From NCBI GenBank assembly GCA_020152595.1, contig JAIGNY010004511.1, forward strand, positions 124,001-188,000: a stretch of 64,000 nucleotides of DNA, in the 5' to 3' direction. The notes below the pieces were generated by a model. The model made no database searches. It was not told the origin of the DNA and saw nothing but the letters and a program-made list of their open reading frames with translations. Below are positions 1 through 64,000 of the stretch, in pieces. Within the stretch, counting starts at the first letter, position 1; every line of letters starts with the position of its first letter. This stretch comes from Chiridota heheva. Its lineage: Eukaryota > Echinodermata > Holothuroidea > Apodida > Chiridotidae. A program made the position numbers and the translations under genes.

Positions 1-337
1 AAATTTGGGAGCTTAGTATGGACTGACATTGTGCCTCTTCCTGCAATGTAGAGCTAGGTAACTGGTAGGGGTTGGGGTGAACACCAGCATTTATACGAGT
101 AGTTCGGCGTAACTGCATGGGTGGGTCGTCACTTTGGTTTTCCGGTAGTAGTGACTGTTGGCCACCTGTAACAACTGGAGGTGTGGATAAGTGTTCAACA
201 ATGGGGTCGTTGGGCTCCCCTGCTATTTCAAAAGTAGGGGGTAGGGAGTTGGGAACATTACTACTAATATTACTTGATTTTACAGAGGTATTGTGGTCGG
301 CATATCCCGGCAAAGAAGAGGGTGCAACTAACCTAAA

Positions 338-1420
338 TCAAACTTCTATCTCAGTATCCTCCTTAACCACATCCTGGTCAACTTCATCTTTATCATGATG
401 CCTATTTGCAACTTTACAGGGACCTTCTCCATCTAATGGTTCAATGACATAAAGATGACCCTCTGGGTTGGGCCTTTGAATCACCCTAAAAGGCCTTTCA
501 TTCCAAGTGTCCTGGATTTTAAAGCGACCTAGCGTCCTATTTCTTTTCAAGACTTTAGTGCACGTGGGTAATATAGTTGCAACTGCTTTTTTGTTTATTC
601 TTTTCTTACGTCGCAATGCCTGTGCCTCTGTCTTTTGGGCAGCAAGTTTAAATGCTTGAGTCAGTCTCTCATGATGGCCACCAGCCTAAGATTCATCTGC
701 ATTGTTCAAGAGACTATCAATAGGTAAGCATGGGTCACGCCCAAAAAATAAGTAATGTGGCGAGTACCCAGTGCTAGAATGAGGCGTAGCATTGTAAGAA
801 TATACAAGTTCTGGTAAATATTCTAGCCACCTATGTTTCTGATCTACAAATAGGGTCTTAAGTCTATCATGCATGGTACGGTTAAATCTCTCACACTGTG
901 CATTACCCTCAGGGTGATATGGGGTGGTCCTACTTTTCTTATGTTATAAATATCACACAAGTGTTTAATGATATTACTTTCAAAATTCTGACCTTGGTCA
1001 CTATGCAGGCAATCAGGTACACCAAAACGTACAAACCAATCTTTAACTAGGACCTTTGCAACTGTTTGGGCCTTTTGATCCCTAGTGGGGATGACCTGTG
1101 TAAATTTGGTCAATATTTTAGTTAAAAGTAAAACATTTTCGAAGCCACTGGAGCTCCTTTCTAGAACGTTAAAATCAATTGCTAGGACTTCAAGGGGTCT
1201 CTTAGCAATTAATGACCCAGTTGAAGTTTGGACCCCCTTCCAGCTTTAGCAAAAAGACACCTTTTAAACGTTTTGCAATGGCCCTCTATTTCTGAATTCA
1301 TCCCTGGCCAAAAACACCTTGCACGTGCAAGTTCTAGTGTTTTCTCTGTGGCTGGGTGACCTGCTTGGTCATGCACTGCTTCCAGTACTGTTTTCTTGAA
1401 TGAATCAGGAAGACAGCTGT
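338..1420 (-). pseudogene. integrase remnant (H2C2 zinc region, core, C-terminal domain), frameshifted
   Basis: About 1420-1240 translates to a His/Cys zinc-binding block (AVHDQAGHPATE, then ARCFWPGM and HCKTFKRC). The catalytic core is at 1190-844, with HSDQGQNFES carrying the second core aspartate. After a frame change, 874-686 resembles the end of the core ([20 protein letters not shown]), and 616-338 is a basic C-terminal domain with FKIQDTWNERPF. At least three reading-frame breaks separate these parts, so no integrase can be made. Confidence 0.85.
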
Positions 1421-1501
1421 AGGACTTCCACCCCCCTTAAAACTACCTTTCTATACAAAACATCATTTCTCTCACAAATCCTCTTCCAGTTCCTTAACAA
1501 C

Positions 1502-2242
1502 TTACGCAGACTGTGACTCTGTTTTGAGTTGCCGCACAGTTGGTTGTTTTTGTTGGCTCCAGTACATCCACAGCCTACCTATTACAGTGTCTTCCTTTGG
1601 AAGCCTTGCCAGCTCCGCGTTAGGGATGGCTGGAAGTGTGGACCTTGCAAGGGAAGAACTTACCCTTTGTGACCTGCAATAAACATCTTGCAACCAGACA
1701 GAATCAATACTTGCCTGTATTCTGTCACAAAGTGACCTGAGTATCTCCGTCAACAGTGAGAGTAGGGGCCTCTCTTTAGGGGCCTGGAGAACTTGCAAAC
1801 TAGTTTCTTTGAAACGGGCAGATACAGGATCGATGCCATGATCAACCTTACGACTAAGGGCATCAGCATTGACATTCACCTTACCTGACCTGTACTTGAT
1901 AGTGAAAGTAAAATGTGCAAGCTCAGCTGCCCAGCAGGTCTTGATATCACCCAGATTGGCAGTTGTCTGGAGATAGCTGAGGGGATTGTTATCGGTGTAC
2001 ACTGTGAATGGTGTACCAATGAACAAATCCTTGAACTTAACTGACATTGCCCAGTAATATCCAAGCAGTTCCAGTTTCATACTACTATAATTTATAACCC
2101 TTTCATCCATCTTCAGACCACGACTAGCATAGGCTATAACTTTCAGTCCGCATTCCTGCTGTTGTGAAAGCACAGCCCCTATACCCAGCAAACTGGCATC
2201 GACTTCTAGAATAAAGGGCTGCTGAAAATCAACCCCTTTCAA
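1502..2242 (-). pseudogene. RNase H domain of the Ty3/gypsy element
   Basis: The gypsy RNase H pattern is visible: LEVDASLLGIGAVLSQ with the first catalytic aspartate, KLELLG with the glutamate, VYTDNNPLSYL with the next aspartate, and NADALSR near the end. The last ~100 residues have no recognisable domain and link to the integrase zinc-binding region, where the frame is broken again. Confidence 0.9.
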
Positions 2243-2312
2243 CCAGACTTTATTTTAATTGCTGGAAGGCAACATCATGTTTTGCCTCCCACTTGCTAGT
2301 GACATTATTGCA

Positions 2313-2729
2313 CTAACCTTTACGGACCTTGTTTTCTTCAGTCGCAGACTTCTTTCTTCCCCCCAGCAGTGCATGTAGTGGTGCCGCAATATTTGCAAAG
2401 TCCTTAACAAAACGGCGGTAGTAGCTAGCAAGCCCCAAGAACCCACACAAATCTTGCTCGGTTTGAGGTATTTGCCACTCTTGCACTGTACAAGTCTTTT
2501 CGGGGTCAGGGGAGATACCATTTGCACTTACTATATGTCCTAGATATTTTACCCTATGCTTAAAGAGATGACACTTCAGTGGTTTAACCTTCAGATTGTG
2601 TTGATGCAACCTAGACAAGACCACATCTATTCTATTTAGAGTTTCTTCAAAAGTCTTCCCAAATACTAGAATGTCGTCCTGATAAATCAGCACTCTCTGG
2701 GAGTTTTTGTCTCTGAACACTTTGTCCAT
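2313..2729 (-). pseudogene. reverse transcriptase, C-terminal half with YQDD box
   Basis: This continues the RT in a shifted frame. LIYQDDILVF holds the catalytic aspartate pair of the palm (YxDD). It is followed by the HNLKVKPLKCHLF and YLGHIVSANGI blocks and the FLGLASYYRRFV connection that precedes RNase H in Ty3/gypsy polyproteins. A second frame change near 2310 separates it from the RNase H segment. Confidence 0.9.
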
Positions 2730-3256
2730 AAGCTGTATGAATGTCGCAGGACATTGCAGAGCCCAAACGGCATTTCTACCCTAGAAGCAGTCTTTTCCCT
2801 ATCCTGTGCCACCATAGGCACTTGGTAATAACCTTGTGCCAAATCTAAGCTGCAGAAGTACTTGGCATCCTTAAGGACATCCAAAGCTTCCACAATGCGG
2901 GGCAAAGGGTATGCATCTTGGTGTGTCTTAGCATTCAGGGCCTGGTAATCCACACACATCAAACTCCTGTCACATTTATGTACCAAGACAACCGGAGATG
3001 CATAGGGACTAGAAGATTCCGTTATTATGTTGGAATCAAGAGGCTTCTGCAGGTGTTCTCGCACTTCTCCCCACTGGTGAAGAGGTATCCTGCTGTGCGG
3101 CACTCCAACTGGAATGTCATCAGTTGTAATCACCCTATGTTCAACCCCCGGACAATAACCTATGTCATCTTCAGATCTACTGAACACACTCTGGTGCTTA
3201 TTAAGTACACCAAACAGAGCTTCCTTCTGTGGGGAATACAAATGACCAAATGTCAT
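2687..3256 (-). pseudogene. reverse transcriptase, N-terminal half (Ty3/gypsy)
   Basis: This frame has the gypsy RT fingers/palm signature: a SSPYASPVVLV segment, MCVDYQALN (equivalent of the family R-x-DYR-x-LN block), YPLPRI, and SLDLAQGYYQVPM with the first catalytic aspartate. After MPFGLCN the frame is lost and the protein continues in another frame at 2729, so a small indel broke the gene inside the palm. The protease normally encoded upstream is absent. Confidence 0.9.
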
Positions 3257-3401
3257 TTTATCTTAAGGACTCGTCTTTAACGGCCTCAGCAAGTCTGCGG
3301 GCCTTTAGTGTTTGGTCCTTACTTCTCACAAAGGTGTTGTCAAGGCTACTGATTTTGTTTTAAAGGCGAACCAATTCCAGAGAGCATGTGAGGATATCCT
3401 C

Positions 3402-3890
3402 TTACCCCTGGCTGTATGCAAAGAATTGTTGCTGAAGCTTGGGCAGCGACTGCTGACCTCCGAAGATTTTGGTGATGATTTTGAAAATTTCCTCTGGGTC
3501 ATTGAAGCTACCTCTGCCAGTGATTTCTTGTCTGGCCCTCCCAGCAAGGTGATCTATCACAAAGGCAACTGCTTCTTCCTCAAGGAGATGCCTTGTTCGC
3601 AGGTGGGTACGCATGTCACCAACCCATTCATGGACATTGGTCTCCCTGTCAGTTGTGGATGGCTTTCCTCGGAAGATCTCAAGCCTTTTAGGGTAGGCCA
3701 CGTAAACAGGCTGTATTGTTGGTGGGGTCACCATAGGCATGGGGGACTCTGGTCTGTCTGCCCTGTCTGTGTCCGGGAGTTGTTGAGATTGCAGGAGTTG
3801 CCTGGCTAGGGCCTCGGAGCTTCGTCTCTCCTCCTCATACAACACACGGAGAGCCTCCATCTCTCTGCACAGTTCCTTCACATCAGACAT
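3402..3890 (-). pseudogene. gag-like remnant of the Ty3/gypsy element
   Basis: An open frame of 162 residues starts at a methionine just inside the putative primer site and stops at 3402. The N-terminus is charged and probably coiled-coil (residues ~1-35, rich in E, R and L). The region from ~65 onward resembles the retrotransposon gag capsid domain, with a W near residue 90 and the segment LAGRARQEI followed by a helical stretch. No CCHC zinc knuckle follows, so the nucleocapsid part is missing. Family assignment rests on pattern recognition and position in the element. Confidence 0.75.
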
Positions 3891-4003
3891 GGTAAAAACT
3901 GATGACGAGCTCTAGTGGTGGTGATGGTGGTTGTAATTTTTTTATTTTATTAAAACGTTCTTACCGGTCAGCTCACTGTAAAGTCGGGGTGTTTCCATGT
4001 ACA

Positions 4004-4110
4004 TCCTGCCAATTACGCCAGATTTTTGTGACAGTGACAACACAACACAGACTATATGCTTGCCGTTTGTCATTAGGTTCTTTATTAATCGATGCACATA
4101 GGAAATATAC
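4004..4110 (-). other. putative LTR edge and tRNA primer-binding site of the gypsy element
   Basis: On the minus strand a segment ending TGTCACTGTCACA is followed within a few bases by TGGCGTAATTGG and then the gag start 120 bp later. TGG at the start of a primer site, right after an LTR ending in CA, is the usual arrangement. An AATAAA lies upstream within the same strand segment (around 4080), as expected in an LTR R region. The other LTR is not in the window, so neither boundary can be confirmed. Confidence 0.4.
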
Positions 4111-4326
4111 CTGAAACGACGAAAATACAAATTATAAGCAATAAACTATACACAGGTTATGCAATCACTACTTTTTAAAAGAAAGTCAAAGGCATGCTGA
4201 TCATATCACTTTAAGATCATTTTTAAAAGAAAGGAAACAAAACCTGCGTAGATAAAAGAAAATACAAGTCCAGCATCAATACAAAGAAAAGTTAGATCTA
4301 AACTAAAAGGAGATTAATAAGAGTAG

Positions 4327-4642
4327 CGCTAGTATAATAATAACAGCAAAGCTAGTATAATAATAACAGCAAAGCTGGTATGATAAGTACAGCAAAGCTA
4401 GTATAATGATAACAGCAAAGCTAGTATAATAATAACAGCAAAGCTAGTATAATGATAACAGCAAAGCTAGTATAATTATAACAGCAAAGCTAGTATAATA
4501 ATAACAGCAAAGCTAGTATAATAATAACAGCAAAGCTGGTATGATAACTACAGCAAAGCTAGTATAATGATAACAGCAAAGCTAGTATAATAATAACAGC
4601 AAAGCTAGTATAATAATAACAGCAAAGCTAGTATAATAATAA
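4327..4642 (+). repeat. 23-bp AT-rich minisatellite, about 14 copies
   Basis: The repeating unit reads AAAGCTAGTATAAT then AATAACAGC, with a few variant units (GCTGGTATGATAAGTACAGC). The copies are nearly identical, pointing to recent expansion. It lies just outside the gypsy element's right end and may be inside its LTR. Confidence 0.95.
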
Positions 4643-5710
4643 AACAAGCATATGAATCAATAATCAATCCAATAATTAACCTTGAAGAGTAGCACACAAA
4701 CAAATCAATGCAATAATCCCATTAGATAATTGTCAAGAAAACTTTTAAGTTTTGAGCAATTACAATTAATACATAAATGCATCAGACTTTCTGTGTCGCT
4801 TTAAGCATATTTCTGACAAGATAAATTTTGGCAAAAGATGCCTGTGAATAGACTTTGAAATTTTGGACTGACCAAAAACACTAATTTATGATTATCTGTC
4901 AATAGCATCTTTGACAACATTTTTACACTAATAGTGCAATTATAGGATCAAATGCACACAAAGTTGAATGAATCTAAAACTCTCAATTAGTATTCTCTAT
5001 ATAGCACAAGTGACTCTTTTATCTCTAAATCTAAGGGTTCACAGAAGCAATTGCTAATTCAGATGGAAAAAACATAGATCATCAGCGAAAGTTATCCTTA
5101 ATCCATAGAAAAGAATTGTTTGTGGTAAAACACATCCATTAGTACCGAATATCAGAGTCAAAGGAAAATAAACACTTTTTAAAGAAAATTGCCTAACCTA
5201 TTGACATTTCAGTAACAAAGGATACAACTTCCAACTAGACAGGAAATGGTTTGGTTCCAATTCACAGTACTATTTGTAGGGAGATCAATTAGAGGTATGA
5301 ATCACTAATGCCTCTTTGGAATAATGAATATACAAAAAAGAAAATGGTCTTTTTTAATGTTCAATCTTGCATTTCATCAATAGCCCTATACTATCATAAG
5401 TACTCAATTGTGGATTTTGGCATATACACATATACCATACTATTCACTAGGAAGCACCTTAGATATTATACTAAATAGTACAAGAACATAATCGTTTCTG
5501 CTAATTTATCTACATTTTCTTAGTTAAGGACTTTCCAAATCTCTACATCAGATCATGAGAAAACACGAAAAGTTTAAAGAGATATACTGTAAGTTTAAAT
5601 AAGTGACAAGCAACAAATTCAGCTTGAGCCAAAACTATGTATAATCCATAAAAAGATTAAATTATAGATAAGCCTCATATTAATTACCCTTAATCCAATT
5701 TGATTCTATT
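4643..5710. other. no gene seen
   Basis: AT-rich single-copy-looking DNA with stops in all frames. No RNA gene, splice-bounded open frame or clear mobile element was recognised. Confidence 0.6.
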
Positions 5711-5731
5711 CAATCAATCAATCAATCAATC
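5711..5731 (+). repeat. (CAAT)5 microsatellite
   Basis: Five uninterrupted copies of CAAT abut the 3' end of the minus-strand LINE remnant. They may represent the short tandem tail that many LINEs leave at their 3' end. Confidence 0.9.
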
Positions 5732-5737
5732 GCCATA

Positions 5738-6440
5738 AGCCTAGCGGCTCGTTGACGCACTCCTCAGGGTCATTGAATAGGATGTGTCTGGCTGAAGTTT
5801 TTGAAGTAGAATTTGGGACCACCATGCAGTAGCCAGATCAGATGCAGACAATCCACTCCAACTTTTCAGGCCATCCATCCACCTGGCACGAGGGCGCCCA
5901 GCATATCTTCTAGTACCAGAGGGAAGGCCTGACATCATGGGGGGCAAGGCCTTTAGGTACACAATGTCCATGCCACTTAGCTTGTTGCTCCAGGATTATG
6001 TCAGATAAAAAAAAGCCATCTATCTCCAATCAGATGTTGTAGGTGGTCATTAGAAATTTTGTCAGACCATGTTAGTCCAAGCAGGTGCCTCCAGATAGTT
6101 CTTCCAAATGCCTAAAGAGCTGCCAGGTCATTTATCTTCATAGTCCAGGTTGATGCACCATATGTAAGTCTGGCCATGACAAGGGACTTAATGAGAAGCA
6201 TCTACACCTTTAAGTCAATGTGAGTGGATTTTATGTCACTGCACTAGTTAATGCTCTGCTTTGCCATTGCAATGCGGCTTCGTATTTCTGCAGAATCATC
6301 AGTGTTGTAGGACAGGACTGAGCCAAGGTAGCGGAATGAGGTGACACGTTTGATAGCAGTACCATTGTATGAAATTGAGAGGTTATCCAGTGTGGGCTTA
6401 ATTACCATGTACTCAGTTTTATCAGGGTGTAGTTGGAGAC
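5738..6440 (-). mobile_element. LINE reverse-transcriptase C-terminal remnant
   Basis: The minus-strand translation of 6400-6240 gives RVTSFRYLGSVLSYN and AEIRSRIAMAKQSI, the block that follows the RT palm in many LINEs. Further on (5971-5741) is the GRPRARWMDGLKSW tail typical of RTE/CR1-type elements. Stops and frame changes between blocks show it is dead. Only the 3' part of the element remains, which is the usual outcome of 5'-truncated LINE insertion. Confidence 0.8.
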
Positions 6441-6848
6441 CATATTACATCAGGGATAACAACTGAAACATCATAAAATAAGCCAAATTTCATATTAATC
6501 TGTTTTTGAATATTTATACAAAGATAGGACTATCTGAAGGCCTTAGCCTGTTATGCAACAAAAAGTAACAAAAAATGACTTGGATTCTATCAAATATACT
6601 GTTATCTCATAGATTATTGTAAATTATTTTTTTGTTGGACATCATTACCAAACTCTAAATCAAAGCTACTAAACTTGATAACATGGGCTACTTTCCTACA
6701 CAGTTAGGAGCCAAAAGTATATTCTGGGGGCTTCTGGAAATCATAACAGGAGCAGCTATTCATTCTAGCTGTCTGCTCTTTTATAGGAAAATCAAAGATT
6801 ATTATCAGAGAATTCTAGGCCACTAATCATACTAATTAATAAACTTTA

Positions 6849-6912
6849 CCAGGCACAATTTGACCTTCGTTGTCGTGGTGCCGTTAAGACCTCATCAAAC
6901 AAACAAACAAAC
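6849..6912 (+). mobile_element. 3' tail of a LINE/SINE family ending in (CAAA)n
   Basis: The segment AGGCACAATTTGACC... TTAAGACCTCATCAAAC followed by AAAC repeats recurs in reverse orientation at 31952-32019, and its last ~20 bases recur at 11761-11790. A shared 3' end with a simple-repeat tail is the mark of a retroposon family. The source element is not identified. Confidence 0.65.
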
Positions 6913-8650
6913 ATCCAAATAAATCAAAAAAGAAATAAGAAATTTAGCATATCAGAAGTGAAATACCCCAGCCTCCTCTTGAACTTCCTTCTTAATCAAC
7001 ATCAAAAATTGAGTTAATACATGGATAGCACGCTTGGAATCAACTTTAGTCCCTGATAAGATATATTTAAAAGACTGACAAAATTTACAAGAACATCTTC
7101 TCTATCTGGGTTCTGCAGAGCTAGTAAACCACAGAGTGAGCTTACTCATCTGAAAGGAACTAAGCTACACCCAAAAAGTTCATGGAACGTAGAGGGCTCC
7201 CTTTAGGCTTGCCTAAGTAACTGGCTTATAACAGTCTGGCCTGTTACATGTAAATGACATATGAGGTAAATGTTAATGAAATATAGAAGTCTTTAGAGAG
7301 TATATTTTATCCCTCACCAACATGAAAGGACACTTGGACAGAAACTAGTTCCACACAACAATAACAAAGCTATTTCTTTTTGAAAAAAGTTTTTTAATGT
7401 AAACAAATTAAGTTACAGTGGTTGTTATTTCAGATATATTATAGCACATACAGTATTTTCTAGAGTTGATTTGCAAAAATTTGTCATCAAGTTTTGCTCT
7501 CTATCACAATTCTGAATATTATGAGAGGATTGGGGAAGGTGTGGGCTAAAAATATTTTGTGCGTTCCTTATACAAACTATGTATCAAATTGGGAAAGTCA
7601 TTCATTTGACCCTCGCCATGTCAAAATGCGCCCTTACATCAGTGATGTTCGGAAAATCCACATGTAAGAAAATCGAACATCTCAGAATGCGTGGAATGTC
7701 ACCGGATGTTTGCTTTTGTTGTTAGCTGACGAGGCCCAACATCCTGTTTGTAATAATGAGGCTAATTAACATTAGAACTTTGCCGTCCGGTCGAGTGATT
7801 TTGCAACTGACACCAGTAACGTTACTTTTCTTAAAAGAGGGCGCTTTATGTTTTCCAAGTTAAGTGTCGTCGGATGTAAGGGCGGAAATTGGCATGGGCT
7901 TAATCAGATAATCTGCAGACAGCAGTGGTTATGTCAAAGTCTAGAAGGATGTATGAATACATTCTTGGAGAAATGCACATTTCTTTTGTATGGGTATGAA
8001 CATGTAAATCATACAAGTGGTTCAAGATGGAGTAATTGTGCAATTCTCGCAATATTTCTATTTTTCCCGCGATCTAGCTAGGATAGATCCAGAGGGGATC
8101 TGGATCCCCTTTTGGAATTTTCACAAAAATAATTTGTAACACTAAAGCCCTATATTTCCACTTACCTAACTGTTAGCAGTGTTACACTTTGTTAAAAAAT
8201 GTAATTAAACATATCCTTTCTATTTACCTCTGCAGATTAATATTCATTCAAAGATATTCATATGTTTATTGCAGGTATCAACTTCTCATAATTTGTTTTA
8301 CAGTGGCTTAAAATTAGCTTAGCAATAAAAAACATTTTTTTGAAAGGTACGGGGGCATTCGAGTTGTCCTCTCAATCCCATATGCGAACTGCATTTACAT
8401 AACTAACTTTAAAACAAAATCTAAGATGACTTTTAATAATTTGAGGGACCTCAGCCCCGCTACGGACCCCTTTTGACAATTCTTTCAAACATTTTGTAGA
8501 AAAAAATATTTTCTTCAAATCTGAAAATGGGAAACAGGAGTATTATGCCTAATAGGATGGAACGAAATGGAAGAGTTGTCAGGACCAGGTCTGATCAGGC
8601 TGTTAGGGTAAAATCAGTTATATAACTTTTTATGACAAATTTATCATAAT
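6913..8650. other. no gene seen
   Basis: AT-rich DNA. A methionine-initiated frame at 7848-8081 (77 codons) has no recognisable domain and no splice context that supports it, so it is left uncalled. Confidence 0.55.
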
Positions 8651-8654
8651 AAAG

Positions 8655-8800
8655 AAGTTTGTGAAAATGAAACAAATTCACCAAAAATCGAACTAGAATT
8701 GCCCAAAAATGGAAGAAATAAAAGAAAATCAACCCAAAAATTGAAGAAAATGAAACAAAAATTGAAGAGAATTGCACAAAATTGAAAGAACAGAAAATCA
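8655..8800 (+). repeat. phased A-tract tract (copy 1)
   Basis: Runs of four or five A recur at 10-11 base intervals, separated by short mixed spacers such as TTGAAG and TCAACCC. It belongs to the same type of sequence found at 14930, 25590, 30700 and (T-rich strand) 48540. DNA with A-tracts in helical phase is known to be intrinsically curved. Confidence 0.7.
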
Positions 8801-9027
8801 ATATGCCGAAAAGTTTTTTCTATACAGCTTTTCTTACCAGACATTGGACTTTCCATATAAAAAGTCTAATATAATGATACTCCAACCCAACTCCTTAACA
8901 CTCCTAACAGAACCAGAGAACCTCTCTGTTATCATTAAGACCGGTATGTAACCACTCCCCTGATCATGATATAACTTCCATTAATGAAGACCATACACAA
9001 TCACAGTGTTGTGTGTACTGGCCACAT

Positions 9028-11546
9028 ATTGAAAGTGCACCCAAGCAGAAAAGAATGAAAAGCATTCTTGAGCAGGAATAGATTGCAGGCTGAAAGTGCA
9101 CCCATGCACAAGTTAAATTAGTGAGGGTTGCGAGCAGGATAATGGGTTGCATACTGAAAGTGCACCCATGCACAGTTATATGAGTGAGGATAATGAGCAG
9201 ATGATTGGCTTGTGCGCTGAAAGTGCACCCATGCACAAGTTATATGAGTGAGGATGGTGAACAGGTGATTGGCTTGTGTGCTGAAAGTGCACCCATGCAC
9301 AAGTTATATGAGTGAGGATGGTGAACAGGTGATTGGCTTGTGTGCTGAAAGTGCACCCATGCACAAGTTATATGAGTGAGGATGATGAACAGGTGATTGG
9401 CTTGTGTGCTGAAAGTGCACCCATGCACAAGTTATGAGTGAGGATGATGGGCAGGTGATTGGCTTGTGTGCTGAAAGTGCACCCATGCACAAGTTATATG
9501 ATTGGTTGTGTGTGAGGTGATTGGCTTGTGTGGTGGTGATGAACAGGTGATTGGCTTGTGTGCTGAAAGTGCACCCATGCACAAGTTATATGAGTGTGGA
9601 TGGTGAACAGGTGATTGGCTTGTGTGCTGAAAGTGCACCCATGCACAAGTTATATGAGTGAGGATGATGAACAGGTGATTGGCTTGTGTGCTGAAAGTGC
9701 ACCCATGCACAAGTTATATGAGTGTGGATGGTGAACAGGTGATTGGCTTGTGTGCTGAAAGTGCACCCATGCACAAGTTATATGAGTGTGGATGGTGAAC
9801 AGGTGATTGGCTTGTGTGCTGAAAGTGCACCAATGCACAAGTTATATGAGTGTGGATGGTGAACAGGTGATTGGCTTGTGTGCTGAAAGTGCACCCATGC
9901 ACAAGTTATATGAGTGAGGATGATGAACAGGTGATTGGCTTGTGTGCTGAAAGTAAACCCATGCACAAGTTATATGAGTGAGGATGGTGAACAGGTGATT
10001 GGCTTGTGTGCTGAAAGTGCACCCATGCACAAGTTATATGAGTGTGGATGGATGAACAGGTGATTGGCTTGTGTGCTGAAAGTGCACCCATGCAGTTAGA
10101 TGAGTGTGGAAGATTTATATATGAGTGTGGATGGTGAACAGGTGATTGGCTTGTGTGCTGAAAGTGAACCATGCACAAGTTATGAACAGGTGAGTGAGGA
10201 TGATGAACAGGTGATTGGGTTGTGAACAGGTGCTGAAAGTGCACTAATGCACTTATATGAGTGAGGAACAGGTGATTGGGTTGTGTGCTGAAAGTGCACT
10301 AATGTGCGCTGAAAGTGCACCCATGCACAAGTTATATGAGTGAGGATGGTGAACAGGTGATTGGGTTGTGTGCTGAAAGTGCACTAATGCACAACTTATA
10401 TGAGTGTGGATGATGAACAGGTGATTGGCTTGTGTGCTGAAAGTGCACCCATGCACAAGTTATATGAGTGTGGATGGTGAACAGGTGATTGGCTTGTGTG
10501 CTGAAAGTGCACCCATGCACAAGTTATATGAGTGAGGATGGATGATGAACAGGTGATTGGGTTGTGTGCTGAAAGTGCACTAATGCACAACTTATATGAG
10601 TGAGGAACAGGTGATTGGCTTGTGCGCTGAAAGTGCACCCATGCACAAGTTATATGAGTGAGGATGATGAACAGGTGATTGGGTTGTGTGCTGAAAGTGC
10701 ACTAATGCACAACTTATATGAGTGAGGAACAGGTGATTGGCTTGTGCGCTGAAAGTGCACCCATGCACAAGTTATGAGTTATGAGCAGGTGATTGGCTTG
10801 TGTGGAAAGTGATGCACAACATGAGTGATTGAACAGGTGATTGGCTTGTGTGCTGAAAGTGCACCCATGCACAAGGATGATATATGAGTGAGTGCACCCA
10901 TGGATGATGAGGAACAGGTGATTGGCTTGTGTGCTGAAAGTGCACCCATGCACAAGTTATATTGGTGTGGAGTGGATGATGAACAGGTGATTGGCTTGTG
11001 TGCTGAAAGTGCACCCATGCACAAGTTATATGAGTGAGGACATGAACAGGTGATTGGCTTGTGTGCTGAAAGTGCACCCATGCACAAGTTATGAGTGAGG
11101 ATGATGAACAGGTGATTGGCTTGTGTGCTGAAAGTGCACCCATGCACAAGTTATATGAGTGTGGATGATGAACAGGTGATTGGCTTGTGTGCTGAAAGTG
11201 CACCCATGCACAAGTTATATGAGTGTGGATGGTGAACAGGTGATTGGCTTGTGTGCTGAAAGTGCACCCATGCACAAGTTATATGAGTGAGGATGATGAA
11301 CAGGTGATTGGCTTGTGTGCTGAAAGTGCACCCATGCACAAGTTATATGAGTGAGGATGATGAACAGGTGATTGGCTTGTGTGCTGAAAGTGCACCCATG
11401 CACAAGTTATATGAGTGTGGATGGTGAACAGGTGATTGGCTTGTGTGCTGAAAGTGCACCCATGCACAAGTTAAATAGTGAGGATGATGGGCAGGGGATG
11501 ATTGGGTTGCACGCTGAAAGTGCACCCACGCACAACTTAATAGTGA
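9028..11546 (+). repeat. 64-bp satellite, roughly 38 copies
   Basis: The 64-bp unit contains AAGTTATATGAGTGAGGATG, then GAACAGGTGATTGGCTTG, then GCTGAAAGTGCACCCATGCAC. Copies at the left edge and the right edge (after 11470) are the most diverged, and the centre is nearly homogeneous, as expected for unequal exchange. The unit includes a short inverted repeat, GTGCA-CCCA-TGCAC. Between 10030 and 10970 many units are shortened or rearranged. Because 64 is not a multiple of three, the minus-strand frames are short staggered shadows, not genes. Confidence 0.97.
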
Positions 11547-11870
11547 GAATAACTTTTCTTCTTTATTTTCTTTATTCTGAAAACCACAAGTGATTAGGAT
11601 CAAATTTCCCTTATCAATGGCTCCATTGTACTTGTTCTCCTGTTGGTCCTGGGTTGTTGTGGAAGTTGGTGTAGATCTCAAACTAGCATTGGATGAAGTC
11701 CTTATTGTGTGGTTGAGTGGTTATTTTAATTAAAATTAGTGATCTAATTATTTGCTACAGTAAGACCTCATCAAACAACAACAACAACAGTAAGTTTGTG
11801 GTTATGATTTGCTGGAACAAATTATTAAGGAGGAGCACAGGTCATGTTGGCATATTCAGGAACTTTGTGA
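11547..11870 (+). repeat. dispersed repeat family F1, copy next to the 64-bp array
   Basis: About 300 bp here (CTTTATTTTCTTTATTCTGA, then GGATGAAGTCCTTATTG, then GTTATGATTTGCTGGAACA) are homologous in reverse orientation to 43860-44085. In both places a tandem array lies on the 5' side of the family copy. No coding capacity was seen; it looks like a non-autonomous mobile element. Confidence 0.75.
11761..11790 (+). mobile_element. very short retroposon tail inserted in the F1 repeat
   Basis: The F1 copy at 43937-43956 reads straight through ...TTGCTACAG/TAAGTTTG..., whereas here about 30 bp ending in (CAA)n are inserted. ACAGTAAG is present at both edges (11757-11764 and 11787-11794), consistent with an 8-bp target duplication. 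The inserted bases match the CCTCATCAAAC tail of the family at 6849. Confidence 0.7.
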
Positions 11871-11934
11871 CACATGATTTTTGAAGTTAATTTTCTGCAT
11901 AACACATTAACACTATTGCACATTCATTGTTTAA

Positions 11935-12035
11935 CCCTTACTCTACCAGCACTTTTTTGAAAATGCGCTCGAGAGGTGGGGCCAAAGATGGGGCACCCAA
12001 AACGGAGATAATATTGCCGCGTGGTAGAGTAAGGG
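11935..12035 (+). mobile_element. piggyBac-like MITE, copy 1
   Basis: This 101-bp element has perfect terminal inverted repeats CCCTTACTCTACCA and TGGTAGAGTAAGGG. It is flanked on both sides by TTAA (11931-11934, 12036-12039). TTAA target duplication plus ends beginning CCC is the piggyBac signature. No transposase is encoded. Confidence 0.8.
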
Positions 12036-12178
12036 TTAAGCAAGGGCTGATTATTGAAGGGTTTTCTGTCTTCCAAGCAGCAAAGTCGGGCCCGTTCCGC
12101 TTTAGTGACCCGCTGGGCCGCCCACCAGGATCATGCGGCATATATTTTTGAGTTGGCGCATTTGTCGGGGTTCATTAA

Positions 12179-12277
12179 CCCCTACTCTACCAGCGTCTTT
12201 TGAAAATGCGCTCGGGAGGCGGTGCCAAAGATAGGGCACCCAAAACGGTGATAATATTGCCGCGTGGTAGAGTAGTC
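12179..12277 (+). mobile_element. piggyBac-like MITE, copy 2
   Basis: A second copy in the same orientation, 143 bp after the first, again bordered by TTAA (12175-12178, 12278-12281). The left end reads CCCCTACTCTACCA; the right end has decayed to TGGTAGAGTAGTC. Internal sequence matches copy 1 with scattered differences. Confidence 0.75.
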
Positions 12278-12281
12278 TTAA

Positions 12282-13119
12282 TGTATATTCCAGATATCCA
12301 TTTTATCTATTAAAACTAAGGCCCTCCTACACACTGTTGATATCATAGATTTTTCTGTAATTGCTTTGCCATTTTTTTCTGATTCTAAATATGTCCTCCT
12401 AGCCATTCAAGGCCAAAAGTGAAACAACCCAGTAATCTTAAGTACAGTATTTAATACACTTGTTAGTAAATATTTCTGCTGGATGCTAAGTTATATAGGT
12501 ATCCCTGGAAATGTTTGAGCATCCGAAGATGCAATGGACCTCAACATATAAGACTTTACCTATATTGGCGTACATGGCCATTTTGTCCCATGTTGGTGAT
12601 GTGAAGCCTGATTATTTACAAACCAACAAAAGTTTTAAAGTGTACTTATTTTAAAAAAACACCATCCAGAAAACCAAGGTTATTTTCATTTGAGGAGATT
12701 GACCACTCTGGCTAAACCATCATTCTCTAGATTTTAAGCTCAGGAGAGCTATAAATTACTCTCCTCAAACCCCATTTTATTTTGGAATTGACTAAGGAGG
12801 GTGATTCATTCAAGGATTAGTTCAAGGGTCAAGCAAGCAAGTTTATCATATATGAAAGAGGACTTAAAAACAACAAACTGGTGAAGAAAGCACTCAAAAA
12901 TCTTATTCCTTATGGAGATATTCAAGTTTAAAGCTGTATATTATCTGTGTAGAACTCGAAATGACTGGTGTAGTAAGTCTGCTGGAAGGTTGGTGCCCTT
13001 ATCCTCACATTCCTAACAATTAATAATTTATTTTAAAGACAATTTATTTAACTTTTTTACTAATTGCATTATTTTTTTCTTGAGCTTTCTTCAGGTGGTA
13101 GATAATAATTACCCTTACT
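12282..13119. other. no gene seen
   Basis: AT-rich DNA with no open frame of interest, no RNA gene and no recognised repeat. Confidence 0.55.
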
Positions 13120-13373
13120 ACATCTGTGCTGCTACTATCCTGACATATCCAATGGTTTTTAAGCCATAAAATCCTTGAACAAAGTATCATATAATACATG
13201 AAGATTTTAAGGAATCTGAGGCAGTGACATCACAACTAGTCTGTTTTCAGTTGTTTCTATACAAATGATACCAAATAAGTTACCGAACTGGAATATCTTC
13301 CCAATGGAATAATATTTTTAAATGCTTTCTGCACCATTTTGTTTCTTTTGAAGTCCTCATTCATGTAAGACTC
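13120..13373 (+). repeat. dispersed repeat family F2, copy 1
   Basis: Segments such as TATCCAATGG, TTTTAAGCCATAAAATCC, ATACATGAAGATTT and CATTTTGTTTCTTTTGAAG reappear in the same order and orientation at 63515-63738. There is no coding signal. It is a two-copy dispersed repeat of unknown class. Confidence 0.7.
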
Positions 13374-13390
13374 TCTCTCTCTCTCTCTCT
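13371..13390 (+). repeat. (CT)10 microsatellite
   Basis: Ten CT dinucleotides are followed by AGGTGCAG. This mimics a polypyrimidine tract and splice acceptor, but the sequence after it is not a recognisable exon. Confidence 0.95.
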
Positions 13391-13502
13391 AGGTGCAGAG
13401 TCTGGAACAGACATTAGCGATCATGACCCTCCAGTCACTTCTGTTTAGAGCTAAATGCATAAACTTATTGTTACTTAGGCTGTTGTTGGTTGCCCAGTTG
13501 TT

Positions 13503-14400
13503 TTAGCTTTGGACATATTTAACTTGCTGCCTTCCTCTGCTTCTTTTGCCCTCAATTTTCCCACATACTGCAAGCTGTTCCAACCCACCCTCTCGATAAA
13601 CATGCCCGAAATAATCCATCTGTCTCCCTCTGATGGCATTGAGTAGGGACCTGTCCATGCCTGAAGCTATCAGGACATCATCATTTGTTTTTCTTTCTGT
13701 CCAAGATATTTTCAACATTCTCCTAACATTTCCATAGCTTCTAATCTTTTCTTGATGTCACTGGTAATTGTCCAGCATTCACAGCCATAGAGAAGAGTAA
13801 AGACCATACTTTTTCCTTCAAGACACGGACTTTCGTGTCCATTCCAATATTTCTATTCTTCAAAATTGGATTCATTGTTGTAAACATGTCTTTGGCAATT
13901 GCAATGCGATTTTTAACTTCATTAATGCACCGACTATTTGATGTTAATGTGTAGCCCAAGTACTTAAACTGTTGTACTTGTTCAATTATTTTTCCTTGGT
14001 TTTGTATACTACATAATGGGTTTATTGCTTCTTTTTTTTTAACCATCATACATTCTGTTTTCTTTAAATTTAGAGACAGCCCTTTCTTTCCACTTTCCTC
14101 TACAACTTTATCCAAAAGAGACTGCAGTTTTTCTTCTGACTCTGTTATAAGTACGTGTCATCTGCATAGTGTATTATAGCCATCAACTTTCAGCCCCTCA
14201 AGACTGTCGATGTTACAACATATTGTTTCACTATAAATGTTAAAAAGATTTGGTGACAAAACACACACCCCTTCCTGACTCCTTCGGATTACCTTAATTT
14301 CACTGTAATCTCCTTAAGTCTTAATGCTGCTTGCTGGTCCCATATAGGTTTGGTATAGTTTTGTAAGACCCACTTGCTTAATGCTTCATCACTCCTTTAA
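13503..14400 (-). mobile_element. RTE-like LINE reverse-transcriptase remnant
   Basis: Minus-strand blocks include a degraded AD-containing palm region near 14160, then LSLNLKKTECM, FKYLGYTLTSN, NEVKNRIAIAKDMF and KVWSLLF (14115-13741). A tail GKRSRGRQQVKYV follows at 13718-13503. This order matches the C-terminal half of RTE-type LINE proteins. Several frame changes show it is inactive. Confidence 0.8.
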
Positions 14401-14929
14401 ACTACTCTTGCAAAACCTTTTTCCAGAGAATGGCAATTATTGATTTAAGTGTGTATTGTCATGGTACTGTTTCTTAAAGGAATATTCCCATGGTTTTTGA
14501 AACTAAGTTAGAAATTAGTGGAAAATAAAATAAACAAATGGTGAAGAAAACAAAGTATTGTTATCTTTTTCCTGCAAGTAGTTATTCACTTTTGAAGCTC
14601 TGAGAGAGTTGTGTACATTAGTTGTTTACAGGTTGACAGTGATGCCACATTATTAATACATTCCCTCAAAATTGTTAAACATTTTATTTAAATTTGTCAC
14701 CTTTATATTCATATTAAAACTTGGTATAAGAAAAGATGGGGAAAATATGTTTGTGTAAGTGTATATCATACCCAATCTCACTGATTTAGAAGAAGAAAAT
14801 GTTCCAATAATATACAAAGAAGAAAATCATCTTGTATACTAAAAAGATTATAGCCAGTAGCATACAAAAGCATAAGATTTCACAATAAATGACATAAAAT
14901 CATAAATGAATATTTTTTAAAGTGGCTGG

Positions 14930-15235
14930 GAAGCCTGAAGAAGTTTCCAAAATTGAAACAAATTTCCCCAAAATCGAAGAGGATTGCCCAAAAATGAAAG
15001 ATATTTAAGAAAATTACCCGAAAATCGAAGAAAACTACCCAAAAATTGGAGAAAATTACCCAAAAATCGAAGAAAAATTGCAGAAAATTGAAAGAATTTT
15101 AACTGTTAAAGAGGTTTCCGAAATTGAAACAAATTTCTCAAAATCGAAGCGGAACGCCCAAAAATGAAAGAAATTTAAAAAAAAATTACCGAAAAAACAA
15201 CAACAATTTGCCGAAATTCAACTATTTTCTTATTT
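14930..15235 (+). repeat. phased A-tract tract (copy 2), internally duplicated
   Basis: A-runs of four or five recur at 10, 10, 11, 10, 11 and 11 bases between about 15015 and 15090, separated by six-base spacers (TCGAAG, CTACCC, TTGGAG, TTACCC). The opening ~80 bp (GTTTCCAAAATTGAAAC...) is repeated in diverged form from 15110. It resembles the tracts at 8655, 25590 and 30700. Confidence 0.75.
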
Positions 15236-17046
15236 CCCTATGAACAAAGCCATCACCAAATTTGGGCAATATTTCACTTTATATATTCATTTTTACAGTT
15301 TATTGAAGTATAACATAATGTATACCATGGTATCGGTATGCATATCCTGCTATTATTTACATTCACATACGGAATACCTCCCCCTCCCCCCAACACACAC
15401 TCTCCACCCCTACTGAATATGCTGAAAACAAAACTACATGGTTCTATATTTCTGCAGTGATTGTTGAAAGCTGTCCTAATGTTATAGTCATGTACAACCC
15501 AATGATTGTTTTTTTGTTTTTTGCCGCAGACCATTCTCTTGAATTCATATACCGGTTATATTGCACCTGTAAAGTTGTCTTATGATACCTATTAAGCATT
15601 CTAACTACAAAATGTTATTATTTTCCAAAGAGTTGCTTAAAAATATTTAGCAGAAAACAATACGTTTTCAGTGCATGGATAATTTAGAGCCATTTCAAAA
15701 TCCTGGATCTGCCCTTGTCTATAGTGCCCATAAAAATGAGATGATGCAAGAGGTGATGCATAAGATATTTATTGTAGAGTGCAGGCAATCTAACAGTTTG
15801 AAAGAGCATGGATAATCTTGAGTAAATGTAGTTGATGGTTTGGTGTCAGCTAAGTTTCCTGCAAAAGTCATTAATATTTAGTTTTATGTGAAGCTTGAGT
15901 TGGATAATCATCAAGCAGTTTTTTATCAGTTATAGACATCTGCAGGAAAATAGATTAATAAAAGAAGTAGAAACCCCCTGACTTCTGTTGATTACTTAAG
16001 CCATATCCATTGTATAGAAACCCCACAATACATATGTGTGCAAATATATTAGAACAACAAACAGCAAAATGAAAGGGAAAAATATTGATAATTATACAAG
16101 TATATAGTTTGAAAACAAAATGGGTCAAAGATTAACCACTGAACTAATTGCTAAACAGGTGAATTGTTTTGGTATTTAGGAATGTCAAATTTATTCAGCA
16201 TATTTAATCTAAAGAAGAGTGTTTGGTATTGTCATTAACAAGGCTATAGGTGACATACAAATTGCAAGTTTTTGCAGAAAGAAAACTTCTTTGAATAAAG
16301 TATACAATAGAAAAAAGGGATAGTCAATGTAATGAGGATTACAAAAATATAAAGGCTTTTACAAAGATGGTTCCCCATATGATGGTATATGAAAAGTTAA
16401 CTTACTACACAAGAATTTAATAGACATTTGGATATATCATAAAAATAAATATCAGGGAGGTGGGGGCAAGTTGCCCCCCTGACTCCCCAATGAATGCACC
16501 ACTGCTTTTTTCTGTAATTGAGGATTTTACTGTATTTGCTATAGTAACATTAGTGGGGAAATGATCAGCCAAAATTTGAACTCCACTTTTGTCATGTTTT
16601 AGGTATGATTACAGACTGGTTCATAAAGCAAATTTTGATTTGGAGGCAATATTTCAGGGTGGTATCAATTAAGTAAGGAATCAACATCAAGCATAGTTGC
16701 ATCACCCCGGAATGCATGTTTACGCTCATAGTAAGCCTCTGAAACTATTCCAGTATGTTTTTCTATTAGTAAAAAAATGATCACTGCTCCGATGAATGCT
16801 CTATGGCTGGGAAAGTCATTTGTATACACTTCCTGCCATACATGTCAGTATGCATGAGATAGAGAGCACCGTTTTGGTGTGTAGTGTTGGTATGTAAAAA
16901 AGAGAAAAGAACCATGTCCTGACTTTCCAGAGCATTTCATTTCTGGGTGGTTATTTCCATCAAGTAAATTATGCAACCAAAAATAAGTTAGCTGATGATG
17001 ATTTTGTAAATGAAAGGTTGCAATGTGATTTTTGTTCCCTCTGCAG
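15236..17046. other. upstream flank or intron of the PLAC8-like gene; no exon recognised
   Basis: The missing first PLAC8 coding exon (expected pattern W..G..xC..D...C) could not be found here by eye. A small CCCCC/GGGGG-flanked hairpin occurs at 16455-16500. The stretch just before 17047 is a good polypyrimidine tract ending CCCTCTGCAG. Confidence 0.5.
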
Positions 17047-17186
17047 GTCTGTGTGCATTTTGCTGTACTCCATGCTTTATGTGTTCAGTAGCTGGTGCTG
17101 CAGATGAATTTATGTGCCTGCCTCTCTGTGTTCCTGGTGCACTTATTGCTGTGCGAGCAAAGATCCGCGCCAAGTATGGAATCAGG
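17047..17186 (+). CDS. PLAC8-like gene, penultimate exon
   Basis: The exon is bounded by acceptor CCCTCTGCAG and donor AGG/GTAAGA. It begins with the last two bases of a codon and ends on a complete arginine codon. It encodes the CC..PC..C core and the RAKYGIR helix. It has eight cysteines in 46 residues, as expected for the family. Confidence 0.88.
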
Positions 17187-20100
17187 GTAAGACACCTAAC
17201 ACAGGTTTAAGATTTGGGGGCAGCGACCAATGTTGGCAATTGCCCATCAGGCAAGGAAGGTAAAGAACTATTTGAAAACTAGTGGGGATCATGGTCACAT
17301 GCCTCTCAGTGTGAGGGTCCTTCAGCTGTAATGATATTTCTTGTATTTAGATTGATGGTTCACTATGAGATGAGCTTGCTGAAGGGTGGCTATAGGATTT
17401 TCCTTTCAGGGGGATAACCAGGGATTTAGTCCCCCCCCCCCCATCCCCTCCCATCACAAAAGTAAATTAATTTTGTATTAAAGTTTATGCTCATCTGAAA
17501 ATCACCCACAATTTTTGGAAAATGTTACCCAATTTTCCAATTAATATTACCAAATTTCCCTTTAATATTACCAATTTCATTTTTAAAATTTCCCAATTTG
17601 AACTCCCACTGGCAACTAGGACTGGAAAGGTAGCATATATAGCCAGAAAGGAAAAATCTTCTCAGCTGGCAGTTTCCTCAGGAAATTACCCTAATTTTGG
17701 AGAAATTATCAGGAAATGTTGCCAAAATATTCTAAAATTTCCAATAATTTTACTAAATTTCCATTCAATACCAATTGTATATTCATAATTTCTAACATTT
17801 ACCTTTCAAATAGGAAGAAAGCATACAACTGGAAAAGACAAATTCTCTCAGGTGGCAGTTCACCCTGGGAAATTTCCTTCATTTTCAGGCAATTTTTTTT
17901 AATTTTTAGTCAATTTTCTTTTAATATTTTTAAAATTTCCTTAACTTTTGGGAATTTTTTGTCAATTTTCTAGAAAATTCTGGACATGTTGCCCAAATCT
18001 TTCAAACTTTCTAGCAATAATTGAAGCAAATTTCCCTTCAGTTTACCAGTTTGATGTTAATAATTACTCAATTTGACCTCTCAAACATGAATAAACCATT
18101 CAACTGGGAAAGAGAAATCCATTAGGTGACAGACCCCAGAAAATGTTCAGGAAATTTTTGTAAATTTTCAGAAAATTTATTCAATTATTAGGAAATGTTG
18201 CTAAATTCTTCCAAAATTCAGTTTAACAAATTTGTTTTACCTCCAAAATGGGGAAATAGCATGCATCCAAGAAGGTGATTTCATGTTTTTTTCTTTCTGC
18301 AAATGGGATACATTTATTTGAAGTTGTTGGTAAATCTTATATTTTACACTATATTTTACATATTTTAGTAAAAACACGCCTGTATATATCTGAATATTCT
18401 ACCTGTCAATTGATCTAATCCCACTTAAGCATTCTCAGTTTTAACTACAAAATGTTATTATTTTACAAAGGCTTTCTGGAACCATACATGGGAGCAAAAA
18501 CATAGGTGAAGAGGGTGGGGTGGGGAGGTAGCCAGAATTAATTCCCTCCTATGCCTCTGATGGTATTCCCTCCTATGCCTCTGATGGTATTCCCTCCTAT
18601 GCCTCTGATAGTATTCCCTCCTATGCCTCTGATGGTATTCCCTCCTATGCCTCTGATGGTATTCCCTCCTATGCCTCTGATGGTATTCCCTCCTATGCCT
18701 CTGATAGTATTCCCTCCTATGCCTCTGATGGTATTCCCTCCTATGCCTCTGATGGTATTCTCTCCTATGCCTCTGATGGTATTCCCTCCTATGCCTCTGA
18801 TGGTATTCCCTCCTATGCCTCTGATGGTATTCCCTCCTATGCCTCTGATGGTATTCCCTCCTATGCCTCTGATGGTATTCCCTCCTATGCCTCTGATAAT
18901 ATTCCCTCCTATGCCTCTGATGGTATTCCCTCTGATGGTATTCCCTCCCATGCCTCTGATGGTATTCCCTCCTATGCCTCTGATGGTATTCCCTCCTATG
19001 CCTCTGATGGTATTCCCTCCTATGCCTCTGATGGTATTCCCTCCTATGCCTCTGATAATATTCCCTCCTATGCCTCTGATGGTATTCCCTCCTATGCCTC
19101 TGATGGTATTCCCTCTGATGGTATTCCCTCCCATGCCTCTGATGGTATTCCCTCCTATGCCTCTGATGGTATTCCCTCCTATGCCTCTGATGGTATTCCC
19201 TCCTATGCCTCTGATAATATTCCCTCCTATGCCTCTGATGGTATTCCCTCCTATGCCTCTGATAATATTCCCTCCTATGCCTCTGATGGTATTCCCTCCC
19301 ATGCCTCTGATGGTATTCCCTCCTATACCTCTGATGGTATTTCCTTGTTCATTGGAAAGACAGGTGAGAGTTTTGTATCAATGTTGGCCTGCGCAACAAT
19401 TATTTACATGTGAATCTCTGGGTCTTAACATACCAATCCACTGGTTATAGAACATTCAATCATTAAACTATGACACAAAGTTTTCTGTTAGTCATGGACA
19501 GAGATCACCATGGTTGAAATTTTTTATGACACAGGTTGTACCTGTGTCGTAAGATTTAGATATAGCATGTGGAATTTTACCACTGAGTTTTTCATTAACA
19601 TAAATGAAAATAATGAACATCTTACCTCTCTGATGCGAGTTTTATTTCACACAAAAATGATTTTGAATAACTCAAAAATAAAAGAAAAATGACACAACTT
19701 CGAGACTAACGGCCGAATGATTTAACATGCCCGTAGTGCTGTACATAAACACATATAGTTTAGTACATAGGCCCTATGCATGATGTACGTAACCTGTACA
19801 GTGTACGTGAAAGTTTTGATGTTGTTTTGAATGCAGGCTGTTGATTGTCAACGATATTATTAGCTAGGATTCTACTTTCCTCCTGTATTGTGTTGATCGT
19901 GTATCTGTGAAGTGATCACAATCTGCAAGTCAATTTACTGTACTGTAAAGAAGTAGGCGTGTTCGAGATCTAAATAGTATATTATTGTTGACAATTGGTC
20001 AACGTTTACTAAAACCTCATGAAAGTTTGGATACGATGTACAAAAGTATTTTCTAGTTAATTTTGGGATTGTTAACCCAAATTTCATGATTCAGAAATCA

Positions 20101-23100
20101 ACATTATACATGAACAAGGATTTTGTATGAACTTTAAAAAAAATCTTTTATGATAATGATAGTCCGAATTTTGATTGATTATGGTATTTCAAGCGCAATT
20201 TTCATTCACTTTGGCGAGGCAGGCCTACACAAGTGTGTATGTTAAAATTACTTGCATGCTTCGCTAGCGCGCAGTGCCCTGTACATTATGTAATGCCCTT
20301 TACATTACACAGTGCCCTGTACATGCGACGGCAAATTAAGAAAATACGCCAAAATTTAAGGGCTTGTCGTAACCAAATACGGCAGGCAAAAAATTATGAC
20401 GCAACTTCTGGTCATGGACAATGCTATGGACTATCACCTATTATACTTACCTGGTACTCTTCTAAGCTGTATTTGACTCCATCACCTATTACACTTAAGT
20501 GGTACTCTTCTAAGCTGTATTTGACGACATCACGTATTATACTTACCTGGTACTCTTCTAAGCTGTATTTGACTCCATCACCTATCATACTTACCTGGTA
20601 CTCTTCTAAGCTGTATTTGACGACATCACGTATTATACTTACCTGGTACTCCTCTAAGCTGTATTTGACGACATCACGTATTATACTTACCTGGTACTCT
20701 TCTAAGCTGTATTTGACTCCATCACCTATCATACTTACCTGGTACTCTTCTAAGCTGTATTTGACGACATCACGTATTATACTTACCTGGTACTCTTGTG
20801 TATTTGACGACATCACGTATTATACTTACCTGGTACTCTTCTAAGCTGTATTAGACGACATCACGTATTATACGTACCTGGTACTCTTCCAAGCTGTATT
20901 TGACTCCATCACCTATTATACTTACCTGGTACTCTTGTGTATTTGACGACATCACGTATTATACTTACCTGGTACTCTTCCAAGCTGTATTTGACTCCAT
21001 CACCTATTATACTTACCTGGTACTCTTCTAAGCTGTATTTGACTCCATCACCTATTATACTTACCTGGTACTCTTCTAAGCTGTATTTGACGACATCACC
21101 TATTATACTTACCTGGTACTCTTGTGTATTTGACGACATCACGTATTATACTTACCTGGTACTCTTCTAAGCTGTATTTGACGACATCACGTATTATACT
21201 TACCTGGTACTCTTCTAAGCTGTATTTGACTCCATCACCTATTATACTTGCCTGGTACTCTTCTAAGCTGTATTTGACGACATCACCTATTATACTTACC
21301 TGGTACTCTTCTAAGCTGTATTTGACGACATCACCTATCATACTTACCTGGTACTCTCCTGTATTTGACGACATCACCTATTATACTTATCTGGTACTCT
21401 CCTGTATTTGACGACATCACGTATTATACTTACCTGGTACTCTTCTAAGCTGTATTTGACTCCATCACCTATTATACTTACCTGGTACTCTTCTGCTGTA
21501 TTTGTGACATCACCTATTATACTTACCTGGTACTCTTCTAAGCTGTGTTGTGACATCACCTATTATACTTACCTGGTACTCTTGTGTATTTGTGACATCA
21601 CGTATTACTTACCTGGTACTCTTCTAAGCTGTATTTGTGACATCACCTATTATACTTATCTGGTACTCTTCTAAGCTGTATTTGACTCCATCACGTATTA
21701 TACTTACCTGGTACTCTTCTAAGCTGTATTTGACTCCATCACCTATTATACTTACCTGGTACTCTTGTGTATTTGATGACATCACGTATTATACTTACCT
21801 GGTACTCTTCTAAGCTGTATTTACCTTACCTGGTACTCTTCTAAGCTGTATTTGACTCCATCACCTATTATACTTACCTGGTACTCTTCTAAGCTGTATT
21901 TGACTCCATCACCTATCATACTTACCTGGTACTCTTCTAAGCTGTATTTGTGACATCACCTATTATACTTACCTGGTACTCTTCTGCTGTATTTGTGACA
22001 TCACGTATTATACTTACCTGGTACTCTTCTAAGCTGTATTAGACGACATCACGTATTATACGTACCTGGTACTCTTCAAGCTGTATTTGACTCCATCACC
22101 TATTATACTTACCTGGTACTCTTCTAAGCTGTATTTGACGACATCACGTATTATACTTACCTGGTACTCTTCTAAGCTGTATTTGACTCCATCACCTATT
22201 GTACTTACCTGGTACTCTTCTAAGCTGTATTTGACGACATCATGTATTATACTTACCTGGTACTCTTCTAAGCTGTATTTGACGACATCACGTATTATAC
22301 TTACCTGGTACTCTTCTAAGCTGTATTTGACGACATCACCTATCATACTTACCTGGTACTCTTCCAAGCTGTATTTGACTCCATCACCTATTATACTTAC
22401 CTGGTACTCTTGTGTATTTGACGACATCACCTATTATACTTACCTGGTACTCTTCTAAGCTGTATTTGATGACATCACCTATTGTACTTACCTGGTACTC
22501 TTCTAAGCTGTATTTGACTCCATCACCTATCATACTTACCTGGTACTCTTCTAAGCTGTATTTGACGACATCACCTATTGTACTTACCTGGTACTCTTCT
22601 AAGCTGTATTTGACGACATCACGTATTATACTTACCTGGTACTCTTCTAAGCTGTATTTGACGACATCACGTATTATACTTACCTGGTACTCTTCTAAGC
22701 TGTATTTGACGACATCACCTATTATACTTACCTGGTACTCTTCTAAGCTGTATTTGACTCCATCACCTATCATACTTACCTGGTACTCTTCTAAGCTGTA
22801 TTTGACGACATCACGTATTATACTTACCTGGTACTCTTCTAAGCTGTATTGACGACATCACCTATTGTACTTACCTGGTACTCTTCTAAGCTGTATTTGA
22901 CGACATCACCTATTATACTTACCTGGTACTCTTCTAAGCTGTATTTGACGACATCACCCATTGTACTTAACTGGTACTCTTCCAAGCTGTATTTGACGAC
23001 ATCACATATTATACTTACCTGGTACTCTTGTGTATTTGACGACATCACCTATTATACTTACCTGGTACTCTTCTAAGCTGTATTTGACGACATCATGTAT

Positions 23101-24509
23101 TATACTTACCTGGTACTCTTCTAAGCTGTATTTGACGACATCACCTATTGTACTTACCTGGTACTCTCCTGTATTTGACGACATCACCTATTATACTTAC
23201 CTGGTACTCTTCTAAGCTGTATTTGACGACATCACGTATTATACTTACCTGGTACTCTTCTAAGCTGTATTTGATGACATCACCTATTATACTTACCTGG
23301 TACTCTCCTGTATTTGACGACATCACCTATTATACTTACCTGGTACTCTCCTGTATTTGACGACATCACCTATTATACTTACCTGGTACTCTTCTAAGCT
23401 GTATTTGACGACATCACCTATTGTACTTACCTGGTACTCTTCTAAGCTGTATTTGATGACATCACCTATTATACTAACCTGGTACTCTTCTAAGCTGTAT
23501 TTGATGACATCACCTATTGTACTTACCTGGTACTCTTCCAAGCTGTATTTGACGACATCACGTATTATACTTAAGTGGTACTCTTCTAAGCTGTATTTGA
23601 TGACATCACCTATTATACTTACCTGGTATTCTTCTTTCCTGGATATTACTTTTATAATCAAATTCTAAGTTCATTGCCAGGTATCCTGACAGATTGACCC
23701 AATATCAGGTCAAAATTTCCCAATCTACAACTCCCTTAATCTCCACAGGAGGTATTAGCTCGAAACATTCAACTTCTGGTAATAAAAGGATGGAAAGGTC
23801 AGTTCCATAAAGTTAAAGGTCATGTAACTGACCTTTCCACCCTTTTATCACCTGAACTTGTCACTTCTCACCAACAAAGCTATATTATATTTGAAAGCCC
23901 ACCTGGCAGTGTTTACAGTTGACTTTTTCAGCTGGAGATAGGCTTGAAGATGCAAGTGGTTTCAGGCAGTATATAGGGGTATTGTTTGTGGGGCTTATTG
24001 TTAAAGGACTTGTGTGGTCATATATCAGTTTAAATATATAATGTCCTGTCACAGCTAAGAACATATTTAAGATGTAATTACTTAACACTGAATAATTGAA
24101 TAGATTGAAAATAAGCAGCTTTCAACTTTTTGAATTTTTAGTCATAATTGGTCTCAAAGCCAACATGCAATAGGGTTTTTGTTTACATTGGGTAGTGGTG
24201 TAGCTTGATTGTAGTGATGCAAGTATAGCAGTGATCCTGGCCCAGATGATGCAACGATATACAAGCAAACAAACCAAAATTAAACTCAATTTTAAGAAGA
24301 AAATGCAGAACTAGTTAAAAACTTTTATTTAAATGACAAAGTCAAAGTATTGAAAACTATTAATTAACAAAGTCAAAGTATGTAAATATTTTAAAATTTC
24401 TTTTCAGGGTTCAATCTGCAATGACTGTCTGATCCTAGAATTCTGTGGACCATGCGGCCTTGCTCAGATGCAGAGGGAGATAGATAACGTAAAACAGGGC
24501 AGAATTTAA
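17047..24509 (+). CDS. PLAC8/cornifelin-family cysteine-rich protein, C-terminal two exons
   Basis: Two exons joined in phase 0 encode about 79 residues that match the PLAC8 (placenta-specific 8/cornifelin/ponzr) domain: LCAFCCTPCFMCSVAG, a cysteine pair around FMCLPLC, AVRAKIRAKYGIR, then GSICNDC, CGPCGLAQMQREID and stop. In the family the CC..PC..C and GSICxD segments are hallmarks. Members are small membrane-associated or cytosolic proteins linked to growth control, metal tolerance or epidermal roles depending on the lineage, so no specific role is claimed. The acceptor before 17047 shows that at least one upstream exon exists, but it was not recognised. The 7.2 kb intron contains a ~230-bp degenerate repeat, a 24-bp array and a 48-bp array. 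Confidence 0.88.
17510..18290 (+). repeat. degenerate ~210-270-bp direct repeat, T-rich, about 3.5 copies
   Basis: A marker segment (AACTGGAAAAGACAAATTC type, followed by CTCAGGTGGCAGTTC type) recurs in order at about 17609, 17812, 18087 and 18235, each between AATTTCC-rich stretches. The T-rich parts resemble the complement of the phased A-tract tracts. It lies in the PLAC8-like intron. Confidence 0.65.
18541..19346 (+). repeat. 24-bp minisatellite, about 33 copies
   Basis: The unit reads GCCTCTGATGGTATTCC then CTCCTAT. Variant units (GATAGT, GATAAT) and a shortened unit lacking CTATGC are arranged in blocks that recur at about 18890, 19050 and 19200, so a higher-order repeat exists. As 24 is divisible by three and no stop occurs, open frames of 254 and 299 codons arise on both strands; these are not genes. 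It lies in the PLAC8-like intron. Confidence 0.97.
19347..20426. other. intron spacer between two arrays
   Basis: No gene seen. A short palindrome, GACACAGGT-TGT-ACCTGTGTC, lies at 19530-19550. Just before the next array, around 20270-20325, a short motif CAGTGCCCTGTACAT is present two to three times. Confidence 0.6.
20427..23636 (+). repeat. 48-bp minisatellite, over 60 copies
   Basis: The unit contains GTATTTGACGACATCACC, then TATTATACTTACCTGG, then TACTCTTCTAAGCT. Two main variants alternate, GACGACATC and GACTCCATC, plus shortened units lacking CTAAGCTG. Each unit read on the minus strand contains CCAGGTAAGTAT, a textbook 5' splice-donor sequence. Since 48 is divisible by three, both strands stay open over long stretches. 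It lies antisense to those donors inside the plus-strand PLAC8-like intron. Confidence 0.97.
23637..24407 (+). other. end of the PLAC8-like intron
   Basis: Ordinary AT-rich intron sequence with no gene. A small imperfect inverted pair, GGAAAGGTCAGTT and AACTGACCTTTCC, occurs at 23791-23838. Confidence 0.5.
24408..24509 (+). CDS. PLAC8-like gene, last exon
   Basis: Acceptor TTTCTTTTCAG is followed by GGT TCA ATC TGC AAT. The exon encodes GSICNDC, then CGPCGLAQMQREID and NVKQGRI, ending with TAA at 24507-24509. The GSIC...C..C..CQ/A-x-R pattern is the conserved second half of the PLAC8 domain. Confidence 0.9.
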   Translation, partial: GSICNDCLILEFCGPCGLAQMQREIDNVKQGRI

Positions 24510-25229
24510 GCATTTACAAACCATCTTTGATCTACACCTGATAAGGCTGATGATCTTTGTGAAATTCTTGCATGTAATATATCTTACTCATTTTTAAGCA
24601 ACTCACCTGTATTATCCAATTTACCTTTCTATAAGTGTATTTATAGTCTTTGCAAATTAAGTATAAACTTAAGTATAAACAAGGACAATGTGTCTTACAA
24701 TCTTATAATTTGAAGTATAGGGACCATACTACAGTCTTGTATGATGCTAAATTTACATAATTCATGTGAACAAACCATGCAATTTAAGTCCTGTGCTCTA
24801 TTTTGATATAGCTTGTTGTATCAATTGTTTGTAATGCTTTTGTGTTTTTTCAGTTCAGGGAAAAGCTTGCTACAACAATTGTTTTGTATGCCTTGGGATT
24901 TTTTAGATAAAGGAACAACTTGTTATGTACATTGGTTTTTAATGCTTTTGATGGTTTAAGATGGTTGGGTTTTTAAGAAGCTGGTATGATCATTGAAAAG
25001 GATTTTGTATTCTTTGCAGTCATATGTAGCCCAATATCATCTTGACCTAAATTTACAGTCCCTGCGAAGTACTTTGATCTGACTTGCATCATGCACAAAA
25101 AGTTGTGTTGTCATTTGTTGATTATAGCTGATGCTGAAGTAAGTCACATTGATCCCAAGGTTTCTTTTGGTGGACAGGCAGAAGTAAACTCCCCCCTCCC
25201 TTGCCTCTGAGGATTTCACCTTCCTGGGA
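24510..25229 (+). other. 3' flank / probable 3' UTR of the PLAC8-like gene
   Basis: No AATAAA was seen close to the stop. At 24808-24960 a ~65-bp degenerate unit (AGCTTGTTGTATCAATTG ... AATGCTTTTG) is present three times. The true poly(A) site cannot be placed; AATAAA candidates exist much further on, for example at 28158-28163. Confidence 0.4.
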
Positions 25230-25509
25230 GCATGATTTCTTCCCGGTTCATGATTTCTTCCCGGTTGCATGATTTCTTCCCGGTTGCATGATTTCTTCCC
25301 GGTTGCATGATTTCTTCCCGGTTGCATGATTTCTCTCGGTTGCATGATTTCTCTCGGTTGCATGATTTCTTCCCGGTTGCATGATTTCTTCCCGGTTGCA
25401 TGATTTCTTCCCGGTTGCATGATTTCTTCCCGGTTGCATGATTTCTTCCCGGTTGCATGATTTCTTCCCGGTTGCATGATTTCTTCCCGGTTGCATGATT
25501 TCTTCCCGT
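25230..25509 (+). repeat. 19-bp minisatellite, about 15 copies
   Basis: The unit is GCATGATTTCTTCCCGGTT. Two adjacent units near 25330 are shortened, with CTCTCGG in place of CTTCCCGG, and are themselves duplicated. It is otherwise nearly invariant. Confidence 0.97.
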
Positions 25510-25589
25510 TTAGGAGTGGAAATTATTAACATACATTATTAGCAATTGAAAATGTATTAAAATCATTAGATATTTTACTAAACCTGCCC

Positions 25590-25745
25590 TACAATTTGCC
25601 AAATTACCCCCAAAATTGACCTAAATGTCCTGAAAACTGACCAAACGTTTCCCGAAAAATGGCCAAAATTTCCTGATATTGGAGAAAAATTTACGATATT
25701 TGAGAAAATTGTCCGAAAATAAAGATTTTTTTTAGAAAATTGGAG
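25590..25745 (+). repeat. phased A-tract tract (copy 3)
   Basis: A-runs separated by CTGACC, TGGCC, TTTCC and TTGTCCG recur about every ten bases, as in the tracts at 8655 and 14930. It lies just downstream of the 19-bp array. Confidence 0.65.
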
Positions 25746-28395
25746 ATTTTCAGCAACTTTTGATGGAAATTATATAGTTTACCAGTGCAATTTTTGCACT
25801 TGTCATTGGAAAAGTGTTTGGGATTTTTCTCATGAGAGGTGACCCTTCCTACACCTCTGCTGGTGGGGTGTGACCTTGTGACAGTGCCACCCCAGATAGA
25901 CTGTCACAGGGGAGAGGCTCAACATACAGTAAATTAGTGCAATTACCGCAACATTATGCCACAAGTTACCTAACCAACCCATCAAGATTCAAACAGACTG
26001 TACAAGAAGAGGGGAGGGGGCACTGTCCTAGGGTGTAAGTCGATTAAGCAGCCTGGAAAATGTTGTATATAGCTAAATTGGAAATAACAAGCACTATAGA
26101 CAAAATAAATAGTTACTGGCTGGGCCCAGGGGTCAGGTGACATTATTATTCCAGGGGTGTTTGCTAAGTCTCCATATGCCCTAGGGCCCAAACATAAAAT
26201 GTTGATGCCCAGGTTTATTAAGGACAGAGCATAACCATTATAGTTATATCAATGTTGTCATGCAGGGGTTAGGAATTTTTCGAAAAGTGGGGTGGCACAA
26301 CCTCTTTGGGGGAACTTATCATATACATGTAAGTCAAATACATATTTCCCCCCAGTCAGTAGAAAAAAATAGCTCAAAACAAAGTAAAACGGGAACTTCA
26401 GTTTGTAATATTTTTAATATTATTTTTTTAAGTGTGTGCATATTCCGGCACTTTCATTTTCAAAAGGGGCGGCACATTTTGTGTCCCCCACCTCCCACAA
26501 CTATGATTTGTTGTGACAGGTTGTAACATAAAGACAGTAAAAATCCAAGATTTCACTTAAAAGCTTCAGATTTTCCCAGGCTATTTGCCATTTGGTTTTC
26601 TTAAAAGAGAGTGAATTGGAGAACGAAAGATGAAATACTTTCATATTAGTCATTTAGTACAAAAACATAGTCAAATTTTTATATAGTTTGCAATGAAGTA
26701 TGAGTGATAAGGATTTTATTTAACAGAGGCTGATTATGAGGTGAAAATCCTCAAAACACCGGGTTGTATTAAAAAATTGTTATTTAAAAAGAGGCTTGTG
26801 GTTAGGAACCAAATCATGATATTTAGTTTAATGCAAGCCTGTCAACCGTTGAGCTGTTTAATCATGACTACCTGTTCAAAAAAGAGCTTTTATATTTTTT
26901 TTTACTTTTCGTATTTGAAACAGAAAGATAATTCTGTTGACTATTACATTGTTTTACTATGCACATTTTAATACTTATATATAGTTCTTTTGTAACTGAC
27001 ATTAACCAATTTGTTAACCTGCTTTAGTGTATTTTAGCTTCATTTTCGATGGAAAATTAGATTAGTGGTCATAGATTGAAAATGGCTAACACTAAGAATT
27101 ATGGATCTAAAAAGTCCACTGTGTAAATCTGTATTTTGTTAGTGGTTTTTTATACAAGTACAAATTTTGTCAGCAACAAGCAGTTTAAAAGCTTTTGTTG
27201 CTGAAATCTCTGTGCCAATACACGGCAAAGCAACAACGAACTATACATTGGGAATTATGAAGTGTATCACTTAGGTGCTATAGGAACCAATACAATAGGC
27301 CGGTCCAGGGGTGAACTGGCCCACCAGTCCAGCCAAGGGGCAGACTGGCACATAAAATCTACCGGTGCATGTGGAGGGACTGGCACCTCAGACGTCTTGG
27401 ACCAGCGGCTTAAGTTCCTCGGACCCACCGGCACGCACTGGCTAATTTAAAGAACAAAACAAACCTGCCATAATATGTTCCAGTACAAAGTATTTTTTTT
27501 ACTTCATCTTTAAACTCTTTTTGATACTATTTTGCCTTTTTTGTATTCTCTGAAATACTCAGGAGTTTTTTCAATTTTAATACTTTTTTCTACCTTTTTA
27601 GGATTTTCTGGATTACCTGATGTTGCTCAAATATAGTTTAAGGGATTGTTGTCTCAATTAATTGCTTGACCCGCCACCAATAAATCTGATATATACTAAT
27701 AACGACTCCCGCAGCAGTATTGGTTTGTGTAAATATTTTGACTAATGCATTAAAGTGATTTTTAAACGTTTTACGCAGATTGTAAGGTTCAGTCATTGCT
27801 AATTTGCCTGTTAGGGCAAAATTGCCGGTGATGACAATGATTTGATGATTGGTGGTACAGTACATCTGATGATATTCATAAATGTGAAAACAGTTTTTGA
27901 CTCCTGATCAATATAATTGCAAGTATAGTTATATAATCAATATTTTCTTTTTTTGTTGTTTGATTATTACTTCCTTCACAGTTGTATGCAAAATAAAACA
28001 TTGACTTCCATAATCTAGTTGGTGTGTGATCTGGGTTGGTATATGTTATGTGGCTCTTTTAAAGTACTTCCATGGAGACACATGTGTTTGTATTCTTGTT
28101 ATTTTGATTCACAATCCATTTGTACTCATCGTGTACTAGCATATATGTATAATCTGAAATAAAGTTCTAGTAAACCACCCAACGTGTTATGTCGTATGTT
28201 TGTACTTAAAAGGGAATATTCATTCTTTAAGGAATTAACATTTATACTCTTTTAAAGAGGTCAACCACTAGGGTAGGGTGGAGGCCCTTGAAGAGAATTG
28301 GCATGAGTATGTTTGCACACTTCTCTTCAGACTTTCAAGTTAATGCTAGAACTTGGATCTCACTATCAGCATTAAGCAGTCTATCGAGTGAGCTT
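25746..28395. other. no gene seen
   Basis: AT-rich DNA. A GC-rich patch at 27290-27445 stands out from its surroundings but has no recognisable domain. AATAAA occurs at 28158-28163 and near 27993. Confidence 0.5.
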
Positions 28396-29219
28396 ATCCA
28401 GGAGCTGTAACAGCTCCCTGGCAGTCTATCCAGGAGCTGTTACTGTAACAGCTGTTACTGTAACAGCTCCCTGGATAGACTGCCAGGGATCTGTTACAGT
28501 AACAGCTCCCTAAATAGACTGCCAGGGAGCTGTTACTGTAACAGCTGTTACAGTAACAGCTCCCTGGATAGACTGTCAGGGAGCTGTTACAGTAACAGCT
28601 GTTACAGTAACAGCTCCCTGGATGGACTGCCAGGGAGCTGTTACAGTAACAGCTGTTACAGTAACAGCTCCCTGGATAGACTGCCAGGGATCTGTTACAG
28701 TAACAGCTCCTAAATAGACTGCCAGGAGCTGTTACTGTAACAGCTGTTACAGTAACAGCTCCTGGATAGACTGTCGGGAGCTGTTACGGTAAGTAACAGC
28801 TGTTACAGTAACAGCTCCTGGATGGACTGCCAGGGAGCTGTTACAGTAACAGCTGTTACAGTAACAGCTCCCTGGATAGACTGCCAGGGATCTGTTACAG
28901 TAACAGCTCCCTAAATAGACTGCCAGGGAGCTGTTACTGTAACAGCTGTTACTGTAACAGCTCCTGACAGTCTATCCAGGGAGCTGTTACTGTAATAGCT
29001 GTTACTGTAACAGCTCCCTGGCAGTCTATTTAGGGAGCTGTTACTGTAACAGATCCCTGGCAGTCTATCCAGAGAGCTGTTACTGTAACAGATCCCTGGC
29101 AGTCTATCCAGGGAGCTGCTACTGTAACAGATCCCTGGCAGTCTATCTAGGGAGCTGTTACTGTAACAGCTCCCTGGCAGTCTATCCAGGGAGCTGTTAC
29201 TGTAACAGCTCCCTGGTAT
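28396..29219. repeat. palindromic hairpin array
   Basis: The array is built from the palindrome CTGTTACAGTAACAG (or CTGTTACTGTAACAG) flanked by AGCTCCCTGG and CCAGGGAGCT, with spacer GGATAGACTGCC. In the first two thirds the spacer reads GGATAGACTGCC and the palindrome is often doubled (~54-bp period). From about 28965 the spacer appears in reverse complement, GGCAGTCTATCC, with a single palindrome (~39-bp period). Each unit can fold into a stem, and the two halves are inverted relative to one another. Confidence 0.95.
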
Positions 29220-29623
29220 ATCAGAACAAAAAGGGGGACTACCCTTAAGTTCTTCAGCAAATTCTGCAGTTAAAAAAACTCGAACATCAATGATGTAGTA
29301 GCTCAACATATATCAGGGGTGGTTAGGTCTGTTTTTTGTTTGGTGGGTTGTCAATTCGAGTAGACTGGGTTTGTGAGGAAAGAAATACATGTTTCATATT
29401 TATTTTGGGGAAAATGCAAGCGGGAGCTTTATTATCGTTGTGAATCTAGAACAAATGATGTAGTAGTTCAATATATGTTCTGGGGCTGGGTATCAGACTT
29501 TTTGTTGGTGGGGAGTTACATTGGGTCATATGTTTTAGGGCTGGGCATTAAACATGTTTTTGTTAGTGGTTACTTACATTGGGTAGGCTTGGGTTGTTAG
29601 GAAAGGAATACAAGTTTGATTAG
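29220..29623. other. no gene seen
   Basis: G/T-rich sequence with diverged internal repetition (GTAGTAGCTCAACATAT near 29297 and GTAGTAGTTCAATATAT near 29460). No gene recognised. Confidence 0.45.
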
Positions 29624-30287
29624 CAGTGGCACAACAAAAGGATTTGGGACTTGCCTCTAACAATGACAGTGCAATATCTTTGTTATGGGACCCTAAGCAC
29701 CAGAGGTGTCGGAAGGAACTCGGGGAAACGGAGAGAGCAGAAAATCAAGTTCATGTGCTTCGGTTTTAGGTTTACCAAGGTTAATAATGTCTCAACAGAA
29801 CTTCATTGGAGTATTTACATCAAGATGCCTACCGTGATGGCACTGGTTGGAGACCCACTGGAATTCAAACCCGGGAGGCTATATTGGAAAGCTGAAGCTT
29901 TACCACACTGCCACGGAGGTAAAATCTTATGCTTTAATTATGTTGAATGAATACTAACTGTATGTGAGAACCTCTATGTATTTTGAAGTATTTGTGAGTG
30001 AGTGGATATCTATTTGTATTCAAGTTTGAAGAATGACCCAGAATAACTTCAAATAAGTTTCAAAAGGGCACCTTTAGGTTTCACACCAGTCTGCCCACAG
30101 AATCCAGAACAGTCCGCCCACAACTTTCAAAAGGGCAACTCCTGTCCCCGACTGCACAATTTCAAAAGGGCACATTCTGCCCTTTACTATAGGGCCCGGG
30201 GCAGTGCCCCCCCCTGCTGCCGTGGTTCCGACATAAATGCAGAGGCCAAAATCCCTTTGGGCCTGCAGGACTCTAGTTGCCCCACTG
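29624..30287. mobile_element. possible TIR element with tRNA-like insert
   Basis: The left end reads CAGTGGCACAAC, and about 650 bp later GTTGCCCCACTG gives the matching inverted end. CAGTGG ends are common in hAT-like MITEs, and a clear case lies at 46971. The 8 bp flanks do not match convincingly, so the call is tentative. Confidence 0.3.
29849..29921 (-). mobile_element. tRNA-derived SINE-like fragment
   Basis: On the minus strand GTGGCAGTGTGGTAAAGC resembles a tRNA D-arm/A box, and about 35 bases later GGGTTTGAATTCC resembles the T-arm/B box (GGTTCGAATCC). The spacing fits a tRNA, but the acceptor stem does not pair, so it is a SINE head or tRNA pseudogene rather than a working tRNA. Confidence 0.4.
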
Positions 30288-30699
30288 TGTGTGGGAACTC
30301 TAATATCATTTGAATATGTGAAAACTGTTTTTCAAGTAAACCTAAAAAAGCTAAGCCTCAACATCAATATGATGCACATTTATTAACAATGTTTGCTTTT
30401 AAGTGAAATAGAAACCATAAACAGACATACCAACAGCAAAATACTTTTGCATCAAATCAAGATGGATTTTACATCATTGACAAGACATGATTTTAACTAT
30501 TGATAATGTATAAGCCATTCTGGGCAAATAATTATCGCAACTAACGGGCCTAATAGCATCATACAAATACACTTCCAAGTAGCAATCATTGTAACAAAAT
30601 ATAACTAAAACAATCTTTAAACTTACTTTTGAGGCCCTCTTTAATATAAGATGGATACTTGACCCCTGAATCCTTCAAGATACCCATCACAGATAACGG

Positions 30700-31115
30700 T
30701 GATTTTCCAGAAAAAGGAATAAAATGTTCCTATATTCCAAAGAATGTGTCCGAAAATGAAAGAAATTGCTTGAGAATTGGCCAAAAAATTCCAAAAGTGA
30801 GGAAAATTTTCCAAAAATAAGCCAAATGTTCCGAAAAAGAGCAAAAATTCCTGAAAATGAGCAAATTTTCAGATAAATAAAAAAGAATAGTACCGGAAAG
30901 AAAAAGAAAATCAAGAAAATGTTCTCGAAGAAAATTGTCCGGAACTGAAGGAAATTACCCCCATATTGGACAAAAAGTTCCCGAAAATAGGCACTATTTT
31001 TCAAAAATAAAGTGGAATTTCCCGAAAACTACCCGAAAATGAAAGAAAATTTTACAAAAATGTTCTAAAAATCAAAGAAAATTGTCCAGATATGAAGGAA
31101 AACTTTCAAAAACAA
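30700..31115 (+). repeat. phased A-tract tract (copy 4)
   Basis: This is the longest plain tract. Between about 31030 and 31085 A-runs fall 10, 10, 11 and 11 bases apart, with spacers such as TGAAAG, TTTTAC, TGTTCT and TCAAAG. Recurrent words are CCGAAAATG, GAAAATTG and CAAAAATG. Confidence 0.75.
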
Positions 31116-31250
31116 AGCAAAAGTTACCCGGGGTTGGGGGACATATAACAAGTCAAAAATTCATCAAAAAGGTCCGTTTTGTGTATTGGCACCCCCTTTC
31201 CACCCCACCACTAAGAATTTCTTTAGGCACTGAATTTATGCATAAGTTAC

Positions 31251-31298
31251 AGTAATACAGTCTGTACAGGGAGCTGTTATTTGAGTAATAGCTCCCTG
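31251..31298 (+). repeat. single diverged unit of the palindromic hairpin array
   Basis: CAGTCTGTA is followed by CAGGGAGCTGTTATT-TGAGT-AATAGCTCCCTG, a hairpin of the same build as the 28.4-29.2 kb array (CAGTCTATCC, AGGGAGCTGTTA, TAACAGCTCCCT). It stands alone 2 kb downstream of the array. Confidence 0.7.
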
Positions 31299-31299
31299 G

Positions 31300-31951
31300 T
31301 CTGTAGCTTAGCAAACAAACAAGTTACTGTATAAAATTACTGGCAAGCGTCTAATGCCATCTACAGGGGACTGCAAGGTATTTTTTTTTATCAGTGAGTT
31401 ATTAACACTGGTGATTTTACAGCCAGAGATTCAATCTCGTTATAAGCTTGAAATAACCTATTTAGTCATTCTTGGCTTTAAATAGGTTTTGTAAACCCAA
31501 TTTAAAGCCCAAATCAGCTATCAACTACAAAAGTTATATTGGACTACTCATTGGGAGAAATCCCAAACGGGAAATCACGCTCGATTAGCATATGTGCAAG
31601 ACGGTATATTAACGCTCCAGCTAATGAAAATATGTTTTCTTTTAAACGGAGATGATCGGTGGTATTTCCTGAGCCAATGTTATTACATATGCTAAATTCC
31701 TTCGGATTGCGCCAAATGAAATCAAATATTTGAAAGATTTTAAAAGAATTTTGTAATGCAGAACTTCTTATAACCATGCAACAATATGAATTGTTATTGC
31801 ATCAACATCGATCTATTTAAACCAAACATAGCAACACAGCAAAATCTCTAAAAGACGCATAGGATTTGACAAACGCTGCAAAAATCTGAACGTATCCGGG
31901 TGAGAACCTGGCTCTTAAGTTAGTCGTCGCATAAGCTCAACACCTTAAAGG
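31300..31951. other. no gene seen
   Basis: Ordinary AT-rich DNA, with stops in all frames and no repeat recognised. Confidence 0.5.
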
Positions 31952-32019
31952 ATTTGTTTGTTTGTTTGATGAGGGCTTAACAGCACCACCACAACGAGGG
32001 TCAAATTGTGCCTGAGAGG
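31952..32019 (-). mobile_element. 3' tail of the (CAAA)n retroposon family, reverse copy
   Basis: The reverse complement reads AGGCACAATTTGACC ... TTAAGCCCTCATCAAAC followed by AAAC repeats, matching 6849-6912 with few differences. Confidence 0.65.
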
Positions 32020-32237
32020 TTAGATCGTTCTAGAGGTAGGAAGGAAAGAAAACTGGGAGATTGAGAGAAATACAACAACTGAAAGTCGGAAAGCTGGGAT
32101 CGAGAGAGGAGGTGCATGGGTGAAAAAGGAAAAAAAAAGTAGTGGGAGAGGACTAAATATGGTTGTAGAGGGAAGCATAATGAAGGAGATAATTTTATCA
32201 GGAGGGTTTTTCTGGAAGAACTCGGCAAATGAGTTGT

Positions 32238-32415
32238 TAATTAAAAATTCATATTTCGCATTTGGTCTGAAGATAGTCATCTTGAAAGAATGCATCATAT
32301 CCCTCTAAAAAACAGCCTGTGCTTATTTTTAGCTCAAAATCACAGGCTGTTCTTTACAGGGATAAGAATTCTTTCAAGTTATCTTGAGACCAAATGCGAA
32401 ATACAAATTTAATTA
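32238..32415. repeat. fold-back inverted repeat with ~80-bp arms
   Basis: The left arm (TTTCGCATTTGGTCTGAAG, CTTGAAAGAAT, CAGCCTGTG) is the diverged reverse complement of 32341-32413, with a loop of about 20 bp (32321-32340). It could form a long hairpin. It adjoins the LINE remnant that starts near 32440. Confidence 0.75.
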
Positions 32416-32439
32416 CTGCTACTGTGTGGAACAGAAGCT

Positions 32440-35400
32440 TGGAATTATTTTTGACGGTCAGATGTCCATGTCAAACCAAGTTTTAACACATTCTCGTTGT
32501 CTCATTTCATCTTAACAACATTTCTCATATCCGTCGCTATCTAGACTTAAATACTTGCAATGATGTTGTGCGCTCACTCATTGTAATTAGACTGGATTAT
32601 GGCAATGTCTTGCTTCTGGGTGCTAAGGTATCTGATATTTCTAGGTTGCAATGTTGGCAAAACTTGGCAGCCAAACTTGTTTTCCGCGCAAACAAGGAAG
32701 CATGTATCCCCGCTGCTAAAACAATTACACTGGCTACCTGTCAAGGAGAGAATATTTTTTAAGGCTATGTTTTATGTTTACAATTCCTAACAGGTTTTAT
32801 CTCCGGCTAACATTTCGTGTACATGTTCTTTACTCTCCAGCTTACATTTCGTGTACATGTTCTTTACTCTCCAGCTTACATTTCGTGTACATGTTCTTTA
32901 CTCTCCAGCTTACATTTCGTGTACATGTTCTTTACTCTCCAGCATACATTTCGAGTACATGTTCTTTACTCTCCAGCTTACATTTCGTGTCCATGTTCTT
33001 TACTCTCCAGCTTACATTTCGTGTACATGTTCTTTACTCTCCAGCTTACATTACATGTTCTTTACTCTCCAGCTTACATTTCATGTACATGTTCTTTACT
33101 CTCCAGCTTACATTTCGTGTACATGTTCTTTACTCTCCAGCTTACATTTCGTGTCCATAATCTTTACTCTCCAGCTTACATTTCGTGTACATGTTCTTTC
33201 CTCTCCAGCTTACATTTCGTGTACATGTTCTTTACTCTCCAGCATACATTTCGTGTACATGTTCTTTACTCTCCAGCTTACATTTCGTGTACATGTTCTT
33301 TACTCTCCAGCTTACATTTCATGTACATGTTCTTTACTCTTCAGCTTACACTTCGTGTACAGGTGCTTTACTCTCCAGCTTACATTTCGTTTACATGCTC
33401 TTTACTCTCCAGCTTACATTTCGTGTACATGTTCTTTACTCTCCAGCTTACATTTCAGGTACATCTTCTTTACTCTCCAGCTTACATTTCGTGTACATGT
33501 TCTTTACTCTCCAGCTTACATTTTGTGTACATGCTCTTTACTCTCCAGCTTACATTTCGTGTACATGTTCTTTACTCTCCAGCTTACATTTCGTGTACAT
33601 GTTCTTTACTCTCCAGCTTACATTTCGTGTACAGGTGCTTTATTCTCCAGCTTACATTTCGTTTACATGCTCTTTACTCTCCAGCTTACATTTCGTGTAC
33701 ATGTTCTTTACTCTCCAGCTTACATTTAGTGTACATGTTCTTTACTCTCAGCGTGTACATGTTCTTTTTCCGTGTCCATGTTCTTTACTCTCCAGCTTAC
33801 ATTTCGTGTACATGTTCTTTACTCTCCAGCTTACATTTCGTGTACATGTTCTTTACTCTCCAGCATACATTTCGTGTACATGTTCTTTACTCTCCAGCTT
33901 ACATTTCGTGTACATGTTCTTTACTCTCCAGCTTACATTTCATGTACATGTTCTTTACTCTTCAGCTTACACTTCGTGTACAGGTGCTTTACTCTCCAGC
34001 TTACATTTCGTTTACATGCTCTTTACTCTCCAGCTTACATTTCGTGTACATATTCTTTACTCTCCAGCTTACATTTCAGGTACATGTTCTTTACTCTCCA
34101 GCTTACATTTCGTGTACATGTTCTTTACTCTCCAGCTTAAATTTTGTGTACATGCTCTTTACTCTCCAGCTTACATTTCGTGTACATGTTCTTTACTCTC
34201 CAGCTTACATTTCGTGTACATGTTCTTTACTCTCCAGCTTACATTTCGTGTACAGGTGCTTTATTCTCCAGCTTACATTTCGTTTACATGCTCTTTACTC
34301 TCCAGCTTACATTTCGTGTACATGTTCTTTACTCTCCAGCTTACATTTCGTGTACATGTTCTTTACTCTCCAGCTTACATTTCGTGTACATGTTCTTTAC
34401 TCTCCAGCTTACATTTCGTGTCCATGTTCTTTACTCTCCAGCTTACATTTCGTGTACATGTTCTTTACTCTCCAGCTTACATTTCGTGTCCATGTTCTTT
34501 ACTCTCCAGCTCTTTACTCTCCAGCTTACATTTCGTGTACATGTTCTTTACTCTCCAGCTTACATTTCGTGTACATGTTCTTTACTCTCCAGCTTACATT
34601 TCGTGTACATGTTCTTTACTCTCCAGCTTACATTTCGAGTACATGTTCTTTACTCTCCAGCTTACATTTCGTGTCCATGTTCTTTACTCTCCAGCTTACA
34701 TTTCGTGTACATGTTCTTTACTCTCCAGCTTACATTTTGTGTACATGTTCTTTACTCTCCAGCTTACATTTCGTGTCCATGTTCTTTACTCTCCAGCTTA
34801 CATTTCGTGTCCATGTTCTTTACTCTCCAGCTTAAATTTCGTGTACATGTTCTTTACTCTCCAGCTTACATTTCGTGTACATGTTCTTTACTCTCCAGCT
34901 TACATTTCGTGTACATGTTCTTTACTCTCCAGCTTACATTTCGTGTACAGGTGCTTTATTCTCCAGCTTACATTTCGTTTACATGCTCTTTACTCTCCAG
35001 CTTACATTTCGTGTACATGTTCTTTACTCTCCAGCTTACATTTCGTGTACATGTTCTTTACTCTCCAGCTTACATTTCGTGTACATGTTCTTTACTCTCC
35101 AGCTTACATTTCGTGTCCATGTTCTTTACTCTCCAGCTTACATTTCGTGTACATGTTCTTTACTCTCCAGCTTACATTTCTTGTCCATGTTCTTTACTCT
35201 CCAGCTTACATTTCGTGTCCATGTTCTTTACTCTCCAGGTTACATTTCGTGTACATGTTCTTTACTCTCCAGCTTACATTTCGTGTACATGTTCTTTACT
35301 CTCCAGCTTACATTTCATGTCCATGCTCTTTACTCTCCAGCTTACATTTCGTGTACATGTTCTTTACTCTCCAGCTTACATTTCGTGTACATGTTCTTTA

Positions 35401-36520
35401 CTCTCCAGCTTACATTTCGTGTACATGCTCTTTACTCTCCAGCTTACATTTCGAGTACATGTTCTTTACTCTCCAGCTTACATTTCGTGTCCATGTTCTT
35501 TACTCTCCAGCTTACATTTCGTGTACATGTTCTTTACTCTCCAGCTTACATTTCGTGTACATGTTCTTTACTCTCCAGCTTACATTTCGTGTCCATGTTC
35601 TTTACTCTCCAGCTTACATTTCGTGTCCATGTTCTTTACTCTCCAGCTTAAATTCTTTCGTGTACATGTTCTTTACTCTCCAGCTTACATTTCGTGTCCA
35701 TGTTCTTTACTCTCCAGCTTACATTTCGTGTACATGTTCTTTACTCTCCAGCTTACATTTCGTGTCCATGTTCTTTACTCTCCAGCTTACATTTCGTGTC
35801 CATGTTCTTTACTCTCCAGCTTACATTTCGTGTACATGTTCTTTACTCTCCAGTTGCTATTTTCTGCTTCAAACTGTCAAAATTTCAATGGTTAATGCCC
35901 CTCTCTGAGCTTAATTCGATTGGCCACATTTTAATCATATCACACGCTCAGTCTGGCCAGCCCTTGCTGCACTACAATCATCTAAGCTCAAGTTATCATT
36001 ACACAAATAAAGGAGATATGATATGCCCGTGATTCCTAAACTTTGTATCCGTTTGACCACATTTGCAAGAGTGATTACAGAGGCTATGAACAGACAGGTT
36101 CAATTTCATGTGTGCTGGTTTGATTGCCTGGAGGCAGGGATTTTATAACAAACTCCTTGTGAATGTCATAACTCCTGCTCATTGAGGCATGATGAAACCT
36201 TCAAAATTAGCAATCAGAGAGTAAAAGAGCATATACACGAAATGTATCTCTCTACTAATGTAATACTGCATCGCCCTAGGGGCCGCCCTAGGGGCGAAGG
36301 TTTACATTCCGCATCCGACAGAATCCGCGTGAAAGAAGTATGAATAGACAATCACTTAAATCTGCAGCTGACAAAGATTTCTTTTATATTGCCCCTAAAC
36401 TCTGGAATCACTTAACCATTAGCATTCGTACAGCCAACTCTTTACCAATTTTAAAGAAAACATTAAAATCACATTTCCTCAGTCATAATACTTGCTTTTT
36501 CTGTCACCTCCAGTTCTTTT
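32440..36520 (+). mobile_element. CR1/Rex1-like LINE RT C-terminus split by a satellite
   Basis: Before the array, plus-strand translation gives KLGIIFDGQMSMSNQV, then VVRSLIVIRLDYGNVLLLGA, LQCWQNLAAKLVF and LHWLPVKERIFFKAMFYVYNS. After the array (36340-36510) it resumes with SLKSAADKDFFYIAPKLWNHLTISIR and LPILKKTLKSHFL. These blocks are consecutive in CR1/Rex1-type LINE proteins, where the intervening piece is a short LSPAYIS-type loop. Here that loop is replaced by a 3 kb 34-bp array plus ~450 bp of other sequence. Confidence 0.8.
32806..35853 (+). repeat. 34-bp satellite derived from LINE coding sequence, about 90 copies
   Basis: The unit reads ACATTTCGTGTACATGTTC then TTTACTCTCCAGCTT. 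In the LINE frame it spells PAYISCTCSLLS, and the first copy is continuous with the LINE motif LSPA. Variant units (GTACAGGTGC, TTTCGTTTACATGC, TTTCAGGTACAT) recur in the same order about 620 bp apart (33340-33740 and 33960-34360), showing segmental duplication inside the array. The unit has no stop in any plus-strand frame, and 34 is not a multiple of three, so all three frames stay open (up to 907 codons). None is a gene. Confidence 0.97.
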
Positions 36521-36955
36521 CATCATTTTGTATTTTATTTTATGTATATTTATCTTTTGGCGCTGTGGTCTTGTTGTAGTATAGAAGTCTATTGTATGTA
36601 TGTATATGCTATAACTCCTGAATCGAATAAAATATTAACGTGGTTAGAATCTATAATCCTGTCATATATATTTGTGTACATTATACAACAATTCCAATAT
36701 AGTGCTCAGGAGATACCATGCAGTCACAAACATAACGACATAGGGTTCCCGATGCTTTCTTTTTGAGACCATAAAGATTCTTCAAAAAGATTTGAAACAA
36801 AATCCTATTGTTTCCAGATACATGAAGGGAATAAATTTGTTTCCTTTCATGTATCATATCAACCAGAACAAAAAGGTTTTGTGGTTCCGATGCTTTTGTC
36901 ATATGCTGATTGATTTGCAAGTTTTGTATTAACTTCTTATGTCATGAAATATTTG
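36521..36955. other. LINE 3' flank; no gene seen
   Basis: AT-rich DNA with AATAAA near 36625 and a small hairpin (TACATGAAGGGAA pairing with TTTCCTTTCATGTA) at 36821-36856. Confidence 0.45.
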
Positions 36956-38350
36956 TTCGATGATATTTATTTATAGGCCACACCCACCACACCCACCAGA
37001 TCAATGAAGTAAAACCTGTTGATAACATTAGCATGTGCACAATAATCAACAATATTATCATAGCAAGAATGATGCAAAAATGGTAGCTCATTTATCCTAT
37101 TTCAAGAGTTTGTCAGTAAACCCCGCCTACTCATTAATATTCATGACATCACTATCACAACATTAAAACATGTACAGACCATGACCCATCTGTGCACGAC
37201 ACATGGCGTCAATTCGATTAACAGTTCATGAGAGACAGGTGTTTACATCCATTAGCACTTTCACATTAGGCCACGCCTACCATGCATATCAATAACATCT
37301 GTTGATAACATAAGCATGTACACAATAACCAACAATATTATCATGCCCAATATGACGCAAAACGGACATACACTTGCTCATTTATCACTTTTTCACTTAA
37401 GCCCCACCCACTTATTAATATGCATGAATTAAGCACCAAAAATATTAGGGCACATCTGCAGACCATGAGTTCTGTGTACCACACAAGAGATGAATTCAGT
37501 TAATAGCTTTTATCTCAAAAGCTATGAACTAGATCGTGCTTACAAAGTTTTTCTTTACAAAATCAAATTAAGCCCTGCCCACTAAGCATATTAATGAATG
37601 TGAATGTTTTTATACAATGAACACATACACAATTGATAACATCATTATTATTCCTAAATATGAAACAAAACAGACATGTGACTATTAAAATTAAAAGCAT
37701 TTTAAGATTTTTGTATTAAGCCCCACCTACTCAATTAATATATATGACATCACCACCACCACAAAAAAAAAAAAAAAGGGACAACAAAATTAATAGGGCA
37801 CATCTACAGACTATGGGCTATATGTGTACTAAATATGGCATGAATCCACTTTACCATTCTTCAAATACCGTGTTTACAAGCTCTTTTCAGCAAAATCATA
37901 TTAAGCCCTGCCCACTATGCATATTAATGAAATTCAATATTTTTTCATCATGAACACAGTTGTTAAAATATAAACCTTTCAAGATTTTTACATAAAGTCC
38001 CATCTACTCATTAATATGCATGGCATCACCATCAAAAACAACAGGGCATATATACGGACCATGGGCTATCTGTATACAAAAATATGACATGAATCCAGTT
38101 TACCGTTCTTGAGATACCTGTTTACAAGTTCTTTTCAGCAAAATCATATTAAGCCAGGCGCACCACATATTTGAATGAAATTCAACGTTTTGACATGAAC
38201 ATGTAATGTACACACCAGCTAACATCATAATTATATCAAATATAAAACAAAACAAACATGTGGTTGTTAAAATGAACATTTTAAGATTTGTACATTAAGC
38301 CCCGCCTTAATGTATCGTTCTTGAGATACCGCGTTTACGAGCTGGCCATC
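36956..38350 (+). repeat. ~300-bp direct-repeat block, four to five diverged copies
   Basis: Each copy contains TTAAGCCC-CGCCCACT and CATATTAATGAA, then an AACACATACACAATTGATAAC-type segment, then a second GCCCCACCTACTCATTAATAT segment, then GGGCACATCTGCAGACCATG and TTCTTGAGATACC. Copy starts are near 36960, 37262, 37562, 37897 and 38147. An A16 run interrupts the copy near 37762. No coding. Confidence 0.85.
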
Positions 38351-38926
38351 ACATACAAAAACTACTAACTACTACTTAGCAAGGAGTTTTAGAGAAAAGA
38401 TTATTGTTTTTGCAGATTTTCAGGCATGGTAGGTAGAATTACTTCACACCAACTACCCCCTCCATCCCTTTCTCCCTCTCCTTTCTTCACCGTGTGTAAA
38501 AATTACTTTAGTATTCTTTTGGGGTACTATCAGAACAATTTGATATCATGTTTTTAGCTCAATTCTTGCCCCTTTGTATTGAAGCTCAAGCTTCTCCACT
38601 GCAGCCTTTCATATATCTCATAGACAGGGATTGTTGGGGAGTGATGCCTAATTGGACAATGCAACATCTGTATGTAATTCTTTAATTTCTTTTCAAAATT
38701 TTAGGAAATGATAAAGTTTATTCCTGCTAAAAAAAAATTGGGGTGTTTAGTTTACACTTATAGGCACATGTCAGGGAAGCACATGTAAGTCACCTTTGAC
38801 TTGTTTTCACTGTGTACCCAATGGATTTTGCCAGGACGGTATAGTAATGACTCAAAACTTTTCATCAGAATTGTTGTGCTCCTACAAAAGTTATGAAAGA
38901 CAATTCAAAATAGTTTTTCTTTAAAG
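38351..38926. other. no gene seen
   Basis: AT-rich DNA without recognisable features, apart from a C/T-rich patch near 38450-38490. Confidence 0.5.
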
Positions 38927-39133
38927 AAAAATGCTGAGGCCAGCTTGTTTGCAGATTGATGCATAAATGCTGAGGCCAGCTTGCTTGCAGATTGATGCAT
39001 AAATGCCGAGGCCAGCTTGTCTGCAGATTGATGCATACATGCTAAGGCCAGATTGATGCATACATGCTGAGGCCAGCTTGCTGGCAGATTGATGCATACA
39101 TGCTGAGGCCAGCTTGTCTGCAGATTGATGCAT
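38927..39133 (+). repeat. 36-bp minisatellite, six copies
   Basis: The unit reads AAATGCTGAGGCCAGCTTG then TTTGCAGATTGATGCAT. One copy, near 39042, is shortened by loss of the CAGCTTG..TGC part. The fourth base of the linker alternates between units (AAATGC and ACATGC), giving two subtypes. Confidence 0.95.
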
Positions 39134-41631
39134 GTAAATTCTGCAAGGTGCAAAGCTGTAAATGGTCTGTTTTGAACTTATTCTGATGTTGTTTTCTTAC
39201 TTACATAGGTTTGAATAAATTTAAGGATATTTAGCCAATGTTGTCTCCAGATGCACTGTTGATGAGTGGCATGTATTGACTCTGTTACATACAGTTGTAA
39301 CTGATGAATGCATTTGATAATTCAGTCAGCTGTGAACAAATTGGCACTCTTTCCTAGTCATGCTTCATTTCCTTTTCACCATATTTGATTGGAATTTGAA
39401 AGATTAATGATCATCATCATCTACATTGTATGGTCTAGTGCCAAGAAATGGACTGATGGATGAAAGTGTTGCATGTGTAATTGCACTTAAGCTTAATCAA
39501 CGTTACTGTAGAGTTCGAGCTTTTGGGTGTGTGCATTTGCCTTGTATATAGTCTACATCAAGTGTGGACATAAGTTACCTTTAGTGCAAAAACTAAGGGA
39601 TCCCAACCACAATGGGCCCAAAGAGCCCTGAACCTTTTTATTGCTCTACAGGGGTTCCATAGGGCCACCCAAAATGTAGTATTCATTTACTAAGGGCCAC
39701 AGTTGCCTCTATTACGCCACTGATTGAACTCGGGCTCATTTTTCAGAGGTTTATAAGGCTTTCAAAATGAGAAATACACCCTGTAGATGACATTTGATGT
39801 TCAAAATTTGCCAGTGATTTAGCATTTTCAACAGCTATGTCCCATCATGTGTTTTAGTATGTATATACAAGATAGTGGGGAAACTTCCCCCTCTTCTACA
39901 ACCAGTATTAAAATTTAAAGCAAAGAATTTTAGCCAAATGGATGAATACATTCATGCAAACAAAAATTAGAAGCAAATGAAAAGATTTGATCTTTAAACT
40001 ATAATTTAATGAAAATTGGGCAAACTTTTGCAAAAATGAGAATCTTATTTAGGAGAAGCTCTGATGTAACTTAGATTACTTTGGGCCGTACACCTATTTA
40101 CTCTGTTGATGAATTATCATCGATTGACTTTATTGACCCCATCTTTGTAGTCGGCCTTTTGATGCATTATTTAATAATTCCTATCAAAAAGTTTACTGGG
40201 CATCAAATGATATGCATTGCTACATTTCTGACATAAAACCAAGAAAACCATACACATTAAGTGTTATTTTTTACAGTTAAATTCCTAGGTGGTTGATAAA
40301 TATTTATATTAAAAAAAATTGTTATCTATATTTTTCTAATAAATTAAGCTGTTTACCACCTTAGAACCCTCATAATGGCAGCCAAATTTATAAACAGAAC
40401 ATATGAACCTGAAGTCTCTGCTATGCCTAAAATAAGTTAGTCCATAACAATTCTTCCTCAAAGGTCATCAATTTTAAAAGACGTACTCCATCAACCTTTT
40501 AATCAACTGCGACTACAATGCAGCTGTATGTATATTTCAAGAGAGGTATTTTATTCTAGTGTTGCAGATGTTCAAGGTATGGAAGCACAAATTACCGAAG
40601 TGATCTTTACATAATTTTTATTTCCCAGAGTTAAAATACTTCATTGTGGCACTTTATTCCACACAAATTGCTGTTGCACATTACTATACAACTGTAATAA
40701 TGATAAGATCAGTCATCTATACAAAGACCTGTGAAAGCCAGAAGGTACCATGTTCGTTCATAAGCTTTGAATAAGCTACAAAGGTATGCCCATTGTATAT
40801 TAACAAAGCTTTTAAACAATATCCAAGACATGTAGAGCTAATACAAGTATTTTTACTAGATGCAACAAAACTGTTCATTCATGTATGAGCAGTGAAATGA
40901 AGATGCAACATTTATTTGCTCAAATGGGCTCAAAGAATTACTTCACTTTTGTTTCATTCCACTGGTGCGGAATGGCTACGGATTGTCTTCGAGAATATAA
41001 TCACAGGAGGGTGACCCAACTGATCTAAAACACGATCCTTATACACAAGCCGATTTCACAAGTGTGATCCCAAAGTCAGTAGCACTTATTTCCAAATGAA
41101 ACATACAAACTTTTACAAAAGAATCGGGATAGTCAGCCTGCAATTTGCTCTTTTGTTTTAAAACTCAGCGCAAACCAATAAAAAAAAATGTGGGATGCTT
41201 AGCCACTGAACTTATCCTTGAACAGAGCAAAAAACATATCTCCACATAAGTACAGCTAACCACTTTTACCCGAACAATCCAAACGCACCTATAACCTTTG
41301 CCAAAATAAAAACTCTTTCTTCAAAATTATTAATAATTGATTAACTTGTGGGTCAAAAGTTATGGTCAATAGCAGCCCTAAAATACTAATCTCATTCACT
41401 TCGCAAAGACAAGAAAGCAAAAAAGTGAAGAAAAATCAAAAAGGAATACCCTTGTTTACCGCTGAAGAACAAAAACTTATGAAGATTTTAGTTCTGCAAA
41501 ATTTAATGGTTATGTACATTAGCACACATGTGTTTATACTAATGAAGCCTGAAACACTTGAATTACTATTTAATGTCAAATTTGTAAAGCTTTTGGAAAA
41601 TCATTCAAAAACCACCTGTAAATGGTATGAA
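39134..41631. other. no gene seen; possible decayed hAT-like end at ~39600-39725
   Basis: AT-rich, without convincing exons. The minus strand at 39712-39725 reads CAGTGGCGTAAT followed by GGGCC-rich sequence, reminiscent of the hAT-like MITE at 46971, but no matching left end was found. Confidence 0.45.
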
Positions 41632-43671
41632 GCGTGACTATGGAACAGAGATCATGCGTGACTATGAAACAGAGATCAAGCGTAACTATGGAACAGAGAT
41701 CATGTGTATCTATGGAAGTGACTATGGAACAGAGATCATGTGTGACTATGGAAGTGACTATTGAACAGAGATCCTGCATGACTATGGAGCAGAGATCCTG
41801 CGTGACTATGGAACAGAGATCCTGCATGATTATGGAGCAGAGATCCTGCGTGACTATGGAGCAGAGATCCTGCGTGACTGAGGAGCAGAGATCCTGTGTG
41901 ACTGGAGCAGAGATCCTGCATGACTATGGAGCAGAGATCCTGCATGACTATGGAGCAGAGATCCTGCATGACTATGGAGCAGAGATCCTGCGTGACTGAG
42001 GAGCAGAGATCCTGTGTGACTGGAGCAGAGATGCTGCATGACTATGGAGCAGAGATCCTGCATGACTATGGAGCAGAGATCCTGCGTGACTATGGAGCAG
42101 AGATCCTGCGTGGCTATGGAGCAGAGATCCTGCATGACTATGGAACAGATCCTGCATGGCTATGAAACAGAGATCATGCATGGCTATGAAACAGAGATTG
42201 GGAGGCGTGGCTATGGAACAGAGATCGGGAGGCGTGGCTATGGAAAGAGATCAGAAGGCGTGACAATGGAACAGAGATCAGGAGGCATGACTATGGAACA
42301 GAGATCAGGAGGCGTGACTATGGAACAGCAATCAGGAGGCGTGACTATGGAACAGAGATCAGGAGGCGTGACTATGGAAGAGAGATCAGCAGGCGTGACT
42401 ATGGAACAGAGATCAGGAGGCGTGACTATGGAACAGATCAGGAGCCGTGCCTATGGAACAGAGATCAGGAGGCATGACTATGGAATAGAGATCAGGAGGC
42501 GTGACTATGGAACAGAGATCAGAAGGCGTGACAATGGAACAGAGATCAGGAGGCGTGACTATAGAACAGAGATCAGGAGGCGTGACTATGGAACAGAGAT
42601 CAGGAGGCGTGACTATGGAACAGAGATCAGGAGGCGTGACTATGGAACAGAGATCAGCAGGCATGACTATGGAACAGGGATCAGGAGGCGTGACTATGGA
42701 ACAGAGATCAGGAGGCGTGACTATGGAACAGAGATCAGCAGGCGTGACTATGGAACAGAGATCAGGAGGCGTGACTATGGAACAGAGATCAGGAGCCGTG
42801 CCTATGGAACAGAGATCAGGAGGCGTGACTATGGAACAGAGATCAGGAGGCGTGACTATGGAACAGAGATCAGGAGGCGTGACTATGGAACAGAGATCAG
42901 GAGGCGTGACAATGGAACAGAGATCAGGAGGCGTGACTATGGAACAGAGATCAGGAGGCGTGACTATGAAACAGAGATCAGCGGGCGTGACTATGGAACA
43001 GAGATCAGGAGGCGTGACTATGGAACAGCGATCAGGAGGCGTGACTATGGAACAGAGATCAGGAGGCGTGACTATGGAACAGCGATCAGGAGGCGTGACT
43101 ATGGAACAGAGATCAGGAGGCGTGACTATGGAACAGAGATCAGGAGGCATGACTATGGAACAGAGATCAGGAGGCGTGACTATGGAACAGAGATCAGGAG
43201 GATTGACTATGGAACAGATCAGGAGGCGTGACTATGGAACAGAGATCAGGAGGCGTGACTATGGAACAGAGATCAGGAGGCGTGACTATGGAACAGAGAT
43301 CATGCGTGGCTATGGAACAGAGATCATGCGTGGCTATGGAACAGAGATCATGCGTGGCTATGGAACAGAGATCATGCATGGCAATGGAACAGAGATCATG
43401 CATGACTATGGAACAGAGATCATGCGTGGCTATGGAACAGAGATCATGCGTGGCTATGGAACAGAGATCATGCGTGGCTATGGAACAGAGATCATGCATG
43501 ACTATGGAACAGAGATCATGCATGACTATGGAACAGAGATCATGCATGACTATGGAACAGAGATCATGCGTGGCTATGGAACAGAGATCATGCGTGGCTA
43601 TGGAACAGAGATCATGCATGGCAATGGAACAGAGATCATGCATGACTATGGAACAGAGATCATGCACACAC
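41632..43671 (+). repeat. 24/27-bp minisatellite in three blocks
   Basis: All units share CTATGGAACAGAGATC. In the first block (to ~42190) and last block (from ~43290) the unit is 24 bp, ending CTGCGTGA or ATGCGTGG. In the central block it is 27 bp, ending AGGAGGCGTGA. The last block has a higher-order pattern of ATGCGTGGC and ATGCATGAC subtypes. Both periods are multiples of three and stop-free, so open frames of up to 417 codons on both strands are array by-products. Confidence 0.97.
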
Positions 43672-43859
43672 ACAGCTTGTTCTTCTCATGTACATTAAGG
43701 ATTAAGAAATACGACTGGAATCATCCTTCAAAGAGAAATACCAAATCAGAGTAAGATTCACTTCTAAAGAATTTACCTTACGCTCAATTGTACTGCTTGC
43801 TTCTACCACTGCCACTTTAATCACCCAGTATCAATTAATATTTCAATAAATTTTCAGTA
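43672..43859. other. array flank, no gene
   Basis: Short AT-rich spacer between the 24/27-bp array and the F1 repeat copy. Confidence 0.5.
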
Positions 43860-44085
43860 GATACTACTCTGTTCAAATAATAACATTGAAATGCTTGCCA
43901 TGACGTGTCCTTCTCCTTAAAAATATGTTCCAGCAAATCATAACCACAAACTTACTGTAGCAAATAGTGAGAACACTTTATCCTAATTAAAATAACCACA
44001 CAATAAGGACTTCATCCATTGCTAATATGATACTCAGCAGCAATTTCCACAACAACTAAAGTTTTCAGAGTAAAAAAAATAAAGA
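43860..44085 (-). repeat. dispersed repeat family F1, reverse copy (empty site)
   Basis: Read on the minus strand this matches 11560-11870: CTTTATTTTTTTTACTCTGA, then GGATGAAGTCCTTATTG, GTTATTTTAATTA, TTGCTACAGTAAGTTTG and GTTATGATTTGCTGGAACA. It lacks the 30-bp insertion present in the other copy, so it shows the pre-insertion state. Confidence 0.75.
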
Positions 44086-44221
44086 GAAAATTTTTAATCA
44101 AACTGGTTATGTATCAGGTCGGGTCTGACTGTTTGAAACTTTAAGGAGCAGAACAACTAATGCAGTGTTGCAGTGTTTCAAAGCTGATACTTGAAAGGAG
44201 AAGCTATTAATGGTATTCACA

Positions 44222-44648
44222 GTTTTGCTAATAAGCATAAAAACCAACAAGCGGTATTAAAACAACAACAGTTTTGCTAATAAACATCAACCAAAACCAA
44301 CAAGCGTTTTGCTAATAAGCATAAAAACCAACAAGCGTTTTGCTAATAAACATGTAAAACAACAACCGTTTTGCTAATAAACATGTCAACCAACAACCGT
44401 TTTGCTTATAAACATGTAAACCAACAAGCGTTTTGCTAATAAGCATGTAAACCAACATCCGTTTTGCTAATAAACATGTAAACCAACAACCATTTTGCTA
44501 ATAAACATGTAAACCAACAACCGTTTTGCTAATAGCATTTTAACCAACAACCGTTTTGCTAATAAGCATGTAAACCAACAACCGTTTTGCTAATAGCATT
44601 TTAACCAACAACCGTTTTGCTAATAAGCATGTAAACCAACAACCTTTT
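44222..44648 (+). repeat. 31-bp minisatellite, about 14 copies
   Basis: The unit reads CCGTTTTGCTAATAAACATG then TAAACCAACAA, with subtypes AAGCG/ACCG and ATAAGC/ATAAAC and a shortened ATAGCATTTTAACC unit that occurs twice. It lies about 130 bp from the F1 copy. Confidence 0.95.
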
Positions 44649-46416
44649 CAAGCATTAATCAAATACATTAAGTCTATTATCCTTGTCTATCATCTTAAAA
44701 GCTACTTTGGTCAATCCTATAATTGCACAAATTTGAGTATGCCTATTTTTAATGTTTTAATTATACTTTCTCCATATTAATTTTCGAGTATTTAATATCT
44801 ATGGGAAAACAGAAGTTTATCCTTCAGAGGCAGATATTCCAAGATTGAACTTTAAAAATTTCACTTCAGACTTGATTCTTTTTTTTTTTTAGCAAACAAC
44901 GAAAAAAGAAAGGAAATGTAATTGGCTAGGTTGCCAGAGATTTTTTTTTTTTTCCTTTTGATAATTTCCATTTTCTTTGTGAAATTACCCAACTTTTACT
45001 TTTAAAAATGACAAAATTATGCTTCCTGGCAAAATTTGTTTTTCAACATTCTTGTATAATGTCCAAATGCTTAAAACTGTTGCTGTGCTACTCAAATTCA
45101 TGATTAGCATAATTCTTAAAGACCACGTACACAGATGGAAAATCAGGATACCTTCTGACCTCAAGTGAATAATCATAATATTATTTATGTTTTGCCAAAT
45201 ATGTGGTTTGGATACTGTTCACACACATCTTTTCCAGTCCACAAGCTTTGTTCATTTATGTTCAGGATGGTAACATTCCTCCACATTCTCATACATCAAA
45301 CATAATTCTATTTCACCAACAAACAAAAAAAGTCTGTGAAAAACAAAGGACTTAAAAATCCCACAGCTTAAGTAAAAGACAGGTAAAACAAAGTTCTGAA
45401 TATCATCTGTTAACAACTAATAGTTCTTTTATTGTCAGGAGCTGTATAAATCACATCATGCTTTCAGATAAATGTTATACCTCCTCCACTATGTATAGGT
45501 CTTTGTTTCTTTTCCTCATGATTATTATCACAATTTTACAAAAAAAGGCAGTATTATAACAAACTTCTAATCAGCCAAATTTGTGAATTCTAACCAGTAA
45601 AATAAGTCAATTCTAACATGCCAAATTAGTCATTTCTAATCAGCCAAAATATAATTATGACCAAGATGTCAGTGTGTTTGTCAGGTGATAAATTTAATAT
45701 GTGTGTACAAAACAGGCCTGGCTTGGTAATTCTTATCAGAAGTGATAAAACAATAACTGCTAACCAATTTATGTGCAGTGTAATTAATTCATATGAATAC
45801 TTTTGAGTTCTATGCACGAAACAGAGTAAAATAAACTTGTAGGGGAAAACAACGAATTAAAGTTGTATGTCTGACTTCTAGATATATTATCAATTTAATC
45901 ATGAGCCTTGTTGAGAAAAGTGAACTCAAATATTTTTTAGGAAGATATATTTAATTACACTTAGGCACATTCACACTGACAGTACAGATAGATAGGTAGA
46001 CTTACACCAAGGGATATCTGGATAGCTATTAGGGTGTGTTTCACCACACTATGTACAGATGACTTCTCCCAGACGCCCAGAATTGGTTACCCCTTACCCC
46101 TGATTAACAGCAGTAGACTTAACCTCCTCTAATAAAATTAAAAAAATAGTTCAGATGATGAATTTTATATTACTTCCCTACTAACTGAATAAAAATCAAT
46201 ATAATAAGGACAGAAACAATTCAAGTACTTTCACTACAACTTATCCAAAACCTGTACCAATTGGTGTGCCACTTGATAAGTGAAAGAAGTTAGTGTGTGT
46301 CCATACACCATGAAACACTGTACCATTTCATCAAATGAAAATATCTTGATAGGAATGACAACAGTCTTGTTTCTGTCACAAAAGGAATTTGATTCATCTT
46401 GACTTGAAATTAGGAG
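44649..46416 (-). other. 3' flank / possible 3' UTR of SYVN1
   Basis: No gene seen. On the minus strand an ATTAAA lies at 45950-45955, about 460 bp after the SYVN1 stop, and AATAAA at about 45427-45433, about 1 kb after it. Either could serve as a poly(A) signal; the site cannot be decided by reading alone. Confidence 0.4.
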
Positions 46417-46562
46417 TTAATTTGAACTGGCCAATCTTTGTATTCGCCGCCTCCTGATACCTTCATGGTCTTCTTCCTCTGGGATTTCTTCTTCTTTTTC
46501 TGGGATAAGTTCTCCTTCCGTTGATGGCGTGTATCCCACTGCCCCTTCCAATTGTGTCAAAT
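46417..46562 (-). CDS. SYVN1: SYVN1 last exon
   Basis: Acceptor CATCTTGGTAG. It encodes DLTQLEGAVGYTPSTEGEL, then an acidic run EKEEEIPEEEDHEG, then IRRRRIQRLASSN and TAA. An acidic stretch followed by RRRR-x-Q-x-L at the extreme C-terminus is shared with human SYVN1. Confidence 0.93.
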
Positions 46563-49500
46563 CTACCAAGATGGGAAAAATAAGATTCAGATCAATATTC
46601 TTTACACTTGGCAAAATTGTGCATGATTGAAAATATTAAAACAAAGGCATACACTGTATGAAATTACACTTTCTTAGCAAACTACAAAATCAGTTCCAAA
46701 TGCAAGGTTTTGTTGAAGGGGACAAATGACAACGAGGAAGCGTACAAAGCGTTCTAAAAAGGTGCTAACTACTAATCCCTTTACTAATCTTCCTTTCTTC
46801 ATACTTCACAAATATGAAACTTACAGGTATATGGAAATGGTGGACATTTTTTACAATAAATTAGAGCGAGTGATCAGCTTCAAATTTATCTGAAAATTAT
46901 TCACTTAGAAATAACAATCAAACTAATCAAACAAATTATCTTCTGATCTTCCCTGATGCTTGGTCCTACTCAGTGGTGCAACTAGAGTTCTAGAGCCCAT
47001 AGGGAACTTAAAGGTCGGGCCCCATAGCAAACATATCGCAGTCATTGCTCGGGCCCCTAAATCTCAATATTTGCTCGGGGGCCGTGGGATTTACCCACCC
47101 TATTGTTGCGCCATTGGTCCAACTGTTTCATGTGTGATGACAACTGTCCAACTATCCTATTAGACACCTCATAAGCTTTAATCATGCTTCATTAAATACC
47201 TTCTTTGAATATTAAAACTTACTGTAATATGATGAATAACAAAACACCTGTATTGATAAACATTTGACTTCAGGTAAATTCACCCATGTATTGTGAAAAT
47301 AAACCATTTACAAATTTGTACTTTCATTCCCAAATGATACAAGGCTTTCAATAATAAATAGTGCATACCTGCTGATGAATCTTTAGCTTTTTTAAGAGTT
47401 GGATTTTGACTTGAAGAATCCTCTGTATTATTTGAAGTATTGCTATTTTGTGTTTGGTTGAAAAAGTTTCCGTCAGAAAGTACTGGTGAATTCGGTGGTG
47501 TGATTGTCGCTCCTAAATTATCTACATTATTCCTTGATTGTGATGATGGATTTTGAGATGAATTATTTACACTGAAAAGGAAATTAATAAAACCTTAGTT
47601 TAAATCTTATATATAACTGACCTGAAACAAGTAGTAAAATTGCAGACCCAAGTATGAGACACCATATACACCCACGCCCCCTTTAAGAGACTGATAAATC
47701 AATTACACAATGTGGAGTTGAAAGGAAAAAAATAGATTGGCTGCTATTTACAGCTATTTTGGCTGCTATTTGAATCACACTTACAAAAGCAAGTAATTGT
47801 ATGAAATGCATACATTCATATAAACAAATTCATTTCAGGATGAAATTTTTATGAGCTCAAATTATGATTTTAAAATTAAAATGCTTTTAAATGGCACCAC
47901 AAATACAATAATATTTGTTAGCATAGATTTATAGTGCACTTTAATGGTGACACTAATAATTCAAATACATTTATTACAATCGCATTAAAGCTCCACAAAG
48001 TTAGTAGATTCAAAATTTCAGGAAAATGTATCTTTAAAGTGTGCCCCAGAATCTATGATGTGCCCCAGAATCTAATGGCTTTCTATGATGCTGGAGTAGG
48101 ATACAGTGATCAATGGTATTGTATATGTTGGCTTTAAAGTACATCTAATCTAAGGAACTCATAATGCAGGGCAATTTTTTAACTAAATATGTCTAAACAC
48201 AAAATATCTTGACTTGCTTATTCTGAAAATTTCTGATCATTCTGTAAAAATTAATAATACTAATATCACATATTTCCCCTTGTGTCCTGACCTGAAATTT
48301 ATGGACATATTACCTGAACTTCTGGGTAGTACCAAGTGGCCTCCACATAAATTTTTGGGAAAATAGCTCAGTTGGGGAAATGGAAAGCACACTTTGGGGG
48401 AAAATGATCCCAAATGTTTTTGTTTTTTTGCTTTTCAGTCTTTTAAAGCTTTATTTAAAAAGAAACTTAATACCCACATTTCATTCTAGTGACGGTTCTT
48501 GGGGAACTAAAGTTTTGCAGTTAAGGAAGCTCATTTAGCAAAAATATCCTTCAATTTTTGAAAAATATCCTTCAATTTTCAGTACATATCCTTCAATTTT
48601 TGAAAAACATCCTATAATGTTTGGAAAATATCTTTCAATTCAAAATTATCCTTCAAATTTCAAAAAAATCCATTTTCTTCAATCTTAGGAATATTTCCTT
48701 AATTTTTAAGAAATATTCTTCAATTTTTAGAAATATCATTCATTTTCTTCAATTTTCGGAAAATGTTATTAATTTTTTGGTAAATGTCCTTCAATTTTTG
48801 GGCAATTTCCTTCATTTTCGAAAAGTTTTCTTAGATTTTCTTTTTAAAATGTTGCCAAATTGTACCAAAATTTCAATAATCCCACCAGGTTTCCCTTCAA
48901 TTTGACTTTTTTAAATTTTATTTCATGTTAAGAAATTCCAAATTGTATGTACCACCCAACCGGGTAGAAATCAAGCAGAATAGGTTAATCCTCTCAGTTT
49001 TTCACTCTCCCCCCATTGCCCTGTAGTCATTCAGGGCTATGATAAATCTACCAAACCTATGAAATTCTGTGTACACCACTGAAAGTATGCCATTTGTTTG
49101 TCACAGCCAAAAAAACAAACACAACACCTCAATATATATATATATATATATCATAACCTTTGCAGCTTACCTATGCACACTAGCTATACTATAGTACTGT
49201 TGCATCTGTGTTACAGCTGCATCTAATAAAATCTGAATATTTCTAAGGCATTCAACCCGTGCCTCGACGTTTCTCCTTTCATTTCCTTCCATATCACGGA
49301 GCTCCTGATCCGACAGACCAGAAAAATTTGCAGGTGGATGAGGGGGTGGAATACCTACAGAAAAGTAAAACAATACAGATCAGATCATCCTATTATACAA
49401 GTAAATTTATGTCTGTATGAATAAGAGATAATTCAGTTCTAAAACATTTTAAAGTTTCTATCAATTATTGCAATAAAAAATACACAAAGAAACAAATTCC

Positions 49501-52500
49501 CAGTTTACTATCAAGTGATTCCAAAACAACTTCTGTTTCTTCAAGTCTATTGGCTTTTAAGAATAGCATTAAACATTTGCCCTGCCGAAATAACTTAATG
49601 TGCATACAATAACTCGACAATCATTAACAATTCTGAATATTGTAACATCTATATCAATGTAAAGTTTGTAAGAAAATTTCACAAACCTAACATTTTCCAA
49701 CACAACACTTACCAAATGGTGGGAGGATTGGAAACGGTGGCGGCATCATGAAGGGCGCCATAGGGGGCATTCCAAAACCAAACGGGTTTGATGTTGGTGC
49801 TAAGGGAGGAGCACTAGAGGGATTCGATGTTGAGGGATGAGATGAAGACCCTTCTTGACTTGAACCTATAAATATAGAAACAAGTTTATGACCTGGTATT
49901 ACAAACTATCACAAACACAATCCACTGCCAGTACTAACTAGAACGGTAAATACTGTCATGGTTCTCATGCCCATGCAAATTGACACCCCTATCATATGAC
50001 ACGGCCAATTATAAAAATGGCATCTCACACTAAGTCCCACATGGCATCCCATGTCCCGCATAGCATTCCATGTCCCACATGGCATCCCACCCCATGTCCC
50101 ATATGACATCCCATCCCATCCCTTGTCCCACATGGCATCCCACCATATCTCCCACATGGCATCTCACCCCATGTCATACTATCCCATTCCTTGTCCCATG
50201 TGGTATTCCACCATATGTCCCATGTGGCATCCCATCCTATGACCCACATGGCATCCCACCCTATGTCCCACATGGATCCCACCTCATGTCATCCCACCAT
50301 GTCTCATATGACATCCCATCCCATGCCTTCCCATCATATGCCTTGTCACACATGGCATTCCACCATATCTCCCACTTGGCATCCCACCCAATGTCCCACA
50401 TGGCATCCCAACCCATGTTCCACATGTCATCTCATCCCTTGTCCCATGTGGCATTCCACTATATGTCCAAAGTGGCATCCCATCCTATGACCCACATGAC
50501 ATCCCACTTTATGTCCCACATGGAATCAACCCCATGTCCCACATGACATCCCACCCCATGTCCCACATGACATCCCCTCCCATGCCTTGTCCCACATGGC
50601 ATTCTACCATATCTCCCACATGGCATTCCAGTATACAGTATGTCTCACATGGCATTCCACCATATGTCCCACATGGCATCCCACCCTATGTCCCACATGG
50701 ATCCCATCCTACATGTATGCCCCACATTAATTTAACCACATGTACCACATGACATCCCTCCCTATGTCCCACATGGCATTCCTCCCTGTGTCCCACATGG
50801 CATCTCTCCCTGTGTCCCCCATGACATCCCACCTTTATGTCTCGCATCAGTGGCTTCCCACCTAATGTCCCACATTGGATCCCACCGAATGTTCCACATG
50901 GTATCCTTCCCAATAAGATCCAACTTTATGTCCCACAGGGAATCACATCCTATGTCCCCATGGCCTCCTACCTTATGTCCTACATAGCCTCCTACCCTAT
51001 GTCACACATGGCATCCTAACCTATGTCACTCTCCTGTTACTTGTGGCATCCCACCCCATATCCCACATGGCATCCCATGCCATCCCATGTCCCACATGAT
51101 ATCCCATCCCATGGCATTCCAACCTCTGTCCCGCATGGCATTCCACCATATATTCTACATGATATTCAACCCTGTTCCACATGGCATCCCATCCCATGTC
51201 CTACATAGCATCCCACCCCATGTCCCACATGACATCCAATAGGTTCCATAGGGGTCTCATCCTAGCTACCACAGTCCCTGATTGAGCATACTATGTATGA
51301 AAGTGTCAGTTCATAAAACAACTTATATGCAAATGAATTGTTGAATGATAAATTGAAAAATAGGCAGAGTCAAAATATTATGCCTGATATAGCCCTTGGT
51401 GTATACCACATGGTATATATTCTATCATGTCCCACATGGACCCCATCCATGTCCCACATGGCATCCCTCTCTATGTCCATATGCAGTCACATCCAGTCAC
51501 ACTCCCTGACTGAGCATACTAAATTTAAAAAGTTTGGTCAATTCATAAGTCTGGTCAGTGTAGCAAGTTTATGCTAATGATCACAATAATAAAGGCGGAG
51601 TTTAATAATCATGCCTGATACAACTGTTGGTGCCGAAATATTTTGAAGAATTTTAAGGATTTTAAATCTCCAGTGTTACAAGAGAGACGCTTGAGGATCT
51701 CTGAAGAATTTTTTTTAAGGAAAAACTTTTTAGGGAAACTAGTATTTAATCTGTCTTAAGTGTCTCTGAAAAACTTTAACATTTGGTAAGGAAATTCTAA
51801 GCTTCTATGAGAATATTTGAAGAAACTTTAACTTTTTCTGAGAACTCTGAAGAAGCTTTAACATTTTCTGAGGAATTCTCAATTTTCTTTTTTACATTTC
51901 TAAGGATTTTATATGTACCCTTTTGTTCAGATGAGCTACAAAAATTTTGAGAGGAAAATGGAATTCATTGTATGTAAAGTCATGTGTGCTGTTAAGCACT
52001 GAAAAGCAATATATTGACATGGTATATAATACATAACATACACTGTGTAATCAATTTGAATTCAAACATAAAAGAATCTACCTACCTGGTGCCGCAGCAC
52101 CCTCTGCCTGCTGATGGAACCAGAGGGTGGAGGTTGCTGACCAGCGCCAGGTGGCATTGGGAATCCTCCACCGGGCTGGAATGGAGGCATGTAGAATTGA
52201 AATCCAGGATATGGTGGCATACCTGCATGAGGAATGACAGAGGATACAAAGATTAATAGTAAAATGAGGAAAATTGTAAATGTGACACACATACAAAAAG
52301 AAACATATTTTTTTTTAATCTGCTGTTTTATAGTATTTGTAGTATCCAACTTTTAATTCCATAATTCCTCCTTTATCACAATTCAGTGGTTGTTTCAGTT
52401 AATAGACATTTGATAATACACACTATGATTAACAACATTTTAAGATGTACCCCTTTTCTGTTACAATCAATCACTCAATGACAGTGATTTTTTTATTAAG

Positions 52501-55500
52501 CATATGATTCTCATGGTGAGAAAGAAAGACAAAACCCTCAAATAATGAGAGAAATGTTGTTTAATTATGCTACCTCCTACTGATTTTTAAATACAATGTG
52601 GCTTTTTTATCTCTGCATTTCCTATGCAAGGATATGTCCTGAAGGTCACTTATTATGAAGCACGGACAGTTGATAGGAGAAAAAAAAAAATACCTAAAGA
52701 GCTATTGAAAAGCATGAAAATCATGTCTTGATGTACTGTTATCAAATTCCATGTAGTAAAATGAAATTCCAAGCAATACGGACAAAGGATAATGTAGACA
52801 TCCCTAAGTCAAGGTAAGACATGACATGACTTAGGGCAATGTATGGATGGGAACATTGACAGTCACGGGAAAAGATATTACACAGCTCTAATATCTGTAA
52901 TGAATGACACAAAATGTTCTCTAAACACATGCAGGATGTATTATCTGTATTTGTTTTTAAACTAATTCCAAAATGAAGCAAAAAAAATACAGGTCATGAA
53001 AGTCATTAAGACTAGCTTTCATCTTCTTATTGAACACAGGAATTCAAAATATACCACCAAAAGTTCTGTCCTCATGGCACAAAATGAGAGCTTACATGTT
53101 ACATACACAGAGTGTCTTGACTTCACCACATGCTTTACCATAAATTGCTTACCAGGCTGCCCCATCTGAGGCATGTTATTGGCTGGCTGCTGCTGTTGTT
53201 GCTGGTTCTGTTGTTGATACCTGGTTGCGGACACCCTAAGCACATCCATCCTGCATGTTGGGCATGTTTGCTGGCGTTGGAACCAGGACCGCAAACAACT
53301 AGTGTGGAATATGTGGTTGCAGGGTAGCTTCTTGCAGGCTGTATTCATCTCCTCCCGGCAGATGATGCAGAGATTGTCCATGGATGAGAGCTCCTCCTCC
53401 GTGGCATCTGGGTATCTGTGGGTGAGGCACAGGGGAGTGTAAATACAGCAGGGCTCAAACATTGTGCCCTAAGCTTGTCTTTTGTATAGGATGTGAACAA
53501 CTGAATATTTTGGAAAATAGAAAACCCTTGTAAAGCAGCATTTTTTTCTGAGAGAAAATGGAGGAACTATGCTCCCCCCCTCTCCCCCTTTACTTCATCA
53601 TGAGTTTCTAATCATTGTTTTATTCTACAGATAAAAAGAGACCACACTTTCATGACAAGAAATTAAAATATTCTTTCGAAAGAAAACCAGTCTTTCCCTC
53701 TGAATTTTGCAATTTTGAATTTTGCCTATAAACAAAAACCCAGGTTTCCATTCCATTAACATTCCTACTTAAAATTAGCAAATTTAACTAACTGGGCACT
53801 TTATCAATATTTAATTAATTTCACTGAATAAACATGGAGTCATGAAGGTCTACAGCTTGTATACAGGCCAGTCAATCATGTTCATCTTCCACACTGCAGT
53901 CAACTCTAAATTCCAGGATAGCAAAAGATTAACAAGGGGAAACATCTACACTCCTACTCGTTTACTTGACTTGATTGTCTATTAAACTAGTAAAAACTTT
54001 TCTTTCAATAGTCAGATCTTATTTGCAATAGCTAATCTCTGGAATACTCATTTTCCATATTACATGTTGTTACTCTATGCGGTCTGTTAAAAAGAATTTT
54101 TATAAAAAATGTGTGTCTTTTGTTGAATATTGAGGAATTCCAAATGGTGTAAAAACTCCAAGTTTTCCCCTTTTTGTTAGAATATTTCCTGATTTTTTTC
54201 TTAATGTCTATTGTTCATTTAATGATCTTGCAATCATAACGTTAGATACTGTAACTAAAGAAAAAGAAAATAGACAACATTTTACTCACAAGGTATTCAT
54301 ATTCCTGATTGCACGTCTGGACATGATGATGTCATTTACAGCTTTCTTGAATGCTCTGAAAAAATCGCAATGAATACACCATTGTCACTGATCTATAGAA
54401 TATACACTCGTCATGTCATTCATGCTTAAAAAATGCCCTCCTGGGGTGTTATAGTCAGTGAAAGTTTTAATACTGTATATGATCTACACTTACTAACAGT
54501 GTGGAAGGTAATCAGAAAACTGCACATCACAAACAATACAAATCCCCTCACCGCTAACATGCTTTCCACCCTATATCACAACTGCCATCCCAATCTCTGT
54601 TCTGCATGTCCCATCCTACATCCCTCCCTACAGGAAATCATACATGAAATCAAGATACCATTCCACAACATGACCCATATGCCATCACACCTGCTATCAA
54701 GATGACATCTCACCATATGTCTTGCCACCCTGTCCCATATATTATGCCACCCTGTCCCACATTCCATCCCTCCCTGTACCATCCTACCCTGACCCACACG
54801 CCATCCTTTTATTTACCACCTGCCATTCCACCCTGTCCTATAGGAAATTCCAACCTATCCCACATGCTATCCCTTCCTGTCCCATGTGCCATCCCACCTG
54901 AAATCCAGACGACATAAGATCCTGTCTCACATGTCATTACACTCTGTCCCCCATGCCATCTCACCTTGTCCCACATGCCATCCCAGCCTGTCATAAATGC
55001 AATGACACTACCTTGTTTTACATGCCACGCCACCCTGTCCCACATGCTATCCCACCCTGTCCTATATGCAATGACATGCTGTCCCACATTCCATGGTACC
55101 CTGTCCCACATACCACCTTGTTATAAACCAAGTAGGACTGTTTAATCTACCAAATCAGAATGAAAATTCATTGCAGATTAACTTAGAGTTTATCATAAGT
55201 CTATTATGTTTCCACTGCATTCTGGCAAAACCTTATTGTTTTTTCCCTATTCATTTCCAAGACACTTCATTATAAATTCCATTCAGTCATCAGTTCTGTT
55301 ATTCAACTTTTTTAATCCCAGGACAAAGAATGCATTTGTTCTTTTTACCAATGATTTCTTTTCATAAATATAGTTGCTATTCCTTTCCTAGGGTAGCAAT
55401 CTTTTGTTCTTCTAGTAGCTGAACAATGCATGAAGCCTGACAGACAATAGACAATGGACGTACGGCAAAGATGCTTATATCCCCTCTTCACTTCATTGAC

Positions 55501-58500
55501 CTTCGTTGGCGAGGGTATAATTAAACCCAAAACAGTCAAAGCAAATTTTGTAGATGCAGAAAAGCCACACATGAAGGGTTATCATTTTAGAAATATTCAG
55601 TTTTGATATAAAAGATCCTTTGTATACGTATAGGCAAAACAAGAACACATTTCCTATGCGCTTCTTATTTGTTTACTTTACTGTGACTTGTGATTTCCTT
55701 CACCAAGCGTGGATGCTTTTATGCACATAAGTCTTTTGCATACAAAGAGAGGAGTAGAAGTATGTGATAATCCACTCTCTCCAAGCTTAACTTCTCCCTT
55801 GTCTGCAAGCTTCAATTCTCCTCCTGGGTCTGCAAGCTTAATATAATTTCTCCCAAATGCACCAAGTAATAATGTAGTTCTTTTTAATACCATTACTTAT
55901 CTTAATCCTCAAGGAACTTAAACACCCATTTATGAATTAAGATGCAAATGGATAAATACAAATAATCAGTACAAAGACCGCCAATACTAAATTTTAGGAG
56001 ATCTGTCTCACATATGGTTAAAGCCCAAATAACATTAAGACACAATTACAATTAACGGCACATATTCATACACACAAGGCTTGAATGATCTCCATCTAAG
56101 AGACTTCTGAAGGAGACCCAAGCATCAAGGTGTAATTCAATCAAATATTCAAGATGGTGGTTTGTTTTGCATCTAAACTTATATCTACATCTAGCTTGAT
56201 ACAATTCTCAATAAAGCTCTGGTTGAAGGGAGCATGCACACTTCTTCTTACTGAGTTCACATTACAACAGTTACATTTGGTTCAGCCATAGCTGAACACA
56301 GTACTGTGCAGTGTCATTACAATCTGCAAGGTCAGCAGCAGTGCATGTTTCCTCCAATACGGGATATCTCAAAAGGTGCTCCCATTGTTTTTGGATCTGT
56401 ACCACAGTCACATGAGCCTGGGCTGGATGTATACATGCTGAAACTCATGTTAAAATGAACAGTAGACTAAAGCTACGACTGGAGTCAACACATAAGCTGA
56501 AGCTCAGGTTAACATGAATGAACAGAGTGAAGATGTGGTTGAAGTGAGGCTATACCTCAGGTAAAAGTAAATAAAGGGTAAAATGTTAAGAGTGACTTAA
56601 AGTTATGCTAGTACTGTCTGTTGGAGCAGGGTTCAAAATTAACACACTTTACCACTAGCCTGTCGGGCTAGCTTGACTCCTTTTCTACTAGCCTGAATGG
56701 ACTGCTGACTTGCCCGAGAAAACTTACGTCAAAAAGCTTAAAAACCTTGGTCCCTACAGAGAAAAGATAGAAGTAAACAATGCTTTTCTTTCAACTCAAA
56801 TATATTTTCACATACTCAACTTACGTTATGTATAGCAAAAACTTTTTCCTAGCCTTGTGCAATTGTTTTTCAATTACGGTATGAGTTAAATGCACCGATT
56901 GACTGTGTGTGCGTGTATTGTGTGCGGTAGTAGTAGTGACAACGTAACAGTAAATAAGCATAATCTTTCGTAACGTTTATCGTTAATTATGGCTTTTCAA
57001 CCTTATCGAAGTGGACAATTATGCATTTTGGCTTGTGTAAGTGATGTGTAATAATGTATTTTTGAAAAGTCCAAGGTATATATTTTTTTCTGGTTACTTG
57101 CCCGGCAGGCTCGGAAAGATCAGTTTTAGCTAGCCCAGACGTGAGTTCTACTTGCCCCATGCTAGCGGGCCTACGTTAATTTCGAGCGCTGGTTTGGAGT
57201 GTTGTGGGGCTCAGAAGGCATTTTTAAACCTTCTTAGAGTAACACATAAGGAGCTGTAAAATTGAAACCTCACAGCTCAATGGTAGTTTGAAAATTCAAA
57301 AGGAGTACATGACTTACCTCATGGTTAGGTACATGGGTCTTATAGCAAAGAGCGGGAAGGTATGAATCTTGATCATGATGGCTACAAATCCTGTATAAAG
57401 GAAGACCTTGATGAAACCTGCAAAGAAAACAAATTATAGCTCATGCCCAAGAATAATGAATCATCGCTCATACCCAAGAACAATGAATCATCATTCATAC
57501 TCAAGAATAATAAATCATCCCTCATACCCAAGAACAATGAATCATTCTTCATAAAGCTTGGGCGAGATATCGATATTTCGATATATTTCGATATTGACCC
57601 ATATCGATATGGATCGATATTGAGTTAAAGGGTCATATGGATAATATGTTTTCAATGATAATACACAATACATGAACTATTAAAAAGCTAAACATAAGTA
57701 TCAAACATCCAAGTATTTTTCATTGAATAGCCACAAAAAGTTAATAAATTTCTTTTATATCAAACTTTCAGGCAGTCAGTTATGATAAAACTTTATCAAA
57801 ACATCAATATTATGATAACATTTACCCCAGAATACTTCTATGAACAAAATAAAACTTGACTCAGGAGTACAGAGGCATTGTGCAGTACTTCAACTTTAGG
57901 ATGTTCAGACAACAAAAATCATAAGATGTTGAATCCTCAAACATTGTGTTAAGTTTCCACAAAAAAAATACTGAATCTTAATATTTATATCAAACAGTCA
58001 TTAATTGACAAATCACTGACAAAACTATGAGGTTTTTCTCATTATTTTGTTCTTTCAGAAAATCTAAAAGTGACAGACTGGTCTTGCCAGATCGATCAGA
58101 TACTACACTACACATGCAGTAACTACACAGTATCACTACTCTATACTGTCAGTATACATCTACCACTGTTTCTTCTCCGTAAAAACACTCGTGCGATGAT
58201 TGAAGCAAGCTAAACTTACTAATACTTGTATTACTAACTATTTTTTTTTTTTTTTACTCATACTTTTTACGCTCGGTTGGCGTTCATGTCCTCTTGAAGG
58301 ATTTTTGCCAACTTAACCTATTCAGATTCAGACTAGAAATTGGATATTATGTGTTATATATGACTTCTGAATGTCTAGAAGTCCATAAAATGCTAACAAA
58401 ATGATGCCTTTTCAGTAGGACATTCATGAGAAGTAAGTGAGATATGAAATTTCAAGAAGAATTAAGAGCCGATTTTTGTACATTCAGTGTATGCCAAGTA

Positions 58501-61500
58501 CCAGTTCCACAACATTGCTTTTTTTTTTTAAGAATATGCTGAGGCCTAAATTTTTTCAATGTTTCTGTGCTTAATCTTTTGAGATAGAAGCCATGTAAAG
58601 AACATTTGTATGCATAGTGGGTGTTTATTTGAGGATTTATGTACATATTTTGCAGTAATTTCTATTAATTTTTCCAAAAGTTTTACTTTGACTTTTTTTG
58701 AGCCAAGATGAGATTACCTTGCACATATCGGTACATACAACTTGCGTATGACATCATATAATTTGCATATCGATATTTCGATAATATTGATATTTTTCTG
58801 GCGATATATCGATTTTGCATAATGCTCAATATCGCCCAAGCTTATCCCTCTACCCAAGAATAATGAATCATCACTCATACCCATGAACAATGATCATCAC
58901 TCATACCCAAGAACAATGAATCATCACTCATACTCAAGAACAATAATCATCACTCATACCCACGAACAATGAATCAAAACCCATACCCAAGAAATGAATC
59001 ATCGCTCATACCCAAAAACAATGAATCATCACTTATACCTCAGAACAATGAAACATTACTCATACCCAAGAACAATGAATCATCACTCATACCCAAGAAC
59101 AATGATCATAACTCATACACAAGAGCAATAATCATCACTCATACCCCAGAACAATGAAACATCACTCATACCCAAGAACAATGAATCATCACTCATACCC
59201 AAGAACAACGAATCATCACTCATACCCAAGAACAATGAATCATCACTTATACCCAAGAACAATGAATCATTACTCATACCCAAAAACAATAAATCATTAC
59301 TCATACCCAAAAACAATAAATCATCACTCAAACCCAAGAACAATGAATCATCATTCATACTCAAGAACAATGAATCATCACTCATACCCAAGAACAATGA
59401 ATCATCACTCATACCTAAGAACAATGAATCATTCCTCATACCCAAGAACAATGAATCATCACTTATACCCAAGAATAATGAATCATCACTTATACCCAAG
59501 AACAATGAATCATCATTCATACTCAAGAACAATAAATCGTCACTCAACCCAAGAACAATGGATCATCATTCATACTCAAGAACAATGAATCACCACTCAT
59601 ACCCAAGAACAATAAATCATGACTCATACCCAAGAATAATGAATCATCACTTATACCCAAGAACAATGAATCATCATTAATACTCAAGAACAATAAATCG
59701 TCACTCATACCCAAGAACAATGAACCATCACTCATACCCAAGAACGATAAATCATCATTCATACCCAAGAACAATGACTAACCAAGTAGATTATTCCAGG
59801 CATTACCAGGGCCATCACAGAAGAGACAACTGCATCGATATAAATAACCAATATTCGTTGAGTTTTATGGAAGTTAGTGTTATTCAATTATTCCACAAGA
59901 GTTATATTATTCAGAATGACTACATCATATTCAGATTTTTCTATCTTTATTGTAAGTATTGACAGGGAAAAGAATCCCAAACGATCCTAAAGTACGTCTG
60001 TACTAGCTAACAAATCTGTCAAACATATATGGGCGATTATCAAAAAGGTTTACTATAATCTTTTGGAAAAGTATATTCCCTGCAAGATTGTCAAACCTGG
60101 CATGAAACTTAAGACTCTGTGGTCGCGGTACCATTCAGTTCAGCAAGTTAAAGTCATGACCACACAAATCTTGGGTGGAGGTTAGAAAATCAGGTTTAAA
60201 TGCAGATCATTTTAAATATTTGAGTGAAAAGAAACAAGTTAGCATTTGTGTTTCAGAAGCTAAGGCAGATTATGAGAACAAACTTGTGCAACAGATTCCT
60301 AATGAACCAAGAAAGTTCTTCAATTTTTGCAGGCATTACATGCGATCTTCATCTACTGTGGATTCACTTGATTTTAATCGTGAAGTGGTTACTGACGGAT
60401 GACATGAGGAAAGCTAATATTTTGAATGACATCTTTACATCAGTGCTTACTCAAGAGCCGATTGACTTTACATCTCTTCCTGAGGTTAATTCTAAGTATG
60501 TATCTTCATTTTTGGATGACATTAAGTATCTCTACATATGATGTAAGGCAGAAATTATCTAAATTAAACAGGAATAAAGCTTGTGGACCATATCATGTAC
60601 TTGTTAATGTACTACATGAGATTCCTAATTTTGACATTCCATTATCCAATATATTCCAGTATTCTTTACATACCGGTTGTGTGCTTCAAGATTGGCGTGA
60701 TGTGATGGTAACATTACTTTTCTCACGAAGAAAGGGTCTACAATGAATCCAAATAATTATAGACCTGTTTCCATGACAAGCCAGAAAGTTAAGCTACTTG
60801 AGAGATTGGTGCTTGAAAGAAAACTACTCCAAGCACACAAACACTTGGCCAAGGCTTTTGTGAATTTTGAGGCCAGCTTATAAATAGTGCCAGAGCAGTA
60901 TCTTTTATACCAATTAACCTACACATACATTTAAGTAATACATGTTTCTTAGTCACCTGAAGGACGTAAATTACATTTGTTATACTCATCCATGAGATTT
61001 AGGCATTGTAAACATTTTTCATTAACGAGATCCATGTAAATCATTCACACAACATCAGCTCTGTATGCAACATGATGACATTCATGAAGAACACATAAAC
61101 AACATGCTCAAAACTAATCATGAATGTTATCCACACAAAACATATGTAATACTAACCCATGATCAGATCTGTGTATAACATGTAGACAGCCTTATTGTCC
61201 CATGGGTTTTCACTCTGTAGATCAATGGTGTGGAGTACATACTTCAAAAACACACTGGCTATGATGGTGAACAAGATAGCATACTGAAAGAAAAATTAAA
61301 GAAATGTTTAGTTTACTTCCATTAAGACAGTTTCATAAAGCGTTTGGTTTGGTTTGTTGATGTTTAATGGCACTGTGACAGTCAAATGTGCCAAGAGGGT
61401 GTTAGAAACTTAGGTGCAAGAGTTAGGACAGAGAAGGTTGGGAGAGGGGATAGGAAGGAGAGGGAGAGGGGATAGGAAGGAGAGGAAAAATAAAGGTGCA

Positions 61501-63394
61501 AAAAAAAAAGATCAACTAGAAAGGTAAATACTGTCATGGTTCACATGCTAATGCAAATTGACACCCATATCATATGACCTGGCTAATTATAAAAATAGCA
61601 TCTCACACTAAGTCCCACATGGCATCCCATGTCCCACATGGCATCCCAGCCCATGTTCTACATGACATCCCATCCGTTGTCCCACTTGGATCCCATCCCA
61701 TGTCACCATATAAGAGCAAAAGAAGGCTGGGTTGTGGAGAGCTTTTGTGTAGGAGAAAGGCCAAAGAAAACTTTGGGGGGATTGATAAGCCAGGTGGGCG
61801 TGGGAGGGATAGTGTGCCTGGCAATCTAGAAAATGTTGATGTTGGCTTTGGTGAAGTAAGAGTGCATCCAGGTCCCTAAAGGTGGAGGGGGTGCGTTTGT
61901 TGAAGTTGGTGAAGGAAGGAGAGCGAATGGAATGGAAGCAAGGGTCCGCGGATCGGTGAGGATATGAGGAGCGAAGAGGCCGGTCCTGGTGCACCTGTGG
62001 TCAAAGGGGAGTTCATTGGCCTCTACGTGGAGACTGGTAATGGGGGTGGTATGGGTGACGCCCAGGCAGAGCCTTGGGGCAGTGTTTTCAGTAACCTCGA
62101 GGTGCCTCAAGTAAAGTTTCTGGGTGTAGGTGTAGATAAAGCTACCGTAGTCCAGCTTGGACCTGAGAAGGGAGCAGTATAAGGTGAGCAGGGTGAGACG
62201 ATTGGCTCCCCAGTCAGGAGAGAAGCCTGAGGAGATTGAGGATTTTGTGACAGTTGGTTTTGAGGGTGTTGATGTGGGGAAGATAGGAGAGTTTAGAATC
62301 GAGAGTGATTCTGAGGAAGTGAGAACTGTCTTTGCTGGGGATAATGGAATCTTTAAGACGGAGGCTGGAGCAAAGAAAGAAGGAGTTGCTGTTGTTGAAG
62401 TGGATGAGAACAGTTTTGTCTTTTGAGAAGTTGAAGCCATTGGGAGTCGCTCCAGTAAGCTATGTTGTCCAGGCAGTTTTATGGAGGACGAGAAGATAGA
62501 AAAATAGTCCACATAGAGGGAGCAATTGATGTTGGGGGAAGGGCCTTGATAATTCTGTTGATTTTGAGGATGAATAGAGTGGGGTAGAGGATACTGCCCT
62601 GGGGGACATCCAGGTGTTGGGTGCACCTTTGGGAGTAGGTGTTACTGATGCGTACCCTAAAATGTAGAGTATGGAGAAAATTCTGGAAGGTGGAAAGGAG
62701 GCTACCGAGGACAGAGGGTGTAGGTCCTTGAGGATACCGTACCGCCAGGTGGTGTCAAAGGCCTTTTCAAGGTCGAAGAAGATGGAGATGGCGTGGTGAT
62801 TTTCAAAATTTAATCACCTCTTCCTTCAGCAGTAACAAAACCACACAGCAAATTTAATCAAAATCCAATCATCAGTTCTTGAGATATGTTCATGACAAAC
62901 AGACAAAAAAACAGAGACAAAAACATTACTTCTGTCCAACTTCGTTGGTGGAGGTAATTATTAAAAACTTGTCAGGTGTGAACTAAAAGTCAGTTAGGCA
63001 AAGATTCTATATGGTCTTAATTTTTGGTTTCCATAGATAAATAACATAACAAAATGTTTTCCATTGCAATCAGTCAAATCTTCAACTACAGTCTTTTTAA
63101 AACATTCAAAGAATGTTCAACTGAGAATTTGGCCATATTTGCAAAGTAATTACAATGACAATTAGAGGTGCCCATTAGCCTCAGAAGCCATCCTTTTGTA
63201 TTTATCCAAATTTGTAATGCAAAGTTTTATGAATCATTAGCATAATCTACTTCATGATCCAAAATGAAACTAGCTGAGAAATGTACTCACTTCAAAGCCA
63301 AAGACAATCTGAACTGTGGCTCCCTTTGTCAGAGTGCTGTGGTAGGCATAGTTAACCCACATTACATCCAGAAATCCCAGGAATGATAAAAGAC
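46417..63394 (-). CDS. SYVN1: SYVN1/HRD1 ER-associated degradation E3 ubiquitin ligase, ten 3' exons
   Basis: Ten exons give one continuous frame of about 494 residues: membrane segments 4-6 (near FLGFLDVMWVNYAY, AILFTIIASVFL, FIKVFLYTGFVAIM), the conserved SENPWDNKAVYMLYT loop, a RING-H2 with spacing C-x2-C-x12-C-x-H-x2-H-x2-C-x10-C-x2-C, a Gln/Pro/Met-rich linker, a helical domain (GLSDQELRDMEGNER...), an Asn/Ser-rich segment and a basic tail, IRRRRIQRL. HRD1 sits in the ER membrane with SEL1L and ubiquitinates misfolded proteins exported to the cytosol; the C-terminal helical domain is the region that binds FAM8A1/HERP in vertebrates. Human SYVN1 has 617 residues, so roughly the first 150, with the first membrane spans, are encoded beyond 64000. 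All junctions obey GT-AG. Confidence 0.95.
46971..47116. mobile_element. hAT-like MITE with 8-bp target duplication
   Basis: The 146-bp element has ends CAGTGGTGCAAC and GTTGCGCCATTG (inverted repeats) flanked by GTCCTACT (46963-46970) and GTCCAACT (47117-47124), a duplication with one mismatch. The 8-bp duplication plus CA-G ends fit the hAT superfamily. It is in the last SYVN1 intron and has no transposase. Confidence 0.75.
47369..47571 (-). CDS. SYVN1: SYVN1 Asn/Ser-rich exon
   Basis: Acceptor CCTTTTCAG, donor GCAG/GTATGC. It encodes VNNSSQNPSSQSRNNVDN, LGATITPPNSPVLSDG and QNPTLKKAKDSSAG. It is poorly conserved, disordered linker sequence, accepted because both junctions keep the frame and the neighbouring exons are certain. 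Confidence 0.85.
47572..48539 (-). other. SYVN1 intron, no feature
   Basis: AT-rich intron sequence. A 17-bp direct repeat, GTGCCCCAGAATCTA, occurs twice near 48040-48075. Confidence 0.5.
48540..48910 (-). repeat. phased T-tract tract (copy 5), complement orientation
   Basis: TTCAATTTTTGAAAAATATC-type units place T-runs about 21 bases apart near 48550-48610 (two helical turns), then more irregularly. On the minus strand it reads like the A-tract tracts elsewhere. The end (CCACCAGGTTTCCCTTCAAT) resembles parts of the 17.5-18.3 kb block. Confidence 0.65.
49133..49150. repeat. (TA)9 microsatellite
   Basis: Nine TA dinucleotides, just inside the intron after the helical-domain exon. Confidence 0.95.
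49171..49354 (-). CDS. SYVN1: SYVN1 exon with conserved C-terminal helical domain
   Basis: Acceptor ACTTTTCTGTAG, donor CATAG/GTAAGC. It encodes IPPPHPPANFSGLSDQELRD, MEGNERRNVEARVECLRN and IQILLDAAVTQMQQYYSIA. This corresponds to the human HAF-H domain, which contacts FAM8A1 and HERP. A (TA)9 microsatellite lies 20 bp downstream of the donor. Confidence 0.94.
49713..49865 (-). CDS. SYVN1: SYVN1 linker exon (Ser/Pro/Met-rich)
   Basis: Acceptor ATTTATAG, donor TTTG/GTAAGT. It encodes SSQEGSSSHPSTSNPSSAP, then NPFGFGMPPMAPFMMPPPF and PILPPF. It is low-complexity and disordered, like the vertebrate proline-rich region. In the phase used here it is open; in phase 0 it hits a stop. Confidence 0.88.
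49937..50033 (+). mobile_element. leader of a minisatellite-bearing element (copy A)
   Basis: About 100 bp beginning AACTAGAACGGTAAATACTG and ending AATGGCATCTCACACTAAG recur almost unchanged at 61514-61605. In both places a CCCACATGG minisatellite follows directly. A shared unique leader means the array moved with, or grew inside, a mobile element. Confidence 0.75.
50034..51240 (+). repeat. 24-bp C-rich minisatellite, roughly 45 diverged copies
   Basis: The unit reads CATCCCACCCCATGTCCC then ACATGG. Copies diverge strongly, with many variants such as CATATCTCCC, TGTGGCATTCC and whole-unit substitutions. The strand is C-rich and G-poor throughout. It lies in a SYVN1 intron and is followed by a duplicated tail. 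Confidence 0.93.
51260..51640 (+). repeat. duplicated tail of the minisatellite-bearing element
   Basis: TCCCTGATTGAGCATACTA ... ATTATGCCTGATATAG, CCCTTGGTGT (about 51278-51400) returns in diverged form at 51505-51632 (TCCCTGACTGAGCATACTA ... AATCATGCCTGATACAAC, TGTTGGTG), with a few more CCCACATGG units between them. Confidence 0.7.
51641..52081 (-). other. SYVN1 intron, no gene
   Basis: It contains a diverged repetition of GAAGAAACTTTAAC and TTTTCTGAGGAATTC words at 51660-51910. Nothing else was recognised. Confidence 0.45.
52082..52222 (-). CDS. SYVN1: SYVN1 proline-rich linker exon with tandem donor
   Basis: The exon encodes GMPPYPGFQFYMPPFQPGGG, then FPMPPGAGQQPPPSG, then SISRQRVLRHQ. 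Two donors four bases apart occur (CAG/GTAGGT at 52085 and GTAG/GTAGAT at 52081). Only the second keeps the frame into the next exon, although the first has the stronger consensus. The end given here uses the in-frame donor; with the first, the exon would end at 52086. Confidence 0.8.
   Translation of the reverse strand, partial: VCHHILDFNSTCLHSSPVEDSQCHLALVSNLHPLVPSAGRGCCGTR
52223..53152 (-). other. SYVN1 intron, no feature
   Basis: AT-rich intron; no repeat or exon recognised. Confidence 0.5.
53153..53415 (-). CDS. SYVN1: SYVN1 RING-H2 exon
   Basis: Acceptor CTCACCCACAG, donor CCTG/GTAAGC. It encodes YPDATEEELSSMDNLCIICR, then CNHIFHTSCLRSWF, then CPTCRMDVLR: a complete zinc-binding RING-H2 that recruits the ubiquitin-loaded E2. 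It is followed by a polyglutamine-rich linker (YQQQNQQQQQQPANN). All eight metal ligands are present. Confidence 0.97.
53416..54289 (-). other. SYVN1 intron, no feature
   Basis: AT-rich intron upstream of the RING exon; a C-rich patch occurs at 53572-53592. Confidence 0.5.
54290..54355 (-). CDS. SYVN1: SYVN1 short exon before the RING
   Basis: This 66-base exon (acceptor GATTTTTTCAG, donor CTT/GTGAGT) encodes AFKKAVNDIIMSRRAIRNMN and part of TL. It links the last membrane span to the RING and keeps the frame on both sides. Confidence 0.93.
54560..55112 (+). repeat. ~22-bp C-rich minisatellite related to the 24-bp array
   Basis: The unit reads CATCCCACCCTGTCCCACAT then GC. It is strongly diverged on the left and clearer after 54710. 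It shares CCCACATG and CATCCCACC words with the array at 50034 but lacks the leader sequence. It lies in a SYVN1 intron. Confidence 0.85.
55113..56618 (-). other. SYVN1 intron, no gene
   Basis: AT-rich. A short CTTCGTTGGCGAGGGTATAA segment near 55502 resembles the right end of the small repeat at 62811, but no full copy is present. Confidence 0.45.
56627..57191. mobile_element. hAT-like non-autonomous element, 565 bp
   Basis: The ends are CAGGGTTCAAAATTAAC on the left and GTTAATTTCGAGCGCTG on the right (imperfect inverted repeats). Flanks are TGTTGGAG (56619-56626) and GTTTGGAG (57192-57199), an 8-bp duplication with two mismatches. Both subterminal regions carry GGGCTAGC / GCTAGCCC-type words. 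No transposase frame. It lies about 130 bp from the SYVN1 membrane-segment-6 exon. Confidence 0.7.
57318..57417 (-). CDS. SYVN1: SYVN1 exon (membrane segment 6)
   Basis: Acceptor TTTTCTTTGCAG, donor ATGAG/GTAAGT. It encodes GFIKVFLYTGFVAIMIKIH then TFPLFAIRPMYLTMR, the last membrane span before the cytosolic RING. A 27-bp array begins only about 20 bp upstream of the acceptor. Confidence 0.94.
57437..57553 (+). repeat. 27-bp minisatellite, left part
   Basis: The unit reads CCCAAGAACAATGAATCATC then ACTCATA. Four to five copies precede the element at 57554; the array resumes at 58846. It begins about 20 bp from the acceptor of the SYVN1 exon at 57417. Confidence 0.95.
57554..58843. mobile_element. 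TIR element inserted in the 27-bp array
   Basis: Inverted ends AAGCTTGGGCGAGATATCGA and ATATCGCCCAAGCTT bound 1.29 kb of AT-rich DNA without coding capacity. Subterminal CGATAT-rich palindromic words occur on both sides. The minisatellite repeats in step on either side, with about 9-10 bp of the unit present on both flanks, as expected for a target duplication. Confidence 0.75.
58846..59776 (+). repeat. 27-bp minisatellite, right part, about 34 copies
   Basis: Same unit as at 57437. Several units lose the GAAT step (AATGATCATCACTC), and subtypes (ACTTATACC, ATTCATACT) recur in groups near 59340-59380, 59500-59560 and 59650-59700. As 27 is a multiple of three, 144-codon frames open on both strands; they are not genes. 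Confidence 0.96.
60005..60840 (+). mobile_element. CR1/Jockey-like LINE RT N-terminal remnant
   Basis: Plus-strand blocks include LWSRYHSVQQVK, ADYENKLVQQIPNEPRKFFN, DDMRKANILNDIFTSVL, LSKLNRNKACGPYHVLVNVL, LSNIFQYSLHTGCVLQDWRD, and NPNNYRPVSMTS then KLLERLV. This is the linker and fingers part of a LINE RT (the K-x-CGP-D and NYRPVS-x-TS blocks). Frame changes and stops break it, and it ends before the catalytic palm. It is antisense to SYVN1 within an intron. Confidence 0.85.
61157..61283 (-). CDS. SYVN1: SYVN1 exon (membrane segment 5 and conserved loop)
   Basis: Acceptor TTTTCTTTCAG, donor ATGG/GTTAGT. It encodes YAILFTIIASVFLKYVLH, IDLQSENPWDNKAVYMLY and TDLIM. The SENPWDNKAVYM stretch is nearly invariant in animal HRD1. 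Confidence 0.94.
61514..61605 (+). mobile_element. leader of the minisatellite-bearing element (copy B)
   Basis: AACTAGAAAGGTAAATACTG through CATCTCACACTAAG matches copy A at 49937 with a few changes and no large gaps. Confidence 0.75.
61606..61708 (+). repeat. 24-bp minisatellite, short copy (about four units)
   Basis: TCCCACATGGCATCCCATG units follow the leader exactly as at 50034 but stop after four or five repeats, where the sequence passes into the LINE remnant. Confidence 0.85.
61720..62800 (-). mobile_element. Jockey/I-like LINE RT C-terminal remnant
   Basis: Minus-strand blocks include FFDLEKAFDTTWRYGILKDL near 62800-62730, a VPQGS-type block near 62600, KTKLFSSTST, LTLLTLYCSLLRSKLDYGSF, LRHLEVTENTAPRLCLGVTH and LHVEANELPFDHR (to about 61950). 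The order is the RT palm-to-thumb of Jockey/I-type LINEs. The catalytic FADD box is not intact, and frame shifts occur. It lies in the same orientation as SYVN1, in an intron. Confidence 0.85.
62811..62960. mobile_element. small non-autonomous repeat with TAATYACCTC ends
   Basis: The left end TAATCACCTCTTCC and right end GGAGGTAATTA form short inverted repeats around a segment with TTCTTGAGATATGTTCATG and ACAAACAGACAAAAAAACAG. This build (…TTGAGAT… ACAGACAGAC… CTTCGTTGG-GGAGGTAA) is common in marine invertebrate genomes; the class is not certain. Confidence 0.5.
62961..63290 (-). other. SYVN1 intron, no feature
   Basis: AT-rich intron; nothing recognised. Confidence 0.5.
63291..63394 (-). 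CDS. SYVN1: SYVN1 exon (membrane segment 4 region)
   Basis: Acceptor CTCTTCACAG, donor GAA/GTGAGT. It encodes LLSFLGFLDVMWVNYAYHS then TLTKGATVQIVFGFE, matching HRD1 around human residue 145-180. It enters in phase with one base supplied by the upstream exon outside the window. Confidence 0.92.
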
Positions 63395-63514
63395 CTGTGA
63401 AGAGCAAGAAATCTCAAAGATACACACCTGAATTTTGTCAGAACACTATCTGGCGCACAAGCAGAAATACGAGATACAAATTTATTTTATTTGATTAAAA
63501 TATGATTTTTTTCT

Positions 63515-63738
63515 GTCTGCTCTATCCTGTACAATCATAACTTTTTATCCAATGTAATTATTTTAAGCCACAAAATCACAGGAACATTATATAATAAAAT
63601 ACATAAAGACTTAGAGAAATCTGAGGATGCGATGTCACTACTAATCTGATTTCAGTCATTTCTACACAAATGACAGAATAAGATTTTGGAATGCTTGCTT
63701 AACAATTTTGTTTCTTTCGAAGTCTTCTTCCATATAAG
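63515..63738 (+). repeat. dispersed repeat family F2, copy 2
   Basis: It matches 13120-13373 in order and orientation (TATCCAATG, TTTTAAGCCACAAAATC, ATACATAAAGACTTAGAG, CAGTCATTTCTACACAAATG, CAATTTTGTTTCTTTCGAAG). It lies in the SYVN1 intron at the window's right edge. Confidence 0.7.
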
Positions 63739-64000
63739 ATGGACTTGCTTGACCACTGTAACATTGCACGGTACTGGTGAAAATGAGCACCGTTAGTACC
63801 GACACAAATGGTACCGGTAATACCGAAGTACCGGTATTTTTACAGGTGACTACCCAAAAGTGGCAAATATGAAATATAACTTACAGAACCATGGAATTGT
63901 ACACCAAAAGAAATTCCCACATTACAAGGGGGCTTCCGTTTTAAACATTAAAACATAAATATACACCTGATCTCTAAGTTAATAAGATCAAACTAATCAC

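Follow-up and report, generated by a model that had tools for sequence, protein, structure and literature searches.

How did the 34-bp tandem array that interrupts a LINE in Chiridota heheva come into being, and did its unit grow out of the LINE's own codons, as a first-pass annotation of this stretch of 64,000 nucleotides (the window) had proposed? The founders of tandem repeats are usually hidden, since later homogenisation erases them. Here an uninterrupted LINE, a transposon lacking the array, a founder junction and the finished array survive side by side, so that the route we propose could be read base by base. We consider it most likely, with high confidence, that the array began at the border of a MITE-like element inserted into the LINE, through duplication of the junction between the two.

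The interrupted LINE and its array

The following features (positions of the window) are used throughout.
32431..32808, plus strand: 5' part of the interrupted LINE copy, C-terminal reverse transcriptase (RT) region, ending ...TCTCCGGCT (blastn, empty-site alignments)
32800..35853, plus strand: 34-bp tandem array, 90 units, consensus TCTCCAGCTTACATTTCGTGTACATGTTCTTTAC (TRF, unit-by-unit phasing)
32800..32833, plus strand: unit 1, the LINE/transposon junction, with LINE TCTCCGGCT followed by AA and CATTTCGTG... (unit table)
32809..36244, plus strand: whole insert relative to empty LINE copies, comprising the expanded left TIR (the array), the body of the MITE-like element and its right TIR
33236..34366, plus strand: block duplication within the array, 33236-33745 being repeated as 33857-34366
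35813..35863, plus strand: last array unit passing into the inner left TIR, ...TTTACTCTCCAGTTGCTATTTT (inverted match to the right end)
35854..36203, plus strand: body of the MITE-like element (genome search)
36204..36244, minus strand: right TIR of the MITE-like element, single copy, inner side (reverse complement) TCTCTGATTGC, without TCTCCAG
36245..36605, plus strand: 3' part of the LINE, resuming with TATCTCTCTACTAA... (many matches reach ~36605)

TRF calls the array at 32796-35853 (34-bp period, 89.4 copies, 91% matches), which together with the LINE flanks confirms an array of about 3 kb within a LINE; the count of 90 units comes from phasing on TCTCC from 32800. The consensus is matched exactly by 38 of the 90 units, the 85 full-length units differ by 4.9% on average, and the two blocks of the internal duplication are identical at 506 of 510 positions, ungapped. 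As the annotation had stated, all three plus-strand frames stay open across the array (long ORFs include 672, 907 and 583 aa), because the unit contains no TAA, TAG or TGA on that strand. These open frames are a by-product of the unit; they need no coding explanation and do not indicate a function.

LINE-type protein pieces lie on both sides of the array, two of them 42% and 40% identical to a reference LINE sequence, and the element may belong to the CR1/L2-like group. Pfam gave zero matches for these short pieces, a PDB search with them gave two weak, unrelated matches only, and no relatives were found among viral contigs, plasmids and phages. The reference LINE, used as bait, also led to L001 (PIVJ01000154.1), a contig that carries a long LINE-like ORF, is filed under a Bacteroidetes MAG and is probably eukaryotic contamination. 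The upstream LINE had been described as running in frame to LSPA and as resuming at SLKSAADK, and neither description holds: the upstream pieces lie in three frames, the frame reaching LSPA contains a stop, and the LINE resumes at 36245, 107 bp before SLKSAADK (36352), after a non-LINE segment of 391 bp (35854-36244) that is a separate multicopy repeat.

The borders of the insert are set by other copies of the LINE. Searched with 32440-32700, the window's own genome (1.1 Gb) contains this LINE in at least 40 places, the window included, and 37 of the 39 other listed places were fetched for comparison. The left blastn match stops exactly at 32808 in 17 of these 37 copies and the right one starts exactly at 36245 in 20. 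With both flanks abutted by script, 33 of the 37 span the site and lack the 3.4-kb insert, showing only small indels there, with 10 or fewer inserted bases close to the junction; the remaining four (L033, L040, L043, L045) do not span it. Among the matches listed, the LINE copies are 74-87% identical to that of the window. The uninterrupted LINE reads approximately ...TCTCC[A/G]GCTTATCTCTCTACTAA..., or in longer context ...ATCTCC[A/G]GCTTATCTCTCTACTAAC..., and one copy (L077) keeps a 181-codon open frame across the site, SLTGSSPAYLSTNIILHHPR, which contains SPAYLSTN.

Two small features lie close to the interrupted copy. A 12-bp tandem duplication, CGCCCTAGGGGC, occupies 36272-36295 in the right LINE flank (TRF on L047), where 12 bases are missing from many other LINE copies, and a self-inverted element (32238-32415; 190 columns, 78.9%) is located immediately upstream of the LINE piece.

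Two parents of one unit

The segment between array and LINE points to a transposon. Positions 36204-36246 repeat, in inverted orientation, the last array unit and the ten bases that follow it (35822-35863), aligned over 43 columns with a local score of 49, the maximum in 1000 Markov shuffles being 29. Apart from the window itself, a genome search with 35848-36246 returned at least 43 match rows on many contigs, at 70-91% identity; 22 of these rows end at query positions 397-399, the right end, and 29 of the 43 were cut out and fetched as loci, some of them partial. Two-ended copies measure ~380-450 bp. One side of the other copies reads CATTT[T/C]GTGTATTTGCTCTTTAC-TCTCCAGTTGC and the opposite side CATTTCGTGTATTTGCTCTTTAC-TCTCTGATTGC, with one end of each type in 14 copies. 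The inner sequence of left-type ends elsewhere is near-identical to that at 35813..35863, and in 14 of 23 such ends the distance from TIR start to TCTCCAG is 23 nt. TCTCCAG occurs in none of the 26 ends not classed as left (five of them unclassified), although the end classes were built on inner sequence and its absence from right ends is partly a matter of definition. Matching dinucleotides flank 4 of 15 two-ended copies. The members of this multicopy family have terminal inverted repeats and are short and dispersed, and the insert is, judging from these alignments, a MITE-like element belonging to it. Foldback transposons carry internal tandem repeats in the TIRs of many of their copies; no such array was found in the 29 other copies fetched here.

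TIRs with internal tandem repeats are nevertheless known (Tetris and Galileo, in the portion of PMC4079207 drawn on here), which raises the question of whether this copy, like such foldback elements, already carried the array when it jumped into the LINE. We regard this as very unlikely and reject it on array-less copies, a flank control and a single-locus scan: TRF detects a 34-bp array in 0 of the 29 other fetched copies (some partial), each of which has 0-2 TIR sites in forward orientation, the assembly contains no further array whose unit matches at 0-1 mismatch, and the LINE flank would have to match the start of the unit at 10 of 11 positions by chance, whereas the flanks of other MITE copies, 42 in number, reach at most 6.

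Other kinds of tandem repeats were noticed in a few members of the family. Unrelated arrays (20 bp, 67 bp and TA) occur in 3 of the 29 other copies (L053:1924-2093, L058:1956-3403 and L073:1938-2287, respectively), starting no more than ~60 bp from the point where the match ends on the right. In addition, in a left end at L067:1468-1510, TTACTCTCC has undergone a small local duplication within the TIR, at the point of the TIR where the array unit of the window also starts.

The unit itself can be divided between the two elements. When the unit is compared with the empty sites of the 33 LINE copies that span the insertion point, its positions 1-11 (TCTCCAGCTTA) agree at a mean of 9.5/11 (range 7-11), whereas positions 12-34 match the LINE continuation at a mean of 7.4/23, close to the 6.8 of shuffled LINE. 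The same positions 12-34 match 49 MITE-type ends at a mean of 18.4/23, these ends having been selected as similar to the family TIR (no more than 5 mismatches) and including five of neither end type. The control was a set of 42 flanks at the junctions of other MITE copies, several of which share one flank; these match TCTCCAGCTTA at only 0-6 of 11 positions. An earlier scoring on 31 of the 37 LINE copies had given 9.7/11, a value biased upward by choosing copies with a string that included the tested 11 nt. On this comparison the array unit is a chimera, roughly one third of it coming from the LINE and two thirds from the end of the transposon, so that the MITE end is its main parent. Since 7 of the 11 LINE-like nucleotides are nearly common to LINE and TIR, the strictly LINE part is therefore CTTA, or CT if the TA belongs to the element.

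These figures also decide on the founder that the annotation had named, a piece of LINE coding sequence expanded into a satellite. SPAY does lie directly before the site in the LINE, and 5 of the 33 empty sites contain TCTCCAGCTTA, identical at 11/11 to the unit start; but only these first 11 of 34 nt match the LINE beyond chance, intact copies go on as TATCTCTCTACTAA or close to it, and the following 23 nt are the MITE end. Aligning intact LINE copies with the unit, the check suggested at the time, thus yielded 33 of 37 copies spanning the site without the unit, with positions 12-34 near chance. The apparent peptide PAYIS is composed of PAY from the LINE and IS from the transposon end CATTTCG, where L077 reads SPAYLSTN. 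An origin from LINE codons is refuted as stated and almost certainly wrong, and the case cautions that a satellite lying within a coding frame need not derive from that frame. What survives of the claim for a visible birthplace is a readable founder junction in an array apparently born in place; what falls is the parentage, the main parent being the MITE end and not LINE codons.

An additional degenerate unit just upstream of the array was considered and dismissed, as the local score of 32700-32794 was reached by 52% of 1000 shuffles; with part of the first unit included, the score was reached by 6 of 1000.

Probable birth at the junction

The array has one locus in the assembly. A pattern scan with the 23-nt TIR part, allowing at most 3 mismatches, gave 108 genome sites, and all 69 sites with 0-1 mismatch fall in the array of the window. 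The 21 listed sites outside it have 2-3 mismatches, 12 of them lying in MITE loci, while 8 of the 108 are unlisted and, given the ordering by mismatch, should have 3. A reversed-pattern control gave 80 forward and 2 reverse sites, probably again the array, the 23-mer being nearly its own mirror image. A genome-wide satellite family is rejected, with all sites at 0-1 mismatch confined to one locus, and the repeat is a single-locus minisatellite in this assembly. Their confinement to one array speaks for birth in place, and the array appears to have been born where it now lies.

Blocks within the array do move by duplication, and the nested insertion together with its array might likewise have arisen elsewhere and reached this site as a copy, through segmental duplication or gene conversion. 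We hold this to be extremely improbable: the scan shows the unit, at 0-1 mismatch, nowhere else, and among the matches listed LINE copies are 74-87% and MITE copies 70-91% identical, none being near-identical. Comparing the flank 31400-32200 with the genome, very common words being skipped, gave zero near-identical second loci (best other match 86%), and the same search showed neither an intermediate of one or two units nor a second allele. Part of that flank, 31400-31950, belongs to an interspersed repeat of very high copy number (4629 candidates at first look; long matches 82-86% identical).

The nested insertion, the empty sites, the MITE relatives without an array, the chimeric unit, the duplicated block and the single locus are directly supported, and from them we infer an order of events for the origin at the LINE/transposon border. 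The MITE-like element would have inserted into the C-terminal RT codons of the LINE at the TA in ...TCTCCGGCT|TATCTCTCT. By chance, TCTCCGG (32800), the LINE sequence immediately outside the new junction, resembles bases 24-30 of the left TIR (TCTCCAG). In the array-less junction, the distance from TCTCCGG to TCTCCAG would then have been 34 nt (9 LINE, TA and 23 TIR), equal to the unit length, a founder spacing reconstructed by combining LINE copies with MITE copies. The first 34-nt duplication may have come about when the two 7-nt near-repeats mispaired by slippage or took part in unequal exchange, the evidence fitting either; it would have given a composite unit of 11 nt LINE and 23 nt TIR, which would have grown to ~90 units by unequal exchange or gene conversion, block duplications included. 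That the right TIR has no TCTCCAG would explain why the left border alone expanded.

The first unit retains two peculiarities. At position 6 it is the only one of the 90 units with G, the others having A as in the TIR. This fits a slip from the near-repeat in the TIR back to the one in the LINE, and G stands at the equivalent position in L010-L012, three of the most similar LINE copies. As a fossil it is weak, because 15 of the 33 empty sites carry A there (G 17, A 15, T 1). Furthermore, unit 1 has CTAAC and not CTTAC, so that a target duplication of TA is suggested by the later units, just as the TA at the insertion site is deduced from empty LINE sites together with those units.

Known systems and the wider window

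Birth of minisatellites by slippage between direct repeats of 5-10 bp has been proposed before (Haber and Louis 1998; Taylor and Breden 2000, as summarised in an excerpt of PMC3389668), and 7 bp is given there as the majority size of direct repeats flanking TE-derived tandem repeats. The present case resembles this model in that short direct repeats, here 7 nt with one mismatch, flank the duplicated segment; it differs from the model, as outlined in that excerpt, in that one repeat lies in the target LINE and the other inside the inserted transposon end. Composite satellite monomers have been hypothesised to arise from "TE graveyards", a process proposed, in the passages of PMC12628747 available to us, from monomers resembling several TEs. 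Our locus likewise has a monomer with short stretches of two TEs, one nested in the other, but in its case one genome preserves the two parents along with the empty site and the founder junction, and the 34-bp monomer lies at a single locus.

Closer to the MITE side, the TIR of a non-autonomous DNA transposon also supplies a tandem repeat in Tetris/TIR-220 of Drosophila virilis; going by the text seen of PMC4079207, those repeats are internal to the TIR, whereas the window's unit spans the outer end plus target DNA, in one copy only. Xstir and miDNA4 of Xenopus are further MITE-linked tandem repeats, with microhomology invoked for miDNA4, and the same passages of PMC12628747 describe them as internal to the MITE, unlike our unit. 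CRM1TR and CRM4TR of maize share with it an array founded at an identifiable junction, attributed there to illegitimate recombination at short repeats, yet according to the section of PMC3648361 at hand they derive wholly from CR elements, and a DNA transposon end is not involved. Satellites resembling LINE ORF2, PROsat and HinfI, are already in print (a fragment of PMC9659126), so a LINE-coding parent would not be new either. In the literature judged by title or abstract opening, we recognised no same case of a satellite unit spanning an insertion junction. The mechanism is thus known in kind, and the unusual part is that parents, founder and product are found together in one genome.

Many arrays of this minisatellite-rich genome could have started likewise, a TE end beside a chance microhomology turning a target-TE junction into a monomer, though we put this forward as a doubtful generalisation. 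If true, composite monomers would be a routine outcome of nested insertions, and founder junctions could be found by comparing first units with empty sites.

The window (1-64000) is itself very rich in minisatellites, with 97 TRF rows, some overlapping; examples are a 64-bp repeat at 9089-11547, a 48-bp repeat at 20433-23635 and 27-bp repeats at 42184-43662 and 58844-59777. A palindromic minisatellite at 28405-29216 contains AGCTGTTACAGTAACAGCT-type units in both orientations, which form arms as long as 129 nt (97%). At 1502-2242, on the minus strand, lies a reverse transcriptase RNase H domain (Pfam PF17917, E 8.9e-23), presumably of Ty3/gypsy type. Finally, the same 60-nt sequence (92%) occurs in opposite orientation at 11787-11846 and 43899-43958, each copy ~240 bp past the end of a minisatellite.
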